Both the position numbers and the translations under genes were made by a program. From Fibrobacter sp. UWT2 (GTDB taxonomy: Bacteria > Fibrobacterota > Fibrobacteria > Fibrobacterales > Fibrobacteraceae), in the NCBI RefSeq assembly GCF_900142545.1, contig NZ_FRBF01000007.1, positions 1-64,000 on the forward strand: a DNA stretch of 64,000 nucleotides, written 5' to 3'. The notes below the pieces were generated by a model that was given only the letters and a program-made list of their open reading frames with translations, was not told the origin of the DNA and did not search any database. This document shows positions 1 through 64,000 of the stretch, piece after piece; within the stretch, counting starts at the first letter, position 1, and every line of letters begins with the position of its first letter.

Positions 1-96
1 GTCATATTTTAGAAAACCTTGCAATATTTTCACAGGGTAGAAATCAGTTTTTCCCAATAGTTATGCGGGCTGGGCGGGATTTTAAGGGACGACTAA

Positions 97-3000
97 TTAA
101 TCACTTGAGCAATTCGGCACAGTAAAGTCATGTGGTATCGGGCCCGTTGTTATTTGAATCCAATCTGCAACAGGAGCAAGAATGTAATACCCATTATCTA
201 CCTTTGTTATACCAGCTCCCCTCAGAGCAGTTTCACAGTTCTTAAGATCAGTACAAAATCCAGACGCGATTCTTTTTCCATTAATATAAATCGGATATTT
301 TCGATAGTTTTCATTTATTTTATGAATATCTTTCGCAAAAATACATTTAGGAGTAGCATTACTCTTTCCATCTATATTTTCCGTTTTTAGATCATAACAA
401 AGGCTAAACGGATCGCATGTACATCCGCAAGGCGGCACCACATACTTCACCTTAAATGTACAAGGTTCTCCATCGCCAAGGCTACTTGAAAGCGTCAATG
501 TATATTCTGTTCCATCATCCGTTGACGCAGCCGTTTCACCTTTAATCTTTTGAGGAATCGGACCAGACCTGTACGCACCGCCTGTTACATCCGTAAAGGA
601 ACCTCCCGAAATCGTATAGGAACAGCCCCCAGTATACCCACCCCAGCCCCAGCCCCAAGAAACTGCCGGACAATGCAACACATCTGTCGGTTCCACAGTG
701 ACATCTGCACCCACAGCAACTTCCATATCATCCGGGCAAGTATATGTAGGACCGGCATAATTAACAACAATATCGCACTCATCCGATCCTAGACCGTTTT
801 CGACATGGAACTTGTATGTATTCTCTCCGGTTCTATCGGCAGATCCCAGGAAAGACACGGACGTTTGCGTCGTAATGACACCTTGGCCCTTCTTTGTTCC
901 ATTGGGCGTTTCAAACCAGTAGGAGCATTTTTCTTCACAGTTTTCCACCGAAATGGGAGAAACCACAATAGTCTCATTATGGCCGGCACGTATTGGGGTC
1001 GTCGGGCACGTCACTACAGGAGCTGTAGATGCAGGAGAAGCGGTCGCAGAACAGGAAATATTATTACCCAGCGAAGTATTACAAGTCACGCTAAACGTGG
1101 TTGAAGTTTCCGTCGCCAAGGTGAACGTCTGATTAGAAAGAGTTCCAGGGCAAGTACTGCCTTCAGCCTTACAATCAAGCGGTCCATCATACGTGCAATA
1201 ATATATATCAATACCCGGCATCGCTTCTACCACAAAGGTATTACTTTCGCCCGCTTTCACTTCATTTTCGATGGAGCAAACAATCGCATCGGTCGTACTA
1301 AAGGTACCCATACATTGAATTTCAGAATCGCTAGCCTTCGTAATAATAAAGGTATGGGAAGCGTTGTCATTCGGAGTTGTAAAAGGTCCCACCGATATAT
1401 TACGACCTCTACGGATATTTCCCGTCCATGCCGGACTAGTGGCATCATCTATATAGATGTTGTATTCCTGCGGGTCAAGCCTACTGGTGACATAAACATA
1501 CTCATTTGAGTTCTTCAAAACAAGATCATTCATCGAACATTCAAGATCACCCGACGGCGTACGTTCATCCGTAATTTCAAATTCTTGTGAACAAGGGGTA
1601 AAGGGATATTCGGCATTGCTACTTTCCAGAACCATTCTATATGTTCCAACAGCTAGCTTTTCACTCTGTGTATTTGCAACATCAGGATCCGTGGTCAGGT
1701 TAGATACATTTCCACTTACAGCGCTATTTGTAGCAACAGTTGCCACATCCGAGCCATTCTGCTTTACCTTTATCGTATAGCCGCACTTCGGGCTTCCTTC
1801 AGAAGTTTCTGGGCACCCTGCAATGGAATAAGTCATGATAGGCAATCCCATACCCTGCCTCTTAGAGCGGGAATTACTTGCAATACGACAAGAAGACGAT
1901 ATCTTCGGCACAGTCGTCGTGCGAGTGATACAGGGGGAACCTTCAACGGTGTGATTCGTATTATCAACCATTTCTATCCAGAATTGATAATCTATAGACT
2001 CACCATTACCCATATTATAGGGTGTGTGATCAAGGTGAATTTCCCATCCAAAATCATCTCCCGAGAAGGCGCAAGGGCTAGGGGTTTCCGAACAATTTTT
2101 AGTATTGCCCGTTAAGCTCGTTTCAAAAGAACCAGCCCTAACTCTAGTCAAATCGACAGATTTAACTTGAGAACTGGTTCCAGCCGTTATCGTTGCAGAA
2201 ACATTCCACACATCTCGTTGCGGATTATATTCCGCTCTACAGCCAAAAAGGCTCAACGCATTGGGACAACGACTATTCACCGAAATATTGCCAACACCAG
2301 AGGCATCATCATATTTCACGTAAACGCCAACGACTTTTTCTGGATCAAAGCCATCTACATTAGAGACCCCATCCACACTTATATTAAGTACGACCCCGGT
2401 TCCAGCAGCAGTCGATGTATAAGGTTGGCTATAAATCGGATCCGCACCATAAGTATAGCCTGATGTAGAATTTTGGCTAAACAGGTAAACCGTCACTTCG
2501 GCGCCACTCGGATTGTCTAAAGTCACAATTAAATTGGCGCCACGGAAATTGGCGGTTTCGCCATTCGCATCGATTCCGAAATACGTACCTTCAGCACCGT
2601 CGACAGTCTGTGTCAGGTATTTATGTTCAGTACAGTTGGTATAGTTTCCGACCCAGAAAGTTCCACAATGGACAGCCGCAATACTATTCGCCCATGGAGC
2701 TTCTTCTCCATAAACTTCGCAGCCAACACCGCTAACTCCTACACGAGCCGTTTTGTTTCCGTCCACAATATTTCCATTTACTTCAACGGTATTGCCATGC
2801 AATCCTTCAGAGCCCTCTCCAGAGAAATTGTACCCTGTTGAGCTACATTTTTTATAATCATCAGAATTTTCTACATAGCCCGAGCATCCCGCATCATTTC
2901 CATTGTAGTAATAGTCGGGAGTGCATTTATTAGCCCCAAACCATGTTGATAAACCAATCCACGGTTTTACATCCCTATTCTGAGGAACTAGGCCACCGGC

Positions 3001-6000
3001 ATAAGCCGCTCTAAAGGAGCATGAAATAGACGGGAATTTATCCCAACATTCAGAGGAATATTCATCACTCTGCCAGCCAATACCATAAAGTTTGAAATTT
3101 TGATCCGACAAGCGGTACCCAACATACTGGTTATAAGAATCAGAAAGATGTTGAACCCCACTCAATTCACTTTGCGTCAATTCAAAGGCTACTGCCTGGT
3201 ACTCTACACTAAATGCATCTGTATAGGCTTTTATCACCAAGATGTCGCGGTTATCATTATTTTTAGTCAATGTGGCAGCGACAAGGATAATGTCTCCCTG
3301 ATTCACCATCGCATTTCCAATATTCTTCGTCTGGCAGGTATTTTCACCATTCACACAGATTCTAGCTTTCAGACGATTCAACCTATCGCTAAATACATTA
3401 AGCATCAGGTAACTCGTTGCATCTTCTTCGGCACGCAGCAGGAATCCAGACTGTTTGATAGTCGCCTTCGCCTCATCATCTAACGACACTTCTTCCCTAG
3501 GCACTTGGAACTGAGCCTTAAGCGTTCCATAGCCACCCGCCACAACCGTGCTCATAATCGTCACGGATTTCTTGGCATCTTCCTTGCTACGTCGTGTTGC
3601 ACTAGACTTAAGCGATATTCGGCCATCTCCATCGAACTGAATATCATCAACATCGCCACTTACAAGTCGCCACTTGGCATTCGGATGAGACCTTGTGGCA
3701 TCGAGGCAATATTCCTTTTCGGGGTTCGTTTCGGCACAGATAAAGCTGCTTCTATTCTTATAAGTTCCTCTATAATCATCATCCTTGTAAGACGCATCTT
3801 TAAATTCATCAAAGAAGCAATGCTTGTCACTTTCATTAAAATGGGCATGAACAATATCATTTCCAGTAATCGTTATCGTATATGTATTTTCAGGATAGGG
3901 TACCTTGGAACTCGGGCAATCCGTTCCACTTTCACACATCCAATAATCAAAGTCCGCCTTATCCGAATTTTCCGGGAAAGACAACGTCACTACAGAGCCA
4001 TAATAGACTTGCACTTGACATTTTTCAGCATATCTTTCCGCATTCTTGAAATCGCCGTAAGAACAGTTGCTCGTCACCGGCTCAGTAGCCCCCGGTTGAA
4101 TCACAGAAATATTTATTTTCTGGCTCGTATTGATAGGCTCATCCGTGGCAAATCCTGTAGAGAACGTAAATTGTTTTGCCTTAAGCGATGCATAAAGGGT
4201 TACCTCAGAAACTCCAGCCAAACTCGCCTGAGGAATCAAATTGTCACCAGGGACAACCGCTTCACAACCATTTGGAACATAGCCGTCGAGGATCTTAAGA
4301 GAAATGTCCCCCATATTCTTACAATTCCAGGAATCATTTGCATCTATCCTGGAGCATTGCACACCATTTGCCATAATCCATTCCGAATTTGTCGAACAAT
4401 CCGGAGCCGATTTCTTAGCGCATTTAGCTTTGTCCGCATCAGAAGACCCATCACCATTCGCTGTACACCAACTTTCTAACGACTGCCTACGAACGGCCAC
4501 ATCCGAAGCTACCTTAATGCTTTCGATATAAGGCGTACCAATAATACAACCGCCATCACAATCGGTAATTTGGAAATCCAATTGTCCCGTAGTAGCCGAA
4601 ACATTTTTTACAGTGAATATATTTGTGGTTCCAACAGCCGTATTTATGGTAAATTGACAATCATTACCCGTACAGGTACCATTTGCAGCAGGAATCATTG
4701 CTATATCCCAACCAGTAACCGATGCAGGACGACGAACCGTTACCTTATATACTCCTGCTGGGCCTCCCGAAGTAGCCGTTACATTAAGCGACACAGTGGT
4801 TTCTTCATCCGGTCGCAAATCCACCCAAGCTTCACCAAAGGATACCGGAGGAGTACTAGCGTCACCAGAGACAACGACATAGAACGGAACCGTAGATTGT
4901 CTACCCAAAATAGAGCCTGTCACATGGCAAGTGTATATTCCTGCTTCCAATTCTTGGTTACTTGTAGTTAAACTTGTACCCACAGGAATTTGGTTGTTAC
5001 AATTGACGTTCGGAGAATTGTCAAGAGCAGCCTTGCTATTCAAGGGAATAACTCGATAATACTGGTCCAAAGAACCCTTGGGTGTTCTCGGCAAATAAAT
5101 AATGCGAGGCAGCACGATAAAAGACGCTTCTGGCTCTTGCGTACCACTTGACAAGTTGCTTATTTTTTCTTTGTTCGCATACTGAGTTTCTACCGTAATA
5201 GACAACTGGGGCGCAACCGCAATATAGTAGTCATCCGATGCTGCGGCAGCAGCAGCGGCAGCCGGATCCGCAGTAGGATTGACTAACGCCGTAAATTCCG
5301 GATTTTCTTCGATAAGTCCAGCGTTGACCAACGTCCGCATAACAGACCTATTATAATCCAGAATCACACCACCTTGGTATTTTTTCAATGTTTTACCAGG
5401 TTCCATCATTACAGAACCTGATATATGGACATTATTAAATTGAGCAATATCCCCTTTAGAATAAACAAAGTAGTTGTAAGTTTTACCCGTAGCGCCTTGC
5501 AACTCATTCGACGCACCACGACCCAGATAAAATAAAACTACAGCATTACTTGCAGTAGGCGGAAGATCAGTCTGCCCCATCACTCTTGGAACATAGATAA
5601 TAAAGTTATGTTCCAATTTTTTATCCGTTTTAATATCGCCTTTACGAACATAATCCCATCTAATGGGTAAAAAGCCTTCATACAATTGACCCGCAGCCGC
5701 GGCAGTGTTATAGCAATCATTTAAGTCATCGATTGCATCATCATTCATCACAAATGCCGGGTCAATACCACAAAGATCATTCGCCAGCTTCTGTTTCCAG
5801 GCGGCAGTATCCTTTAAGAAGATTGCTTGAGGAACTTCTCCTGTCGACAAGTCAATCATTCTTCCATAGGCATTCATTTTGTCAATCTTTTCCCAATAAT
5901 TGTCGCCGATATCTTTCAGCACATCATCAGTCGGATGCCACGACTGAACTTTAGAGGCAGAAACATTATTACCCGTTGAAGCAAAAAGGAAGTATCGGTC

Positions 6001-7158
6001 ATTCACATCACCAACATTTTCCGACCCACAAGCTTCATAAAAGCCCTGGCAATAGCCCGTTTCTGAGCAAGTCGCTGCCTGCTTACATACTTTCACGGTC
6101 ACATCAAAATCATCATAAAGATAAATAGGGCTTCCAAGATTCATCCTTTTATTATTGGACGAACTCTTCGGTCCAGAAATTTTAGACAAATAAGTACTAT
6201 GTCCAACACCATCAGCATTCTGAGCTCCTTCCCCTGAATAATTTAATTCAGCATTATCCTTAAATACAAGATTCTTTCCTATAGTAAACATCTGAGCGTC
6301 ATTCGTTCTGGTCATCGTTCCCCCAACCGTCATATTGCCGCTCACATTTATCTTACATTTCTGATCAACATCCCCTCCAATATAGACGTCACCATGAACT
6401 TCCAAGTCTCCCGTGCACACAATATTTCCGCCAACGTAAACAATATTTGTATCCAAGCCTGATCTACCAAAGAGATAGGCTCCATCCGCTCTTAAATCCC
6501 CTCCTACATAGAGGTTTCCGGACTGTGTAACAGCACCACCATAACGAATCTCCCCTGTCACAACCAAATTGCCTATTTTAGGGGTATTATTCGTAATCCA
6601 ATCCCCATTAATAATTGCAGACTGAATAGAGTCACTACCCGTAATACCAGTACTTCTTCCTTGGAAGGCTTCTTCATAATTGAGGCCGGAATGTTCGGTA
6701 GGCAGCTTTACCCTATAAAGGCCACTTACGTTTAAAATGGCCACTTCAGTATGTTTCGCCTGACCATTACGGGCTTCGCCTTCCGAAACTAGTTTCAATT
6801 TATAGGTAGAATTTTCCGTCGTTACGCCTGTCAACCAAACATTGAACTTTTGCCCAGGACGGACCAATTCAGTAAGCATACCATTCAATTTTATTGCAGC
6901 ATTACCACTCGTCTTGTACTGTCGAATAAGTGCACCCACGTCATTGGCATGGTACGTCATCCAACTACGGGCACTTTCAATACCCGCTACAGCACTCTGG
7001 TAAGCTTCACGTTCCAGCATACGACTAGAACTAGAACGAGATTCGCTCGTAATCCACTTGTAAGTGGCAGTCGCGGCAATGGTCGCAACGAGCATAAAGA
7101 GAAGGACGGCGATAAGAGATACACCGGCCTTTGAATTTATTTTTTGTTCTAGACGCAT
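97..7158 (-). CDS. Giant PilX-like minor pilin, probable pilus-tip adhesin
   Basis: This 2353-residue protein starts with a prepilin-like segment: a short basic leader, an AG|VSLIAVLLFML-type cleavage region and one hydrophobic helix (about residues 12-35). SREAYQSAVAGIESARSWM resembles PilX-type minor pilins. About residues 175-300 hold repeated VYVGGNI/VYIGGDV strands like a right-handed beta-helix (bactofilin-like). An eight-alanine run (633-640) may be a hinge. About 1150-1370 looks like a concanavalin-type lectin fold. About 1760-2250 holds five cysteine-containing Ig-like repeats of roughly 90-110 residues. The start has a strong AGGAG site and lies 8 nt after the PilW-like gene. Role inferred: a surface adhesin displayed by a type IV pilus or pseudopilus, perhaps on plant fibre. 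The family and operon position are fairly sure; the ligand is unknown. Bases 1-96 downstream show nothing clear. Confidence 0.8.
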   Translation of the reverse strand: MRLEQKINSKAGVSLIAVLLFMLVATIAATATYKWITSESRSSSSRMLEREAYQSAVAGIESARSWMTYHANDVGALIRQYKTSGNAAIKLNGMLTELVRPGQKFNVWLTGVTTENSTYKLKLVSEGEARNGQAKHTEVAILNVSGLYRVKLPTEHSGLNYEEAFQGRSTGITGSDSIQSAIINGDWITNNTPKIGNLVVTGEIRYGGAVTQSGNLYVGGDLRADGAYLFGRSGLDTNIVYVGGNIVCTGDLEVHGDVYIGGDVDQKCKINVSGNMTVGGTMTRTNDAQMFTIGKNLVFKDNAELNYSGEGAQNADGVGHSTYLSKISGPKSSSNNKRMNLGSPIYLYDDFDVTVKVCKQAATCSETGYCQGFYEACGSENVGDVNDRYFLFASTGNNVSASKVQSWHPTDDVLKDIGDNYWEKIDKMNAYGRMIDLSTGEVPQAIFLKDTAAWKQKLANDLCGIDPAFVMNDDAIDDLNDCYNTAAAAGQLYEGFLPIRWDYVRKGDIKTDKKLEHNFIIYVPRVMGQTDLPPTASNAVVLFYLGRGASNELQGATGKTYNYFVYSKGDIAQFNNVHISGSVMMEPGKTLKKYQGGVILDYNRSVMRTLVNAGLIEENPEFTALVNPTADPAAAAAAAASDDYYIAVAPQLSITVETQYANKEKISNLSSGTQEPEASFIVLPRIIYLPRTPKGSLDQYYRVIPLNSKAALDNSPNVNCNNQIPVGTSLTTSNQELEAGIYTCHVTGSILGRQSTVPFYVVVSGDASTPPVSFGEAWVDLRPDEETTVSLNVTATSGGPAGVYKVTVRRPASVTGWDIAMIPAANGTCTGNDCQFTINTAVGTTNIFTVKNVSATTGQLDFQITDCDGGCIIGTPYIESIKVASDVAVRRQSLESWCTANGDGSSDADKAKCAKKSAPDCSTNSEWIMANGVQCSRIDANDSWNCKNMGDISLKILDGYVPNGCEAVVPGDNLIPQASLAGVSEVTLYASLKAKQFTFSTGFATDEPINTSQKINISVIQPGATEPVTSNCSYGDFKNAERYAEKCQVQVYYGSVVTLSFPENSDKADFDYWMCESGTDCPSSKVPYPENTYTITITGNDIVHAHFNESDKHCFFDEFKDASYKDDDYRGTYKNRSSFICAETNPEKEYCLDATRSHPNAKWRLVSGDVDDIQFDGDGRISLKSSATRRSKEDAKKSVTIMSTVVAGGYGTLKAQFQVPREEVSLDDEAKATIKQSGFLLRAEEDATSYLMLNVFSDRLNRLKARICVNGENTCQTKNIGNAMVNQGDIILVAATLTKNNDNRDILVIKAYTDAFSVEYQAVAFELTQSELSGVQHLSDSYNQYVGYRLSDQNFKLYGIGWQSDEYSSECWDKFPSISCSFRAAYAGGLVPQNRDVKPWIGLSTWFGANKCTPDYYYNGNDAGCSGYVENSDDYKKCSSTGYNFSGEGSEGLHGNTVEVNGNIVDGNKTARVGVSGVGCEVYGEEAPWANSIAAVHCGTFWVGNYTNCTEHKYLTQTVDGAEGTYFGIDANGETANFRGANLIVTLDNPSGAEVTVYLFSQNSTSGYTYGADPIYSQPYTSTAAGTGVVLNISVDGVSNVDGFDPEKVVGVYVKYDDASGVGNISVNSRCPNALSLFGCRAEYNPQRDVWNVSATITAGTSSQVKSVDLTRVRAGSFETSLTGNTKNCSETPSPCAFSGDDFGWEIHLDHTPYNMGNGESIDYQFWIEMVDNTNHTVEGSPCITRTTTVPKISSSCRIASNSRSKRQGMGLPIMTYSIAGCPETSEGSPKCGYTIKVKQNGSDVATVATNSAVSGNVSNLTTDPDVANTQSEKLAVGTYRMVLESSNAEYPFTPCSQEFEITDERTPSGDLECSMNDLVLKNSNEYVYVTSRLDPQEYNIYIDDATSPAWTGNIRRGRNISVGPFTTPNDNASHTFIITKASDSEIQCMGTFSTTDAIVCSIENEVKAGESNTFVVEAMPGIDIYYCTYDGPLDCKAEGSTCPGTLSNQTFTLATETSTTFSVTCNTSLGNNISCSATASPASTAPVVTCPTTPIRAGHNETIVVSPISVENCEEKCSYWFETPNGTKKGQGVITTQTSVSFLGSADRTGENTYKFHVENGLGSDECDIVVNYAGPTYTCPDDMEVAVGADVTVEPTDVLHCPAVSWGWGWGGYTGGCSYTISGGSFTDVTGGAYRSGPIPQKIKGETAASTDDGTEYTLTLSSSLGDGEPCTFKVKYVVPPCGCTCDPFSLCYDLKTENIDGKSNATPKCIFAKDIHKINENYRKYPIYINGKRIASGFCTDLKNCETALRGAGITKVDNGYYILAPVADWIQITTGPIPHDFTVPNCSSD

Positions 7159-7166
7159 AACAACTC

Positions 7167-8483
7167 CTAAATTCCCACACCATTGCTAGGAGCGGGAACT
7201 ACAATATCGATATGACCAGTTTCGCCAGCATGGCCGTTCTTTCCGCCTCGGCCAACTTCTAATTCTATTTTAAAGGCTTTCACATTCTTTTTATCTACAG
7301 TCGGGATAGTAATCGCCGGGTCAAATACATAGTTGGACCCTGCGATTCTCTTCAATTTCAAATTCGATATAGTGACCGTACCGGATCCAGCCAAAGGCGA
7401 ATACGTTGCAAAGGTAAAAGCCATACAAACATTTTCAATTTTCTGCGGAACCGTAAAACGCATCGTTCTATTTCCCTGAGAAGTCGTACTGGTAGGGGGA
7501 TAGAACAAGAAATCATTGAAATTCGCTATGGGTTGACCACTCGTATTGCGGAAACCTACTGCCATATGGTCTCGACCCGGAACAAAGAGCTGGGCTGCAT
7601 CCGATTCATCATTCGGATAAGCTAGGCCAAAGGATATTTCGTATTCGATCCCCGCCTCTAAAGTAAGCTGTCGGCATTCACTAAAAGCGGTTGAAGTTCC
7701 ACTATTCATTGCCACATACAGCTCATTCTTTTGTTTCAGTGCATCATTAATGGTACCATTCGCATCATTATAATTTCGAGCGAACCCTCTCAACGAGACA
7801 CCGGTTCCTCCACCAGACACATACGATGGAGCAATAATATCGGCAGCATCTACACGAGCAATCAAGCTAAAAACATCTGTACCTACAGGCGGAAACACTT
7901 GTTCATCCTGATGGTCAGCATCGGCATTACTCCGTATAGAGGGAATTGCAGGGTAAACCTTGAACTTTTCAACCCCTGTTGCCATTTCTATAGCTCCAGC
8001 AGAGCACGGATCTCTCTTTGGGTTATACGAGCTAAGTTTATCCAGGAGCACGCAATTACGCTTCAAAACTTTTTTAGTGTCATCAACGGACCATTCAACC
8101 TGTTCCGTCGCTTGGTAACGACCTTGATCATCATAACGGAGGTATCGTATGGTAAAATTATCATATGCATCTGAAATAGGATCTATGTTGAAAGAAGAAA
8201 GATCGCTAGTCGGATCCATATAGACATTGACTACATGTCCATCAAAAGAATCATTATCGCCAGGAACAGTATTTTCCTTTGAATACTTCGCCCCCGTCTG
8301 CTGAACATCAGCCTTAAGTAAAGACGCCAATTCTTCTGCTTCATGAGAAGACTTGATCATATTGTCGGTACGAATACGGAACTTCGTCGAGTTGCTGAAA
8401 GCTTCGCCCGCAATAACGACAACAATGCCTACAATCGCCATGTAGACAAGAAGTTCCATAAGGGTAAAGCCAGACTTTTTCAT
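7167..8483 (-). CDS. PilW-like minor pilin with prepilin N-terminus
   Basis: This 438-residue protein begins MKKSGFTLMELLVYMAIVG, a class III signal peptide: basic leader, Gly before Phe at the prepilin peptidase site, Glu at +5 of the mature protein, then a hydrophobic helix. Length and operon position (after a PilV-like and before a PilX-like gene) fit PilW/PulJ-type minor pilins, though it is longer than usual. About residues 240-400 look like an added beta-sandwich module, suggesting surface exposure or sugar binding; this is inference. The start overlaps the previous stop as ATGA (8480-8483), with a GGGGG stretch 8 nt upstream as a plausible ribosome site. It should help initiate the pilus and anchor the giant PilX-like subunit. 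Confidence 0.8.
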   Translation of the reverse strand: MKKSGFTLMELLVYMAIVGIVVVIAGEAFSNSTKFRIRTDNMIKSSHEAEELASLLKADVQQTGAKYSKENTVPGDNDSFDGHVVNVYMDPTSDLSSFNIDPISDAYDNFTIRYLRYDDQGRYQATEQVEWSVDDTKKVLKRNCVLLDKLSSYNPKRDPCSAGAIEMATGVEKFKVYPAIPSIRSNADADHQDEQVFPPVGTDVFSLIARVDAADIIAPSYVSGGGTGVSLRGFARNYNDANGTINDALKQKNELYVAMNSGTSTAFSECRQLTLEAGIEYEISFGLAYPNDESDAAQLFVPGRDHMAVGFRNTSGQPIANFNDFLFYPPTSTTSQGNRTMRFTVPQKIENVCMAFTFATYSPLAGSGTVTISNLKLKRIAGSNYVFDPAITIPTVDKKNVKAFKIELEVGRGGKNGHAGETGHIDIVVPAPSNGVGI

Positions 8484-8947
8484 CGGATTACCCCCGAAAC
8501 TGTAATCGACTGAACGGAATTTTTAAAATGCCAACTGACCTTAACATCTAGACGCTTTGCATACACATGCTTAACGCTCTGTAAAGCCGTAGAGTTTTGT
8601 ACAGCATACTCATTATCAGGAGACACCGTAATCTCGGCGTCATAAAGCACTTTCATATCGTGTTCAATGGCGCCCGGTTGGCCTTTCCAGGTTCTTTCGA
8701 TATCTGATATCACAATGGGATTTGCAGCCAAGTTGGCATCCGACAAACGAGCAATACCAAGAGCACTCAAGGAATCAATCAGATTCTGAGCGACTTCTGT
8801 TGCTCCGTCACGACCACGTATACGGAGCAGAGCATCATGGTTTCCACCCTGTAAGTTGAGTAGCGCCATATACATAAAGCCAAGCACCGCTGCAGCAATC
8901 AACACTTCAACGATGCCAAAGCCAGACTTTTTGCCAAGAACATCCAT
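8480..8947 (-). CDS. PilV-like minor pilin
   Basis: This 155-residue prepilin starts MDVLGKKSGFGIVEVLIAAAVLG: basic leader, Gly-Phe cleavage site, Glu at +5, hydrophobic helix. That matches PilV/PulI-type minor pilins, which prime pilus assembly in a tip complex with FimT, PilW and PilX types. The longer open frame begins at 9007, but the ATG at 8947 is chosen because GGGAGGTG sits just upstream and because prepilin leaders are short; the extra 20 residues would bury the leader. Its stop overlaps the PilW-like start by 4 nt, so translation is probably coupled. Confidence 0.8.
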   Translation of the reverse strand: MDVLGKKSGFGIVEVLIAAAVLGFMYMALLNLQGGNHDALLRIRGRDGATEVAQNLIDSLSALGIARLSDANLAANPIVISDIERTWKGQPGAIEHDMKVLYDAEITVSPDNEYAVQNSTALQSVKHVYAKRLDVKVSWHFKNSVQSITVSGVIR

Positions 8948-8964
8948 AAACACCTCCCTAGAGC

Positions 8965-9525
8965 CTACAAGTCCATCCAGCCCGAAGAGCCCTTGCCAAT
9001 TTTCCACTGGGCTTTAATGCCATTAACCAATTTCAATTTACGCGCAGCACCAAAACGATCTTCCGATCCGTATTGAATACATACAGCACCTTCGAGAGGT
9101 GCCGCAGAAAGTCCGCGACGAGGTTCAAAAACGGCAGGATTATTCCCGATCCAATCTGACGTAACGAGACCACAATCCTTTAGGCTTACAAACCTATTCG
9201 GAGATTCCACAACAAGGGAATCCATAATTGTACCATGGCAATAATCCGACGATTCATCGGACTTATAAACCAACAATTTGCTGCTATTGCCAGGAGCCTT
9301 GACTAAGCACAATTCTGCAGATTGTTTTCTAGATTCCGTTGCCACCCTTTCCAAGAAGGCGGCGGTATTTACAGCGGCATCCTTAACTCTTGCATTCGCA
9401 ACAGCCCCTTGCAACCCCGCAACGCCCATTGCCGAGAGTACACCCATGATGATAACTACCACCAGGACTTCGACTAGGGTATAGCCGGACTTTGCACCGC
9501 GTTTTACGAGCTTTGCAAACACCAT
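8965..9525 (-). CDS. FimT/GspH-like prepilin, first gene of the minor-pilin operon
   Basis: This 186-residue protein starts MVFAKLVKRGAKSGYTLVEVL: a basic leader, Gly-Tyr cleavage site, Glu at +5 and a long hydrophobic helix. It resembles FimT/FimU/GspH-type pseudopilins, with a cysteine-bearing globular domain after the helix. The ATG at 9525 is preferred over the one at 9543 because AAGGA lies 7 nt upstream. It heads a four-gene minus-strand operon in the usual order FimT, PilV, PilW, PilX. No assembly ATPase, platform protein, secretin or prepilin peptidase is in this window, so the machine that assembles these subunits must be encoded elsewhere. Confidence 0.8.
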   Translation of the reverse strand: MVFAKLVKRGAKSGYTLVEVLVVVIIMGVLSAMGVAGLQGAVANARVKDAAVNTAAFLERVATESRKQSAELCLVKAPGNSSKLLVYKSDESSDYCHGTIMDSLVVESPNRFVSLKDCGLVTSDWIGNNPAVFEPRRGLSAAPLEGAVCIQYGSEDRFGAARKLKLVNGIKAQWKIGKGSSGWMDL

Positions 9526-9758
9526 ATAATATTCCTTACACAACTCAATTCAAAGATAGTTCAATGCGCCGAAAGCGTCCAAGCTCAGGAGCTTTCGGGG
9601 ACCATTTCTTAAAATAACTTATTTTTTTACAAAACGCTCAAAATTTTTATAAAATTGGCGAAATATTTAAAAATTCGCCATTTTTTTGTAAATTTTATAT
9701 CAAAACCGAGTAATTCTGCGCACGCGTTCAAAACGGTAAGCTTTTCATAAGAAACAAA
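9526..9758 (-). promoter_or_regulatory. AT-rich leader of the pilin operon with two hairpins
   Basis: This gene-free, AT-rich stretch lies upstream of the pilin operon. CCGAAAGC (9569-9576) pairs with GCTTTCGG (9591-9598), giving an 8-bp stem 44-73 nt before the FimT-like start, so it should be in the transcript. A second dyad, TGGCGAA (9656-9662) with TTCGCCA (9674-9680), is followed by seven T on the plus strand, but no plus-strand gene ends there. No convincing -35/-10 pair was found. The operon promoter is expected here by position only. Confidence 0.4.
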
Positions 9759-9784
9759 AGACCGTAGCGGTTATGCTACGGTCT
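9751..9784 (-). terminator. Rho-independent terminator after ileS
   Basis: AGACCGTAGC (9759-9768) and GCTACGGTCT (9775-9784) form a perfect 10-bp stem with a 6-nt loop. Read on the minus strand the stem is followed by TTTTGTTTC, a U-rich tail, as expected for transcription leaving ileS, whose stop is at 9930. Confidence 0.75.
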
Positions 9785-9800
9785 AAATTTTGGGGATTAA

Positions 9801-9914
9801 GATCCTTCGACTTCGAGGCTACGCCTCTCGCTCAGGATGACATTTCCATCAATTATGCATTGATGCTTCGCATCCAAGCCCCAGCGGCTCGGTCATGCTC
9901 GTGCAAGCACGGGC
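9801..9914. repeat. Cluster of intergenic palindromes (REP-like)
   Basis: Three dyads sit in a row between the ileS stop and its terminator. ATCCT (9802-9806) with AGGAT (9834-9838) encloses GAGGC-TAC-GCCTC (9815-9827). GATGC-TTC-GCATC lies at 9862-9874. GCTCGTGC-AA-GCACGGGC lies at 9897-9914 with one G-T wobble. None has a T-run. The layout resembles repetitive extragenic palindromes of the kind scattered through many bacterial genomes; copy number elsewhere could not be checked. Confidence 0.45.
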
Positions 9915-9929
9915 GCGACTCTCGCCTTG

Positions 9930-12900
9930 CTAGGCTTTTACCGTCGTGAAGGCGAAGGCTTCGCCGTCGGCGTCGTTAGCTTCCAAGCCATCGGCAGCAG
10001 CTGCCCACTTGATAGCGACTGCTTGGGTCTCGCCGGCGATGTATGCTTCGTTTTCGGCAACCGCCTGCTTGAAGACTTCGCTTGCAGAGAACAGCGTCAC
10101 TTCGATCTTGTCGGTGATGGCGTAGTTCTGATCCTTACGGCGGTTCTGGATGCGGTTCACGAGTTCGCGGGCCACGCAGGCGCGGCGGAGTTCGTCGGTA
10201 ATCTTGAGGTCCAGAGCCACGGTGAAGTGCTGGTTGGCTTCCACGGCCATGCCGTCGGCAACGATGCGGTTGAGCATCAAGCAGTCGGCACCGACTTCAC
10301 CGAAGTCGAACTTGATGGTTTCGCCATTCTGCAGAGCCTTGATTTCGTCGACAGACAACGAATTCAACTTAGCAGAAATCACCTTCATGTTCTTCGCATA
10401 ATCCGGGCCCTTCGCCTTGATAGCGAGGAAGTTCGGCTTGGCGGAGAGCTGCACGAGCTTGGTTTCGTCTTCGAGGAACTTCATTTCACGAACGTTGAGT
10501 TCTTCGAGGATCAAGTCCTTCATCGTTTCAGCAACATTCTTTTCTTCGTTACCGTGAGCAACGACCGTCATGCTAGCAATCGGCATACGGTTCTTTACGT
10601 TGTTCGTAGCACGAATCACGCGGCCCATTTCGACCATGCCACGCACCATGGCGATGCGTTCCACGAGCTTTTCGTCCATCAAGGACTTGTCGGCGCTCGG
10701 GAATTCACAGAGGTGCACGCTTACCGGAGCGTTGGCATCGACTTCGCGCACGAGAATCTGGTAGATTTCTTCGGCGAGGAGCGGGAGGAACGGAGCGAGA
10801 ATCTTGGAGAAGTCTACGAGCACCTTGTACATGGTAGCGTAGGCGGCGTTCTTGTCGCCATCGTTTTCGGACTTCCAGAAACGGCGGCGGCTGCGGCGCA
10901 CGTACCAGTTCGTGAGGTCATCGACCGCGGCAATCACGGCGGGCACCACGTTGTACAGGCGATAAGCCTTCATTTCCACTTCGACCTTGGCAGCGAGATC
11001 CTGCAGCGTAGCAAGCATCCAGCGGTCAAGTTCGTTGTCGCTCTTGACTTCCTGACCCGGCTTCCAGTTGAGCTGGCCCTTGGCGGCATCGGCGTTGTGG
11101 TTAGAGACAAAGAATGCAACAGCGTTCCAAAGCGGCAACATCACCTGCTTCACGATGCCCTTCACGCCTTCTTCGCTGAAGCGGAGGTCTTCAGCCTTCA
11201 AAGCAGCGGAGTTGATCATGAACAAGCGGATGGCGTCGGCACCCGTGCGTTCGATAAGATCGTTCGGGTCCGGATAGTTGCGCTTGGACTTACTCATCTT
11301 GGAACCATCTTCGGCCAAGATAATACCATTCACAATAACGTTCTTGAATGCCGGCTTCTGGAACAAAGCGTTAGAAAGCACGGTCAGCGTGTAGAACCAA
11401 CCACGGGTCTGGTCGAGGCCTTCGGCAATGAAGTCAGCCGGGAAGCTGCGTTCCACGAGTTCCTTGTTTTCGAACGGGTAATGGCGGCTAGCATACGGCA
11501 TGGAACCGGATTCAAACCAGCAGTCGAACACTTCGGGCGTGCGGCGGTAAACCTTGCCGTTCTTTTCGATGGTGAGCTTGTCAACAAAGTGCTTGTGCAA
11601 GTCATCGAGCTTCACGCCGGTGAGCTGTTGCAGTTCTTCGATGGACCCCACGGCAATCATGTCGCCGTCGTCGCTGAGCCACACCGGAATCGGCGTACCC
11701 CAGAAGCGGTTACGCGAAAGGTTCCAGTCGCGGGCACCTTCGAGCCACTTACCGAAACGGCCATTCTTGATGTGGTCCGGCACCCAGTTCACCGTCTGGT
11801 TGTTTTCGACCATCCATTCCTTCAGAGTCTTGGTGATACCGTCCTTGCTCGTGACAGGCGCGTCAATCTTCAAGAACCAAGTCTTGAGGGCACGGTAAAT
11901 CAGAGGAACGCCAGTACGCCAGCAGTGCGGGTAGCTATGCACAATCGTGTCCTGCTTGAACACGCGGCCCTGTTCCTTGAAGAAGCGGATAATTTCCTTG
12001 TCGGCTTCCTTAGCGCCAAGGCCCTTCCACATCGGGACCTTGTCCGTGAACTTGCCTTCGGTATCGAGCGGGTCGAAAAGGCCGAGGTCGAGTTCAGCAC
12101 CCTTCTGGAAGTCTTCTTCACCGAAGGAAGGAGCGGTATGCACGGCGCCAGTACCGTCTTCGGTACTCACGTAGTCGGCGGGGTAAATCTTGTAGTGGCG
12201 GGACAGCTGGTCCGGCGTCACGAATGCATCGGAAATGCGGGAGAGCGGCTCGTAGTCCTTGCCCACGAGTTCGGAACCCTTGCAGGTATCAACGACATTC
12301 GGGTTCTTGAAGTAGGCGGCAGTGCGGCTTGCGGCAATCCAGTACTTCTTGCCATCCTGTTCCACAAGGTTGTAGTCCATGTCCGGCCCCACAACAATGC
12401 AGAAGTTGGAATAAAGTGTCCACGGAGTCGTCGTCCACACGAGGATGCTCGTGTCCTTGAACTTGGCTTCGTCCGTGTTGAGCGGGAAGATGAGGGTCAG
12501 GGACGGGTCCTGACGGTCCTTATAGCCCTGGTTCGTTTCGAAGTTCGAAAGCGGAGTCGCGAGAGCCGGGCTGTACGGCTGGATGCGGTAGCCCTGGTAG
12601 ATGAGGCCCTTGTCGAAGCACTGCTTGAACACCCACCACACAGATTCCATGAAGTTCTTGTCCATGGTCTTGTAGCCCTTGTCGAAGTCCACCCAGCGGC
12701 CCATGCGGCGCACCGTCTTCTTCCATTCGCTCGTGTACTTGAGCACCTTGCTACGGCAGGTTTCGTTGAACTTATCGACACCGAGTTTCTGGATTTCGGC
12801 AACGCCCGCGAGACCGAGTTCGTTCTGCACGAGAGATTCAATCGGAAGGCCGTGGCAGTCCCAACCGAAACCGCGAGGAACCTTCTTGCCCTTCATGGTC

Positions 12901-13115
12901 CAGTAACGCGGAACGATGTCCTTAATGGTACCGGCAAGCAAGTGACCGTAGTGCGGAAGGCCCGTTGCAAACGGAGGGCCATCGTAGAAAGTGTACGGTT
13001 CGGTTTCCGGACGGCTGTCAAGCGACTTCTTGAAACTTTCGTCCTTGTCCCACAATCCGAGCACGCGCTCTTCGATCTGCGGGAAGGTCTCTTCTTTCTT
13101 TACTTCACGAAACAT
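9930..13115 (-). CDS. ileS: Isoleucyl-tRNA synthetase, eukaryote-like type 2
   Basis: IleRS charges tRNA-Ile with isoleucine in the cytoplasm and edits mischarged valine. This 1061-residue protein shows the class I signature as PPFATGLPHYGH (HIGH motif) near the N-terminus and KMSKS in DGSKMSKSKRNYPDP. The PPFATGLPHYGH context is that of type 2 (eukaryote-like) IleRS, not the usual bacterial type 1 form. Type 2 enzymes are linked in the literature to reduced mupirocin sensitivity. The ATG at 13115 is chosen over the frame opening at 13187 because GAGGT precedes it and because the upstream codons cover a tandem repeat. It is a single-gene unit with its own terminator. The annotation is firm. 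Confidence 0.97.
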   Translation of the reverse strand: MFREVKKEETFPQIEERVLGLWDKDESFKKSLDSRPETEPYTFYDGPPFATGLPHYGHLLAGTIKDIVPRYWTMKGKKVPRGFGWDCHGLPIESLVQNELGLAGVAEIQKLGVDKFNETCRSKVLKYTSEWKKTVRRMGRWVDFDKGYKTMDKNFMESVWWVFKQCFDKGLIYQGYRIQPYSPALATPLSNFETNQGYKDRQDPSLTLIFPLNTDEAKFKDTSILVWTTTPWTLYSNFCIVVGPDMDYNLVEQDGKKYWIAASRTAAYFKNPNVVDTCKGSELVGKDYEPLSRISDAFVTPDQLSRHYKIYPADYVSTEDGTGAVHTAPSFGEEDFQKGAELDLGLFDPLDTEGKFTDKVPMWKGLGAKEADKEIIRFFKEQGRVFKQDTIVHSYPHCWRTGVPLIYRALKTWFLKIDAPVTSKDGITKTLKEWMVENNQTVNWVPDHIKNGRFGKWLEGARDWNLSRNRFWGTPIPVWLSDDGDMIAVGSIEELQQLTGVKLDDLHKHFVDKLTIEKNGKVYRRTPEVFDCWFESGSMPYASRHYPFENKELVERSFPADFIAEGLDQTRGWFYTLTVLSNALFQKPAFKNVIVNGIILAEDGSKMSKSKRNYPDPNDLIERTGADAIRLFMINSAALKAEDLRFSEEGVKGIVKQVMLPLWNAVAFFVSNHNADAAKGQLNWKPGQEVKSDNELDRWMLATLQDLAAKVEVEMKAYRLYNVVPAVIAAVDDLTNWYVRRSRRRFWKSENDGDKNAAYATMYKVLVDFSKILAPFLPLLAEEIYQILVREVDANAPVSVHLCEFPSADKSLMDEKLVERIAMVRGMVEMGRVIRATNNVKNRMPIASMTVVAHGNEEKNVAETMKDLILEELNVREMKFLEDETKLVQLSAKPNFLAIKAKGPDYAKNMKVISAKLNSLSVDEIKALQNGETIKFDFGEVGADCLMLNRIVADGMAVEANQHFTVALDLKITDELRRACVARELVNRIQNRRKDQNYAITDKIEVTLFSASEVFKQAVAENEAYIAGETQAVAIKWAAAADGLEANDADGEAFAFTTVKA

Positions 13116-13130
13116 GATTACCTCGATATA

Positions 13131-13158
13131 GTAGACAGTAGGAAGTAGGAAGTAGACA
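13131..13158. repeat. Four tandem heptanucleotides in the ileS leader
   Basis: Plus-strand units are GTAGACA, GTAGGAA, GTAGGAA, GTAGACA, exactly 28 bp, ending 15 nt upstream of the ileS ATG. A second array of four 7-bp units lies inside gluQ (55104-55131). The pattern resembles short tandemly repeated heptamers known from cyanobacteria. Confidence 0.8.
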
Positions 13159-13429
13159 GGGAGTCCGCTTGAACCTCTACTGACCACAAGGCGTTAAATT
13201 TTCGGGCGTAAAGATAGAATTTTTTAGAGTAAGCCACATTCAAAACGTCCGTTTTCGGGCCGAAAACGCGGGTGTCATACATTGTCTATCAGCATTTTGA
13301 CGCCATCCGGCCAGTTTGGAATATTCCAATTTGGAATAAGAAATTCCTTTTATTTTGGTTATCTGATATGGCATTTTTTAGAACAAACAAATATATTGTT
13401 TATCAATAACCAACCCAAACGGTAATGTT
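13159..13429. promoter_or_regulatory. Divergent ileS/permease region with operator-like dyads
   Basis: This intergenic stretch holds no gene. Three alternating AAAACG half-sites lie at 13242-13247, 13250-13255 (inverted) and 13263-13268. The last two form a 9-bp dyad CGTTTTCGG-G-CCGAAAACG (13250-13268), while the first two form AAAACG-TC-CGTTTT; the two pairings exclude each other. Further right, TTGGAATATTCCAA (13316-13329) is a perfect 14-nt palindrome, and TTTGGAATA recurs directly at 13315 and 13330. AAACAA-ATATA-TTGTTT lies near the permease start. They look like binding sites for a sugar-responsive repressor, but no regulator gene is nearby. No standard promoter could be placed. Confidence 0.45.
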
Positions 13430-14821
13430 ATGACAAATACAAATTCAAATCTCAGGCACATTGTGCTGATTACCCTATCTGCCGCCATTGGCGGATTTCT
13501 CTTCGGTTTCGACTCGTCCGTGATTAACGGCGCGAACGGAGCCCTAAAAGCACACTTTCACGCGACAGACTATGAACTTGCCTGGTCCGTTTCGCTCGCA
13601 CTGATTGGCGCTGCCATCGGTGCATTTTTTGCAGGTAAAATCGCAGACGCCTTAGGCCGAGTGCGTTGCATGCTTTTTGCTTCAGACCTTTTCGTTTTAA
13701 GTGCCATCGGTTCTGGCATTCCCTTCGGCATTCCTGACTTTATCATGTGGCGCGTGATCGGCGGTCTCGGCATCGGCATGGCATCCATTATCGCCCCGAT
13801 TTACATCGCCGAAACGGCGCCCGCCCATTTGCGTGGGCGACTAGGGTCGATGCAACAGTTCGCCATTGTGATCGGTATCTTCGTGGCACTGCTTTCGAAC
13901 TACCTGATTGTACGCATCGCAGGGTCTGCAAATGCGCCCATGATTGGCCACATCAAGGCCTGGCAGGTGATGTTCTGGGTCGAAGTCATTCCGGCAGTGA
14001 TTTACGGATACGCCGCCTGGAAGCTTCCGGAATCACCACGTTACCTTGTTCACAAAGGTTACCTTGACCAAGCCAAGAAAGTGCTTGCCATGATTAACCC
14101 TGAAGGCGTCGATAAGGAAGTCGAAACGATTCAGTCCACCTTTAAAAACAAAAAGCCTTCCAAGTTTACCGACTTGCTCGAAATCATTGACGGCAAGGAA
14201 AAGGTTGCTCCGATTCTGTGGGCAGGCTTGGGTTTGGCCATTTTGCAGCAGTTGGTGGGCATCAACGTGATTTTCTACTACGGAACGATGCTCTGGCAGA
14301 GTGTAGGCTTTGGTGAAAGCGACGCCTTCCTCACGAGCGTGATTTCTAGCGGTGTGAACCTAGTGATGACCGTGGTCGCAATCTTGCTTATCGATAAGAT
14401 TGGCCGTAAGCCGCTCCTGTTGATCGGTAGCATTGGCATGGCCGTTACCTTGGGCACGCTCGGACTCTGCTTCATGAACATTCAGCCCGACGGAACCCTG
14501 CCGGGAGCAGCACCGGTGATTGCCTTGATTGCTGCAAACCTCTACATTACCTTCTTCGCAGCAACATGGGGACCGGTCATGTGGGTGATGCTCGGCGAAA
14601 TGTTCAACAACCGTATTCGTACCATCGCCATCGCCATTTGCGGCCTTGCACAGTGGTTCGCCAACTTCGTGGTCACTTGGACGTTCCCTGTGCTTACCGG
14701 CGATGACGGCATTGGCGTTGGACCGACCTATATGATTTACACCTTCTTTGCAGCGTTCAGCATCTTCTTCGTGGCAAAGTTCATCAAGGAAACGAAGGGA
14801 AAAGAATTGGAGGAGATGTAA
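13430..14821 (+). CDS. Sugar-porter family MFS transporter
   Basis: This 463-residue inner-membrane protein shows sugar-porter (XylE/GLUT-like) marks: DALGRVRCM after helix 2, ETAPAHLRGRLGS after helix 4, PESPRYLVHKG before the central loop, QQLVGINVIFYY in helix 7 (sugar-binding QQxxGxN), DKIGRKPLL in the loop after helix 8, and ETKGKELEEM at the C-terminus. Twelve membrane segments are expected. It probably imports a monosaccharide with protons; the exact sugar (glucose, xylose or another) cannot be told. It is transcribed alone, divergent from ileS and convergent with the GH8 cellulase, with which it shares a terminator. Upstream palindromes suggest substrate control. Confidence 0.9.
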   Translation: MTNTNSNLRHIVLITLSAAIGGFLFGFDSSVINGANGALKAHFHATDYELAWSVSLALIGAAIGAFFAGKIADALGRVRCMLFASDLFVLSAIGSGIPFGIPDFIMWRVIGGLGIGMASIIAPIYIAETAPAHLRGRLGSMQQFAIVIGIFVALLSNYLIVRIAGSANAPMIGHIKAWQVMFWVEVIPAVIYGYAAWKLPESPRYLVHKGYLDQAKKVLAMINPEGVDKEVETIQSTFKNKKPSKFTDLLEIIDGKEKVAPILWAGLGLAILQQLVGINVIFYYGTMLWQSVGFGESDAFLTSVISSGVNLVMTVVAILLIDKIGRKPLLLIGSIGMAVTLGTLGLCFMNIQPDGTLPGAAPVIALIAANLYITFFAATWGPVMWVMLGEMFNNRIRTIAIAICGLAQWFANFVVTWTFPVLTGDDGIGVGPTYMIYTFFAAFSIFFVAKFIKETKGKELEEM

Positions 14822-14837
14822 TTAGCTTGAAAAGCCG

Positions 14838-14858
14838 ATTCCGGGGCAAGCCCGGAAT
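14838..14858. repeat. Intergenic dyad ATTCCGGG-GCAAG-CCCGGAAT
   Basis: This is a perfect 8-bp inverted repeat with a 5-nt loop and no T-run, just before the shared terminator. Its sequence resembles widespread extragenic palindromes built on ATTCCGGG. It could also be a transcript-end stabiliser. Confidence 0.5.
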
Positions 14859-14871
14859 AACATTAAAAAGC

Positions 14872-14904
14872 AAAAGGTCCTCGGCATTGCCGAGGACCTT
14901 TTTT
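14872..14904. terminator. Bidirectional terminator between permease and GH8 gene
   Basis: AAAAGGTCCTCGGCA (14872-14886) and TGCCGAGGACCTTTT (14888-14902) are perfect 15-nt inverse arms around one base. T-runs exist in both directions, so it can stop both the plus-strand permease and the minus-strand GH8 transcript. Confidence 0.9.
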
Positions 14905-14927
14905 AATTGCTTAGTTGCAAGTCAGGA

Positions 14928-17036
14928 TTACTTGACGTTCACCTTGGAGAGCTTGCCGTTCACGCGAACCAGGTAGATACCCTTGCTCGGAACAGTCACG
15001 GAAGCCTTGCCAGAAACAATCTTCTTGCCCTGGAGAGAGAACACGGCGATATCCTGAGCGGCGCCAGCAGAGATGGTCATGCCAGAAACAGAGATCTTTG
15101 CAGCAGCCGGAGCCGTAGCAACAGCGTTGATGCCAGTTCTGATTTCGATACCGGTAATCTTGGCCGGATCAATCACATTGCCGCTTGCATCGAGGAATTC
15201 AATGGACTTGATGGAGAATTCACCGATACCGCCCTTAGCGTCCTTCACTTCCCACTTGAAGCCAGTCACAGCGGTAACGATCTGAGTTCCTTCCGGAGCT
15301 TCATTCTTGTCAACCCAGGAAAGAAGGCCACCAAAGTTATCGTCATCGAAGCCCTTGACACCCTGATCGTACGGAGTCATGTCATAAGTCGTAGCCTTGT
15401 ATTCAGAACTCGTCGGGACGAAAATACCCGGTTCAGCACCAGCTTCGGCAGTGAATTCGTTAAGGATAGCCATACGAATCGGACCAGATGCCTTCATGGT
15501 CACACGAACAGCCTTAATACCGAGAGTATTGAAGTTCACGCCCTTCTTGTCGTTAGCGAGGAAGGACATGGCGATACCAGCAGACGGATACTTGAGGAGG
15601 CCTGCATCAGCCTTTTCCTTAGTCCATTTCGGTTCCGGGCCAATTTCCATGGATGCTTCGGCGTAGATCTGACCATCTTCCTTGAGGAAGAGCGGAGAAG
15701 AACCGGAATCCGGAACCATCTTGGTACCGATACCGAGCTTGTCGTGGTATGCACCCCAGTTCCAGAAGCCAGAAAGACCAACAGTCGTATCCTTAATAGC
15801 CTGCTGTACACCGCCAATTTCAGAAACAGACGGAGCCTTGCTCGGATCCGGAGTGAACTTGGTGAACTTGGAAATATCATAGAGGTTCGGCATGTTACCG
15901 GTCATGAGGAGGAGGTAAAGGAGGTTCAAAGTAGCCGGATAGTACTTTTCACCGGCAACGCCTTCACCGCAACCCTGAGCAGTTTCGCAGCTCGTGAGAG
16001 TGGAAAGAGCCTTATAGGTCGTACCGAGGTAAGCCTTAGCGTCATCACCATCAACAGAAGAAGTGGCGAGGCCGAGACCACCAGAGAAGGTAGAAGAAAC
16101 GAAACGACGCTTGGTAGAGAGTTCCGGCTGACCATCTACATAGTAACCGGAATTCACGCCACTAGCAGTGTGAGTAGTCGGGATGAGCCAATCAGAAACC
16201 TTCTTGTTGAAGGCCTTTGCATCGGAATTACCATACCAGTAGTAAGCCCAAGCCATGCGCCACGGAGTACGGGCAGCGTCATCGAAGAAGCCCGCATTTT
16301 CGGTCTGAGCCACAGAAGCGGAAGTCTTGGTCGGCTTATGAGAGTTCCAGTCGCACCAGTCCGGGACAAGACCCGTAGAGGAGTTCTGGCAAGCCTTCAG
16401 GTCAGAAGCGGTGGTAGAGAGCACGTTTGCCCACGGACCAGAAGCGTCAACAGACTTGAAGAGTTCAAAGTTAGCGAGCGTACCATAGCTCGGGTTGAAA
16501 GCGTCATTCCACTGGTTACCCGGCTTAACATGGCCACCGTTAATGTCGTTGGTGCCAATCCAAGAGATAATCTTCTTGGCGTCAGTCAGGTAGGAGTCCT
16601 TGCTCCACTGCTTGGAAGCCATCACGAGAGCGAGAGCAGCGTCAACGTCTGCGTCAGTTGCAGAACCGGTACCGCCACCTTCACCGATACGCCAGTTCAT
16701 ACCACCGCCGTTGCCGCCGTTGGATGTCCAAACGCCATAAACCTTATCGAACATGGTCTGATCGTCCATGTAGACAGCAATCAACATACCGTAAGCGATA
16801 GCTTCGGAAACGGTAGAACCGGTTCCTTCCGGTGCATAAATCCAACCATTGTTGGAGTTGTACCAGGCCTTTTTCCACTTCTGGTAGTGGGCCTTGATCA
16901 TGTCCGTATCGGCATATTCAATGGTCGTGCCGTGCGGATGTTTCATGTTCTGCGGGAAGGGATACTGACCCGCAAAAGAGGCGGTCGCTGCCGTAAGGGC
17001 GAGTGCGCCGATCGCAACTTTGAAAATGTTCTTCAT
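14928..17036 (-). CDS. Secreted GH8 endoglucanase with C-terminal sorting-like domain
   Basis: GH8 enzymes cut beta-1,4-glucans by inversion. The 702-residue protein has a signal peptide (1-23, ending ASFA). STVSEAIAYGM places the proton-donor Glu at 78, and ATDADVDAALAL (Asp128, Asp130) matches the GH8 signature. The catalytic module runs to about residue 390. About 400-620 looks like a beta-sandwich module, possibly carbohydrate-binding. The tail, from VFSLQGKKIVSG to the end (KLSKVNVK), resembles type IX secretion sorting domains, so export across the outer membrane is likely. AAGGA sits 7 nt before the ATG. It is monocistronic, with a bidirectional terminator. Cellulase identity is firm; xylan or chitosan activity cannot be excluded. 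Confidence 0.93.
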   Translation of the reverse strand: MKNIFKVAIGALALTAATASFAGQYPFPQNMKHPHGTTIEYADTDMIKAHYQKWKKAWYNSNNGWIYAPEGTGSTVSEAIAYGMLIAVYMDDQTMFDKVYGVWTSNGGNGGGMNWRIGEGGGTGSATDADVDAALALVMASKQWSKDSYLTDAKKIISWIGTNDINGGHVKPGNQWNDAFNPSYGTLANFELFKSVDASGPWANVLSTTASDLKACQNSSTGLVPDWCDWNSHKPTKTSASVAQTENAGFFDDAARTPWRMAWAYYWYGNSDAKAFNKKVSDWLIPTTHTASGVNSGYYVDGQPELSTKRRFVSSTFSGGLGLATSSVDGDDAKAYLGTTYKALSTLTSCETAQGCGEGVAGEKYYPATLNLLYLLLMTGNMPNLYDISKFTKFTPDPSKAPSVSEIGGVQQAIKDTTVGLSGFWNWGAYHDKLGIGTKMVPDSGSSPLFLKEDGQIYAEASMEIGPEPKWTKEKADAGLLKYPSAGIAMSFLANDKKGVNFNTLGIKAVRVTMKASGPIRMAILNEFTAEAGAEPGIFVPTSSEYKATTYDMTPYDQGVKGFDDDNFGGLLSWVDKNEAPEGTQIVTAVTGFKWEVKDAKGGIGEFSIKSIEFLDASGNVIDPAKITGIEIRTGINAVATAPAAAKISVSGMTISAGAAQDIAVFSLQGKKIVSGKASVTVPSKGIYLVRVNGKLSKVNVK

Positions 17037-17191
17037 AGATTTTCCTTGTTAATGACTTTACACCCGTTCGTAAATATAAAATAGAGTGTCAAATGCGGTA
17101 AGGGCGAATATGTAATAATTCCGTTGCATAAACCGCGAAAAACGGTAATTTTTAAGGAACATTGTGATTAAATTCACACCACTGTATCAAG

Positions 17192-17229
17192 TTCCCGTTC
17201 GCTAAATGTTCTCACATTTTTTTCGGGAA
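17192..17229. other. Nested hairpin downstream of the acyltransferase gene
   Basis: TTCCCG (17192-17197) pairs with CGGGAA (17224-17229), enclosing AAATGT-TCTC-ACATTT (17204-17219). The inner stem has a T-run on the plus strand, while the gene that ends here (17260) is on the minus strand. It may be a weak terminator or transcript-end structure. Confidence 0.4.
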
Positions 17230-17259
17230 TTAACGCCCCAGCCAAATGTTAACAGCAAA

Positions 17260-18429
17260 TTACTTTGCAGAATTCTGAGCGAGTTTTGCTTTCGCCTTTT
17301 TACGACGCCACACCTTAAATTCGCTGTACAAGGTACTGACCGTGTAGACGAATATCAAGAAGAGAATCGTGTTTTTAGGAGCATTCAAATTGCAAATGCC
17401 CCAAGCAATCGTAATCAGCGGAAGGTGAATCAAATACGGGTAGAACGAAGCGCGGCCAATTTTACGGACAATCCCGATGCAAAAGAAGCGAGCCATAAAG
17501 CCCTTTCCTGTAAGCAGCGAAACTAGGAAAAGTCCGTAAAGCAAAATCGGAAGGGAATGATGGAAGAAATAGTTGAAGCCGGGATTCAGTTCCGGGCGCA
17601 TCAAGAACAAACTACCATAAATGGCGGCAAGCATCACGAACTGAGCAAAACCGCTTACAAAATTTCGCTTGAGGAAATCGAAGTGGCCTTCTTTAAAGAG
17701 CCTAAAGAGCACCATGCCGAACAAGTATTCAAAAATACGGACTGGGGCAAAGATATGGAAGAAACGGTACTTGGCATCGTAACTGTCGAACCAAAGATTA
17801 TCGGAAAGGCCAAAGAACGTAGCCCACAAAATTCCCGGAATAAAGAGCGTTCCAAAAAGCACCCAAAGCGTGCGGTCACTCTGCTTGAAAAGCCAGCGGC
17901 TGAACCAAGGAGTCACCGCGTAGCACACGAAAAAGCTGGTAAGGGACCAAGACGGTTCATTCAGTTTCATGCCGAGATCCGGCACGATAGACCAAGTGAG
18001 CGACAGATGCAAAAAAAGGCTTCGCCACGGGTGTGTCATTTTAGCAAGGCCAGCAGCAGCGCAGTCACCAATTTCAGAGAGGCCAGGCAAATGAGTATAG
18101 CCGCTAAATTTAAAGACAAGCACCACAAACATGAGAAGCGTCATAAAGAAGTGCAAACGGTAAAGCTTTGCAATGCGGCTGAACATGAAGGGAATTACAG
18201 GAATCTGTCGTTCCGGATCACTGAACTTGCTTGCAAAGAGGAATCCCGCAAGCACGTAGAAAATACCGGCCGCAAATGCAGGAGCATTCACGATTGGAAC
18301 AATCCACTTATAATCGGACATGTAGTTGAGGGCGCTAGAAGAACCCAGATGCAGCATTACAATGTTAATGCTTGCGAGGAGTCGAAGGCCATCGAGAGCC
18401 GGGAAGTAATTCGGTTTAGTGGAGGTCAT
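17260..18429 (-). CDS. Acyltransferase-3 family membrane protein (OafA/YrhL type)
   Basis: This is a 389-residue multi-spanning protein of the acyltransferase-3 family, which moves acyl groups (often acetyl) from the cytoplasm to sugars outside the inner membrane. It begins FPALDGLRLLASINIVMLHLG, the family N-terminus with the conserved Arg and His27. About ten hydrophobic segments follow and it ends in a basic tail. It has no SGNH domain. It is the last gene of a five-gene run and overlaps the DUF21-CBS gene by 14 nt. Its acceptor is unknown; a surface glycan or lipid is likely. Confidence 0.85.
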   Translation of the reverse strand: MTSTKPNYFPALDGLRLLASINIVMLHLGSSSALNYMSDYKWIVPIVNAPAFAAGIFYVLAGFLFASKFSDPERQIPVIPFMFSRIAKLYRLHFFMTLLMFVVLVFKFSGYTHLPGLSEIGDCAAAGLAKMTHPWRSLFLHLSLTWSIVPDLGMKLNEPSWSLTSFFVCYAVTPWFSRWLFKQSDRTLWVLFGTLFIPGILWATFFGLSDNLWFDSYDAKYRFFHIFAPVRIFEYLFGMVLFRLFKEGHFDFLKRNFVSGFAQFVMLAAIYGSLFLMRPELNPGFNYFFHHSLPILLYGLFLVSLLTGKGFMARFFCIGIVRKIGRASFYPYLIHLPLITIAWGICNLNAPKNTILFLIFVYTVSTLYSEFKVWRRKKAKAKLAQNSAK

Positions 18430-19483
18430 TTTTCTTGCTTTGTTGGCGGATGCGAGCGAGGGCTTTGGAGCGGCGGCGAGCAGTTTCCTGAAGGTCTACG
18501 TTTTCATCGTATTCGTCAACGATTTCGCGGCCGAGGATTTCTTCAAGAACATCTTCTAGACTAACGATACCAGCAATGGCACCCCATTCATCAACGACTC
18601 CCACAACGTGACCACGTTGCTTCAAGAATCGAAGCAGCAACTTGTCTAACGTAAGGCTATCGGGAATCAATTGCAGCGGGCGCATCATCTGACGAAGTTT
18701 CACATCGCGCAGGCCTTCTGCCAGCTTGTTGTATGCATCGCGACGAAGTACGATACCAATCCAGTTGTCTTTCTCTTTTTCGTAAAGCGGCACACGAGAG
18801 AACGGCCAATTGCCACGTTCATCCAGAGATTCACCAATGGTAGAATCGGCCTTCAGCGAAAACACGACCTGGCGCGGCGTCATAACTTTACGCACAGGAA
18901 CCGATTTCAGAGCCAGAATATTCTTGATGACCACCGACTGCTGGCGATCAATGACATCTTCGCGAAGGCCAAGACTTACAAGGCTGTTGATGTCATCGAT
19001 GCTTACATCTTTCTTGTCCTCTTTTTCGCGAGTCCAATGTTTGGTCAGCGTAAGACAGAGCCAGATGATTCCCGTCCACGAAAGAACAATCGTAATGTAA
19101 TAAAACGGAACAGCGACCAAAGGGGCAGCAATTTTCGCCTGTTTGACTCCCAAGGTCTTAGGCGTAATTTCGCCGAACAAAAGGATAAGAACGGTAAGGA
19201 TTATCGGGAGGGAAACCTGTCCAATAGGAGGCAAGTTCTTGACCGCAAGAGCTGTCGCCAAGGAAGCGCCCACCGTATTCGCGATGGTGTTCACCACCAG
19301 CACCGATGCAATGTAGCGATCGATGTTTTCTTTCACATGCACGATGTAACGCGCCGTGAACTTTTTCTGTTTTTGCAGCAGTTCAATAGTAGCAGGCGGC
19401 ATGCTGTAAAACGACGCTTCTGTTACCGAACAGAAGGCCGAAATAGCGAGGCAGCCCAAAACAGTCAGAACGATATAAAGCAT
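18416..19483 (-). CDS. DUF21-CBS (CNNM/CorC-type) membrane protein
   Basis: The 355-residue protein has an N-terminal DUF21 domain (about 1-165, three to four membrane helices, beginning MLYIVLTVLGCLAISAFCSVTEASFYS) and two CBS repeats (about 190-320, including VMTPRQVVFSL and GVVDEWGAIAGIVSLEDVLEEILG). The family is linked to magnesium or cobalt transport; many members carry an old hemolysin label. It ends soon after the CBS pair and lacks the usual C-terminal CorC_HlyC domain. Its start overlaps the sppA stop (TAATG at 19483). It probably acts in the inner membrane. Confidence 0.88.
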   Translation of the reverse strand: MLYIVLTVLGCLAISAFCSVTEASFYSMPPATIELLQKQKKFTARYIVHVKENIDRYIASVLVVNTIANTVGASLATALAVKNLPPIGQVSLPIILTVLILLFGEITPKTLGVKQAKIAAPLVAVPFYYITIVLSWTGIIWLCLTLTKHWTREKEDKKDVSIDDINSLVSLGLREDVIDRQQSVVIKNILALKSVPVRKVMTPRQVVFSLKADSTIGESLDERGNWPFSRVPLYEKEKDNWIGIVLRRDAYNKLAEGLRDVKLRQMMRPLQLIPDSLTLDKLLLRFLKQRGHVVGVVDEWGAIAGIVSLEDVLEEILGREIVDEYDENVDLQETARRRSKALARIRQQSKKNDLH

Positions 19484-21828
19484 TATTCCATACCTAACAA
19501 AGCAGGTTCAAAAAGTGCGGGTTCGATTGCCCAGAGCTGGGGACGACTCAAGTCGTAAATGTAATCGGTCCAATCTGACAGTTCATATAGCATCTTGGAG
19601 CCAGGTGTCGGAAGCGTAAAGGAATGACCGGAGCCCAACACTTGCAAATCCACATCGGTATTTTCGCCGATATCGGCAAGTTGTTTTGCAACATCAATGG
19701 CATCATCAATTCCGCCGAGGCCGTGCACAAGGCCCGCCGTAAGGGCCTTGATGCCAATCATCACTCGCCCGCCACCATAAGCGGTATCGACGGTAGCCTG
19801 CGGAATTCCCGTAGCCTTGGAGACGACACCCGTAAAGCGTTCATAGAATTCATCCATGTACGCTTGCAATGCAGCCTTTTCTTGATCCGTCCAGGCGCGC
19901 GTAAACGTGGTAGCGTCGGCATACTGATGAGTCTTGACGGTTTCGGCCTTAAGGCCCACCTTTTCCATAAGCCCCGAAGCATCAATTTTACCGCCATAGA
20001 TACCGATGCTACCCACAATAGCCATCGGTTCTGCAAGAATCTTGTCGCCGGCGCAAGCGATGTAGTAACCGCCCGAAGCCCCCATATAGCCGATACTCGA
20101 GACAACAGGAATTCCCTGTTCGCTGACGTGGCGGAGGGCGGCCCAAATTTTATCGGACGCAATAGCGGAGCCTCCCGGCGACGAAATACGTACGATTAAC
20201 GCCTCTGCACTAGAGGAAGGCAACTTGCGTAGCGATTCAAGCACCGAGCTTTCCATACGGGAATCAATGGTTCCGTCAATATTGAGAAGAGCGATCTTTG
20301 CCCTAGGCGCCCAGCTTTCGTTGAAGATTTTCTTATTCGTCGGATACCAAGTGCGATACGCCGCATTCGGGTAGTCGATGTCAAAGAAGGTCTTGAGAGC
20401 GTAAGTAGGAACCTGATCCAGATACAGCAACGTATCCACCAAGCCAGCACGCTTTGCCGCAGAAGCCGTCACCAACGGCTCGGAGGCCAAGGAATCCAGA
20501 TGCTTGTAGGCCTGTTCGGCATTCATCTTGGTTCCTACACCACGCATCGAAATGTAGGTTTGCAGAGAATACCACAAATCGTTATACAGCGTATCGAAAT
20601 TGGCGCGGGCTTCTGCCGACATGGAATCAGCAATGTAAGGTTCCACTGCAGACTTATACGCCCCGTGACGCAGGAATTCCACCTTCACGCCCAATTTGTC
20701 GAAAAGACCCTTATAGAAGAGAATATTTCCGCCAAGACCACGCCAGTTCATGTGAGCCGAAGGTTCCACCACAATGCGGTCTACATGAGCAGATGCCAGT
20801 AACACTGCGGGGCGGATGTCATCCATATAGGCGACAACCTTGCTGCCGCGAGCCTTGAGTTTTTTCACATAGCGGTCAATTTCGCTAGAAATGCCGATAT
20901 TACCCTTGTAGCCGGAAAAATCCAAAATGATCAATCCGCAAGCCGGATCGCGCAACATATGTTCGAATAGGTTACGAACGTGCCAAATGCAAATGGAACT
21001 CTTTCTGAAAAACGCGAATTCTTCTTCCGTTTCAGAGACTTCCATATCCAGCGGAACACGAATAATCTGCGCACTCAAAGAAGCGTTCGGATTGCGTGCA
21101 CTGTGATAGCCCCAGGCTCCGCCCTTAGGCAGAAGGTCGTCGTACACATGCAAGGCGACATTGTTGTAACCGCCGAAACTCGTGGAGAATGTAAGGCGAT
21201 ATTCGTCGTCGCCATGCAACGGCATGCGGAATCCCCAGCGAACGCCGTAAAGTCCCAGTTCGAAAAGCAAACGGTGATTTTCGAAATCTTCAACGTCGTA
21301 ACTCACGCTAAAGAGCGGGCCCAGACGCAAGGTAGCGCCCAAATTCTGCACGCGTTCGGGTGCTTGCGGACCGGCATAAAGCACGTTGTCGCAAGAGTAG
21401 CCGAGCGAAACGAATGAAAGCGGACGTAGCATGACACCCAAATCAAGGCTCCATTCCGTTCCCGAATAATAAGACGTACGGAAGGCATTCACTCGTTCAC
21501 CCACAAAAATCACGCGATTCCACAGGGAACTTCCATGCGTCAAACTCCAGCGGGAAATATCCAGATGGTCCGGGCCACGAGTATAATCAAAGCCTGCCGC
21601 CCAATGATCAAGATTTCCGCCAATACGGAAATTATTGATTTCGTTGTCGTAATCGTAACTGACGAGTGCTCCCTTGGAATCAAAGGCTGTAAGACCAGCC
21701 GGGTTACCCCAAATACCATGTTCATTTTCGAGCGATACAAAGCCCGACTCGCCAGGAATGTAGGCAAGGGCATACGCAGCGCAAAACAAAAAAAGCGCCG
21801 GTATAAACTTATTTTGCATCTTTTTCAT
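19483..21828 (-). CDS. sppA: SppA-type S49 protease with barrel-like N-terminal domain
   Basis: SppA proteases cut leftover signal peptides and other membrane-associated peptides with a Ser-Lys dyad. In this 781-residue protein the lysine is K392 (GAYKSAVEPYIADSMS) and the serine S585 (GYMGASGGYYIA), 193 residues apart, close to the spacing in E. coli SppA. RISSPGGSAIASDKIW is also conserved. After a signal peptide, about residues 20-240 are unlike E. coli SppA: GIWGNPAGLTAFDSKGALVS and alternating aromatic strands resemble PorV/FadL-like outer-membrane barrels. The ATG at 21828 is chosen for its AGGGGAG site; it overlaps the dehydrogenase by 20 nt. The protease call is firm; location in the outer membrane or periplasm is inference. 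Confidence 0.9.
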   Translation of the reverse strand: MKKMQNKFIPALFLFCAAYALAYIPGESGFVSLENEHGIWGNPAGLTAFDSKGALVSYDYDNEINNFRIGGNLDHWAAGFDYTRGPDHLDISRWSLTHGSSLWNRVIFVGERVNAFRTSYYSGTEWSLDLGVMLRPLSFVSLGYSCDNVLYAGPQAPERVQNLGATLRLGPLFSVSYDVEDFENHRLLFELGLYGVRWGFRMPLHGDDEYRLTFSTSFGGYNNVALHVYDDLLPKGGAWGYHSARNPNASLSAQIIRVPLDMEVSETEEEFAFFRKSSICIWHVRNLFEHMLRDPACGLIILDFSGYKGNIGISSEIDRYVKKLKARGSKVVAYMDDIRPAVLLASAHVDRIVVEPSAHMNWRGLGGNILFYKGLFDKLGVKVEFLRHGAYKSAVEPYIADSMSAEARANFDTLYNDLWYSLQTYISMRGVGTKMNAEQAYKHLDSLASEPLVTASAAKRAGLVDTLLYLDQVPTYALKTFFDIDYPNAAYRTWYPTNKKIFNESWAPRAKIALLNIDGTIDSRMESSVLESLRKLPSSSAEALIVRISSPGGSAIASDKIWAALRHVSEQGIPVVSSIGYMGASGGYYIACAGDKILAEPMAIVGSIGIYGGKIDASGLMEKVGLKAETVKTHQYADATTFTRAWTDQEKAALQAYMDEFYERFTGVVSKATGIPQATVDTAYGGGRVMIGIKALTAGLVHGLGGIDDAIDVAKQLADIGENTDVDLQVLGSGHSFTLPTPGSKMLYELSDWTDYIYDLSRPQLWAIEPALFEPALLGME

Positions 21829-22756
21829 TCGCTCTCCCCTTTTTGAACATTTCACCAATCAAAGAAACCAGAGCAACCGCATAGCAGGCGTCGTAAAAGT
21901 CACGATACCAATCGTATGCGGAGTCTTCATCTTGTGCAGCATTCTTATAAGAGTTCAAATAATTTAGAAAAGCCTCGTGTTCCTTCTGCAGGGCATAGGC
22001 GGGATTGCCATTCCGATAGGCGCCCAAATCCAGCGTTACGGAACGGCCTTTCATCGAAATCTCTAACGTGCGGGAATCAGAGGCGGAGTTTCGGTCTACG
22101 ATAAATTCAGCCTTGAACGTTCTGAAATCATAGATGGCGTGAATGCGGTCGTCCGAAAATTCTTCGCATTGAAGCGAATTGTACAACATGGCATTCTTGT
22201 CGACAAAGGAGCAAAGCAAGTCCATGTCGTGAATCATCAGATCGTATTCCACGGAAACATCGCGGTTACGCGGCGAAAAACCGTGCGTTCGCGTAAACTT
22301 AAAACAAATCGGAAATACATCTTGCTTTTGGAGAAACCAGTTTTTCAAGCACTCCTGCATTTCCTTGCAAAAGTCGGTCTTTGCAAATTCTTCGATGGCC
22401 GGGTTGTAGCGTTCCGAATGCCCGACAAAGACAAGTGCGCTCCGTTTCAGAGCCAGTTTCTGGTATTCCAGAGCTTCCATTCCAGACACCGACACCGGTT
22501 TTTCAATAAGCACCGGGAGCTTCATTTTGATGCATTTCTTGACGTATTCATCGTGCGTTACGGATGGAGATGCAATAACGGCAAAGTCAGGCGTAATCTT
22601 GCCAGTTTTAATTCGTTTGAACAAGGCGGTAGCCTCGGCCGAAGTGTCGGCGACATCGACGAATTCAACACCATCGGCTTCGAAGAGCCGCTTGTGCCGC
22701 TCTCCCATGGTTCCATTACCGATTAGGACTGCTTTATAAGAACAGGAATTTTGCAT
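21809..22756 (-). CDS. Gfo/Idh/MocA-family oxidoreductase
   Basis: The 315-residue protein has a Rossmann start (YKAVLIGNGTMGERHKRLFE) and the EKPVSV motif whose lysine is conserved in Gfo/Idh/MocA enzymes, followed by HSERYNPAIEEF. Such enzymes use NAD(P) to oxidise or reduce sugars, often nucleotide sugars, in the cytoplasm. It lies between an outer-membrane protein (23-nt overlap) and sppA (20-nt overlap), so it is probably translationally coupled, but neighbours do not reveal its substrate. It differs from the dehydrogenase half of the fusion at 26595. Confidence 0.85.
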   Translation of the reverse strand: MQNSCSYKAVLIGNGTMGERHKRLFEADGVEFVDVADTSAEATALFKRIKTGKITPDFAVIASPSVTHDEYVKKCIKMKLPVLIEKPVSVSGMEALEYQKLALKRSALVFVGHSERYNPAIEEFAKTDFCKEMQECLKNWFLQKQDVFPICFKFTRTHGFSPRNRDVSVEYDLMIHDMDLLCSFVDKNAMLYNSLQCEEFSDDRIHAIYDFRTFKAEFIVDRNSASDSRTLEISMKGRSVTLDLGAYRNGNPAYALQKEHEAFLNYLNSYKNAAQDEDSAYDWYRDFYDACYAVALVSLIGEMFKKGRANEKDAK

Positions 22757-23570
22757 AGAGGCCTAAAGTATGTCCCGTTTCCATTCCAAACAAGTGTCCA
22801 CGATTCATTTCGTAAAAGAGAGCCACGCCCAAAGAATTCCTGAAGACCGAGAAATAGTGGGCCGCATCGACACGTATTCTAAAGCCTCGCTCCAAGTCAT
22901 CCATTTTTTGATAAGGCTTGTTCAAATTCAAATTTCTGGATTCCTGAATGCGCCAACGGTACAGGAGAACGTAATCCAACTTCCAACCGGAATAATCATC
23001 GGGATCCCAAAGTATTTTCCACGAAAAGGAGCCTTTCACACCGAGTTCATCGCCCGGCTGAAAGTTCCGTTCTTCGAGGAACGTAAAGTATTCCACCGCC
23101 GCGCCAAGAGTCATGTTGCGGGAAACATCATAAAGGCCATAAGGGGTAACGCCGATTCGGTAAAAGCGGTTCACCCTGGAACCTTCGCGAGGCGGAAGCC
23201 TCCAGTTGACATCTACACCCGCAAAGGAAAAGGGCATCAACTTTATCCCCAAATACGATTCGTTGAGGCCGTTCACCTGCAAATTCACCCTTTCGTGAAT
23301 CTGGTCATGCGCCTTCGTATTCCACTCATAACTCACGAGACGGTAGGCAAAATCGCCATAAACGCTAAAGCAGTTGCAGGGGGCAAATTCCCCCGCCACA
23401 TTGATATCGCCACTGTATACGTCATCGCGCAGTTCTGCAATGCCCCCCAGCAGCACAAAGCTTTCGGGAGCGCGCACCGGAGAAACCGTCTCGCGGGCAA
23501 ACAGCGAGAGGGGCAACAGGGCAAAAAGCAGGAAACCTAACCGTTTCCAATTCAGAACAGGCAAACGCAT
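22734..23570 (-). CDS. Predicted outer-membrane beta-barrel protein, unknown function
   Basis: This 278-residue protein has a signal peptide (GFLLFALLPLSLFA, cut near residue 25). The mature part is rich in alternating aromatic and polar residues and Gly (YRIGVTPYGLYDVSRNMTLGAAVEYFTF), typical of antiparallel membrane strands, and ends LGLYAKFLFL with an aromatic-rich last strand as in Bam-inserted barrels. No family was recognised. It heads the five-gene overlapping run to 17260 and diverges from a CotH lipoprotein gene 66 nt away. Porin-like or structural roles are possible. Confidence 0.65.
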   Translation of the reverse strand: MRLPVLNWKRLGFLLFALLPLSLFARETVSPVRAPESFVLLGGIAELRDDVYSGDINVAGEFAPCNCFSVYGDFAYRLVSYEWNTKAHDQIHERVNLQVNGLNESYLGIKLMPFSFAGVDVNWRLPPREGSRVNRFYRIGVTPYGLYDVSRNMTLGAAVEYFTFLEERNFQPGDELGVKGSFSWKILWDPDDYSGWKLDYVLLYRWRIQESRNLNLNKPYQKMDDLERGFRIRVDAAHYFSVFRNSLGVALFYEMNRGHLFGMETGHTLGLYAKFLFL

Positions 23571-23636
23571 AAATTACCATCACAAATTTAAAAAAGATTG
23601 ACTGACCAAACTTTTTCATCTAACTAAATTTGTCCC

Positions 23637-24863
23637 ATGCTCCGATGGTCGGCCCTTCTCACCCTTTGCATTTTATGCTGTTCCTGCGTCTGGAACGACC
23701 CCAAGGGCGACCCCGACTACCTGCCGTGCGACGATTCGGAATACCCTTACGCCAACTTACCACGGTTTGTCATCGAGACAGAAGACTTCGCCCAGATTCG
23801 CGACCGAGAAACCAAAATTCCCGCAAAATTGCAGATATACGGCAAGGATGCCCCCGAAAGCGATGTTCTTGACTTGACCATCAAGGGTCGAGGAAACTCC
23901 AGTTTTACGGGGATGCCCAAGCCCGGCTACAAGATTAAATTCGAAAAAAAACAGGGACTTTTGGGAATGCCCAAAGACAAGGAATGGGCACTCATCGGCA
24001 ATTCCGCTGACAAGACACTCCTCAAGAACTTTATCACATACAAACTTGCCGATTGGCTTGGCGACGAATACACCCCGAGAAGCCAATTCGTCGAACTCTA
24101 TCTGAACAGGCAGTACCAAGGCGTCTACCAGTTGGTCGAAACGGTCAAAGTCGGCGAGCACCGAGTCAACATTCCCCAAAGTGACAGTTCCTTCCTGCTG
24201 GAAAGAGGCCCTACGGAACATGGCGGAGAACACTTCGTCGTCACGGAACAAGGCACCAAATTTGAAATCAAGTCGCCCAAGGAGCCGACCGATTCCTCGA
24301 CGGCTCTCATCAAGAAAGCTCTAAGCCAATTTGAAAATTACCTGAGAAGCGACAATCCGAAAGGCGAAATTACGGACTACCTCGACTTTGAGGATTACTT
24401 GCGCTACTACTGGATTCAGGAAATTTCCAAGAATATGGACGGAGCCTTTAGACGCAGCATCTTCTTGACTTGGCAAAAAGGGGACGTTATCCGCCTCGGT
24501 CCCGTCTGGGATTTTGACGTGGCCTACGGAAACTGGGAAGTCGATTCCCTTCGCACCGCAACCGATTGGTATATCCGTCCCAGCGGCTGGAACGGCCTCA
24601 TTTTCAAGCGTGAAAAGCTTTGGCAGGAGGCAGCCCGCTACTGGAAGGAGCATCGCGATTTCCTCGCCACCTTCCCCGACTCCATCCGCAAATACGCCAA
24701 GGAGTTCGCACCGGCCACCAAAAACGAATTCAAGCGCTGGCCCGTACTTGAAAACACCGAAAACTGGACCTACAAGGAAGCCTACGACAGCTACGACGAA
24801 GCTATCGATTCACTCAACAGCTGGATTAACCAGCGAATGGATTGGATAGACAATCACCTATAG
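23637..24863 (+). CDS. CotH-family lipoprotein (CotH kinase domain)
   Basis: The 408-residue protein starts with a lipoprotein signal (LLTLCILCCSC, Cys near residue 18). It carries most of a CotH domain: ITIKGRGNSSF-type segment (about 80-90), KPGYKIKFEKK, LIGNSADKTLLKNFITYKLA, YQGVYQLVETVKV, and GPVWDFDVAYGN, whose acidic residues match the kinase active-site region. B. subtilis CotH is an atypical protein kinase for spore-coat proteins; in Fibrobacter-type genomes the role is unknown and may involve secreted or cell-surface proteins. It is transcribed alone, and its 3' end overlaps the convergent GT4 gene by 10 nt, leaving no room for a terminator. Confidence 0.88.
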   Translation: MLRWSALLTLCILCCSCVWNDPKGDPDYLPCDDSEYPYANLPRFVIETEDFAQIRDRETKIPAKLQIYGKDAPESDVLDLTIKGRGNSSFTGMPKPGYKIKFEKKQGLLGMPKDKEWALIGNSADKTLLKNFITYKLADWLGDEYTPRSQFVELYLNRQYQGVYQLVETVKVGEHRVNIPQSDSSFLLERGPTEHGGEHFVVTEQGTKFEIKSPKEPTDSSTALIKKALSQFENYLRSDNPKGEITDYLDFEDYLRYYWIQEISKNMDGAFRRSIFLTWQKGDVIRLGPVWDFDVAYGNWEVDSLRTATDWYIRPSGWNGLIFKREKLWQEAARYWKEHRDFLATFPDSIRKYAKEFAPATKNEFKRWPVLENTENWTYKEAYDSYDEAIDSLNSWINQRMDWIDNHL

Positions 24864-25918
24864 GCGAGAACTTTCCGGTATTCGTCCAAATACTGTAGCG
24901 CCGTCTTTTTGATGCTGTAATTCTGCATGACATGCTGGCGTCCAAATTCAACATTGTCGTTGTTGCGCCCCTGTTTAACAAAAGCGGCAATTTGACGGGC
25001 AAGATCTTCGGGGTTTTCGGATTCAAAAGTATATCCAATTAGTTGCTTTTGCCCATCCTTGACGACCGTCATGATTTCTACGGGACCTTCGATATTACTC
25101 GACAATACTGGAACCCTAGCCACCATCGCCTCGGCAACAGTCAAGCCAAATCCCTCGTAACGGGAAGGTTGAATAAACAAGTCGAAATTGCAGAGATTCT
25201 CGTAAATCCAATCTCTAGGTTTATTACCTTCGAAAACCACCAAGTCTTCAATTCCCAGGGATTTCGTCATATCCTGCAGCAGTTCCCTACTGGAACCGTC
25301 GCCAACAAAGTGCATTTTAAAACTTTTTTCGCACAAATTATTTTTATTGATTTCGGCGAGAGCCTTCAAAAGGATATCTTGACCCTTCTGCTTGATATAA
25401 AGCCTCGACACCTGAACAAAATGCAGCAAGTCATCGTTAAACAGGCCTGTTTTCTCACAATTGATGCTATCGCAGGGAATTCCGTTTTCAACTAGAATCG
25501 TTTCCTTGCCGACCTGATTCCATTCTTCCTGCACGGCCTTTGAAATCGCATAGCAGGCCTTGAAATACTTTGATTCGTTAAAGTCATTCGTGGTATTGTG
25601 AATGGTACGGACCATTGTCCATTTGCCGAAAATGAATTTCGCCATTTCATCATAATGGGCATGGACAATGTCAGGTCGAATTTTCCTAAGGAAATAATTG
25701 AGTTTGAGAATCGGAAGCGGGTTCTTGCTTTTGACTTTACGGCCACAACAGTAGATACGGATACGCTTGTCTAAACGGGCCTGGATGGACTCGTCCAGCA
25801 TATTGTTGATTACAATTAACGATATTTCATTACCCTCAACCTGTTGGTTGACGATATCCACTAGCATATTTTCGATGCCGCCAGTAGCAAGGCCCCATAA
25901 AAGGTGTACGATTCTCAA
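24854..25918 (-). CDS. GT4-family glycosyltransferase
   Basis: This is a 354-residue GT-B fold retaining glycosyltransferase. The N-terminus MRIVHLLWGLATGGIENMLV holds the glycine-rich acceptor loop, and SRYEGFGLTVAEAM is the donor-binding EX7E motif of GT4. Donor and acceptor are unknown; it probably adds a sugar to the locus glycan on the cytoplasmic face. The start codon is TTG at 25918, supported by the family N-terminus. It follows the cytidylyltransferase gene by 13 nt in one transcript. Confidence 0.88.
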   Translation of the reverse strand: MRIVHLLWGLATGGIENMLVDIVNQQVEGNEISLIVINNMLDESIQARLDKRIRIYCCGRKVKSKNPLPILKLNYFLRKIRPDIVHAHYDEMAKFIFGKWTMVRTIHNTTNDFNESKYFKACYAISKAVQEEWNQVGKETILVENGIPCDSINCEKTGLFNDDLLHFVQVSRLYIKQKGQDILLKALAEINKNNLCEKSFKMHFVGDGSSRELLQDMTKSLGIEDLVVFEGNKPRDWIYENLCNFDLFIQPSRYEGFGLTVAEAMVARVPVLSSNIEGPVEIMTVVKDGQKQLIGYTFESENPEDLARQIAAFVKQGRNNDNVEFGRQHVMQNYSIKKTALQYLDEYRKVLAYR

Positions 25919-25931
25919 AAGAAGACAAACC

Positions 25932-26351
25932 CTATATTTTCGTCTTTATGTCGGTTGTAGAAATTCCCTGTGTATAGGGAAAATATTCAATGGCAACACC
26001 GACCTTGGCAAAATCTTCTTCTGTCTTTCTATAGCGTTCGGTTCCTTTCCAATCATCACCAGAAAACAGAACGTCAAAGTGGAATCGATCCAGTGCGAGC
26101 ATCTTGTCGTCTGTCACCTTAAAGTCGACCAGTTCGGCGCGATCCACACATTTAAGGGCATTCAGGATACGAACACGTTCATCCTCTTTAAATACGGGTT
26201 CCTTGTGCTTGATGTTATGAACATAATCGTCATCGCATACACCCACGATAAGGGTGTCACACATTGCCTTGCAGCGTTCAAGCAAATTCAAATGGCCTAC
26301 ATGGAACAGATCAAATACGCCGGCAGTATACCCTACTTTATATTTTTTCAT
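25932..26351 (-). CDS. TagD-like cytidylyltransferase
   Basis: This 139-residue enzyme resembles glycerol-3-phosphate cytidylyltransferase. It shows GVFDLFHVGHLNLL (HxGH), GDDWKGTERY and TQGISTTDIK near the end, all TagD family marks. It would condense CTP with a phospho-alcohol to give a CDP-alcohol in the cytoplasm. Glycerol-3-phosphate is the default substrate by family, but other phospho-polyols are possible. AAGGA lies 8 nt before the start. It diverges from the cytidylyltransferase-dehydrogenase fusion, so the locus makes two CDP-ligation enzymes, probably for two different donors. Confidence 0.85.
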   Translation of the reverse strand: MKKYKVGYTAGVFDLFHVGHLNLLERCKAMCDTLIVGVCDDDYVHNIKHKEPVFKEDERVRILNALKCVDRAELVDFKVTDDKMLALDRFHFDVLFSGDDWKGTERYRKTEEDFAKVGVAIEYFPYTQGISTTDIKTKI

Positions 26352-26526
26352 CGATCGTTTCCTTTTTCAACAAGAAAGTTCTACCTAAATATAAGATTTA
26401 CAGCCGATTCATAGTCCCGTTCGTTCAGTCAAAATTCAACAAATCGCCCTGTAAAATGAATATTCCCCCTTTTAACATCAGACCGGCCATTGAAGTCCTT
26501 ATCATCTATCCACAAAGGCTTCTTGG

Positions 26527-26556
26527 TTGACGGACAATCCCTTATATATGTATATT
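26527..26556 (+). promoter_or_regulatory. Candidate promoter of the LicD operon
   Basis: TTGACG (26527-26532) and TATATT (26551-26556) are 18 nt apart, close to sigma-70 spacing, and end 38 nt before the ATG at 26595. A second -10-like TATAAT lies at 26570-26575. The site is in the 243-nt divergent region between the two cytidylyltransferase genes. No experimental start is known. Confidence 0.45.
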
Positions 26557-26594
26557 CTTAATATTACCTATAATACGAATTATTGAGACTGACA

Positions 26595-27938
26595 ATGACC
26601 AAAGTCATCACCTATGGGACATTCGATCTTCTGCACCAAGGGCACATCAACCTCCTCAAGCGAGCAAAAGCCCTGGGCGACTACTTGATTGTCGGAGTCA
26701 CTAACGACAACTTTGACCGTGACCGAGGCAAGCTCAACGTAAGAAACAACGTCCTGGAACGAGTCGAGGCCGTCAAAGCGACGGGGCTTGCCGACCAGAT
26801 TATCATCGAAGACTATGTCGGCCAAAAAATTGACGACATCCAAAAATACGACGTAGACATTTTCGCCATTGGCTCCGACTGGGAAGGCCTTTTTGATTAC
26901 CTGAACGAGTTCTGCAAGGTAGTTTATCTGCCGCGCACCGAAGGCATCAGTTCTACCATGCTGCGCGACAATTCTCAGGAAATTGTAAAATTTGGCATTG
27001 TCGGCTGCGGCCGTGTCGCCCAGAGGTTCCCTTCGGAAGCCTCCATCGTAAGCGGAGTCAATGTCTGTGCCGCATTTGACACCGACGATTCCGCAAAAGA
27101 CGCTTTTGTTCAAAAGTTCAACGACATAAAGCCTTGCAATAGCCTCGATGAACTATACAGCCTTGTAGACGCAGTATACATTGCAACGCCCCACCTTGCC
27201 CACTACGACAATATAAAGTCGGCCCTTATGGCCAAGAAACATGTCTTGTGCGAAACCCCTCTAGTTTTGAACGGAAACGAGGCGAAGGAACTCTACAAGT
27301 TGGCTGAATCCCAGAAAGTCATTCTGATGGAAGCCAACAAAACGGCCCACTGTCCCGCGTTCAACCATCTGATGGTTATTCTGAAATCGGGACTCATCGG
27401 AAAAATTGTCGATATCGACGCTTCCCTTTCGCAGCTACTCGACAAGAACGGCCGAGAATTCGACCCCAAGCAAGCAGGCGGAGCTATGTTTGAGCAAGGA
27501 TCCTATCCGCTTCTGCCAATCTTGAAGCTGATGGGCATCGATTACAAGAACATCGTTTTTTATCCCGTAATGGACAACGGCGTCGACATTTTCACAAAGG
27601 GTGTCATCGAATACCCCGATGCAGCCTGTACCTTCAAGGTCGGACTTGGTGTCAAAACCGAGGGCGATTTGATTATTTCGGGAACAAAGGGCTACGCCTA
27701 TGTTCCTGCCCCCTGGTGGAAAACAGACTATTTCGAGCTCCGCTACGAAAACCAGAACGACAACAAGAAATTCTTCTATAAATGGGACGGTTTTGGGCTT
27801 CGCTATGAAGTCCAGGAATTTACGAGTTGCATCTTCAACCACCGTTTTTCTTCTGCAAGGCTTCGCCGCAGAGAAAGCATCTGCATGGCAGAAATCATGC
27901 AAGCCTTCGCAGAACGTAGACCCCCCCTTTCAAATTAA
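26595..27938 (+). CDS. Cytidylyltransferase fused to Gfo/Idh/MocA dehydrogenase
   Basis: This 447-residue protein joins two enzymes. Residues 1-128 are TagD-like: YGTFDLLHQGH (H14, H17) and RTEGISST (114-121). From about residue 132 a Rossmann domain starts (FGIVGCGRVAQRF), with CETPLVLNGNEAKELY replacing the usual EKP segment, so the conserved lysine is not obvious. The fusion suggests that the dehydrogenase supplies, or acts on, the phospho-alcohol that is cytidylated. The ATG at 26595 is preferred over the TTG at 26583 because it matches the TagD N-terminus. It heads a seven-gene operon with an aminotransferase, three LicD proteins and a flippase. Both domain calls are firm; the substrate is unknown. 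Confidence 0.88.
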   Translation: MTKVITYGTFDLLHQGHINLLKRAKALGDYLIVGVTNDNFDRDRGKLNVRNNVLERVEAVKATGLADQIIIEDYVGQKIDDIQKYDVDIFAIGSDWEGLFDYLNEFCKVVYLPRTEGISSTMLRDNSQEIVKFGIVGCGRVAQRFPSEASIVSGVNVCAAFDTDDSAKDAFVQKFNDIKPCNSLDELYSLVDAVYIATPHLAHYDNIKSALMAKKHVLCETPLVLNGNEAKELYKLAESQKVILMEANKTAHCPAFNHLMVILKSGLIGKIVDIDASLSQLLDKNGREFDPKQAGGAMFEQGSYPLLPILKLMGIDYKNIVFYPVMDNGVDIFTKGVIEYPDAACTFKVGLGVKTEGDLIISGTKGYAYVPAPWWKTDYFELRYENQNDNKKFFYKWDGFGLRYEVQEFTSCIFNHRFSSARLRRRESICMAEIMQAFAERRPPLSN

Positions 27939-27956
27939 GGACAACTTATTAGCTAT

Positions 27957-28997
27957 ATGAAAACCTACGCATTTCCAGGCATTATAAACCAAGAAATCCT
28001 TGACATAGGGGCTCAGCAAGTCCCCTACATGCGCACAGCCGAATTCGGAGAAATCAACAAGGATTCAGAGAAATTGTTGCTAGAAATGATCCACTGCACC
28101 GGTGGCAGGACCATCATTTTTACCGGTTCCGGTACCGGAGCCATGAGTGCCGTTGTTGAAAACTACGTCTCAACAAAGAAAAAAGCGTTCGTCATAGACG
28201 GCGGTTCTTTTGGGCACCGCTGGAGCCAGCTTTGCGATTACTATGGTTGCGACCATGTCGACATGAAGCTCAATTTCGGAAGCGACATCGACTACGCCAA
28301 AATGGAATCCATGATTGCAGAATCCAAGCCCGACGTATTCCTTTGCCAGCACCACGAGACATCCAGCGGGCAGCTCTACGACCTCAAAAAAATCTCCGAC
28401 ATCTGTCACGCACACAATGTGTCCATTGTAGTCGATATTATCAGTACGTTCCTCGCCGAAGAACTGAACATGGACGAGCTCGACTTGGACATTTGCATCA
28501 CGTCAACGCAAAAAGGGCTAAATATTCCCCCTGGCCTTTCGATCCTGTTCTTCAACAAGAAATTGCTCTCTTACAATTTCGCCCACAAAGGCTATTACTG
28601 GGATTTTGAAGACAATTTCAAAAACCTGACTCGCGGTCAGACCCCCTTTAGCCCGGCAACAAGCATTTTCTTGCAACTGAACAAGCGACTGCACCAAATC
28701 AAGGAATACGGCCTTGAAAAAACTATCGCCGATGTCCAAGACAACGCCCGATACTTCCGCAAACTTGTTCAGGAAAAGGGTTGGAATATCCCCGCGCAGA
28801 ACCCATCCTATGCCATTACCGGTTTTGATGTTCCTAAGAACGGCGACAAGGTTTTCCGTGAAATGATCGAAAAATACGACACGTTCATTATGCCCGGAAG
28901 TCGTCCCGGTTTTTTCAGAGTATCTCACATGGGCATCCAAAGCCATGAAGACCTTGACAATCTTGTAACGCAAATCGAAAAAATCGTAAACGGATAA
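27957..28997 (+). CDS. Class V (PhnW/AGT-like) PLP aminotransferase
   Basis: The 346-residue protein is a fold-type I, class V aminotransferase: FTGSGTGAMSAVVENY binds PLP phosphate, HHETSSG contacts the cofactor, Asp160 (VSIVVDIIS) would bind the pyridine nitrogen, and Lys186 in TSTQKGLNIPPGLS forms the Schiff base. Closest known types are alanine-glyoxylate and 2-aminoethylphosphonate-pyruvate transaminases. Between a CDP-ligating fusion and LicD transferases it may place an amino group on a small phospho-aldehyde or ketone before CTP activation. No PEP mutase or phosphonopyruvate decarboxylase is in view, so a phosphonate route is unproven. Confidence 0.87.
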   Translation: MKTYAFPGIINQEILDIGAQQVPYMRTAEFGEINKDSEKLLLEMIHCTGGRTIIFTGSGTGAMSAVVENYVSTKKKAFVIDGGSFGHRWSQLCDYYGCDHVDMKLNFGSDIDYAKMESMIAESKPDVFLCQHHETSSGQLYDLKKISDICHAHNVSIVVDIISTFLAEELNMDELDLDICITSTQKGLNIPPGLSILFFNKKLLSYNFAHKGYYWDFEDNFKNLTRGQTPFSPATSIFLQLNKRLHQIKEYGLEKTIADVQDNARYFRKLVQEKGWNIPAQNPSYAITGFDVPKNGDKVFREMIEKYDTFIMPGSRPGFFRVSHMGIQSHEDLDNLVTQIEKIVNG

Positions 28998-29001
28998 CAA
29001 G

Positions 29002-29820
29002 ATGAAAGAGCTGACCCTGAAAGACGTGCAGAATGAATGTCTAAACATTCTTATTGAAGTCGACTCCTTTTGCAAGAAGAACGGCATTCAGTATTCCCTC
29101 GCCTACGGGACTCTGCTCGGTGCGATTCGCCACAAAGGATTTATTCCTTGGGACGACGACATCGATATTCTCATGACCCGTCCCAATTACGAAAAATTCA
29201 AACAGATCTACAAGCCGTCCAAGGGATTCGCCTTCGTCGAAGGCAAGGACAGCTACATCGCTCTACCTCGCGTTTGCGATACCGAACGGACGATCTTCAA
29301 GTCCACCCTTCCATGGGCTCCTGACGATAACCTCGGTGTTTGGATCGATATTTTCCCTATCGACGGCGTCGAAGACGACAGGAATCTGTTTAAAAAACGC
29401 ATGATAAAAAATGCAGAGCTATACAAGAAGCAGCTTGCCGCACGCAGGTCCATTCCCAAGCTGTCGCTGAAAAAATCTTTTGTCCAGAATTTGAAGCTCA
29501 TTTGCCGTAAGATAAAATACTGTAACCTGTCCCTTTCTAAAATCAACAACGCCATACTCCAGCAGTGCATGGAAAACCCTTTCGGGAGTACAAGCCATTG
29601 CAGCCAGCTCGTCTGCACCACGTCTCTTGACAAACAATACTACAGCAAGGCTATCTTTGACGATTACGTTGAAGTTGAATTTGAAGGCCGCCGTTTTTCC
29701 GCCGTTCGCGACTGGGATGCAGTCCTTAAACTAAATTACGGTTCGTACATGCAGCTCCCTCCTGTCGAAGACCAGGTACAACACAGCAGCGACCATACAA
29801 AATTTTTCTGGAAAGAATAA
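29002..29820 (+). CDS. LicD-family phosphotransferase, copy 1
   Basis: This is a 272-residue LicD protein. LicD enzymes move a phospho-alcohol (phosphocholine in the founding cases) from a CDP donor to a glycan, using a nucleotidyltransferase-like fold. The core YGTLLGAIRHKGFIPWDDDI is intact, with metal-binding DDDID at 51-55, followed by PNYEKF and WIDIFPIDGVEDD. It starts 4 nt after the aminotransferase stop, and its stop overlaps the next start (TAATG at 29820). Acceptor sugar unknown. Confidence 0.9.
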   Translation: MKELTLKDVQNECLNILIEVDSFCKKNGIQYSLAYGTLLGAIRHKGFIPWDDDIDILMTRPNYEKFKQIYKPSKGFAFVEGKDSYIALPRVCDTERTIFKSTLPWAPDDNLGVWIDIFPIDGVEDDRNLFKKRMIKNAELYKKQLAARRSIPKLSLKKSFVQNLKLICRKIKYCNLSLSKINNAILQQCMENPFGSTSHCSQLVCTTSLDKQYYSKAIFDDYVEVEFEGRRFSAVRDWDAVLKLNYGSYMQLPPVEDQVQHSSDHTKFFWKE

Positions 29821-30623
29821 TGAAATCTATTTCCATTGACGAAATGAAGTCCATGCAAAAGGACATCCTCAAAGATGTCCACGCATTTTGTCAAAACAAC
29901 AACCTGCGCTACACACTCATTTTCGGTTCGCTGCTAGGAGCAATCCGCCATAAGGGCTACATTCCCTGGGATGACGACATAGACATCGCCATGCCCCGCC
30001 CCGATTACGAGAAATTTGTCAAGGAATACCGACATGAATACTTCCATGTCTACGATTATCGTACTGACAAAGACTATCACAACCCTTATGCGAAGGTTGC
30101 CGACACCCGAACGATTCTCGAAGAAGACATCGATATGAAAAACATCGGCATAAACATCGATGTGTTTCCTTTCGACTATATGTTCGACACTAAAGAAGAA
30201 TGCGTATCCTTCATGAATTCGCTAAACCGAATCAAGCGACTATTCCGCATAAAGCTGGTAAAACCGAACAAGAAGAATTCCTGGTGGAAGCGCATCTTGA
30301 TTCGTTGCGCAAAGATTTTCACCATTCCCGTTTCTATGAAACGGCTGACCGAAAAAGAATACCAAAAGATAGCGACGTTAACCCATAGCGACGCAAAGTT
30401 CGTAGGTTTGCCCATCGATCCAGAAATTGATGCCGCCTACAGGTCGATTTATCCTCGGAAAATGTTCGAGAACTTTGTAAAGCAGCCGTTTGACGAAGAA
30501 GAGTTCATGGTCACAGCCGATTACGACCAATGGCTCACGCAAATGTACGGAGATTACATGACTCCGCCCAAAGGGGCTCAACGCACGTCGCCACACGCCC
30601 TGAGCAAAATCTATTGGATTTAA
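29820..30623 (+). CDS. LicD-family phosphotransferase, copy 2
   Basis: This 267-residue LicD protein is clearly related to copy 1: FGSLLGAIRHKGYIPWDDDI, DDDID at 51-55, PDYEKF, and INIDVFPFDYMFD. The catalytic acidic residues are kept. It is coupled to copy 1 by a one-base overlap, and 16 nt separate it from copy 3. Two intact, divergent copies suggest either two acceptor sites or two donors on the same glycan rather than a recent tandem duplication. Confidence 0.9.
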   Translation: MKSISIDEMKSMQKDILKDVHAFCQNNNLRYTLIFGSLLGAIRHKGYIPWDDDIDIAMPRPDYEKFVKEYRHEYFHVYDYRTDKDYHNPYAKVADTRTILEEDIDMKNIGINIDVFPFDYMFDTKEECVSFMNSLNRIKRLFRIKLVKPNKKNSWWKRILIRCAKIFTIPVSMKRLTEKEYQKIATLTHSDAKFVGLPIDPEIDAAYRSIYPRKMFENFVKQPFDEEEFMVTADYDQWLTQMYGDYMTPPKGAQRTSPHALSKIYWI

Positions 30624-30639
30624 TTACAGAAGGAACATC

Positions 30640-31362
30640 ATGGGAATTGCACATAAAATTTATAGCCTCCTTGGCGGTAAAAAGGGCTCTTTTCTGCAAC
30701 AAAAATGGTCCAACTATTGCAAGAAAAAAGAACGCAAAAGACTGCAGAAGCTATTGCAAGAATACGGAATGGAAGCCTTGCAAGCATTCAAGGACGCTTG
30801 CACCGAATGTTCTAAGGATTATTGGCTTGAATTCGGCACGCTTTTGGGTGCCGTACGAGAAAAATCCTTCATCCGCCACGATTTCGATCTTGATGTAGGC
30901 ATGCCTGCAGACGCATATACCGACGAATTCGAAAAAGTCCTGCTCTCCAAGGGATTTGTCAAAGATCATTTTTTCTACCTTGTAAATGTCAAAAGCAACG
31001 AAAAAACTCCATCAGAGCACGCCTTCTTCTACAAGGGCATTCCCTTTGACATTTTCCTCCGGTTTCATCAGGGAGATGCTTTCAAGACATACAGCTTCAA
31101 TGTTGGCGAAGGATGCGCCATCTCGGTAACAAAAGAATACACATTCAGCGTCAAGGAACCCCTTTCGAAAGTCTTTATTAACGGACTTGAATTGAACGCT
31201 CCTGCAGATCCGACGGAAAATCTATCTACATACTATGGGGAAAATTTCATGACGCCGGACCCTAATTGCACCGAGAACAAAAGGAAAAACACCCATATCA
31301 AACGTTACAGCCCCGATGAATTTACGGGCATTCTAATTCGCTGTTCTAAGAATGTCCAATAA
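30640..31362 (+). CDS. Divergent LicD-family protein, copy 3
   Basis: This 240-residue protein has the LicD core in altered form: EFGTLLGAVREKSFIRHDFD, with DFDLD at 81-85 in place of DDDID, and GIPFDIFLRF in place of the usual DIFP segment. A basic N-terminal extension of about 50 residues (QQKWSNYCKKKERKRLQKLL) may form an amphipathic helix. A GAAGGAAC site precedes the ATG. Acidic residues D81, D83 and D85 remain, so activity is possible, perhaps with another donor or acceptor. Its 3' end overlaps the flippase start by 11 nt. Confidence 0.8.
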   Translation: MGIAHKIYSLLGGKKGSFLQQKWSNYCKKKERKRLQKLLQEYGMEALQAFKDACTECSKDYWLEFGTLLGAVREKSFIRHDFDLDVGMPADAYTDEFEKVLLSKGFVKDHFFYLVNVKSNEKTPSEHAFFYKGIPFDIFLRFHQGDAFKTYSFNVGEGCAISVTKEYTFSVKEPLSKVFINGLELNAPADPTENLSTYYGENFMTPDPNCTENKRKNTHIKRYSPDEFTGILIRCSKNVQ

Positions 31363-32791
31363 AGCAAACACACCATTTTGGGCTACAATCTGGAGCCTTT
31401 TAGAAAGGCTTTCTTCCCAGATTGTCAGCTTCTTTATCGGCATCGTCCTTGCTCGACTCCTATCGCCCACCGAATACGGCATTGTCGGGCTTACCACCAT
31501 ATTCATTTCTCTTTCCAACACCTTCGTTGACGCAGGCTTTGCCAACGGACTTATACGCAAGATAGATCGCTCCGAAAAGGATCTTTCTACAGCATTCTAT
31601 TTTAACGTTGTCATAGGCCTGTTCGCTTATGCCATCCTATGGTTCTGTTCGCCCCTTATCGCAAACTTCTTCGACGAGCCCCTACTCATTCCGCTCGTAA
31701 AGATTATTGGCCTAAGCGTTTTCTTGAATTCCCTTTGCATTGTCCAGAACGCGATTCTCACAAGCCAACTGAACATAAGGCTACAGACCATCATTGGCTT
31801 TTGCGGTCAACTTCCTGCCGGTCTCATCGCCATTGCCTTGGCATATAACGGATGGGGCGTTTACGCTCTGGCCTTGCAAACCGTTCTCGCCGCGTTCATC
31901 AAGACCGTTCTCCTCTGGATTTTCGCAAAATGGCGTCCGCATGAAGGATTCAGCAAGGATTCCTTCCGCTACCTCTTTAATTTTGGTTCGAAGCTGCTTG
32001 GAGCGAACCTTATCGGCACCGTTTTCAACGAGATATACTCCGTTATTATCGGAAAGTTCTTCACGAAATCAGAACTAGGGCTTTTTTCCAAAGCCAATGG
32101 CTTGAGTTGCAACGTAAATTCCGTCAGTTCCGGCATCATCCAAAAAGTAGCGCTGCCTGTCCTAGCCAAATACCAAAACAGCATCAGCGATCTTCGCGAC
32201 CATTTCCGCGAAGTCATGCGGCTTCTTTCGATGATCATATCCCCGCTTACAGCAATTTTGTGCTTTACCGGCAGAGACATCATTATCTTCCTCTGGACAG
32301 ACAAATGGCTGCCGGCCGTCATTTTTTTCCAGGTCCTTGTCGCAGGAACCATGTGGAATCCCATTGGTCAGCTAAGCCTCAGCCTGCTCCAGGTGGTAAA
32401 TAGAACAGGGCTTATCCTAAAACTCGAATTTCCCAAGAAATCCATTTACGTTGTCATCATTGCAATCGGGTTCCAATATGGCGTCATCGGTATCGCTGTA
32501 GCGCACTTTTTCATCAATCTGGTCGGATCGGCCATCAACCTCTATCCAACCAAAAAAATCTTGCAATACAGCTACATGTTGCAGATACTGGATTTGGTGA
32601 AGTACATGATTATAGCCTACCCCATTGCCTGGGCCGTCACAAGGATTTTCCAGACTGACATCCACCTGCTAAACATCATTTTGTCTACGGCAGTCTATGT
32701 TCCGGCTTACTGCCTTGTACTCTACTTGATCCGCGACGCAATCGCCCTGAAATATTTCAACAAGATTTTGGCAAAATTCAAGAAAAAGTAA
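31352..32791 (+). CDS. Wzx-like polysaccharide flippase (MOP superfamily)
   Basis: The 479-residue protein begins with LLERLSSQIVSFFIGIVLAR followed by LLSPTEYGIVGL, the start of PST/Wzx-type flippases (WzxC-like), and shows twelve to fourteen hydrophobic segments. It would move an undecaprenyl-linked repeat unit to the periplasmic side of the inner membrane. It is the last gene of the LicD operon and ends 3 nt from the convergent Wzy-like gene. This links the phospho-decoration enzymes to export of a lipid-linked glycan. Confidence 0.9.
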   Translation: MSNKANTPFWATIWSLLERLSSQIVSFFIGIVLARLLSPTEYGIVGLTTIFISLSNTFVDAGFANGLIRKIDRSEKDLSTAFYFNVVIGLFAYAILWFCSPLIANFFDEPLLIPLVKIIGLSVFLNSLCIVQNAILTSQLNIRLQTIIGFCGQLPAGLIAIALAYNGWGVYALALQTVLAAFIKTVLLWIFAKWRPHEGFSKDSFRYLFNFGSKLLGANLIGTVFNEIYSVIIGKFFTKSELGLFSKANGLSCNVNSVSSGIIQKVALPVLAKYQNSISDLRDHFREVMRLLSMIISPLTAILCFTGRDIIIFLWTDKWLPAVIFFQVLVAGTMWNPIGQLSLSLLQVVNRTGLILKLEFPKKSIYVVIIAIGFQYGVIGIAVAHFFINLVGSAINLYPTKKILQYSYMLQILDLVKYMIIAYPIAWAVTRIFQTDIHLLNIILSTAVYVPAYCLVLYLIRDAIALKYFNKILAKFKKK

Positions 32792-32794
32792 CCG

Positions 32795-34030
32795 TTACTC
32801 TTCGGTCTTTTCGGAGAATTCATGAGTCTTGATCAACATCATGCAAAGGATAAAGAAGTAGTTCAAATCCAAGCCAAGGAATGTCGATAAAGTGTAGCCG
32901 ACAATGACAGCCATGGGCAAAGCCCAACGTCCCTTGCCCAATACCGGTTTGAGACTCTTGACCATGTACACAATGCAGACGGTATAGGCTATAGCGCCCA
33001 AAAGGCCAAAGTCAACCAACAACTGCAGCCATATACTTTCAGCACCCAGCAAGTCCGCATCCACCGCCTTGACAAAGGTCCATGTGTAGGCGTAACCGCT
33101 TCCCCAAATCGGCGAGTTCAAGAAGAAGGGAACAATCACAGCGAACTGCATCAAGCGCATATCCAGACTGCTGCCTGCCACCGCCGTATCCGAATGAATA
33201 AAAGAATCTATCAGCGTCAGCATCCAATCACCTAAAATAAAGATAGCGCCACCAATCAGGCCAATCTTGAAAAGCATGAATTTCCCTTCTTTCATCACGA
33301 CATTCATGATCGGGAACAACAAAATAAACACAGCGGCAAACACGGAACGCGAACCTGTCAACCAAGGCATGACCAAACAAGCCACCATGAGCATCTGTAT
33401 ATAGGGGTTTTTGCTCTTGGTCATATCACGGAATTGGAACAGGAAATATCCAAAAGCTCCTAGAGCCAAGCCCATAGACATCGGGGTATTGTAGACACTC
33501 TGCAATCGTTTCAGGCCAAAACGGACTTCCGTATAATTCAGAACGTTCTCGTTGACAATCCTCATCGTTATGATTTTTTCCAATATGGGATTCTCGCCAA
33601 GAGCCAATTCCACCAGGGCATACACAATGCAGAATGCCATATAGATGGCAAAGCCGTACACGAGCACATTCAAATCACGTTTTTCTTCAAGAGCGCACCA
33701 AACCACAAACGGATAAACATAAACCGTATTCAAAATAAATATACAACTCGGCCAATGCGGTTCCCCCAAAAGGTTCGTCACCACATAAGATGCCAGGACA
33801 CATAAACTAGGCACCCAAAAAGGATATGTACGGATTTTCGCTATAAAATTAGTCTTGATGGGCAACAAGACCGTCAGTCCCAAGCAGCAGAAATCGAGAA
33901 TCGAAACATACTGTCCGTCAACCGCCGGGAACATATGAAGAAGCAACGCAAAAGGAGCCAACAGCAAAGCCGCCAGGCGATAATTCAACAGGGCTAAAAC
34001 CCAGAAAGCTCCTATCAAGTAATAAATCAT
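32795..34030 (-). CDS. Wzy/O-antigen ligase-like polymerase
   Basis: This 411-residue membrane protein has ten to twelve hydrophobic segments and a large periplasmic loop (about 165-215), with the LTGSRSVFAAVF segment typical of Wzy/WaaL-type proteins. It probably polymerises lipid-linked repeat units or ligates the chain. The ATG at 34030 overlaps the upstream GT2 stop as ATGA, so it is preferred to the frame opening at 34066. Polymerase and ligase cannot be told apart from sequence alone, but the Wzx-like flippase nearby favours polymerase. Confidence 0.8.
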   Translation of the reverse strand: MIYYLIGAFWVLALLNYRLAALLLAPFALLLHMFPAVDGQYVSILDFCCLGLTVLLPIKTNFIAKIRTYPFWVPSLCVLASYVVTNLLGEPHWPSCIFILNTVYVYPFVVWCALEEKRDLNVLVYGFAIYMAFCIVYALVELALGENPILEKIITMRIVNENVLNYTEVRFGLKRLQSVYNTPMSMGLALGAFGYFLFQFRDMTKSKNPYIQMLMVACLVMPWLTGSRSVFAAVFILLFPIMNVVMKEGKFMLFKIGLIGGAIFILGDWMLTLIDSFIHSDTAVAGSSLDMRLMQFAVIVPFFLNSPIWGSGYAYTWTFVKAVDADLLGAESIWLQLLVDFGLLGAIAYTVCIVYMVKSLKPVLGKGRWALPMAVIVGYTLSTFLGLDLNYFFILCMMLIKTHEFSEKTEE

Positions 34031-35046
34031 TGTTTCTTCTGCCCCCCCTTCATGTTCAATGCCCAATAAACGCCCTGGAACAGGCGACGGATACCGAACA
34101 CCATTTTATAGGGTAACCCTTTAGCGATGCAATATAGGAAAATCTTGTCCTTCTTCCGAACAACCGATTTTTCACGCAAGCCAAACTGATAACGACAAAT
34201 ATCTTCTACCAGCGAAGGAATTTTCGACTTCAGGGCAGGATCTTTTCCCTTTTCGACTTTCGCGAGGAAATTGAAACTACTCACCGCAAGCCTTGCTACA
34301 GCGACATCTTCAAGCAAAAAAGCTTTTGCCGCCACAGCATTCTTTCTCAATTCGTCAATCAAGGTAAACTGAGACAGATTCACGGCAGAATTGACAATGC
34401 TTCCCTGACGTTGGCGATAATGGTAAGAACATTTCCCTGTCAGGGCGCAACGTTCTATCTTGGTAAAAATATTTCGGGCCACGGGAATATCTTCGAATGC
34501 CTGGGTCGGATACTTCAAATCCGGAATCAAGTCCTTGCGATACAACTTATTCCAAGCCCATGCCGTCAACTTGCCATTAAAGAAATTGCGACGGACATCG
34601 GAGGCGTCCCAGCAGGAGCATTCAGCGGCAAACGTTTCGTATTCAGTAGGCCAGCCACATTCCCAATCCACAAAGACATTGCAAACAGCAACGGGAGCTT
34701 TATACTGCAGGCAGGATTCCAGAAGTTCCTGGAACATGTCCGGTTCGCACCAGTCATCGCTATCGACAAAACCGATATAGTCACCCGTGGCAACAACAAG
34801 GCCCGCATTGCGGGCATCACCAAGGCCGCCGTTCTTCTTATGGATGACTTTGATTCTTGAATCCTTTGTCGCCCACAAGTCGCACATTTCGGCGCAACGG
34901 TCCGGAGAACCATCGTCGACTAGAATAATTTCCAAGTTTCGGTAAGTCTGCTGGACAATACTTTCAACGCATTGATCCAAATAGGTTTCCACCTTATAGA
35001 CCGGAATAACGACTGAAATCAGAGGCAAATCCTGAGTCATCGGCAT
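34027..35046 (-). CDS. GT2-family glycosyltransferase
   Basis: The 339-residue protein has a GT-A domain: ISVVIPVYKVETYLDQCVES, EIILVDDGSPDRCAEMCD and GLGDARNAGLVVATGDYIGF followed by VDSDDW (the DxD metal site). It uses a nucleotide sugar to extend a growing glycan by inversion. C-terminal helices are basic and probably membrane-associated. Its ATG overlaps the upstream GT4 stop (TAATG at 35046), and its stop overlaps the polymerase start. Donor and acceptor unknown. Confidence 0.92.
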   Translation of the reverse strand: MPMTQDLPLISVVIPVYKVETYLDQCVESIVQQTYRNLEIILVDDGSPDRCAEMCDLWATKDSRIKVIHKKNGGLGDARNAGLVVATGDYIGFVDSDDWCEPDMFQELLESCLQYKAPVAVCNVFVDWECGWPTEYETFAAECSCWDASDVRRNFFNGKLTAWAWNKLYRKDLIPDLKYPTQAFEDIPVARNIFTKIERCALTGKCSYHYRQRQGSIVNSAVNLSQFTLIDELRKNAVAAKAFLLEDVAVARLAVSSFNFLAKVEKGKDPALKSKIPSLVEDICRYQFGLREKSVVRKKDKIFLYCIAKGLPYKMVFGIRRLFQGVYWALNMKGGQKKQ

Positions 35047-36224
35047 TAACCATAAACAGACATCATCTGTTCCAAGTAATCGTCCTTGGAAAAATGCTGA
35101 CGGAGAGGTTTCACGTCAAAGGAATAGTCTCCGGAAAACATCTTGCGGATTTTCGCTTCAAGATCTTCGGCGTTACCCATCTCAAAAAGTTCGCCGGTCT
35201 TTCCCGGTTCGATCAGTTCGGGAATTCCGCCGATGTTTGCACCCAGCACGGGAGTTCCGAGGCAAAGCGGTTCAATTACCGAGAACGGGTTGTTTTCGTA
35301 CCATTCGCTGGGCACCACGCTGAACTTTGACTTGAGCAGCACGGATTTGCAAGTTTCCCAGTCGCTGTGTCCCATAAACCTAATCTGCTTTGCCGATGCG
35401 TATTTCGCCTTGAGTTCGTCCTCGAGCGGACCCGTACCGAGCACATAGAGAGTCGCCTCAATTTTCGACGCCACGCGCAGCAGGGTTTCGGCACCCTTTT
35501 CGTTGGAGAGACGTCCCACGAAGCAGTAGGAATTTTCGCGTTCCACCGGCCCATGTGCAAATTTCGATTCATCAACAAAATTATGGAGAGCAACCAGCTT
35601 CGAAGCATCGAAACCGCCCTGTTCCATTTTCTGTTTCATGAAATGGCTCGGGCAAATAAACTTGTCCACGCAACGTTCCAGACGTTCGCGGTTCCACGCC
35701 ACGGCTTCTTTCTCGGCAATCTTGCTTGCAAGCCAGTTGTTCTTGAGGCATTTTTTCGCGGTGCAGTTCCGCTTGTCGCCACCGACGCAGTCTTCACAGA
35801 TTTTACCGTTGCAGAGGCACGTATAGGCGGGGCAAACCAGCTTGTAGTCGTGCAGAGTCCACACCACCTTGATGCCGCGCGAGTGAGCAATTTCGGCCAT
35901 TACAGGCGAAAGTTGCGTATGGATGTTGTTCAGGTGCAGCACGTCGGGCTTAAATTTATCGAGCAGCGCGGTAAATTTCTTTACGGTTTCTGCATCGCCA
36001 AACGGACGCTTGAACGCCTTGAGAAAAGCGACTGGTTTCTTCGGAGAAAAGGCGACCTCGCTCGGCCAGTAGCTTTTCCATTCGCTGTCCTGGTTTTCGG
36101 GATAGTCCATCGCAAAGAAAGCGACCTCGTGCCCCGATGCCTTGAGCAGGTTTTCCAGTTCTATAGAATAAACGCAATCACCACCGCGACGGTAGTAGAA
36201 CTTGTTTGCAAGCAGAATTCGCAT
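35046..36224 (-). CDS. GT4-family glycosyltransferase
   Basis: This 392-residue GT-B enzyme begins MRILLANKFYYRRGGDCVYS with the glycine-rich loop (RRGGD). The donor half has CFVGRLSNEKGAETLLRVAS and SEWYENNPFSVIEPLCLGTP (the EX7E region). A cysteine-rich stretch (CPAYTCLCNGKICEDCVGG, about 130-150) may bind a metal and is common in a GT4 subgroup. It is followed by GT2 and preceded by the radical SAM gene 10 nt away. Confidence 0.9.
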   Translation of the reverse strand: MRILLANKFYYRRGGDCVYSIELENLLKASGHEVAFFAMDYPENQDSEWKSYWPSEVAFSPKKPVAFLKAFKRPFGDAETVKKFTALLDKFKPDVLHLNNIHTQLSPVMAEIAHSRGIKVVWTLHDYKLVCPAYTCLCNGKICEDCVGGDKRNCTAKKCLKNNWLASKIAEKEAVAWNRERLERCVDKFICPSHFMKQKMEQGGFDASKLVALHNFVDESKFAHGPVERENSYCFVGRLSNEKGAETLLRVASKIEATLYVLGTGPLEDELKAKYASAKQIRFMGHSDWETCKSVLLKSKFSVVPSEWYENNPFSVIEPLCLGTPVLGANIGGIPELIEPGKTGELFEMGNAEDLEAKIRKMFSGDYSFDVKPLRQHFSKDDYLEQMMSVYG

Positions 36225-36234
36225 CGTGCGCTCA

Positions 36235-37329
36235 CTACCTTTCGATTCTCAGGTCGCCCTGACGCGGATCCTGGCCGACATCAAATGTCGGGAACTTGGA
36301 GCAATCGATTTCCTTGCCGAACAGGCTCTTGAGTTTCGCCGTGAGCACCCACGGGGCCACGTGCGCAATGTACTTTTTCATCACCGGAGCGGCAGTACCC
36401 ACCATCCAGCAATTCTTGGGGCAGGTACGCACTTTTTCGCGCACCTTCTGCGCCTGTTCGCTGAACCAGATTTCCTCGAAATTCTTCGCATTATGGATGT
36501 TGCCCATGCTTTCTTGCCAGTAGCGCGGTTCAAGACCGTTGCAGGGGTATACTTCGCCCCACGGGTCGGTAAAGAAGTTCACGGAACCCGCCTCGCAAGG
36601 GAGCATTCGCTTGCCGCCCTGGATGTACTTGATGAGGCCCAGGTTGAAGAAAGCGCGGAACCAAGACTTCGGGTGATTTTCCTTGAGGAGGCGGTTCACC
36701 AGCTTGCCGATATTGTCGCAGAGTTCTTCCTTGTTACTGATCTGGTTGTCTTCCTTGTGGAAGTAGTAGCTGTTATGGAAGGCGGCCGTCGCGAATTCGA
36801 AATTCATCGAAAGGGCAAGTTCGTAAAGCGGAATCAAGTCGTTGCTGTTCCAGTTGCTGAGCGTCTGGCCAAAGCCGATATCCTTTACGCCCATTTCATG
36901 CAGGGTCTTGAGCGTCTTCATGCCGCGTTCAAAGCCGTCGTCGCGGCCGCGCAAGAAGTTATTCGTGCCTTCGAGGCCTTCGATACTCACGCGGATGCCG
37001 ATATTCGGGAAACGTTCGGCAAGTTTGATGACGCGGTCCACCCACCAACCACTCGTACTAATCACGATGCGCGGAGCCTTGGTGTAAAGGACTTCGACAA
37101 TATCTTCCAGGTCCTGGCGGATAAACGGTTCACCACCGGTCACATTCGCAAACTTGAGCTGCGGCAGGATTTCCAAATCCTTCGCCTGGACTTCTTCACT
37201 TTTCTTGGTCGGATTTTTCCAGATGTTGCACATCTTGCAACGCATCTGACAACGATAAGTCGTAATCACCGACACGTCCGTCGGCATCTGAATCTTAGAA
37301 TTACAATGACTACAATTCGAGCAAGACAT
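36235..37329 (-). CDS. Radical SAM protein with SPASM-like C-terminus
   Basis: The 364-residue protein carries the radical SAM motif CQMRCKMC (C27, C31, C34), which binds the [4Fe-4S] cluster that cleaves SAM, followed by NVTGGEPF. Ahead of it is CSNCSHC (C3, C6, C9), a possible extra metal site. C-terminal cysteines (CEAGS, YPCNG, CPKNC) resemble a SPASM or twitch auxiliary cluster. Such proteins modify peptides or sugars. It lies inside a glycan operon with no precursor peptide seen, so sugar or lipid modification is favoured, but the substrate is unknown. Confidence 0.85.
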   Translation of the reverse strand: MSCSNCSHCNSKIQMPTDVSVITTYRCQMRCKMCNIWKNPTKKSEEVQAKDLEILPQLKFANVTGGEPFIRQDLEDIVEVLYTKAPRIVISTSGWWVDRVIKLAERFPNIGIRVSIEGLEGTNNFLRGRDDGFERGMKTLKTLHEMGVKDIGFGQTLSNWNSNDLIPLYELALSMNFEFATAAFHNSYYFHKEDNQISNKEELCDNIGKLVNRLLKENHPKSWFRAFFNLGLIKYIQGGKRMLPCEAGSVNFFTDPWGEVYPCNGLEPRYWQESMGNIHNAKNFEEIWFSEQAQKVREKVRTCPKNCWMVGTAAPVMKKYIAHVAPWVLTAKLKSLFGKEIDCSKFPTFDVGQDPRQGDLRIER

Positions 37330-37441
37330 AAAACCTCAGCAAGCCTCCATTTCTACCCAAAAACAACCTCTATAATAATAGCAATTTAAGTCTGCCCGCC
37401 GACACCACGGCCTTGCTTTTCGCCAGCTTTCAACAGGACTT

Positions 37442-38041
37442 TCAGGGGGACCGGTAAATAAAAAATAGCGACACTCGCGACAAATGCGTCCCCCCGTTCA
37501 TTGGAACTGATACTTCCGGGCGAACGCACAGGTTTCCCGATTCGAACACCAAGCCGCCCATAAAGCGCCGTTCTACATTCCTAAAATCGGGCAGGTTCTT
37601 CGCTCCCGCAAACACGCCTATTTCTTTCAGCGGAAAAGTCTGCGCATAAGCCTGGTACCCGACCAAGCCCTTCAAAGAACTGTCGTAAAAAGGCATCAGC
37701 GTTCCTCCTACCTGCAAGTAGCGGTAATGCTGCCAAAGGACATCCAGACGAGCCCCCATATCGTAATAGTCTCGGTCATAGCGCATCCCTGCATACAGGG
37801 CGTAGTTTCCCACAAATCCCTCCCCTAAATTCCAGCGGTAATAAGGCAACACGCGTACATACTGTTTTTCGGTTCCCTGAGTAAAAACCGAATTTTCGAC
37901 TGCAATTCCAAAACGCGCCGCATACTCCATTCCCGCAAATACATAACGGTTATTCCGCATACCCATCAGGTAAGAGAACGATTCTTTTGCAAACAAATTC
38001 ACAGTGCAAAGCAGCAAAGCAAGCAAGATTACCTTTCTCAT
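37442..38041 (-). CDS. Small predicted outer-membrane protein, unknown function
   Basis: This 199-residue protein has a signal peptide (VILLALLLCTVNLFAKES, cut near residue 18). The rest alternates aromatic and small residues (ALYAGMRYDRDYYDMGARLD) in strand-length runs, ending SRVSLFFIYRSP, which suggests an eight- to ten-strand barrel. No family was recognised. Its ATG overlaps the SGNH gene stop by 4 nt, so it is in the glycan operon; a role at the outer membrane in glycan display is possible. The 112 nt that follow hold no gene and could contain an internal promoter for the radical SAM gene. Confidence 0.6.
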   Translation of the reverse strand: MRKVILLALLLCTVNLFAKESFSYLMGMRNNRYVFAGMEYAARFGIAVENSVFTQGTEKQYVRVLPYYRWNLGEGFVGNYALYAGMRYDRDYYDMGARLDVLWQHYRYLQVGGTLMPFYDSSLKGLVGYQAYAQTFPLKEIGVFAGAKNLPDFRNVERRFMGGLVFESGNLCVRPEVSVPMNGGTHLSRVSLFFIYRSP

Positions 38042-38637
38042 AAGGCCCTCTGTATTTGGCGAGACAAGATTTCATAGCCTTCATCATTCGGATGCAGCCC
38101 ATCCTTAAACAGATCCTCGCGAATTTCGAAATCGTCATCCAGGAATAAATCAAACACATCGATAAACTGGCTACCAGGAATTTCTTTTTTTAGGGCATCG
38201 CGAAGCAGGCCATTTTGAATTTCGATGTTTTCGTTTACAGAAGGATCTTCGTCCCCCATGAAATTCCTCGGCAAAACGGACAGGACGATTAGCGGGTCCG
38301 CCCCAATTCGTTTTGCATTCTTGATAAACCTGTCCTTGTAATCTTCACGCAAAAATTCAATGTCTTTAGTCGTTGTTTTCCAGTAGCCTATATCATTGGT
38401 TCCGATTAGAAGGACTGTCGTACGTCCTTTGCAATCGGACACATTCCAAGCATCCATCTGTTTCAGCCCCGCACCGCTAACCGCGTGCTTATGGACAATG
38501 TAATTGGGGAAATAGTATTCAACATCCCACAAGTACGTAATGGAATCCCCCACAAAGCACAGCTCATCTTCGCCTTTTTCAAAGGCACAGTCACTAAACA
38601 CGATCGCCAAAAGAAATGACAGCAAGAGCCGTTTCAT
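38038..38637 (-). CDS. SGNH/GDSL-family esterase, secreted
   Basis: The 199-residue protein has an N-terminal signal (LLSFLLAIVFSDC; Cys17 could be lipidated, but the lipobox is poor). The four SGNH blocks are visible: GDSI with Ser32, SGAGL, GTND with Asn81, and DGLHPN with Asp179 and His182. It acts on acyl esters outside the cytoplasm. Next to an acyltransferase-3 gene 15 nt away it may form a split version of two-part O-acyltransferases, in which the SGNH unit finishes transfer to the sugar, or it may remove acyl groups. Confidence 0.88.
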   Translation of the reverse strand: MKRLLLSFLLAIVFSDCAFEKGEDELCFVGDSITYLWDVEYYFPNYIVHKHAVSGAGLKQMDAWNVSDCKGRTTVLLIGTNDIGYWKTTTKDIEFLREDYKDRFIKNAKRIGADPLIVLSVLPRNFMGDEDPSVNENIEIQNGLLRDALKKEIPGSQFIDVFDLFLDDDFEIREDLFKDGLHPNDEGYEILSRQIQRAL

Positions 38638-38652
38638 CTCAAGAAAAATCCG

Positions 38653-39657
38653 TTATCGATGAATGCCACGGAAGATTGTTTTCTTGACGGCAAAGGAAAA
38701 CGCAATGGCCCCCGCCAAAGTCAGTACCAAGCAAACTAGGAATCGCGCAATTCCCGAAGAAATGGGTTCCAAAACATGAGCTTTTTCAATGGCCCTGAAG
38801 AACATCATGTGACACAGATACACTTCCATCGAGACTCCGCTCAAAAAGGCAACATACTTGTTTCTCATCAGGGTCCATTTGGCCGGACGTAAGCTGTCTG
38901 CAATGGCAAAGATAATCCACGAAACGAACACGAGCATCTTAAATACAAAAAGATCCTTTCCCAGAATAAAAAACAGGGCCGTGGTCAAAACCGCAATCGC
39001 AAGCGCCCACAGAACAGGAATCTTCTTGATTTTGTCAATATAAAGATAAATGATGCCACCACTAACAAACATGGGCATGCAGAACAGAATACTCCACTTG
39101 CTCACGGACCGCACGACTAATTCGGGCCTCGAGAAATACGACGACGCAAAATACATCATCGCAATCGACAAGGCAAGAACAAACCACGCCCTTTTCTTGT
39201 TATCCATCAGGAATACGAAAAAGGGAAATATTGCATAGAAAACAAAAATCAGTCCGAGGAACCACCCCACCCCAATCACATGGATGTCCGGATTCGGCAA
39301 AAAGCCAAAAAAGAGCGTCAAGTCCGCAAAGGCCTCGATAAGAGATTCCTTTGAAAAGCCCAAGGCAACATCAATCAGAACCATCAATGCAAAGAAAGGC
39401 CATATCCGAAGGTAACGCCTCTTATAAAAAGTATTTAAATCAACTTGACGGTCTTTGAATTTTTGATAATAGGCGCAGCACATCGAAAACGCACTGAGCA
39501 TCATGAACAGGAAAACATATTCCGACCCAAATGGGAGAAACTTCTGGAAGAAGAAATTTTCAGGCAAGTTCAAGTCCGCGTTCGAAAGAACGTGACAAAT
39601 GACGACTCCAATTACGGCAAAAGCCCTTAAGCAATCAAGCGAATCAAACCGATTCAT
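38653..39657 (-). CDS. Acyltransferase-3 family protein of the glycan locus
   Basis: The 334-residue membrane protein begins FDSLDCLRAFAVIGVVICHV with the conserved Arg and His, has about ten hydrophobic segments, and includes FYKRRYLRIWPFF, a family mark. It would carry acyl groups (probably acetyl) across the inner membrane for transfer to the glycan, together with the adjacent SGNH protein. It lies 14 nt after the GT4 stop in the same operon. It is related in family, but not closely in sequence, to the protein at 17260. Confidence 0.88.
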   Translation of the reverse strand: MNRFDSLDCLRAFAVIGVVICHVLSNADLNLPENFFFQKFLPFGSEYVFLFMMLSAFSMCCAYYQKFKDRQVDLNTFYKRRYLRIWPFFALMVLIDVALGFSKESLIEAFADLTLFFGFLPNPDIHVIGVGWFLGLIFVFYAIFPFFVFLMDNKKRAWFVLALSIAMMYFASSYFSRPELVVRSVSKWSILFCMPMFVSGGIIYLYIDKIKKIPVLWALAIAVLTTALFFILGKDLFVFKMLVFVSWIIFAIADSLRPAKWTLMRNKYVAFLSGVSMEVYLCHMMFFRAIEKAHVLEPISSGIARFLVCLVLTLAGAIAFSFAVKKTIFRGIHR

Positions 39658-39671
39658 AACCAGAAGTCAGC

Positions 39672-40781
39672 CTACTTCTTCCTGACGAGACTCTTGTACA
39701 GCTCCATCGTCTGGTCAGCTATCTTGTCCCAATCGTAATGATATTCGACAATATGCTTGAAATCCCTCTGCACGGGAGTTTCCATAAAGAGCGTCATCTT
39801 TTCGGCAAGTTCATCTACATCGCCCAGTTCATAGAAGCACTCTTCAGGGAGCGGGACTTCCATATTCGCCGGGATATCGCTCGCGACCACGTTTCTGTTG
39901 TAGCCAAGAGCCTCGAGCAATGCAATCGGAAGACCTTCGTGGTAACTCGGGATTACAAACAACGATGCGTTTTCAAATATCACCTGAAGTTCTTCGCCAT
40001 GGATATAGCCAGGGAGAATCGCTCCCACTTCAGCCGCAGCGGCCTTCATCTCGTTTGCGTATTCAGACTTGAAATCAGCCGTACCAGCAATGACAAGTTT
40101 GACATCAACCAGGCAAGCCTTCTTGTAGGCGGCAATCAAGTCGTGGAAACCTTTTTCCTTAACGAAACGGCCCAACGCAAAGATGTAACGCTTGCCTTCA
40201 AGCCCATACTTGCCAAGCCACTTCTTAGTCTTGTCTTCAGGCAAAGCAGGCAACAAAGTAACGCCATTGTTAATGCGGACAGTCGTCTTGCAGTGGAACT
40301 TCTTCTTGAGCCACTCTTCCAACAAATCCGAAATAACGATCACGCGATTAGAGAATTTCGTTCCCACGAATTCACTAATTCTAAGGATAGCCTTTGCAAA
40401 CCAGCCCCATTTAGCGCGGTTGTAGTCCTGGCCATGATGGGTATAGACCACCTTCAAGCCGGCAAGCCTAAATATAGGGGCAACAAAGGACGGGCCAATC
40501 GCATGCAAATGGACAATGTCCGGTTTCCATGCCAAAACCTTATAAAGGCACCTAAACGTGTGGACGAATGTTTCCAGCCCCGCAATCTTGGGAGCATAAA
40601 CAGGAACAACCTGCACACGCTTATATCTGTAAGGCGTCTTTTGAGGAGTGTAGGCCTTTCTCGCAAATATGACGACCATGGCCCCACGGTCCACAATTCG
40701 CGGATACAATTCCTGACAATGGGTTTCAATACCACCCATAATATCAGGAATACCGCGTGTACCTAAAACAGCAATTTTCAA
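39672..40781 (-). CDS. GT4-family glycosyltransferase
   Basis: This is a 369-residue GT-B enzyme with MKIAVLGTRGIPDIMGGIET at the start, the loop of a GT4 group found in surface-glycan loci (related to rhamnosyl- and glucosyl-transferases). YIFALGRFVKEKGFHDLI and SYHEGLPIALLEALG (EX7E) complete the donor site. It follows ugd by 6 nt and precedes the acyltransferase. UDP-glucuronate from Ugd is a possible donor for one of the locus enzymes, but no specific link can be shown. Confidence 0.92.
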   Translation of the reverse strand: MKIAVLGTRGIPDIMGGIETHCQELYPRIVDRGAMVVIFARKAYTPQKTPYRYKRVQVVPVYAPKIAGLETFVHTFRCLYKVLAWKPDIVHLHAIGPSFVAPIFRLAGLKVVYTHHGQDYNRAKWGWFAKAILRISEFVGTKFSNRVIVISDLLEEWLKKKFHCKTTVRINNGVTLLPALPEDKTKKWLGKYGLEGKRYIFALGRFVKEKGFHDLIAAYKKACLVDVKLVIAGTADFKSEYANEMKAAAAEVGAILPGYIHGEELQVIFENASLFVIPSYHEGLPIALLEALGYNRNVVASDIPANMEVPLPEECFYELGDVDELAEKMTLFMETPVQRDFKHIVEYHYDWDKIADQTMELYKSLVRKK

Positions 40782-40787
40782 GGTGAC

Positions 40788-42158
40788 TTACTCCGCCTTC
40801 CCCTTACCAATACTGGACACTTCGAAACCGATCTTACGGAGGGCGTCTGCATCCAGGATATTACGGCCGTCAAACACGAAGGCAGGCTTGGCCATACCCT
40901 TGTAAATGCGGTTCCAATCCAGTTCAGCAAAGCACTTCCATTCGGTGCAAACCACCACGGCGTGTGCGCCTTCGGCAGCCTTGTACGGATCTTCTTCAAA
41001 CTGGACCTGGTCGATTACGTCCTTCAGATCACGCTTGGCATCAGGAATAGCCTTCGGGTCGGTAACGACCGGCAGTGCATGTTCGGCGAGCAAATCACGG
41101 ACCACCAAATTTGCAGGGCTTTCACGAGTATCGCCGGTGTTTGCCTTGAAGGCGAAACCGAACACGGCAATCTTCTTGCTTGCAATGGTATTGAACATGG
41201 TCTCGAGCATGCGGTCCACCACGCGGTGGGTCTGCCATTCATTAATCTTAACCACCGATTCCCAGTAGGCGGCCACTTCGGGGAGTCCATAGTAGCCACA
41301 CAGGTACACGAGGTTCAAAATATCTTTCTTGAAGCAGGAACCGCCAAAGCCGATAGAGGCCTTGAGGAACTTGGGACCGATACGGCGGTCCTTGCCCATC
41401 ACGTAGGCAACTTCGTCCACGTCGGCGCCGGTCTTTTCGCAGAGGGCGCTAATCGAGTTAATAGAGCTGATACGCTGGGCCAAGAAGGCGTTAGCGGTCA
41501 GCTTCGTGAGTTCAGAGCTCCAAAGATTCGTCGTCAGAATGCGGTCGCGGGGCACCCAGTGGGCATAGACGTCTACCAACTTCTGGCAGGCGGCAAGGCC
41601 CGATTCCGTCTGGTGGCTACCGATCAGCACGCGGTCCGGTTCAAACAGGTCGTTAATGGCGGTACCTTCGGCCAAGAATTCCGGGTTGGAAAGCACTTCG
41701 AAGTGCAGGCCCTTGTCGTTGGAGTTCAGGATTCGTTCCATGGCGGCAGCGGTACGCACCGGAAGCGTGGACTTTTCCACGATAATCTTGCCTTCGTCGG
41801 CAATTTCCAGAATATTGCGGGCGGTCTTTTCCCAATACTGCAGGTCAGAAGCCTTGCCGGCGCCGTGGCCGAACGTCTTGGTCGGAGTATTCACAGAAAC
41901 GAAGATAATGTCCGCTTCCTTGATGGCAGCCGGGATATCGGTGCTAAAGAAGAGGTTACGGCCGCGGGCACGCTTCACTACGTCATCCAGGCCGGGTTCG
42001 AAAATCGGGAGATTGTCGCTATTCCAGGCGTCGATTCGGGCCTGGTTGATATCGACCACAGTCACTTTTACATCAGGGCACTTGTCGGCGATAACAGTCA
42101 TAGTGGGGCCACCGACATAGCCCGCGCCAATGCAAAGAATCTTGGTATTGTAACTCAT
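40788..42158 (-). CDS. ugd: UDP-glucose 6-dehydrogenase, eukaryote-like
   Basis: Ugd oxidises UDP-glucose twice with NAD to give UDP-glucuronate. The 456-residue protein has [15 protein letters not shown] for NAD binding, [10 protein letters not shown], and catalytic Cys275 in [14 protein letters not shown]. The [20 protein letters not shown] segment and overall length match the animal/plant UGDH group rather than short bacterial Ugd. It is the first gene of the minus-strand glycan operon, so the product is probably an acidic polysaccharide. The 150 nt upstream hold a TATAAT (minus strand, near 42203) but no good -35. Confidence 0.95.
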
Positions 42159-42308
42159 AATGTGCCCAAATTTAAAAAAATACCGCCTTTCTGACCTTGA
42201 TTATAACTAAAGAAAGCGCTATTGGGTATATCCGTAAGCGATATGGAACAACTTTCCGTTCACGGGGCGTTCGCAGTGGTACACTATGTAAATTTGAGTT
42301 AAAAAAGC

Positions 42309-45119
42309 TCACTTGAAAACGGCGGTGAGCGATTCAATTTCGCCAGGGACAACCGTACGGGTCGTCTCCATCACACCGTCGCTCCATCCGGACCAAACGC
42401 TGCCGGCATTAGCCGCTGCAGTGACCGTCACGGGGAACCCTTCAAAGAAATTGATGGTCATGGGACTAGCATCCAGCTTCAAGCCGTGAACCAGAATGGC
42501 ACCCGAGCCGTTTACAGACAACGTTACGGGAGCCGCATGCCCAAGGCCAAAGAATTCCTGCAGTTCGCTGTAAATGACGCCGGGGCGTTCTTCCGCAAAG
42601 TCCTTGATGTCATTCAACTGCTTCGTCATTCTTGATGCACTCAAGTTCCAACGTTTTTGGTCGCGAGGAATCTCCGATTCGATTTCAGACATCATTTTGT
42701 CGATTCGCCCCAACACCCGGGAACTTTCAAAATTCATTTTCAGCAAGGCAGCCATTCGATTGATAAACGCAGCCTTGAAGCCGTCGTTTTCCAACAATCG
42801 ACGGAGCAAAAGCGTGAATTCGGGGCCATTGGGCCAAGAAGGCCCATCTTCGGCAGTCGCAAACTCAAAAATGTTGTTCGTGTATTCGCTATAGGAATTC
42901 CCGTATCCGAAATCAAGATCGTACAAGAACCATTTCCATTTCGTTTGAGGACTCGTACCACGCCATTTTTTCAGGTTGTTGCCAGGCCAATCGCGATTGT
43001 TGGCAAATATTTCGGTATGCATGTAATTGATAAAGTTGTCCACGTCGATTTGCGATTCCACATAAGCAAAATTTTCTTCGCTTGCAAGGGTGCGATCTTC
43101 AAGCCAGTCCATCAAGGCCACATAATCTGTTGCAGAACCCGCAGAGACAGAATTGTCCGCCTTCAGCAAGTCAATTTTTTCAGGATCGAGGCCATAATGC
43201 GTCTCGAAGTAGTATTCCGTCGAACGTTCGCGGATGCTATGGATGCCGTAGTATTCGCCATTGTAATACACCACCGCAAAACGGCCGCGCTGATAATCCA
43301 CGCCCAGTCCCTCACTCACCGAGCTGGCGAGCCTGTCGCGAATGTAATCGTTTCCAAAATTGCTGCCGTTATTGCGAAGCAAAAACACCTTGAACTTGTT
43401 CAGCTCCGGAAATTCAGGGAACAAGGCATACTTTAAACGACTGTCACCATACTTTTCACGGAATGTAATCGCCACCGATTTCTTGTCGTTTTGGCGACTG
43501 TAATTTCCAAAAATTTTCAGTCCCGCACGTTTTGCAAATGCAGGCGCATTCACGCCCGGTTCCATAAATTCCACCGTAACGGGGACTTCTTTATCGAGCC
43601 AGTAATTTGCACCATAATGCGGTTCCTTGCTCTGCGCAAAATTGCCTTCCATGTAGATTCCCGAATCCGGATCAAATAAGGAATTCGGATCCGCCGTCAA
43701 GAACACCGCCGGTACAGCAGGCGCACTTTCGAACACATAAGTGCGATTTGTTTCTTCGCCGGCGAGCGCCCCCGCCACAAAAGAAGCGCAGCGAATCGTC
43801 ATTGTCGATTCAACCGTCAACGCCGTTGCGACAGCGGATTCTGCTGTAGGTGCAATGCCACCCGTTTCACAACGAACCGCCGCATTTTCCGGGAACGAAA
43901 TCGCAAAGGGCTTATCGTAAAAACCAGAGGGAGGAATTTCCGTCAAAGTATCGAGCGCAGGCGATCGCGACGGCACCACCGATTGCGTTACAAGGCCATA
44001 AGGCGAAGCCTCGCCGAATCCAAAGCCAGGCGTACCATCCAGAAGCGTTCCATAATTCCACGTTTTCCCCACAGGCATTTCAGGATACGCCACCGAATCC
44101 ACTATGGCCGTATCGGCATTCACCAAATACAAGCGACCGCCAGATTTGTTCAGCTTGAATGATGCATGCGGTTCATGCCCACGATTGCGGGCGATGTAGC
44201 TGAAAACTTTGACCGTCACTTCTTGAGACTCGTTCGCCTCCGGGCTCATTCGGGTACCGTAAATATTTTGAAGGTCCGGAAAAGTTGTTCCCGTTGGCAA
44301 AGACGCGCGGTACACCGTCGAAGAATCGCCTGTTCCCGTAAATACGATCTCGTAACCTTTCCAGTCATCAATATCGGGTTGCGTTAGCCTAAAAGACACC
44401 TTGCGGTCCTTGGTAATGTAGGCCCGCATCAAGATTTCATTCGTTGCCGAAATATCAAGCACGTCTTCCTTGTCCGAATTTCCCGTGCCTACAAAAACGG
44501 CAATAGACGACCAGCCCAATTCCTTGTTTTCGCCAAGCTTCATCACGGAGCCAAAACGACGTTCGCTTTCTTCCTTGAAGCAATTCTTTTTCTGGCCGGG
44601 CAAGGGATCCGCATAACTATAACCCGGCGGATCGCTTTGAGAATCCGTCCATGTCCAACAACCCGGTCCAATCATATTTAACGAATCATGTGGCAACACG
44701 TTATCCGGATAATTCTTGCCCGACATGAATACGACTAAAAATGAACTCGGCGCCAGTTTCGCATTTCCGAACTTCCACTTGAAAGGTTCCGTCAACCGAT
44801 CCGTCAGATACATTCCGGACAAGTCTACGGTATCGGCAGAGGTATTGAACAATTCAATCCAACCCGCATCGTCACCTTCGTGATCTTCATAGACGATATT
44901 GATAGGGTCCACTTCGGTAAGCATAACCGCACCGCCGACAAACGGAAGCGTCTTTTGGGAATCCGCCTTCGAAGTATCCTGAGGGACTTCTTCTTCGGAA
45001 ATTTGCTCTACCTTCGTAGATTGGCCATTCGAATCGGAACAAGCCAAAACACCTACCAGCGACAAGGCGGCAAACAGAGTCGCATAAACTCTACGAAATG
45101 TCAAAACATCCCCACACAT
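42309..45119 (-). CDS. Multidomain CotH lipoprotein with lamin-tail domain
   Basis: This 936-residue lipoprotein (signal ending LVGVLAC) has a lamin-tail domain (about 65-170: GWIELFNTSADTVDLSGMYL), a chitobiase C-terminal-like segment (about 395-465, SGFYDKPFAISFPE), a CotH domain (about 470-760: AGLKIFGNYSRQNDKKSVAI, GNDYIRDRLASSV, YNGEYYGIHSIRERS, FLYDLDFGYGN) and a C-terminal beta-repeat (FFEGFPVTVTAAANAGSVWS then GW). Kinase-like acidic residues are present in LYDLDFGYGN. The ATG at 45119 is used; the frame allows a TTG at 45122. It is monocistronic and upstream of ugd in the same direction. Role unknown: surface-protein modification or carbohydrate attachment are both possible. Confidence 0.88.
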   Translation of the reverse strand: MCGDVLTFRRVYATLFAALSLVGVLACSDSNGQSTKVEQISEEEVPQDTSKADSQKTLPFVGGAVMLTEVDPINIVYEDHEGDDAGWIELFNTSADTVDLSGMYLTDRLTEPFKWKFGNAKLAPSSFLVVFMSGKNYPDNVLPHDSLNMIGPGCWTWTDSQSDPPGYSYADPLPGQKKNCFKEESERRFGSVMKLGENKELGWSSIAVFVGTGNSDKEDVLDISATNEILMRAYITKDRKVSFRLTQPDIDDWKGYEIVFTGTGDSSTVYRASLPTGTTFPDLQNIYGTRMSPEANESQEVTVKVFSYIARNRGHEPHASFKLNKSGGRLYLVNADTAIVDSVAYPEMPVGKTWNYGTLLDGTPGFGFGEASPYGLVTQSVVPSRSPALDTLTEIPPSGFYDKPFAISFPENAAVRCETGGIAPTAESAVATALTVESTMTIRCASFVAGALAGEETNRTYVFESAPAVPAVFLTADPNSLFDPDSGIYMEGNFAQSKEPHYGANYWLDKEVPVTVEFMEPGVNAPAFAKRAGLKIFGNYSRQNDKKSVAITFREKYGDSRLKYALFPEFPELNKFKVFLLRNNGSNFGNDYIRDRLASSVSEGLGVDYQRGRFAVVYYNGEYYGIHSIRERSTEYYFETHYGLDPEKIDLLKADNSVSAGSATDYVALMDWLEDRTLASEENFAYVESQIDVDNFINYMHTEIFANNRDWPGNNLKKWRGTSPQTKWKWFLYDLDFGYGNSYSEYTNNIFEFATAEDGPSWPNGPEFTLLLRRLLENDGFKAAFINRMAALLKMNFESSRVLGRIDKMMSEIESEIPRDQKRWNLSASRMTKQLNDIKDFAEERPGVIYSELQEFFGLGHAAPVTLSVNGSGAILVHGLKLDASPMTINFFEGFPVTVTAAANAGSVWSGWSDGVMETTRTVVPGEIESLTAVFK

Positions 45120-45156
45120 CAAGGGTAATATATATTATTAATTCAAATTTCCGTTC

Positions 45157-45999
45157 TTAATTCTGAACTTTTTTACGGCGAGGACGGCGCACAATGAACA
45201 AACTGGCGCCAATCAACACCAACGTCACCGAAATGGCCTTCCCTACAGGGAATGCTTCCGAGAACACCAAGGCTCCGGCAAGAGTCGGCACCGCCGCACC
45301 CACGGCCGCACTGAACGGAATAATGAACAAGGCGCGACCACGAGAGAACGAGACCTGCGAATACAGGAACGCAATGCTGTAGGTAGCAATGTAGCCGAGG
45401 GTTCTGAAATCCATCAGGAGGCTCGCCACTGAAGAAAGCTCGATATGGTCCAAGTCAAAATCCATGGCAAGACTCTTGTAGAATGCGGCGGAAAGGCCAA
45501 AACCCACGCCCATAATCAAGGAGTCAACCATTTCACGGTCCTTGACCCACAAGTGCGCCACCAGCGTTACAGCACTCAGTCCGCCGGCATACGCCCAAAG
45601 CATGCCGATGTTTTGCACCGCAGTTGATTCGCCCAGGTTTTCAACGGAGTACAAAAGACCCGCCACCACAAAGCAAATCGCAATCACGATGCGCTTGGTC
45701 AAAGCTTCTTTCAAAATGCAAAAGCCCATCAGTGCCGTCAGCACCGGATTCAAGACCATCATAGGCTGCACCTGGCTCAAGTCATAACGGGCCATGGCAA
45801 TGTAGTAGCCGAGCGTTGCAAGGCCCGAGCAGCAAATTCCAAGCCACCAGAACTTATTGGTAATAACGCCCTTAAAGAATTCCCACGGACGGGACGTTCC
45901 GCCGGTACGCTTGCCTACCGTTGAAACGCCCGATTTTTCGAGAATGTTTCCGCAGGCAAAGAGAAACGCCGGCCCGATTGTCAACAGCAAGAAAAGCAT
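45157..45999 (-). CDS. EamA/DMT-family transporter
   Basis: The 280-residue inner-membrane protein has ten hydrophobic segments in two EamA repeats (first starting LLLTIGPAFLFACGNILEKS, second AGGLSAVTLVAHLWVKD) and a basic C-terminal tail. DMT proteins export or import small metabolites or nucleotide sugars; the substrate is not evident. It starts 3 nt after the lytic transglycosylase stop, so they are cotranscribed. Confidence 0.82.
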   Translation of the reverse strand: MLFLLLTIGPAFLFACGNILEKSGVSTVGKRTGGTSRPWEFFKGVITNKFWWLGICCSGLATLGYYIAMARYDLSQVQPMMVLNPVLTALMGFCILKEALTKRIVIAICFVVAGLLYSVENLGESTAVQNIGMLWAYAGGLSAVTLVAHLWVKDREMVDSLIMGVGFGLSAAFYKSLAMDFDLDHIELSSVASLLMDFRTLGYIATYSIAFLYSQVSFSRGRALFIIPFSAAVGAAVPTLAGALVFSEAFPVGKAISVTLVLIGASLFIVRRPRRKKVQN

Positions 46000-46002
46000 C
46001 TA

Positions 46003-48333
46003 TTAAAGTCCGTCGTAGATTTCCTGGTAAATCCAGTAGTTGCCCATGACGCGCTTTACATAGTCGCGGGTTTCCCAATAACTAATATCTTCGGCACGGA
46101 TATCCCAAGTCTTGCCCTCACCCGCAGCCTGCCAGCGCTTAGTGGGCTTGGGGCCGGCATTGTAGTTTCCCAGCACATACATGTAGTCATCGCTGTATTC
46201 GGCCTTCAAGTCGACCAAGTAGCGAATACCCAGGCGAATGTTCATGTAGGCGTTAAACAGCTGACGCGGTTCGAAATTCGGAATGCTTTCCTTTTCGGCA
46301 AGCATCTTGCCCGTTGCAGGCATAATCTGCAAAAGTCCGCAAGCACCTGCCGGCGACATGATTTCAAAGTTGAAAATCGATTCCTGACGCATCACGCTAT
46401 ACACAAAGAACGGATCAATGCGTTCGCCGGAATGGAACTTCACCTGGTCCATGTACGGAATCGGGAACAGATAATGCAACACATCGATGGGAGGTGCCAT
46501 CAGGCGGCGGCGATCGATATTGTTCTGGAACTGACGAGCGAGGCGATACCCGGCAGCGGTTTCGCCCATTTCGTAGAAGAGTTTGCCATATTCGTACAAG
46601 AAATCCAGACGTTTCGCGTTCTTCTTGCGGGCTTCGTCGTAAAGGGCGAAAGCCTGATCGCTAAAGCCGTACTGGAACAGTGTGCGAATGCGGTTGTAAC
46701 GTTCCGGGTTGTAAGTCGTATCGGGCTTGCCCACTTTCTGCGAGGCACGCACCCAAGCAAGCGTCTGTTCCGGAGCCATACGCACGCCATGTGCATACGG
46801 AACATCCTTTTCAGCCATCAGCTTGTATTCCACCAGCTTCATGCGGCTGCGGTGAGCATAGTAAGCAAGCGGGAAGTCGCGAATACAATCGAGGTAAGCT
46901 TCACGGGCCAGGGAATCCTTTCCGACCTTCATGTAGGCATCGCCCAAGAACATACGGGCGCCACTTCCGCTCCACAAGAACGGTTCCTTAGTCGCATCGA
47001 TCAACGCCGGAATAGCTTCATTCCACTTTTCCTGTTTAAAGTACACAAAACCGATACGGAACTTGGCCCACTGGCGCTTGACATTATTCTTAAAACGCTT
47101 GTGCGAAAGAGTCTTGTAGCAGACAATGGCGCTATCGTACTGTTCCTTCTGTTCGTATTCAAAGCCCTTCACCCACAAGTTATTGGCATTTTCCTTACTG
47201 AACTGGTTTGCATCTTGCAAGGCGGCATCCATCTTGCGGATTTCTTTTTCGTAGCGACCTGCATTGTTACGGTACAGGCGCAAAATAGACTGCATCCACA
47301 AGGCGCGCGGTTCTACGGAATCCAGCAGGAACTTGAACTGCTTAATGGATTCGTCTTCGCGCTTCAATGTACGCAAGGTCACCGCACGCTTTTCCCACAG
47401 CATAATGCGAGTCGCCATATCCAACGAACTCGGCGGAAGCTTTTTCTGCAAGGAATCTTCCGGCGGCGGGAGCGCCGCTTCCGGCGAAAGGGAAACCAGC
47501 ATGGAATCCAGAATGTTGATGGAATCCAACAGCGTCAGGCATTCATTGGCATTATCCTTGGCGCAAGCCATCTTGGCGTAGGCCACCTTTTCTTCAAGCG
47601 TTTCAGGGGCGCCACGCACCTTGCGAAGTCTGCGGATAGCGGCAAAGGCAGAATCCTTGTACACCGATGCACTGGTCAGCAACTTCAAGTACATGCGCTT
47701 TGCCTCTTTCATCTGCTTGAACTGTTCCAGGTACTGGGCGTAGCGATAGCGGAGTGCTGCGGCATCGTCAGACTTCGGGTACTTTTCCACAAAGACCCTC
47801 AAAGAGTCCGCATGGGCACGGTCGCTAAGCGTCGTGTCCGCCATGGCAGCTTCAATTCTAAGTCTAGAGGCCACCCTGTCAAAAGAAGCGTCCTGATCCA
47901 GATTCTTATACAGTCCCAGCACCACGCGCATATTCTTGTAATCGCGCAACTTGAACAAGCACTTGGCCATTCGCAAAATCACGGAGCCATCCAACTGGGC
48001 ATCGCGACCGCGCAGAGAATCGTATGCAAAGTAGGCGCTATCCCATTGTTCCCTGTAAAAGAACTGAGCCGCACGGGCAAAGTCACGCACGTTCTTGGGT
48101 TGAGACTGGTCTTCGCTCAAAGCCTTCAGACGATCGTAACGCACCACCACATCCTGGAACTGCGAAGGAGGAACCTGTTCCAAAGCCTCGTATGGATTAG
48201 GGGGCGTAAACGGCATCGATGCAATCAAGCTATCCGTCGCCTGCATCGGAAGCGGCCCCGGTTGAGCAGAATCCTTCACCTGCGCAAAAACCCCTGCGCA
48301 GAACACAACCACCAATACAATTAATTTTCTCAT
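46003..48333 (-). CDS. Soluble lytic murein transglycosylase with TPR-like arm
   Basis: The 776-residue periplasmic enzyme has a signal peptide (MRKLIVLVVVFCAGVFAQ), a long helical TPR-like region (about 30-590) and a C-terminal SLT (GH23) domain: VMRQESIFNFEIMSPAGACG holds the catalytic Glu, followed by LLQIMPATG, and YVLGNYNAGPKPTKRW. It cuts peptidoglycan glycan strands to 1,6-anhydro ends. It is longer than E. coli Slt70, by extra TPR units. It lies downstream of ptsI (16 nt) and upstream of the EamA gene. Confidence 0.92.
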   Translation of the reverse strand: MRKLIVLVVVFCAGVFAQVKDSAQPGPLPMQATDSLIASMPFTPPNPYEALEQVPPSQFQDVVVRYDRLKALSEDQSQPKNVRDFARAAQFFYREQWDSAYFAYDSLRGRDAQLDGSVILRMAKCLFKLRDYKNMRVVLGLYKNLDQDASFDRVASRLRIEAAMADTTLSDRAHADSLRVFVEKYPKSDDAAALRYRYAQYLEQFKQMKEAKRMYLKLLTSASVYKDSAFAAIRRLRKVRGAPETLEEKVAYAKMACAKDNANECLTLLDSINILDSMLVSLSPEAALPPPEDSLQKKLPPSSLDMATRIMLWEKRAVTLRTLKREDESIKQFKFLLDSVEPRALWMQSILRLYRNNAGRYEKEIRKMDAALQDANQFSKENANNLWVKGFEYEQKEQYDSAIVCYKTLSHKRFKNNVKRQWAKFRIGFVYFKQEKWNEAIPALIDATKEPFLWSGSGARMFLGDAYMKVGKDSLAREAYLDCIRDFPLAYYAHRSRMKLVEYKLMAEKDVPYAHGVRMAPEQTLAWVRASQKVGKPDTTYNPERYNRIRTLFQYGFSDQAFALYDEARKKNAKRLDFLYEYGKLFYEMGETAAGYRLARQFQNNIDRRRLMAPPIDVLHYLFPIPYMDQVKFHSGERIDPFFVYSVMRQESIFNFEIMSPAGACGLLQIMPATGKMLAEKESIPNFEPRQLFNAYMNIRLGIRYLVDLKAEYSDDYMYVLGNYNAGPKPTKRWQAAGEGKTWDIRAEDISYWETRDYVKRVMGNYWIYQEIYDGL

Positions 48334-48349
48334 TTCTTATTCTTGATTT

Positions 48350-50170
48350 TTATTTCTTGCTGCTATCAACCTGGCCCACAAAGCTCGATATTCCCAAGTC
48401 ACGAATTGTCTGGGCGTACTTGTTGTGCATAAAGGTATTCACGCTGTCGGCATCATCCATCTGCAACACCGTCAGTGCGGAGTCGCGCACATCTTCGAAG
48501 TTAATCGAACGGATGATTTTCTTAGTAGACATCACGCTCCAAGGCGTCATCGAAAGTTCGTCGACACCAAGGCCCACCAGCAACAACACACTCAATGGGT
48601 CCGCACTCATTTCACCGCAAACCGCCACGGGGATACCCTCGCGGTGTGCAGCCTGAACCGTCTGGTAAATCATGCTGAGCACAGCCGGGTGATGAGGCTG
48701 GAACATATCCGTAATCAATTCGTTGGTACGGTCCACGGCAAGCGTAAATTGCACCAGGTCGTTCGTACCAATGCTAAAGAAATCCACTTCCTTGGCCAGC
48801 TTGTCCACAATCATCACAGCAGCAGGCACTTCAATCATCACGCCGATTTTCACCTTCGCGACTTTCTTGCCGGCCGCTTCCAGTTCCTTACGGCACTTGA
48901 CAATGCAAGCCTTTGCACGACGGAATTCCGTCATGCTAGAAATCATAGGCAGCAAAAGACGCAAGTTTTCTTTAGTGTTGGCCAACAACAGAGCCTTGAG
49001 CTGCGTGCAGAAAATATCTTCGCGGTCCAAGCACACGCGAATGGAGCGCCACCCCATGAACGGGTTCGATTCATTCACCGCCGTAATACCACTCACCAAC
49101 TTGTCGCCACCGGCATCCAAGGTACGGATGGTCACCGGGCACGGGTGCATGGTTTCAAGAATGTAGCGGTAAGCATCGCGCTGTTCATCTTGCGTCGGAG
49201 CTTCATTGCGCAAGAACAAAAATTCAGAACGGTATAGACCGATACCCGTCGCACCGAAGTCGGTCACCTTTTCCGATTCCGACGGGAGTTCAATATTGGC
49301 GTGCAAAGTAATGTACTTGCCATCGCGGGTCATCGGTTCCAGCTGGCGCATCGTGAACAATTCACGGCGTTGCCTTTCAAAGATTTCCTGACGCTTGTAG
49401 AAATCCTTGATGTCTTCCTGGTTCGGGTTGATTACAACCTGACCACTCGAGCCATCAATAATGACCGTATCGCCCACTTTGACGAGGGCTGCAAAATTTC
49501 TCAAACCAGACACCAACGGTATCTGGAGCGAACGGGCCAAGATAGCCACGTGGCTCGTGCGGCCACCGGTATCCATGGCAAGCCCCGCCACCTGGCCGGG
49601 CTTAATGGACATCAACAGACTGGGCAACAGTTCGTGGCCAACCAGCACGACACCTTCTTCGGTAGCTACATCCTCGAGCACCGGTCCGGAGTCTTCCATG
49701 GCCGCCATCAAGCGGTTGTACACGTCCCTCAAGTCGGCCGCCTTGTCGCGCATGGCCGGCGAATCGATCTGTTCAAACTTGTCAATGAAGGCGCCAAGAA
49801 CCACATGCACCGCCCAGCGGGCATTCTTGCGGTCCTTGCGGATTTTATCGAGTACCCCGTTGATCAGAGTGGGGTCCTGCAAAATCATCAAATGAGTCGC
49901 AAAGATGAGGCTGTCCTTCATCCCTGTGCGACCTTCGGAAATTTCCTTGATCTGCGAAACTTCCTTCGTCGTCTTATGAACCGCTTTCAAGAAAAGCTGT
50001 TCTTCGTCTGCTAGACGGCTTTCGGGGAGCGTTTCTTCTACCACCGAAATCTTCCGGTTCGTTACCGGAAAAACGCACCCCATGGCAAAGCCCGGGGATG
50101 CAGGAACGCCCTTTAAGACCGTTCGGGTCAGTTCCGGCTTCTTAGCAGGGTTCTTCGTTGAAGTGGTCAT
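48350..50170 (-). CDS. ptsI: PTS enzyme I (phosphoenolpyruvate-protein phosphotransferase)
   Basis: Enzyme I takes phosphate from PEP on a histidine and passes it to HPr. The 606-residue protein has His207 in GGRTSHVAILARSLQ, the PEP-binding RTLDAGGDK and GWRSIRVCLDR segments, and the catalytic cysteine in PVAVCGEMSADP. A basic leader of about 17 residues (TTSTKNPAKKPELTRT) precedes the usual start. The ATG at 50170 lies 29 nt inside ptsH; the alternative start at 50257 would overlap far more. No EII component is in the window, so the pair may act mainly in regulation. Confidence 0.95.
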   Translation of the reverse strand: MTTSTKNPAKKPELTRTVLKGVPASPGFAMGCVFPVTNRKISVVEETLPESRLADEEQLFLKAVHKTTKEVSQIKEISEGRTGMKDSLIFATHLMILQDPTLINGVLDKIRKDRKNARWAVHVVLGAFIDKFEQIDSPAMRDKAADLRDVYNRLMAAMEDSGPVLEDVATEEGVVLVGHELLPSLLMSIKPGQVAGLAMDTGGRTSHVAILARSLQIPLVSGLRNFAALVKVGDTVIIDGSSGQVVINPNQEDIKDFYKRQEIFERQRRELFTMRQLEPMTRDGKYITLHANIELPSESEKVTDFGATGIGLYRSEFLFLRNEAPTQDEQRDAYRYILETMHPCPVTIRTLDAGGDKLVSGITAVNESNPFMGWRSIRVCLDREDIFCTQLKALLLANTKENLRLLLPMISSMTEFRRAKACIVKCRKELEAAGKKVAKVKIGVMIEVPAAVMIVDKLAKEVDFFSIGTNDLVQFTLAVDRTNELITDMFQPHHPAVLSMIYQTVQAAHREGIPVAVCGEMSADPLSVLLLVGLGVDELSMTPWSVMSTKKIIRSINFEDVRDSALTVLQMDDADSVNTFMHNKYAQTIRDLGISSFVGQVDSSKK

Positions 50171-50414
50171 TAAACAGACTTTCCAACTGCGAAGCGACCT
50201 GTTCCTCGTCTTCGCCATCGATTTCGAACTTGACTTCGGACCCTGCAGGAATAGCAAGCATCATCACGTTCAAGATGCTCTTGGCGTTAGCCTTGGAGCC
50301 TTCGAACACAATGAATATGTCACTCTTGGCCTGGCCGGTAATGTCCACTATCATCCCGGCAGGTCTAGCGTGTATCCCTAACTTGTTGGTTACCACCAAT
50401 GTTTTTTCGATCAT
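50142..50414 (-). CDS. ptsH: HPr phosphocarrier
   Basis: This 90-residue HPr has the active histidine His15 in GIHARPAG and Ser46 in AKSILNVMML, the site that HPr kinase would modify in Gram-positive-type control. The C-terminus is acidic (DGEDEEQVASQLESLFNDHF). It receives phosphate from enzyme I, whose gene overlaps by 29 nt. It lies 8 nt downstream of the MCE-protein gene, so the three form one transcript. Confidence 0.95.
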   Translation of the reverse strand: MIEKTLVVTNKLGIHARPAGMIVDITGQAKSDIFIVFEGSKANAKSILNVMMLAIPAGSEVKFEIDGEDEEQVASQLESLFNDHFNEEPC

Positions 50415-50422
50415 TGTTTTCC

Positions 50423-51343
50423 TCAGAAAAAATCCACGTTGATGTCTAGACCATCTTGTAAGATAATGCGCACCAAGCTGTCTGCCGAATGGACCGTCTT
50501 GACCAAATCGTCATGCAAAGTACGGTCGTTCAGCAAAATACCCACCGTGTTGTCCTTAGATTCGATCTTCTTCTGGACCTTCACGACGAGTTCGTCCAAA
50601 TGGCTAGTCACTTGTTCCAATTCGCCCAGCAACTTGTCGGCGTTACCCATCACCTTTTCGGTGTTTGCAAACATATTGTCGATAGGCGGCTTAACGCCAT
50701 CAATCAGGTTATTCACCTTAACCGTCACCTGGTTCAAGCCTTCCAAGCTCTTCCGGAGCTGCGGGTCGGCAGTATTCAGCATCACCAGAATGCGGTCTTC
50801 CAAGGTTTCAGCCTTCACAAGAAGGGTCTTGAAGCGTTCCTGGAATTCCGGGTTCACGATCGTCTGGTTCAAGGCCTGCTTCACCGATTCCAAGAGTACC
50901 TTCGTAGAGTCGCAAACCTCGCCCACAAGACCAAGGGCTTCGGCGATACCGGCGTCAAACTGGCCCGTAATGGTATCACCCGGAGCAAAGTAGCTCGACG
51001 AATCACCCAGGATCATGCCAATCTGGCGTTCACCCATGATACCGATGTTTTGCACGCGGATTTCGGAATCCTTCGGGATTTTCACGTCGGTGCGGAGCCT
51101 GATGGTCACCACCACGCGGTGGCCGGCCAAATCGATGGATTCGACCTTACCGAGCTTCACGCCATTCACCTTCACGGGGTCATCGAGCACCAGGGTGCTC
51201 ACCTGGGTGAAGCGCAGGTAGTAGGTATTAAAGGTTTCGCGGGGGTCCTTCTCATTTAAGAAGAATATTCCAAAAACAAGAATAATCAGGGCTAGGATGA
51301 CCACCAAGCCAACTGAAAAATAAAGAGCCGAATACTTTTTCAT
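50423..51343 (-). CDS. MlaD-like MCE-domain protein
   Basis: The 306-residue protein has one N-terminal membrane helix (YFSVGLVVILALIILVFGIF), an MCE domain (about 40-125: NGVKLGKVESIDLAGHRVVV, GIMGERQIGMILG) and a long helical tail (about 170-306). MCE proteins form periplasmic rings that carry phospholipids between membranes with an ABC permease and ATPase. Neither partner is in this window. It is first in a transcript with ptsH and ptsI, which is an unusual pairing. Confidence 0.9.
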   Translation of the reverse strand: MKKYSALYFSVGLVVILALIILVFGIFFLNEKDPRETFNTYYLRFTQVSTLVLDDPVKVNGVKLGKVESIDLAGHRVVVTIRLRTDVKIPKDSEIRVQNIGIMGERQIGMILGDSSSYFAPGDTITGQFDAGIAEALGLVGEVCDSTKVLLESVKQALNQTIVNPEFQERFKTLLVKAETLEDRILVMLNTADPQLRKSLEGLNQVTVKVNNLIDGVKPPIDNMFANTEKVMGNADKLLGELEQVTSHLDELVVKVQKKIESKDNTVGILLNDRTLHDDLVKTVHSADSLVRIILQDGLDINVDFF

Positions 51344-51382
51344 TTGAAACTTAATCTAGCATATTTTTGTATACAATACAGA

Positions 51383-51407
51383 AAAAGCTCTCCGAAAGAG
51401 AGCTTTT
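51383..51407 (-). terminator. Terminator after trmH
   Basis: AAAAGCTCTC (51383-51392) pairs perfectly with GAGAGCTTTT (51398-51407) around a 5-nt loop. On the minus strand the T-rich end follows, fitting the end of the trmH transcript (stop at 51427), and separates it from the MCE-ptsH-ptsI unit. Confidence 0.85.
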
Positions 51408-51426
51408 AAGGCCAGATTTAAGGGGG

Positions 51427-52080
51427 CTACTCGTCGATTCGCACGATCGGGCTGTTGTTTTCGATGCCGTTCACATGGCGGTCGAGCCAGTCCAAAAGCA
51501 GGGCGTCACGTTCTGCCTTAGGAAGCAAGAAGTTTTCGCGGCCCATTTTCTGCATATACACGTCCAAATAGGTCATGAGTACGCCACCGGCCACGGACAC
51601 GTTCATGGATTCGGTAATACCGTACTGGGGCAGCTTGAATTCATAATCGGCATGGGCCAGGGTGTCGGGGTGGTTTCCATGGAATTCACTTCCCAGGTAA
51701 AAAGCCGTCGGCTGGCTCAAATCCAAATCCAGAACAGAATTGGTGGTATTCGTGCTGGCCACGGCAATCTTGTAACCCTTGGCGCGGAGCTTTTCCATAC
51801 AGAGCATACGCTTCTTGTAAAGGTACAGGCTCATCCACTTGTAAGAGCCCTTCAGAATAGACTTGTTCACGCTGTAGGCGTTGTCTTCTTCGATAATGTG
51901 GACATCCTGGAGCCCGAACACTTCGGCAGTACGGATCACAGCCGAAATATTGTGGGGGTCGAACAAGTCTTCAAGCACCATGCAAAAATGCCTCGTACGG
52001 CGATCCACGACAGACGTCAAAAGTTCGCGACGGCGTTCCGTCACACGTTCCAAAAGGGATTCAAGAGTTTCATTCGTCAT
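51427..52080 (-). CDS. trmH: TrmH-like tRNA 2'-O-methyltransferase (SPOUT)
   Basis: The 217-residue protein has the three SpoU/SPOUT motifs: LFDPHNISAVIRTAEVFGLQ, FYLGSEFHGNHPDTL and GITESMNVSVAGGVLMTYL. The N-terminal RRRELLTSVVDRRTRHFCMV segment resembles TrmH, which methylates the ribose of G18 in tRNA using SAM through a knotted dimer. A related rRNA or tRNA site cannot be excluded. Its start overlaps the upstream gene stop by 4 nt (ATGA) and it ends at a clear terminator. Confidence 0.88.
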   Translation of the reverse strand: MTNETLESLLERVTERRRELLTSVVDRRTRHFCMVLEDLFDPHNISAVIRTAEVFGLQDVHIIEEDNAYSVNKSILKGSYKWMSLYLYKKRMLCMEKLRAKGYKIAVASTNTTNSVLDLDLSQPTAFYLGSEFHGNHPDTLAHADYEFKLPQYGITESMNVSVAGGVLMTYLDVYMQKMGRENFLLPKAERDALLLDWLDRHVNGIENNSPIVRIDE

Positions 52081-53111
52081 TTCTTTTCCTTGATAGCCTG
52101 AATATCTTTTACCATGATGGGAACTGCCTGCATATCCTGTTCGCGCTTTTGTTTGCGGGCCTTCTGCAAGCGTTCAAAATCACCGAGTTCCCAATGGGCA
52201 CCGTTCACCACTTCTTCGAAATCAAGAACATACTGGACATTGTCGGCAGACTTCAGCTGGGCACTCTTGAGCATGGGCTCCTTGTTGCCGCCAAAATACA
52301 TACCGGCCGCCTTCTTGATGTCATTGACAATGTGTTCAATCTTCGTATTCACCACGCTCCTGAACACCTTCATTTGCATAATGTTGTTGAGCACGGAATT
52401 GCCGGGGAATACGATTGCAGTTAATTTGTACTTAATCTCGTTACCGGGAATAGGGTCCATGTCCAAGTAGGCGACCGCCGTCCCGTGAAGAGCCCAACGC
52501 AAGATCTTGGCGTGTCCATAGCCAAAGAACACATCGCGCATACCGAGTTTTTGACCCGCGCTATCCTGCAGAGCCCAATAGAATTCGCCCGAAAGGCTGC
52601 GTCCGTTACTGCCGTTAAAGAACCTTCTGTTCGGATGCGTATATTCCAGCGTATAGTTTTCGTCCAGATAGGCGTTAATCAGCTGCGCCGTAAACGGCAT
52701 GTTGTCAAACAAATACTTGATAACGTTTTCATTCAGCGGGAGCGTTCCTTCGTAAACGTACTCCACGCGGTACTGGCGACCGAGCCTAGCATAAATCTCG
52801 GGAACCATGGGAGCGCCGGGATCAGCCTTGTAGCCGCGATTTGCAAGTTCCTTGAATGGCTTGCAAAATTCGCCATCGTACTTTACTTTAGGCCAAGGAT
52901 GCTTGTCTCCCACAGAGCAACCCGGGAAATCCATGTTCATGCACGTCTTAAGTCCAGAGCACAGCGAACGCAAATCGTCTTCGTTTTGCAGCTGTTTCAG
53001 CAACTTGTGACGGGCGAGCGTATCAGTCGCAGGCCCTTCAGCCGCAAAAGCGAATACCCCGCACAACAGGGCCATCATCAAAGACTTCGCTATGTATGCA
53101 AGAATCTTCAT
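52077..53111 (-). CDS. Secreted protein of unknown function
   Basis: This 344-residue protein has a signal peptide (about 1-24, ending FAFAA) and four cysteines between about residues 51 and 83 that could form disulfides. No family or catalytic motif was recognised. A middle part (YRVEYVYEGTLPLNENVIKY, GMRDVFFGYGHAKILRWALH) is mixed alpha/beta and a basic helical tail ends the protein (ERLQKARKQKREQ). It is between an M16-like lipoprotein (1-nt overlap) and trmH (4-nt overlap), so it is probably made in step with them. It may act in the periplasm. Confidence 0.6.
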   Translation of the reverse strand: MKILAYIAKSLMMALLCGVFAFAAEGPATDTLARHKLLKQLQNEDDLRSLCSGLKTCMNMDFPGCSVGDKHPWPKVKYDGEFCKPFKELANRGYKADPGAPMVPEIYARLGRQYRVEYVYEGTLPLNENVIKYLFDNMPFTAQLINAYLDENYTLEYTHPNRRFFNGSNGRSLSGEFYWALQDSAGQKLGMRDVFFGYGHAKILRWALHGTAVAYLDMDPIPGNEIKYKLTAIVFPGNSVLNNIMQMKVFRSVVNTKIEHIVNDIKKAAGMYFGGNKEPMLKSAQLKSADNVQYVLDFEEVVNGAHWELGDFERLQKARKQKREQDMQAVPIMVKDIQAIKEKK

Positions 53112-54655
53112 TAATCCCTAAACTCCAGACTATCCTGTGGAATGACCGTGAAAGGCTTAATCGCATCAAGCTTCGAAACCGGGGCGACAATGGAAGTCGT
53201 CATCTTGTCCATGTCAAAATACTTCTTGACCATCGCCTTTACCTGGTCGGCCGTCACCGCATTAATTTCCTTCACGTAATCCAGGTAGTGGTCATAAGTC
53301 TTTCCCACCAGTTCTCCCCTTGCGAAAATAATCGCAGTCGCCTCGGGGCTGTCGAACAGGCTCGGCAGGCTTTCAATCAACGACTTTTTCGCCTGGGCAA
53401 GTTCTTCTTCGGTCGGCCCCTGTTCAGCGAATTCATTCACCACTTCGCGAATGAGCTTCAGGGCGAATTCCACCGACTCCACCTTGGTCTGCAAGGCAAT
53501 GGTCACCATAGCCGTGTCGCGGTAGTCGTTACCCACCGAGCTGTACACGCTGTAAGCAAGGCCTTCGTCGCTACGGACGCGGTTCATCAGGCGACTCGTA
53601 AAGCTGCCACCGCCCAAAATGAAGTTTGCCACTGCAGCCGGATAATAGTCGGCGTGAGGTCTACGCACAAAGGGCTGGTTCATGGAAATATTGGCCTGAG
53701 TAATATCCTTATCCACCACATAGATTCCAGGCTTTCTCACGAACGAAAGCGGAGTCGGTTCCTGGAAGAGGTTCTTGGAGTCCTTCTTTATGTTCTTCGC
53801 AACGGTAGCATTCCAGCTTTCAAAGAATTCCTTGAGCATCACGACTGCTGAATCCTTATCCACGTCGCCCGAAAGAGCAAACAGAATACGGCCGTTAGCA
53901 TACACGCCTTGCGCCAAACGCTTCAGGTCTGCAACCTTCACCTTCTTGTAGTCGGCGGCATTGGCGTCCCACAGTCTCGGGTTCGGAGCGTAGTTCACCT
54001 TGGAACGGAGAGCCGAAAGGACTTTTGCCGGCGTGTCGTAACGGCGGTCATAAGCCGTCAAGAAATTCGCACGCATAATTTCAAACTGATCCTTGTCAAA
54101 GGCGGGCGCCGTCAGCACCTGCTTCGAAAGGGCAAGCATATTCGGGAAATCCTTGGACAAACAGTCGATATCGAAAGAGGACGTAAAGGTTCCCACAGAA
54201 GACGAAATTCCGGCGCTGATAAATTCCAGAGAATCATCCAAAGCCTTGGCCGAAATTCCACCGCCGCCGCCACGACGCAACAAGCCGCCCATCATAGATG
54301 TCGCCGCTTCGTCCTTAAGTGCCAGCGGAGCACGGGGCTGTTCAAAATAGACCGTAAAATTCACCAGCGGAAGGCTGCGGTCACTCACGATATAGCCTGC
54401 AATACCCGGCGCAATTTCAACTCGATAATCCTTGGGGTAAGGCGCTACGTACTTGTATTCCGGGAACTGAATATCTTTATAGCTTGCAGGGACTGCAGGC
54501 TCAGCCTTTTCTTCAACGGCAGACGTAGCAACCGTATCGGCTTGCACAGCTGCCGGTACAGGTTCCGTTTGGGGTTCCGGCGAACCGGAACAAGCAACCA
54601 AAGCCATCGCTGAAGCAGCAGCCAAAAAGAAATCTTTCAAATCAAACTTCATCAA
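53111..54655 (-). CDS. M16-family lipoprotein lacking the zinc motif
   Basis: The 514-residue lipoprotein (AMALVAC signal, Cys22) has two M16 halves. In the first half the inverse zinc motif HxxEH should sit near residues 116-125, but the text reads EAATSMMGGLLRRGG, with no His or Glu pair. The second half keeps GGSFTSRLMNRVRSDEGLAY followed by SVYSSVG, the Arg-Tyr pattern of M16B partner subunits. It should therefore fold like a processing peptidase or insulinase but lack its own metal site. M16B enzymes often work as an active/inactive pair; no active partner is in the window. It overlaps the next gene by one base. Confidence 0.85.
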   Translation of the reverse strand: MMKFDLKDFFLAAASAMALVACSGSPEPQTEPVPAAVQADTVATSAVEEKAEPAVPASYKDIQFPEYKYVAPYPKDYRVEIAPGIAGYIVSDRSLPLVNFTVYFEQPRAPLALKDEAATSMMGGLLRRGGGGGISAKALDDSLEFISAGISSSVGTFTSSFDIDCLSKDFPNMLALSKQVLTAPAFDKDQFEIMRANFLTAYDRRYDTPAKVLSALRSKVNYAPNPRLWDANAADYKKVKVADLKRLAQGVYANGRILFALSGDVDKDSAVVMLKEFFESWNATVAKNIKKDSKNLFQEPTPLSFVRKPGIYVVDKDITQANISMNQPFVRRPHADYYPAAVANFILGGGSFTSRLMNRVRSDEGLAYSVYSSVGNDYRDTAMVTIALQTKVESVEFALKLIREVVNEFAEQGPTEEELAQAKKSLIESLPSLFDSPEATAIIFARGELVGKTYDHYLDYVKEINAVTADQVKAMVKKYFDMDKMTTSIVAPVSKLDAIKPFTVIPQDSLEFRD

Positions 54656-54731
54656 ACAATAAGTTAGAAAATTCCTCTTGTGTCAATCCCACGGAGGCGG
54701 GAATCTCCCCCTGTTTTCTAAATTTCCACCC

Positions 54732-55646
54732 ATGCCAGGCATTATCCGATTTGCACCGAGTCCCACGGGCTTTTTACACGAAGGGCACTTGCTCTCCGCT
54801 CTTTACGTGTGGGCCGCCGCAAAAAAATGGGATCTCAAAATACACCTGCGCATCGAGGACCACGACCAAGGTCGTGCCCGCAAGGAATACATCGACGGTA
54901 TCCGCGAAGATCTCGCCTGGCTCGGCTTCCGGTACGATAGCGAAAGCATTCAAAGTTCCCATTTTGATTTCTTTCAGAAAGTCCTCGACAAGCTTACCGC
55001 CAAAGGGCTCGTTTACCCTTGCACCTGCAGCCGCAAGCAGTTGCAATCCGAAAACCCCATCAGCGAAACCGGCGAGGTGATTTATCAAGGGAAATGTTTT
55101 TTTAGACGAGAGACGAAAGACGAGAGACGAGAGATAAATTTACCGCACAATCTTCGGATTGTTATTCCAGACAAAGTAATCAACTGGCACGACGAACGTC
55201 TCGGCGACTTTAGCGAAAATCCCAAGCTTCAATGTGGCGATTTCCCGATCCGCGACCGCGACGGTTTCTGGACCTATCAATTCGCCGTCTGCATCGATGA
55301 CCTTACCGAAGGAATCACCCACATTGTCCGCGGCGAAGACATCCGCAATTCCACCGCCCGCCAAATTGCACTTTCCCAGCTGATTGCCGATACCTGCCAA
55401 GACGAACCGAGTCTTCGCATTCCTCCGTACACGCGCCAGCTGTATTTGCACCACCCCCTGATTGTGGATTCCAGCGGAAAAAAACTTTCCAAACGCGAGC
55501 ACGCCTATAGCCTCCGCCAAGACAAAGACGCCGGTAAAACACCGCCGGAAATCCTCGGGCAAATCCTATACAAAGCGGGATTTTTGTCAAACAATACCCC
55601 TACAGCGCTAGAACAGGCGATTACAATCGTAGCAAAGCGACTTTAA
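54732..55646 (+). CDS. gluQ: Glutamyl-Q tRNA(Asp) synthetase
   Basis: GluQ-RS attaches glutamate to queuosine in tRNA-Asp. The 304-residue protein has the shortened GluRS architecture: RFAPSPTGFLHEGHLLSAL (HxGH motif), zinc-site cysteines (CTC and GKC), and KKLSKREHAYSL as the KMSKS equivalent. There is no anticodon-binding domain, as usual. ATG at 54732 is taken because family homology starts there; the frame opens at 54678. A tandem 7-bp repeat inside the gene (55104-55131) encodes a charged insert at residues 125-134, just after the last zinc cysteine. It diverges from the M16-like gene. Confidence 0.9.
   Translation: MPGIIRFAPSPTGFLHEGHLLSALYVWAAAKKWDLKIHLRIEDHDQGRARKEYIDGIREDLAWLGFRYDSESIQSSHFDFFQKVLDKLTAKGLVYPCTCSRKQLQSENPISETGEVIYQGKCFFRRETKDERREINLPHNLRIVIPDKVINWHDERLGDFSENPKLQCGDFPIRDRDGFWTYQFAVCIDDLTEGITHIVRGEDIRNSTARQIALSQLIADTCQDEPSLRIPPYTRQLYLHHPLIVDSSGKKLSKREHAYSLRQDKDAGKTPPEILGQILYKAGFLSNNTPTALEQAITIVAKRL
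55104..55131 (+). repeat. Four tandem heptanucleotides inside gluQ
   Basis: Units are AGACGAG, AGACGAA, AGACGAG, AGACGAG (28 bp), followed by AGAT. They encode RRETKDERRE, a charged segment placed between the zinc cysteine and the next conserved strand. The array has the same number of units and unit length as the one before ileS. Confidence 0.8.
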
Positions 55647-55715
55647 ACACGCCTTTTACACTCCTTTTTAAAACCCTAATTCCGCAACCGACAATAAATT
55701 AGGTATATTCAAGAC

Positions 55716-58700
55716 ATGTCTTCACCTTCTGCTATTGTCGCCAAAATTCGGCAAGAAGCCGCCCTCTTTGATTCCAAAGACCGTTTACTCTGCTTTTCGA
55801 CCAAAAATGACTTACAGTCCCCTTTGATTACCGAAGCAGGAGACCTTTTCTACGAAAAGTGGTTGCAGGCTCATGGGCCCCTTCCCCTGGAATCCTTCTT
55901 CCAGGTTTCCCAGAATTTTACCGCGCAGCAAAAGATAACCGCCCTGGATTCCATTACGGCGGTTTTACGTCATAAGCTTGACGACTATGGTGAAACAGAC
56001 CTTTACCTGCTTCTCGGCTTTTTAAAGTGGGATGGCAACGCCCTGGCCCCGAGCCTTTTGGTTCCGCTGGACTTCGATCCGACTAAGAATACGGTTTCCA
56101 TTTCGGCCCGTCAACCCATCGAAAACGTAATCCTGCGCGAACGCCTCAAAGACTCCATCGCGCTCCCCTCCGCCGAAGACGCCATCATCAACGGCAAGTT
56201 CAGCCTGCTCCTCTATTTTTCACAATTTGAAAAAGCCATCGCAGGCGAACGCAACTGGCGCTTCACCCGTCATGGGGTTTGTCTCGGATTCTTCAATTCC
56301 AACCTGCTGAATCTCAAGAAACGTTATGACCTGGGCTTTTCGGAAAAGGCCATCGCAGGCAATCCGATTCTTAATTCGCTTCTTCACGAGGATGGCTTCC
56401 AGACCCAGGAATCCCTGTTTGAAGAAAAGGACTTCGACAAGGTCTTCTCCCCTGCTGATCACCACTTCCTATACACCACCGATTCCCACACCAACAAGGT
56501 GACGGTGGATGCCGAAAACGAAAGCGCCTGTGCCTACGCGATCCAGGCTCTTCCCGGCACCGAGAAAATGAAGGTGGCAGCAAACATTGTGGCAGACCAA
56601 GTGGCCCAAGGCAAGAAGGTGCTGGTGGTTCACAAGCGTGCCGTCAGCAAGCGAAACTTCCATAACGCATGGCGTCCGCCCTTCCGCAGTTTCCCAGATT
56701 CCAACCGCAGTGAACTGGAACAGAAAATCCGCACCATGCGGAACAACTTCCTGGAATACTACGACGCCGTCAACAAGCCCATTCCGCCCACCAACGTCGT
56801 GCTGGCGGACTTGTTGCGCGAATTCAAGGACGTCAGACCGCCCAAAAAGAAATTCCCCGACCGCATTTTCCGCGGCATCAATCAGCTTGATTTCAACGGA
56901 TATCAGGAACTCAAGAAAGACATCCAAACCTTGTCTGAATTGTACTTCGACAAGGAGGGCGTCAACGCCCGCAGGGCTTTCCAGGGAGTCAAGGTAGCAA
57001 GCCTGTCCCCAGAACAGCAGCAAGTCCTTGCCGAAGAACTCCGCTGCGCCGCAGACCGCGCCAGAGAACTGGAACCGGTCATCAAGAAGATGGAATCGAC
57101 AGGACTCTTCCCCACCGGAATGTTCCTGTCGGGAATGGTCGACATCCTCGAACTCCTGCGCGACAACTTTGACGAAAATACGCCGACCTTCGAAGACTGG
57201 CAGCTTCGTAGCCATAACTGGCACGCCTACAAGGACACGCTGACCCACCTCCCCGAAGCTGGCGACCAATGGGTGCGGTACCGCAGGCAGACCTCCGACA
57301 TTTACACCGACAACGCCGTCGATGAAAACATCCAAAACGCACGCGACGACTTTGCCGAATGCCAGAATATTTCACTCAAGGGACTTTCGGAACGCTATCG
57401 TTCTTCCCGCAAGCGTTTGCTGCAAGTGATTCGCAAACCCAAGACCGTCGACTCCGACGCCAAGCTTCTGGATTTGATCGACACCTTATTGGAACTGCAG
57501 GCAAACAAGAAGTCTTACAAGGAAAGCGCCGTGCTGGGCAATCACCTGCTCGGACGCGACTGGCACTTTGAAGGCTCTAACTGGGTCGAACTGAACCAGA
57601 AGATCCAATACATTTACGAATTCCGCGATCAGCACAAGGACGATCCCAAGCTGGACTTGCTCCTGCAGTTACTGGAACAATGGCATAACTTCAAAGAGCT
57701 GCAACCGGAATTGTCGAACCTCTGGAATTCCGTCATCGAGCTCCAGACGTCCATCAAGCAAATCAACAAGGACATGCAGCTTGAAACTCCGCTGGAAAGT
57801 CTGAGCATCGACAAGTGGCTCGGCCAGATTCAGTCCTGGAGCGACAACTGGAACCATTTCGATATTCATCTGCAATTGGCCGCTCATTTCCAGAAAATGG
57901 AAAGCTACTGCGGCATGGCCCTCGTCGAATACCTCAAGGACCCCGATAACGCAGATGCCGATTTCAGCAACGCCCTCGCCCACTATTGGACCGGGGCCCA
58001 GATTCAGGCGGCGACCAAAGCCTGCCCGAGCCTGTTCTCGGAAAGTCCGAAGGCTAAGGCTCAAAAGAGCAAGGAATACCGCACGCTCTTGGACCAGTTC
58101 TCGGGTGCAAACTTCAAGGAACTGCACAACGCCGTCGACAACGATCCGAGCGTTCTTACTGAAGTTTCTCTCGCCGATGCACTTCGCATTTCCGACAAGC
58201 AATCCTTCGACATCACCATCATACTCGATGCCGACGCGATCTCCCTTGCCGAAGCCACGCCGATTTTGCTTGCCGCTCCCAAGACCATTCTTGTGGGCGA
58301 CCCCCACAACCCGAGTCACGAATACCTGCCCATCGATGCCTTCCACGAAGAATCCGTTGCACGCAACCCCTTCTTCCAAGAAAGCATCCTCACGGCAGCC
58401 CTTCGCCAGGGAGCACCGACTCGCGAGCTCTGGTTCTCGGCTCAGTACAGCGATCCCGCCATTGTAAGCTTTGCCAACGAACGCATCTACAACAACGGAA
58501 TCAAGCAACTTCCGCCGGCAAACAATGATATTTTCAAGGGCATTTCAATCAAGGAAGTCCCCGACAAGATCGAAGCGATTGCGCTTACCGCCATACGCCA
58601 TGCAGAACGCCACCCCGAAAAGACTCTCGGAATCATCGCATTCCACCAGTCCACCTGTCAAGAAATCGAAGACAGCATCCGGGCCAAGCTGATTGCAGGC

Positions 58701-59819
58701 ACTGCGGCGGCAGCCTTCTTCGCAAGACCCAACGCAGATATCCGCTACTTCGTGAAGACTCCCGAAAGAGCCGTGGACCAGTTCCGCGACACCATTCTCG
58801 TCTGTATCGAAGCCGAAGGCGCCAGCGGACTGGCCGCCGACCACAAGGTCACGGTTTGTTCGACCCTCGCAAAGCGAGAACTCCGAGCCTTTACCACAGA
58901 ACTGGATCTCTCGAAGATTGCATCCCAAAAGAATTCGCTCTTCCGCGAATGGATCAACTTCATGCAGTCCAGACAGTACGATCCCGTCGTGGACATCGAA
59001 CCTGCAGAATCTCCGCTCCGCAACGAAGTCATTCAGGTTCTTAAAGACGCGAATATCGTCGTGCAAGAATATTCCTGCAAGGGCGGAATTCCCGTGGGCC
59101 CGGTCGTGGTTGACGCGAACAACCCCACCCATTTCTTGTCCCTTATCGAAGACGACTGCACGACGGAACGTTTCCGCGATTCTATCGAAGACCGCGATTA
59201 CGTTCGTCCGCTAATCCTAAAACAATTCGGCTGGAAAGTCATGAACGTCTGGTTGCCGTTCTGGTTCATGTCTAATCAGGACGAAGTCGGCCACCTGATT
59301 GCAACCATCGCCATCGAACAGAGCGTGGCGCCCCCGCCCACAACGGAACCTGATGAAGACGATGGATCCGACGTGTTCGATGCCGCCTCCAAGCCCATGA
59401 CGGAACCCTACGTGGTGCAGCACCCCAAGATCGAGGGAACCGCCCACGACAAGCCTATCGCAGAACTTCCCATTGCCGCGCTCATTACGCAGCTCAAGTT
59501 CTACGTCGACAGCGAAGCGCCCATTCACGAAGAAATATTGAAGCAGCGCGTTCTGGAACTGCACCATGTAGACAGGGCAGGTCCTGTGCTACAGCAAGTT
59601 CTGACCGAAGCAATCCACCAGGGTCTGCAAAAGAAACGCTTTATCAAGACCGGACCGTTCTACTACTCACTCAAGGCCAAGGATTTGGTCGCACGCAACC
59701 GTTCGAACCGTCCGGACTTTGAACGCAAGCTTGCCTACGTAGCTCCTGAAGAACGCGCCCTCATGCCGCAGAGCATGGACGAACATGCCCTGAAACAGGC
59801 CATGGGACTTTTGGAATAG
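55716..59819 (+). CDS. Degenerate DUF4011/DUF3320-type helicase-nuclease homolog
   Basis: The 1367-residue protein follows the order of DUF4011-type SF1 helicases with a C-terminal nuclease, but the catalytic motifs are altered. About 95-118 (LYLLLGFLKWDG, PSLLVPLDFD) is the DUF4011-like start. The Walker A slot (277-286) reads QALPGTEKMK where GPPGTGKS/T is expected; only Lys284 is kept. The Walker B slot (831-840) reads FDITIILDAD in place of FDxxIxDEAS. GDPHNP replaces GDPxQLPP near 861. The nuclease-like region (about 1098-1180) has GIPVGPVVVD for the usual YRIDLxV and LIEDDC for VECDG. DUF3320-like residues end it (about 1247-1320). The frame is open and codon use looks normal, so the protein is probably made. 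Expected role: structural or nucleic-acid-binding, not enzymatic. Confidence 0.72.
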   Translation: MSSPSAIVAKIRQEAALFDSKDRLLCFSTKNDLQSPLITEAGDLFYEKWLQAHGPLPLESFFQVSQNFTAQQKITALDSITAVLRHKLDDYGETDLYLLLGFLKWDGNALAPSLLVPLDFDPTKNTVSISARQPIENVILRERLKDSIALPSAEDAIINGKFSLLLYFSQFEKAIAGERNWRFTRHGVCLGFFNSNLLNLKKRYDLGFSEKAIAGNPILNSLLHEDGFQTQESLFEEKDFDKVFSPADHHFLYTTDSHTNKVTVDAENESACAYAIQALPGTEKMKVAANIVADQVAQGKKVLVVHKRAVSKRNFHNAWRPPFRSFPDSNRSELEQKIRTMRNNFLEYYDAVNKPIPPTNVVLADLLREFKDVRPPKKKFPDRIFRGINQLDFNGYQELKKDIQTLSELYFDKEGVNARRAFQGVKVASLSPEQQQVLAEELRCAADRARELEPVIKKMESTGLFPTGMFLSGMVDILELLRDNFDENTPTFEDWQLRSHNWHAYKDTLTHLPEAGDQWVRYRRQTSDIYTDNAVDENIQNARDDFAECQNISLKGLSERYRSSRKRLLQVIRKPKTVDSDAKLLDLIDTLLELQANKKSYKESAVLGNHLLGRDWHFEGSNWVELNQKIQYIYEFRDQHKDDPKLDLLLQLLEQWHNFKELQPELSNLWNSVIELQTSIKQINKDMQLETPLESLSIDKWLGQIQSWSDNWNHFDIHLQLAAHFQKMESYCGMALVEYLKDPDNADADFSNALAHYWTGAQIQAATKACPSLFSESPKAKAQKSKEYRTLLDQFSGANFKELHNAVDNDPSVLTEVSLADALRISDKQSFDITIILDADAISLAEATPILLAAPKTILVGDPHNPSHEYLPIDAFHEESVARNPFFQESILTAALRQGAPTRELWFSAQYSDPAIVSFANERIYNNGIKQLPPANNDIFKGISIKEVPDKIEAIALTAIRHAERHPEKTLGIIAFHQSTCQEIEDSIRAKLIAGTAAAAFFARPNADIRYFVKTPERAVDQFRDTILVCIEAEGASGLAADHKVTVCSTLAKRELRAFTTELDLSKIASQKNSLFREWINFMQSRQYDPVVDIEPAESPLRNEVIQVLKDANIVVQEYSCKGGIPVGPVVVDANNPTHFLSLIEDDCTTERFRDSIEDRDYVRPLILKQFGWKVMNVWLPFWFMSNQDEVGHLIATIAIEQSVAPPPTTEPDEDDGSDVFDAASKPMTEPYVVQHPKIEGTAHDKPIAELPIAALITQLKFYVDSEAPIHEEILKQRVLELHHVDRAGPVLQQVLTEAIHQGLQKKRFIKTGPFYYSLKAKDLVARNRSNRPDFERKLAYVAPEERALMPQSMDEHALKQAMGLLE

Positions 59820-59824
59820 CATTA

Positions 59825-59854
59825 ACAAAAAAAGTTCCACCCTGCGGGTGGAAC
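59825..59854 (-). terminator. Terminator of the SPOR-protein gene
   Basis: GTTCCACCC (59834-59842) pairs with GGGTGGAAC (59846-59854) around three bases. The minus-strand reading ends in seven T, so it stops the SPOR gene transcript. On the plus strand the hairpin follows the 1367-residue gene but has no U-tract. Confidence 0.75.
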
Positions 59855-59870
59855 AACCTCATTACTCAAA

Positions 59871-59887
59871 GGATGCCTAAGGCATCC
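59871..59887. other. Short dyad GGATGCC-TAA-GGCATCC
   Basis: This perfect 7-bp inverted repeat lies between two convergent genes, next to the terminator. It may add to termination for either gene. Confidence 0.45.
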
Positions 59888-59897
59888 GAGCTCGTCG

Positions 59898-60299
59898 CTA
59901 TTTTACCTTCACAACAAAAGCCGTGATATTGTAAGCAGACAATTCTCGAGCCTTGTCTTCGGCAGCCTTCTTGCTACCCCATCCACCGCCGCGGAGCTTG
60001 TAGAAGGGAGCATCGAACACCACCTGAATGGAGTAACCGGTGCTTGCGGAAAGCTGCGCACGACGACGCTGGGCAGCATCAAAATCTGCCACCGATTCAA
60101 ACTGAAGCATATAGTAGCCATCAGACTTGGACGACTTGGCGGCAGCCTTCGGCACAGCCGATTCGTTCTTGACACTGTCGCGCAGAGACGCGCTCAAAGC
60201 AGGTTTGTATTCCCTGCCGCGGAAAAGGGTATCCAAATCGGTCGGTTCGGCGGCAAAGGCAACGGTGCACAGGCACAGGGCAAATAAAATCTTTCGCAT
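59898..60299 (-). CDS. Small secreted SPOR-like protein
   Basis: The 133-residue protein has a signal peptide (MRKILFALCLCTVAFA, cut after residue 16) and a SPOR-like domain (about 60-133): YYMLQFESVADFDAAQRRRA, FDAPFYKLRGGGWGSKKAAE and ITAFVVKVK. SPOR domains bind septal peptidoglycan that lacks stem peptides. It is monocistronic, follows the fibro-slime gene and has its own terminator. A role at the division site is inferred from the domain only. Confidence 0.8.
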   Translation of the reverse strand: MRKILFALCLCTVAFAAEPTDLDTLFRGREYKPALSASLRDSVKNESAVPKAAAKSSKSDGYYMLQFESVADFDAAQRRRAQLSASTGYSIQVVFDAPFYKLRGGGWGSKKAAEDKARELSAYNITAFVVKVK

Positions 60300-60315
60300 A
60301 GGTCAAATATAACAA

Positions 60316-60338
60316 AAAGCTCCCGTGAAGGGAGCTTT
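60316..60338 (-). terminator. Terminator of the fibro-slime gene
   Basis: AAAGCTCCC (60316-60324) pairs with GGGAGCTTT (60330-60338). The minus strand continues with T-rich sequence, as expected after the gene ending at 60360. Confidence 0.85.
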
Positions 60339-60359
60339 CTAAGTTCATTATGTCAGGGT

Positions 60360-63300
60360 TTACTTTCCTGCATTCAGGTAGTCTGTAACAGGCTTCGGCG
60401 AACGCTTGATGCCCCATACAGAGGTAGATTCCTGCTTTGCATCCTTACCGGCAGAACCGAGCTTCACGTAGGAATTGAGCTTCACGATGTAGGCGCCAGT
60501 GCCCACCACGCGGCCCTTGTCAGAACGCATGTTCCAACCGATGAAGTAGTTGCGGTCATTACCGGCATCAATACAGGTACCGCCATTGAAGTACTGGATC
60601 TGCTTGCCGTCAGGACCAACAGCCGTGTTCTTCTTGTCGTCGCAGTAAATCTTCTGCTTCTTGCTGGCAACGTAGTTACCCAAGTTGGTGAAGTACTGCA
60701 CTTCGTAGTAGAAGAAGATGTCATCAGCAGTGACCTTAGCCCTATCTTCGTCGGAGAGGCCGTTGTACAGAGCGTACATATCAGCTTCGACGAAGTGACC
60801 CGGCCTACCGCCTTCAGCAGCGAAGACTTCGTTCTTGGTCATCGTGGTACGATAGCCGTTCACCGACACGGCAGGAACGTTATCGCCAGCCGGGACGTTA
60901 GCCGTAGAGGCAAACTTGTTTTCGTGCACAGCCTTGTTAGCGTCACCCGTCACAGGAATCCAGATAGACGGCAAGCGCTTGGTTTCCTTGTAACCCGTCG
61001 GAGAGTTCCAGACAAAGCCAGCATCAGCCGTAGAACGGATAGAGTCGGCACCACCAACGGTCAGATCCACATCGTCAGACCAAATGATGTTTGCAAGGTC
61101 ACCGGCCAGGCGTACATAGTCACCCACGTGCGGAGAAACGCTGCCGCGCATGTACATGAACTTGATACGGCCTTCGCCATTGGCAGCACCCAAAGCCGGA
61201 TCGCTCTGAGCGGTCACCACAGCGGAGGTGTTGCTCAAGGCAGAAGCATAGCGGGCATTGTCAGCCAGGTCAACTGCAGAATTCAGGTAGAAGTCCAGAG
61301 AGCTTCTCTTGTTGGAGGTGGTCACGAGCTTGACCGGTTCGGACATAATCACCACGAGGCTGTCGTAATCCGTCAGGTCGTCACCATTCTTAAGAGTACG
61401 CACTTCGGCACGCAGCGGCACCGGAGCAATACGGTCTGTCAAAGCACCGGAGAAGCCCTGCTTCACGTCACGGCCCTTGTCCTTGAACACGGCGTAAGAA
61501 TGAACCTTACCCACACCAGCAGTCTTGACGCTCTTGGAGAGTTGCAGATTGCCGATCGTGATCAAGTTGGAGCAGTAGCCGCCCACGCCATTGTATTCCG
61601 TCAGATTAGAGCAGTCAATGTTGCTCTTGTCAATCGTCAGCAAGGCGTTACAAGTAATCGAGACATCCTTCGGAATGTTGGAGTAGCCTTCTTCAACCGG
61701 ATTGTGTTCTTCGGCAGAAGCAGAATCCCACATCACGCAAATCTTAGTCGGCAAGGAGTCCTGATGGAGACGACGGTCGTAGTAGATTGCGATAGAGTCG
61801 CCAATACCATCCAGGTATTCCTGGCTCATGCTGAAGTAGGGTTCAGGAATCTTGTGTTCCAGAGAAGGTGTAGCACCATGAACGTCGAACACGTCAGCCA
61901 AGACCGGAATAGGTACCGGCGGTTCGCGGAAGTAAACCGGGCTGTATTCGGCCTGGACATAGTCATTCATTTCAGCCACGATCTTTGCCGGATTGTTCAC
62001 ACCCGGATCCGTATCCCAGCGATAGACCTTCAGAGAACGAATCGACACCGTAGCGTAGCCGTTTTCGAAAGCCACTTCTTCAGGGATAAAGTCAATACCC
62101 GGAGAGGTCAAGGAAACGCTGTTATGGACCTTAAAGCCATCGCACTCTGTCAAGCAGGGGGTATAGCTGCCGTCGGAATTGGGCTTCAGGATCACAAGGT
62201 AGAAGTCATAAATGGAACCAGACCAGTATTCTTCATAAGATCCATCGGCCTGAGCAGTCATGCCCTTGACAGCCGTGGGATTTTCGCCGGCTTCAGGAAT
62301 CTTTTCAACAAAGGAAATCTGCGGCAGGTAGAAGCTAATAGACATGGCCTTGTCACGACCAGTAACACTGATCTTGAATTCCTTGATGGCAGCATTCATT
62401 TCTTCCATCGGGACGGTCACGTACACGGTATCGACACCGGTTTCACCAATCTGGAGCTTGTCCGTTTCTCTAATTCTCGTGTAGGTTTCCGTTCCGAGGA
62501 GCGGATCCACGTCTCTCTTGTAGACAACCATAGCCTTGTCGTGAGAAAGTGTGTATTCAACACCCTTGGCATCTTCCGGATAAATTTCCACATCCTTGGT
62601 AGCGCCTTCGCCAGCAGCCACAGAAGAGATATAGACCGGAACTCTTTCACCAGCCATAGCGGAGGTCTGCAAGGTGTACTTGCCGCCCGGAATATCCACG
62701 CCGGTAGTATCCTTGGCAACGCCGTTAGCATAAACAACGTCCACTTCACCACTCATACGGAAGGTTGCCACCTTCTTGGTCTTGCCATCAATGTTGATGA
62801 ACAAAGTGTAGCGGCCACCGCCAAGGCAAACCTTGGACTTGTCCACCTTCGGAGAGGTCAGAGAGGTCAAGTCAATACCGCACTTGTACACATCCGGAAC
62901 AGAGACATTTTCAAAGCCAGGCACAGCCGGAGAGCTAATGGTGTTACCCTGGACCAAGGTGAAGGAAATGGGCAAGTTTGCATTCTTGATTTCTTCACCG
63001 CAGTACTTTTCTTCCTTTTCGTCACCGGTCATTGCAGAGGCGCAAGAGCCGTCACCCGTCTTGGTGTAGCAAATATCGTAAGACGTTTCAGCCGGATTGT
63101 CCTTGTTCTTGGTACCCTTCACATCGATAGCAGTCTTCTGCTGGATGTACATGTTCGTCTTGATACGAACGTTACTCATGGTCGTACGGCGGTCGCAGAA
63201 GAAGATATCGATATCATACTGGTTACCAACCGTCAGCAATTCACCATCATAGCCCTTGAATTTATCCAAATCCACATAACCCGGAGCGGCCAAGTGGGTA

Positions 63301-64000
63301 CCACCAAGGTCCACAGCGAGTTTGTTGTCAATGAACACCCAAATATCGTCGTCGCCGCGGAAGTTGAACTTCAGACCCGGCTTGTGGGTGAACTTAGCAT
63401 GAGATTCAAAGCAGTAATGCTGGTTTCTTTCAGCAGACCAACGATAAGAGGCGCCGGCAGTAGACTGATCCACTTCGGTATCGGTTCCTTCCTTGAAGAA
63501 GTGCCAACCGGTCGGAGCGCTATTAGAGCAAGACCAACCCATCACGCAAGTACCGGATGCACCACCGACAAAATCAATGGCGAAAGCCATTTCTTCATCA
63601 CTACCGGTATTGAACTTGCCTTCACATTCTTCACCACCGTCCCAACCGGGGCCGTTACAAAGAATATCAATCTTCGGCATACCTGTTGCCGGATCGATTT
63701 CGCGGAAGGCCGGGCCGTAGAACACGGGACCTTCGGCAGCACGTTTCGTACGAGCAGCTTTAAGCGGTTTCTGCAACGGGTCTGCAGCCAAGATGATTTC
63801 ATCTGTATTATTTTCAGCCGGATAGAATCCACCAGGGCCCTTGGCTCCCGGGCTGTGGTAGAAGTCAGAGTCGAATTCCCACTTACCGTCGTTAGAACGC
63901 TTGAACGGCATATCATAGCAGCTCTTTTCGTTCACGCCTTCGGCGTAGTTGAACATTTGATCAAAGAACGTGTCATTAATAAAGCAGGACTTACCCAAGG
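60360..64000 (-). CDS. Fibro-slime domain protein, 5' end outside window
   Basis: At least 1212 residues are visible; the frame stays open to the window edge, and the apparent TTG start at 63998 is probably internal, so the N-terminus and signal are missing. About residues 130-300 are a fibro-slime domain: FNFRGDDDIWVFIDNKLAVD and LGGTHL, then DIFFCDRRTTMSNVRIKTNM, a calcium-type PA14-like fold of Fibrobacter and Dictyostelium-related surface proteins. The rest is a string of beta-rich segments of about 100-150 residues. The tail (STSVWGIKRSPKPVTDYLNAGK) has no clear T9SS sorting signature. In Fibrobacter such proteins are linked to the cell surface and fibre attachment. Confidence 0.88.
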   Translation of the reverse strand, partial: LGKSCFINDTFFDQMFNYAEGVNEKSCYDMPFKRSNDGKWEFDSDFYHSPGAKGPGGFYPAENNTDEIILAADPLQKPLKAARTKRAAEGPVFYGPAFREIDPATGMPKIDILCNGPGWDGGEECEGKFNTGSDEEMAFAIDFVGGASGTCVMGWSCSNSAPTGWHFFKEGTDTEVDQSTAGASYRWSAERNQHYCFESHAKFTHKPGLKFNFRGDDDIWVFIDNKLAVDLGGTHLAAPGYVDLDKFKGYDGELLTVGNQYDIDIFFCDRRTTMSNVRIKTNMYIQQKTAIDVKGTKNKDNPAETSYDICYTKTGDGSCASAMTGDEKEEKYCGEEIKNANLPISFTLVQGNTISSPAVPGFENVSVPDVYKCGIDLTSLTSPKVDKSKVCLGGGRYTLFINIDGKTKKVATFRMSGEVDVVYANGVAKDTTGVDIPGGKYTLQTSAMAGERVPVYISSVAAGEGATKDVEIYPEDAKGVEYTLSHDKAMVVYKRDVDPLLGTETYTRIRETDKLQIGETGVDTVYVTVPMEEMNAAIKEFKISVTGRDKAMSISFYLPQISFVEKIPEAGENPTAVKGMTAQADGSYEEYWSGSIYDFYLVILKPNSDGSYTPCLTECDGFKVHNSVSLTSPGIDFIPEEVAFENGYATVSIRSLKVYRWDTDPGVNNPAKIVAEMNDYVQAEYSPVYFREPPVPIPVLADVFDVHGATPSLEHKIPEPYFSMSQEYLDGIGDSIAIYYDRRLHQDSLPTKICVMWDSASAEEHNPVEEGYSNIPKDVSITCNALLTIDKSNIDCSNLTEYNGVGGYCSNLITIGNLQLSKSVKTAGVGKVHSYAVFKDKGRDVKQGFSGALTDRIAPVPLRAEVRTLKNGDDLTDYDSLVVIMSEPVKLVTTSNKRSSLDFYLNSAVDLADNARYASALSNTSAVVTAQSDPALGAANGEGRIKFMYMRGSVSPHVGDYVRLAGDLANIIWSDDVDLTVGGADSIRSTADAGFVWNSPTGYKETKRLPSIWIPVTGDANKAVHENKFASTANVPAGDNVPAVSVNGYRTTMTKNEVFAAEGGRPGHFVEADMYALYNGLSDEDRAKVTADDIFFYYEVQYFTNLGNYVASKKQKIYCDDKKNTAVGPDGKQIQYFNGGTCIDAGNDRNYFIGWNMRSDKGRVVGTGAYIVKLNSYVKLGSAGKDAKQESTSVWGIKRSPKPVTDYLNAGK

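Follow-up and report, generated by a model that had tools for sequence, protein, structure and literature searches.

The window analysed here, a stretch of 64,000 nucleotides from Fibrobacter sp. UWT2, carries on its forward strand an open reading frame at 55716–59819 that begins with ATG and encodes 1367 amino acids. The frame, profile matches and orthologues together point to a gene for a pseudoenzyme within the DUF4011 helicase-nuclease family. It lies 69 nt downstream of gluQ (54732–55646, + strand; Pfam tRNA-synt_1c), which encodes a synthetase of the glutamyl-Q tRNA(Asp) type, and is followed by a convergent gene for a SPOR-domain protein (59898–60299, − strand; Pfam SPOR). Both genes are neighbours conserved by synteny, and genes for fibro-slime proteins also occur nearby; no conserved defence partner adjoining the gene was found among these neighbours. 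A scan for promoters and terminators detected no clear sigma-70 promoter ahead of the gene.

The product was compared with profiles of known systems. The nearest were the PADLOC candidate PDC-S37 (E 3.7e-113, 377.6 bits) and the NCBIfam anti-phage protein ProA (NF058533; E 1.5e-76, 258.1 bits), and the match to Hhe, further off, was significant but weak (E 3.3e-19, 67.8 bits). The scores for ProA and Hhe lie far below the curated equivalog cut-offs of 1500 and 2000 bits, respectively, whereas an intact family member from Fibrobacter (L061) reaches 1659.9 bits against ProA. Pfam matches to DUF4011, MTES_1575 and DUF3320 are ordered as in the family but fall under their gathering scores; in the sister-genus orthologue L086 two of these domains rise above threshold. 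The DUF4011-like N-terminal domain comprises residues 66–144 (55911–56147, + strand; 21.6 bits, cut-off 22.2; 41.7 in L086) and the Vsr/MTES_1575-like nuclease domain residues 1103–1198 (59022–59309, + strand; 30.9 bits, cut-off 38.2; 57.3 in L086). A helical insert occupies residues 476–660 (57141–57695, + strand), and the C-terminal region (59421–59816, + strand) contains a DUF3320-like winged helix (Pfam residues 1264–1292). A sequence search of the PDB with the protein gave no useful match. Judged by these profile matches, membership of the family combining DUF4011, an SF1 helicase, a Vsr-like nuclease and a winged helix is confirmed, and the first-pass annotation was right that the frame of 1367 codons follows the whole family order.

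To call the motifs, the protein was aligned with three intact family members encoded in other Fibrobacter genomes (L060–L062), and each of the SF1 motifs I to VI is replaced. The former Walker A (motif I; residues 278–285, 56547–56570) reads ALPGTEKM instead of GPPGTGKS and is broken in all orthologues, its lysine being lost in several. The former Walker B (motif II; residues 837–840, 58224–58235) has changed from DEAS to LDAD, and motif III (residues 861–865, 58296–58310) from GDSKQ to GDPHN, so that the replacements reported for these motifs from the letters alone were borne out. Motif IV (residues 905–915, 58428–58460) is LWFSAQYSDPA in place of LMWHYRSRSEQ, with the core WHYRS turned into FSAQY. 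In motif V (residues 1014–1026, 58755–58793) KNLETVQGDERDT has become KTPERAVDQFRDT, the core VQGDERD now being AVDQFRD; in motif VI (residues 1044–1056, 58845–58883) RLNVAVTRAKYNL has become KVTVCSTLAKREL, and the core VTRAK now reads STLAK, with L1051 in place of the arginine. All these positions are on the + strand. No intact Walker A or B was found elsewhere in the protein, a possibility that the first-pass annotation had itself raised, and GxxxxGK[ST] occurs nowhere in it.

In the nuclease-like domain, RID is replaced by PVG and the key aspartate by G1128. The ECDG box reads EDDC: E1145 and D1147 are kept and the following histidine is lost, so this half-site appears altered, not fully erased. 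The claim that the nuclease positions were all replaced therefore holds for the first box and only in part for the second. D1133, E1145, D1147, E1158 and D1159 are invariant across the Fibrobacter set. With a pI of 5.5 the protein as a whole is acidic, and its nuclease-like domain is more so than that of the intact members. The 62 proteins scanned from Fibrobacter and six sister genera were motif-dead throughout, none having a Walker A at the helicase position. Taken at the level of the alignments, a non-catalytic state of the protein is strongly supported.

Structure prediction had been proposed in the first-pass annotation and was carried out with AlphaFold2 on residues 1–1200 and 791–1367 separately. 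The model (pLDDT 89.6) is a confident SF1B helicase fold, for which Foldseek returned Aquarius, Dna2, Senataxin and Upf1 among PDB structures. The SF1B fold is thus predicted to be retained.

The gene is carried by 78 of 80 Fibrobacter genomes, normally in one copy each, and by all 40 of good quality (completeness of 90% or more, contamination no higher than 5%); in a first sample it was present in 37/37, nearly always at full length. Intact frames of 1300–1400 amino acids occur in seven genera, namely Fibrobacter and the sister genera g18, g19, g20, g22, g23 and g24. With respect to a frameshift or pseudogene state in close relatives, which had also been considered beforehand, the exceptions in Fibrobacter are G027, where the copy has one in-frame TAG, and G116, whose frame is broken. 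A recent loss of the motifs in one strain was rejected, as the dead state is common to the seven genera. In a ptsI tree all carriers form one clade (support 100/99), and the gene tree mirrors the species groupings, save for a long g24 branch, and splits the pseudoenzymes from the intact members at 100/100. gluQ stands immediately upstream on the same strand at all Fibrobacter loci tested and in five of the six sister genera. In G165 (g24, 94% complete) the pseudoenzyme gene is absent though gluQ is present, and hence the gene has been dispensable at least once. Intact members were found in 3 of 168 genomes; because they are so rare, the pseudoenzyme is not their dedicated regulator, and this role was discarded. 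Instead of the sporadic, mobile, island-associated pattern the gene shows that of a syntenic core gene behind gluQ, and the defence-island setting brought in from the family does not apply here.

Over ten pairs, dN/dS was 0.028–0.088 (about 0.03–0.09) with dS up to about 1, and in the C-terminal region, which retains 53% identity across genera, it was 0.00–0.04 in most pairs. The gene is under strong purifying selection despite its dead motifs; an intact frame, a dN/dS far under 1 and lost motifs are found together, as is to be expected of a selected pseudoenzyme, and the earlier proposal that the frame is kept under selection holds. Constraint is inverted relative to the intact lineages. In these it was 0.66 for the P-loop region, 0.16 for the insert and 0.15 for the C-terminus, whereas the corresponding values in the pseudoenzyme clade were 0.33, 0.40 and 0.53. 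Intact relatives keep the motor; the clade keeps the helical insert, one of its most constrained parts though weakly conserved among intact members, the nuclease-like domain and, most constrained of all, the C-terminal winged-helix region.

PDC-S37 and ProA share with the protein DUF4011, an SF1 helicase interrupted by a helical insert, an MTES_1575 nuclease and a DUF3320 winged helix; they differ from it in their helicase motifs and nuclease aspartate, which are replaced here, and in being sporadic instead of a fixed core gene. Hhe, an anti-phage protein of DUF4011, helicase and Vsr parts, has the same superfamily architecture but is more remote and has not lost its catalytic residues. A core DUF4011 gene, fixed at one locus in the species, flanks cDHS1 in P. 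aeruginosa (PMC10250203); that gene borders a defence hotspot, whereas the Fibrobacter gene does not. RecC of RecBCD unites a dead helicase and a dead nuclease domain in one protein that has kept DNA binding and scaffolding (PMC1185551), and in its inactivated SF1 helicase domains, as in those of AddB type, and its inactivated nuclease domain it resembles the present case. RecC is UvrD/RecB-like, however, and the Fibrobacter protein Upf1-like SF1B, without a Pfam match to PF04257 (RecC). Nor does it take the part of RecC in these genomes, which already have RecB- and RecC-type genes. Replacement of RecC or AddB was rejected, since such genes are present with and without the pseudoenzyme gene; separate PF04257 genes were found in 17 of 18 genomes and RecB-like genes in all 18. 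The PriA of Deinococcus radiodurans has no ATPase and still binds DNA (PMC4504706). It likewise lost its helicase motifs lineage-wide and was retained, but belongs to another helicase superfamily, has no nuclease domain and came from a parent that was already housekeeping.

A decaying pseudogene whose frame is open by chance would account for the disrupted copies in G027 and G116, but for the whole clade it is refuted by the dN/dS values and the distribution of intact frames over seven genera, and we give it next to no credence. Some chemistry may remain, with ATP bound via the degenerate P-loop or a nuclease site that has migrated within the fold. The P-loop keeps its PG without exception and, in most Fibrobacter members, K284 as well; the invariant acids include both residues of the old ECDG box, and migration of PD-(D/E)xK residues has precedent (PMC1185551). 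We nevertheless regard this as improbable: one Fibrobacter clade (LPGTDW) lacks the lysine, as do g18 and g20 (PPGTFAFE, PPGTLLFE), the aspartate of motif II, the glutamine of III and the arginines of IV and VI are all gone, and the motor is less constrained than the insert and the C-terminus, opposite to what is seen in intact members.

Equally doubtful is a part in tRNA biology or translation with GluQ, for example as an RNA-binding scaffold tied to queuosine modification of tRNA(Asp). The adjacency to gluQ is long-lived over the clade, and among solved folds it is Upf1-type SF1B RNA/DNA helicases that come nearest. Adjacency by itself is weak evidence, however; gluQ occurs without the pseudoenzyme gene not only in G165 but also in g16, and G160 of g20 keeps the gene with neither an adjacent gluQ nor a strong GluQ match anywhere. 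A little less unlikely would be a non-catalytic defence part, a sensor or adaptor for phage nucleic acid or protein that signals to another effector, as all profile relatives are proven or candidate anti-phage proteins. Against this stand the vertical inheritance, single locus and slow evolution of a core gene, unlike mobile defence genes, the lack of a conserved defence partner among its neighbours and the rarity of intact members.

We consider it probable, on balance, that the protein is an ancient, vertically inherited and domesticated double pseudoenzyme, which serves as a core nucleic-acid-binding or complex-building scaffold in a cellular role. The ancestor of the seven-genus clade would have possessed a single-protein helicase-nuclease of anti-phage type, with DUF4011, an SF1B helicase, a Vsr-like nuclease and a winged helix. 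Motor and nuclease chemistry would have been lost before the clade split, and the inactivated gene then fixed in the chromosome core after gluQ. The dead motor and nuclease folds may act like the dead domains of RecC, with the insert and the winged helix as a recognition surface, and the job may be cellular DNA or RNA maintenance, not phage killing. As to the non-catalytic role put forward in the first-pass annotation, selection on the dead state upholds it and a decoy found no support; nucleic-acid binding or scaffolding is what we infer as the exact role. Counted against the scaffold are the acidity of the protein and of its nuclease-like domain, the loss in G165 and the two disrupted frames, and the invariant acids, which are compatible with a metal site having migrated.

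A bolder version is offered tentatively, and we think it rather less likely to be right. An ancestor of the Fibrobacter family may have captured a single-gene anti-phage helicase-nuclease that was doubly inactivated and exapted as a new nucleic-acid scaffold belonging to the core and perhaps essential under certain conditions, that is, a RecC-like subunit of independent origin, built on an Upf1-type frame and working with a partner. No report of this pseudoenzyme was found in the open-access literature on DUF4011, DUF3320, PDC-S37 and Fibrobacter defence.

As a rule, genomes acquire defence genes and shed them again quickly. Here, one looks permanently domesticated as a core gene after losing both activities, which would make it a clade-wide case of immune-to-housekeeping exaptation. 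Relaxed profile-based annotation could wrongly count it among the defence genes of all Fibrobacter genomes. To our knowledge, little is known about the DUF4011/ProA/Hhe family, for which the protein may serve as a natural separation-of-function mutant: the kept insert, nuclease-like surface and winged helix point to non-catalytic functions in this family.

The ORF at 55716-59819 on the forward strand starts with ATG and encodes a protein of 1367 aa. Sequence comparison places the product in the DUF4011 / SF1 helicase / Vsr-like nuclease / DUF3320 family, whose published architecture is an SF-I helicase, a Vsr REase and a wHTH overlapping DUF3320 (PMC3710099). It matched the profiles PADLOC PDC-S37 (377.6 bits, E 3.7e-113), NCBIfam ProA (258.1 bits, E 1.5e-76; cut-off 1500) and Hhe (67.8 bits). 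The Pfam domains DUF4011, MTES_1575 nuclease and DUF3320 were found in the expected order, each below its gathering score; a sister-genus orthologue (L086) scores above it for MTES_1575 (57.3 bits) and DUF4011 (41.7 bits).

The protein was aligned with three intact family members from other Fibrobacter genomes (L060, G032:C2; L061, G132:C1; L062, G006:C109), all carrying GPPGTGKS, DEAS and GD(S/P)KQ. In the window protein, motif I has changed from GPPGTGKS to ALPGTEKM, motif II from DEAS to LDAD, motif III from GDSKQ to GDPHN, motif IV from WHYRS to FSAQY, motif V from VQGDERD to AVDQFRD and motif VI from VTRAK to STLAK. In the nuclease, RID is replaced by PVG and the ECDG box by EDDC, and the next H is gone. 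GxxxxGK[ST] was absent from the helicase position in all 62 orthologues scanned; a match elsewhere in a partial copy from sister genus g18 (L096) is taken as chance. On this alignment and scan, the first-pass annotation was right that the motifs of both active sites are replaced, except that the ECDG box keeps its E and D. Within the genus, PG is the sole part of the P-loop kept throughout; K persists in most members and is W in one clade (LPGTDW). The sister genera read PPGT(FAF/LLF)E (g18 and g20), mostly PPGS-x-K-x-E (g19 and g23) and LPGTD(G/N)GK (g24). That the protein retains a residual nucleotide-binding role, or that its nuclease site has migrated, appears quite improbable.

Intact members are rare: of the 168 genomes sampled from the phylum, only three have one (G006, G032 and G132, all Fibrobacter), and each of these three retains the dead copy as well; L061 exceeds the ProA cut-off of 1500 with 1659.9 bits. 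A 1540-aa ORF in G150 (L225, G150:C27:40500-47500), in which Walker A (GPPGTGKT) and DEASQ are both intact, is similar to PDC-S37 over the helicase half of that profile; it is another large SF1 helicase, possibly of a different defence family.

The proposal that the dead frame is kept under selection was borne out. When the genus was searched by profile, 78 of 80 genomes (counting G014, where just a short piece matches) proved to carry the gene, normally in one copy, as did 40/40 of those with completeness of at least 90% and contamination of at most 5%; the two genomes lacking it are 65% and 71% complete. The frame is disrupted only in G027, by one TAG (L025, G027:C128), and in G116, near residue 220, which leaves two overlapping ORFs, 359 and 1168 aa long (L194, G116:C9). 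Assembly error is possible in both, true decay being the alternative. dN/dS was 0.028-0.088 (Nei-Gojobori, ten pairs). The lowest values fell at the C-terminus, where most pairs gave 0.00-0.04, and in the insert at residues 476-660. Presence, near-universal intact frames and these ratios together rule out a pseudogene for the clade as a whole.

Orthologues of about 1300-1400 aa occur in six sister genera of the same family (g18, g19, g20, g22, g23 and g24); none was found in g15, g16, g17 or g21, where one g17 genome (G098) gave a short match only. The ptsI tree groups all carriers in a single clade (support 100/99), whose one non-carrier is G165. The pseudoenzyme tree, which splits the dead clade from intact members at 100/100, mirrors the ptsI groupings (g22 with g23+g19; g18+g20; g1), with g24 on a long branch at a different position. 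Judged from these sequences, the pseudoenzyme is ancient and vertically inherited. G165 is the sole near-complete genome of the clade without it; there gluQ is followed by other genes (L114, G165:C143), which makes this genome of use in looking for partners lost together with the pseudoenzyme.

The gluQ gene (54732..55646, +) lies directly upstream on the same strand at every tested Fibrobacter locus and in 5/6 sister genera, g20 being the exception; downstream there is often a convergent SPOR gene (59898..60299, -) and a fibro-slime gene (60360-63998, -). An insertion hotspot within gluQ (55100-55140) follows the motif EVIYQGKC and holds a heptamer-type repeat (AGACGAGAGACGAAAG...) translated in frame as RRETKDERRE. 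A 20-mer of this repeat has 43 near matches in the genome, against 0 for a reversed-letter control. The gluQ of L037 carries an insert of the same repeat family, and those of L048 and L112 carry repeat-like inserts unlike it. From sequence, this looks like recurrent in-frame insertion of dispersed repeats into a single site of a tRNA-synthetase-like gene. The very long open frame at 60795-63998, antisense to the fibro-slime gene, is probably a composition effect, since several other long antisense frames of the window behave alike.

AlphaFold2 modelled residues 1-1200 (44 sequences) at pLDDT 89.6 and pTM 0.74, and Foldseek matched this model to Aquarius, Dna2, Senataxin, Upf1, IGHMBP2 and Sen1, all SF1B. 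Global superposition was loose (TM 0.14-0.29 on query) because of the large insert. The model of residues 791-1367 (pLDDT 81.9) returned the same neighbours. With confident models and SF1B matches, the fold is predicted to be maintained. Identity between dead-clade genera, compared with that of L060 to L061/L062 (only two intact lineages), is 33% versus 66% in the P-loop region (266-320) and 29% versus 49% over motifs IV-VI (941-1085), and 40% versus 16% in the insert and 53% versus 15% at the C-terminus; the nuclease-like domain has 41% between dead-clade genera. This contrast, with its two-lineage intact reference, argues that in the dead clade selection has shifted from the motor to binding surfaces.

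In the open-access literature searched, we found no description of this gene or of any doubly inactivated DUF4011 protein; within that literature the family is already known, and the catalytic state and core-gene status of the pseudoenzyme are apparently new. The closest mechanistic precedent for its paired dead helicase and nuclease is RecC, a single protein that combines dead SF1 helicase domains with a dead nuclease domain and binds, guides and reads DNA (PMC1185551). Replacement of RecC itself is ruled out because RecB- and RecC-type genes occur in carriers and non-carriers alike. PriA of D. radiodurans is a lineage-wide pseudohelicase that binds DNA and partners without ATPase activity (PMC4504706). 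The window protein is acidic overall, which speaks against nucleic-acid binding. By analogy with RecC and PriA, we infer that it probably serves as a nucleic-acid-binding or complex-building scaffold, whose recognition surfaces would be the insert and the winged helix.
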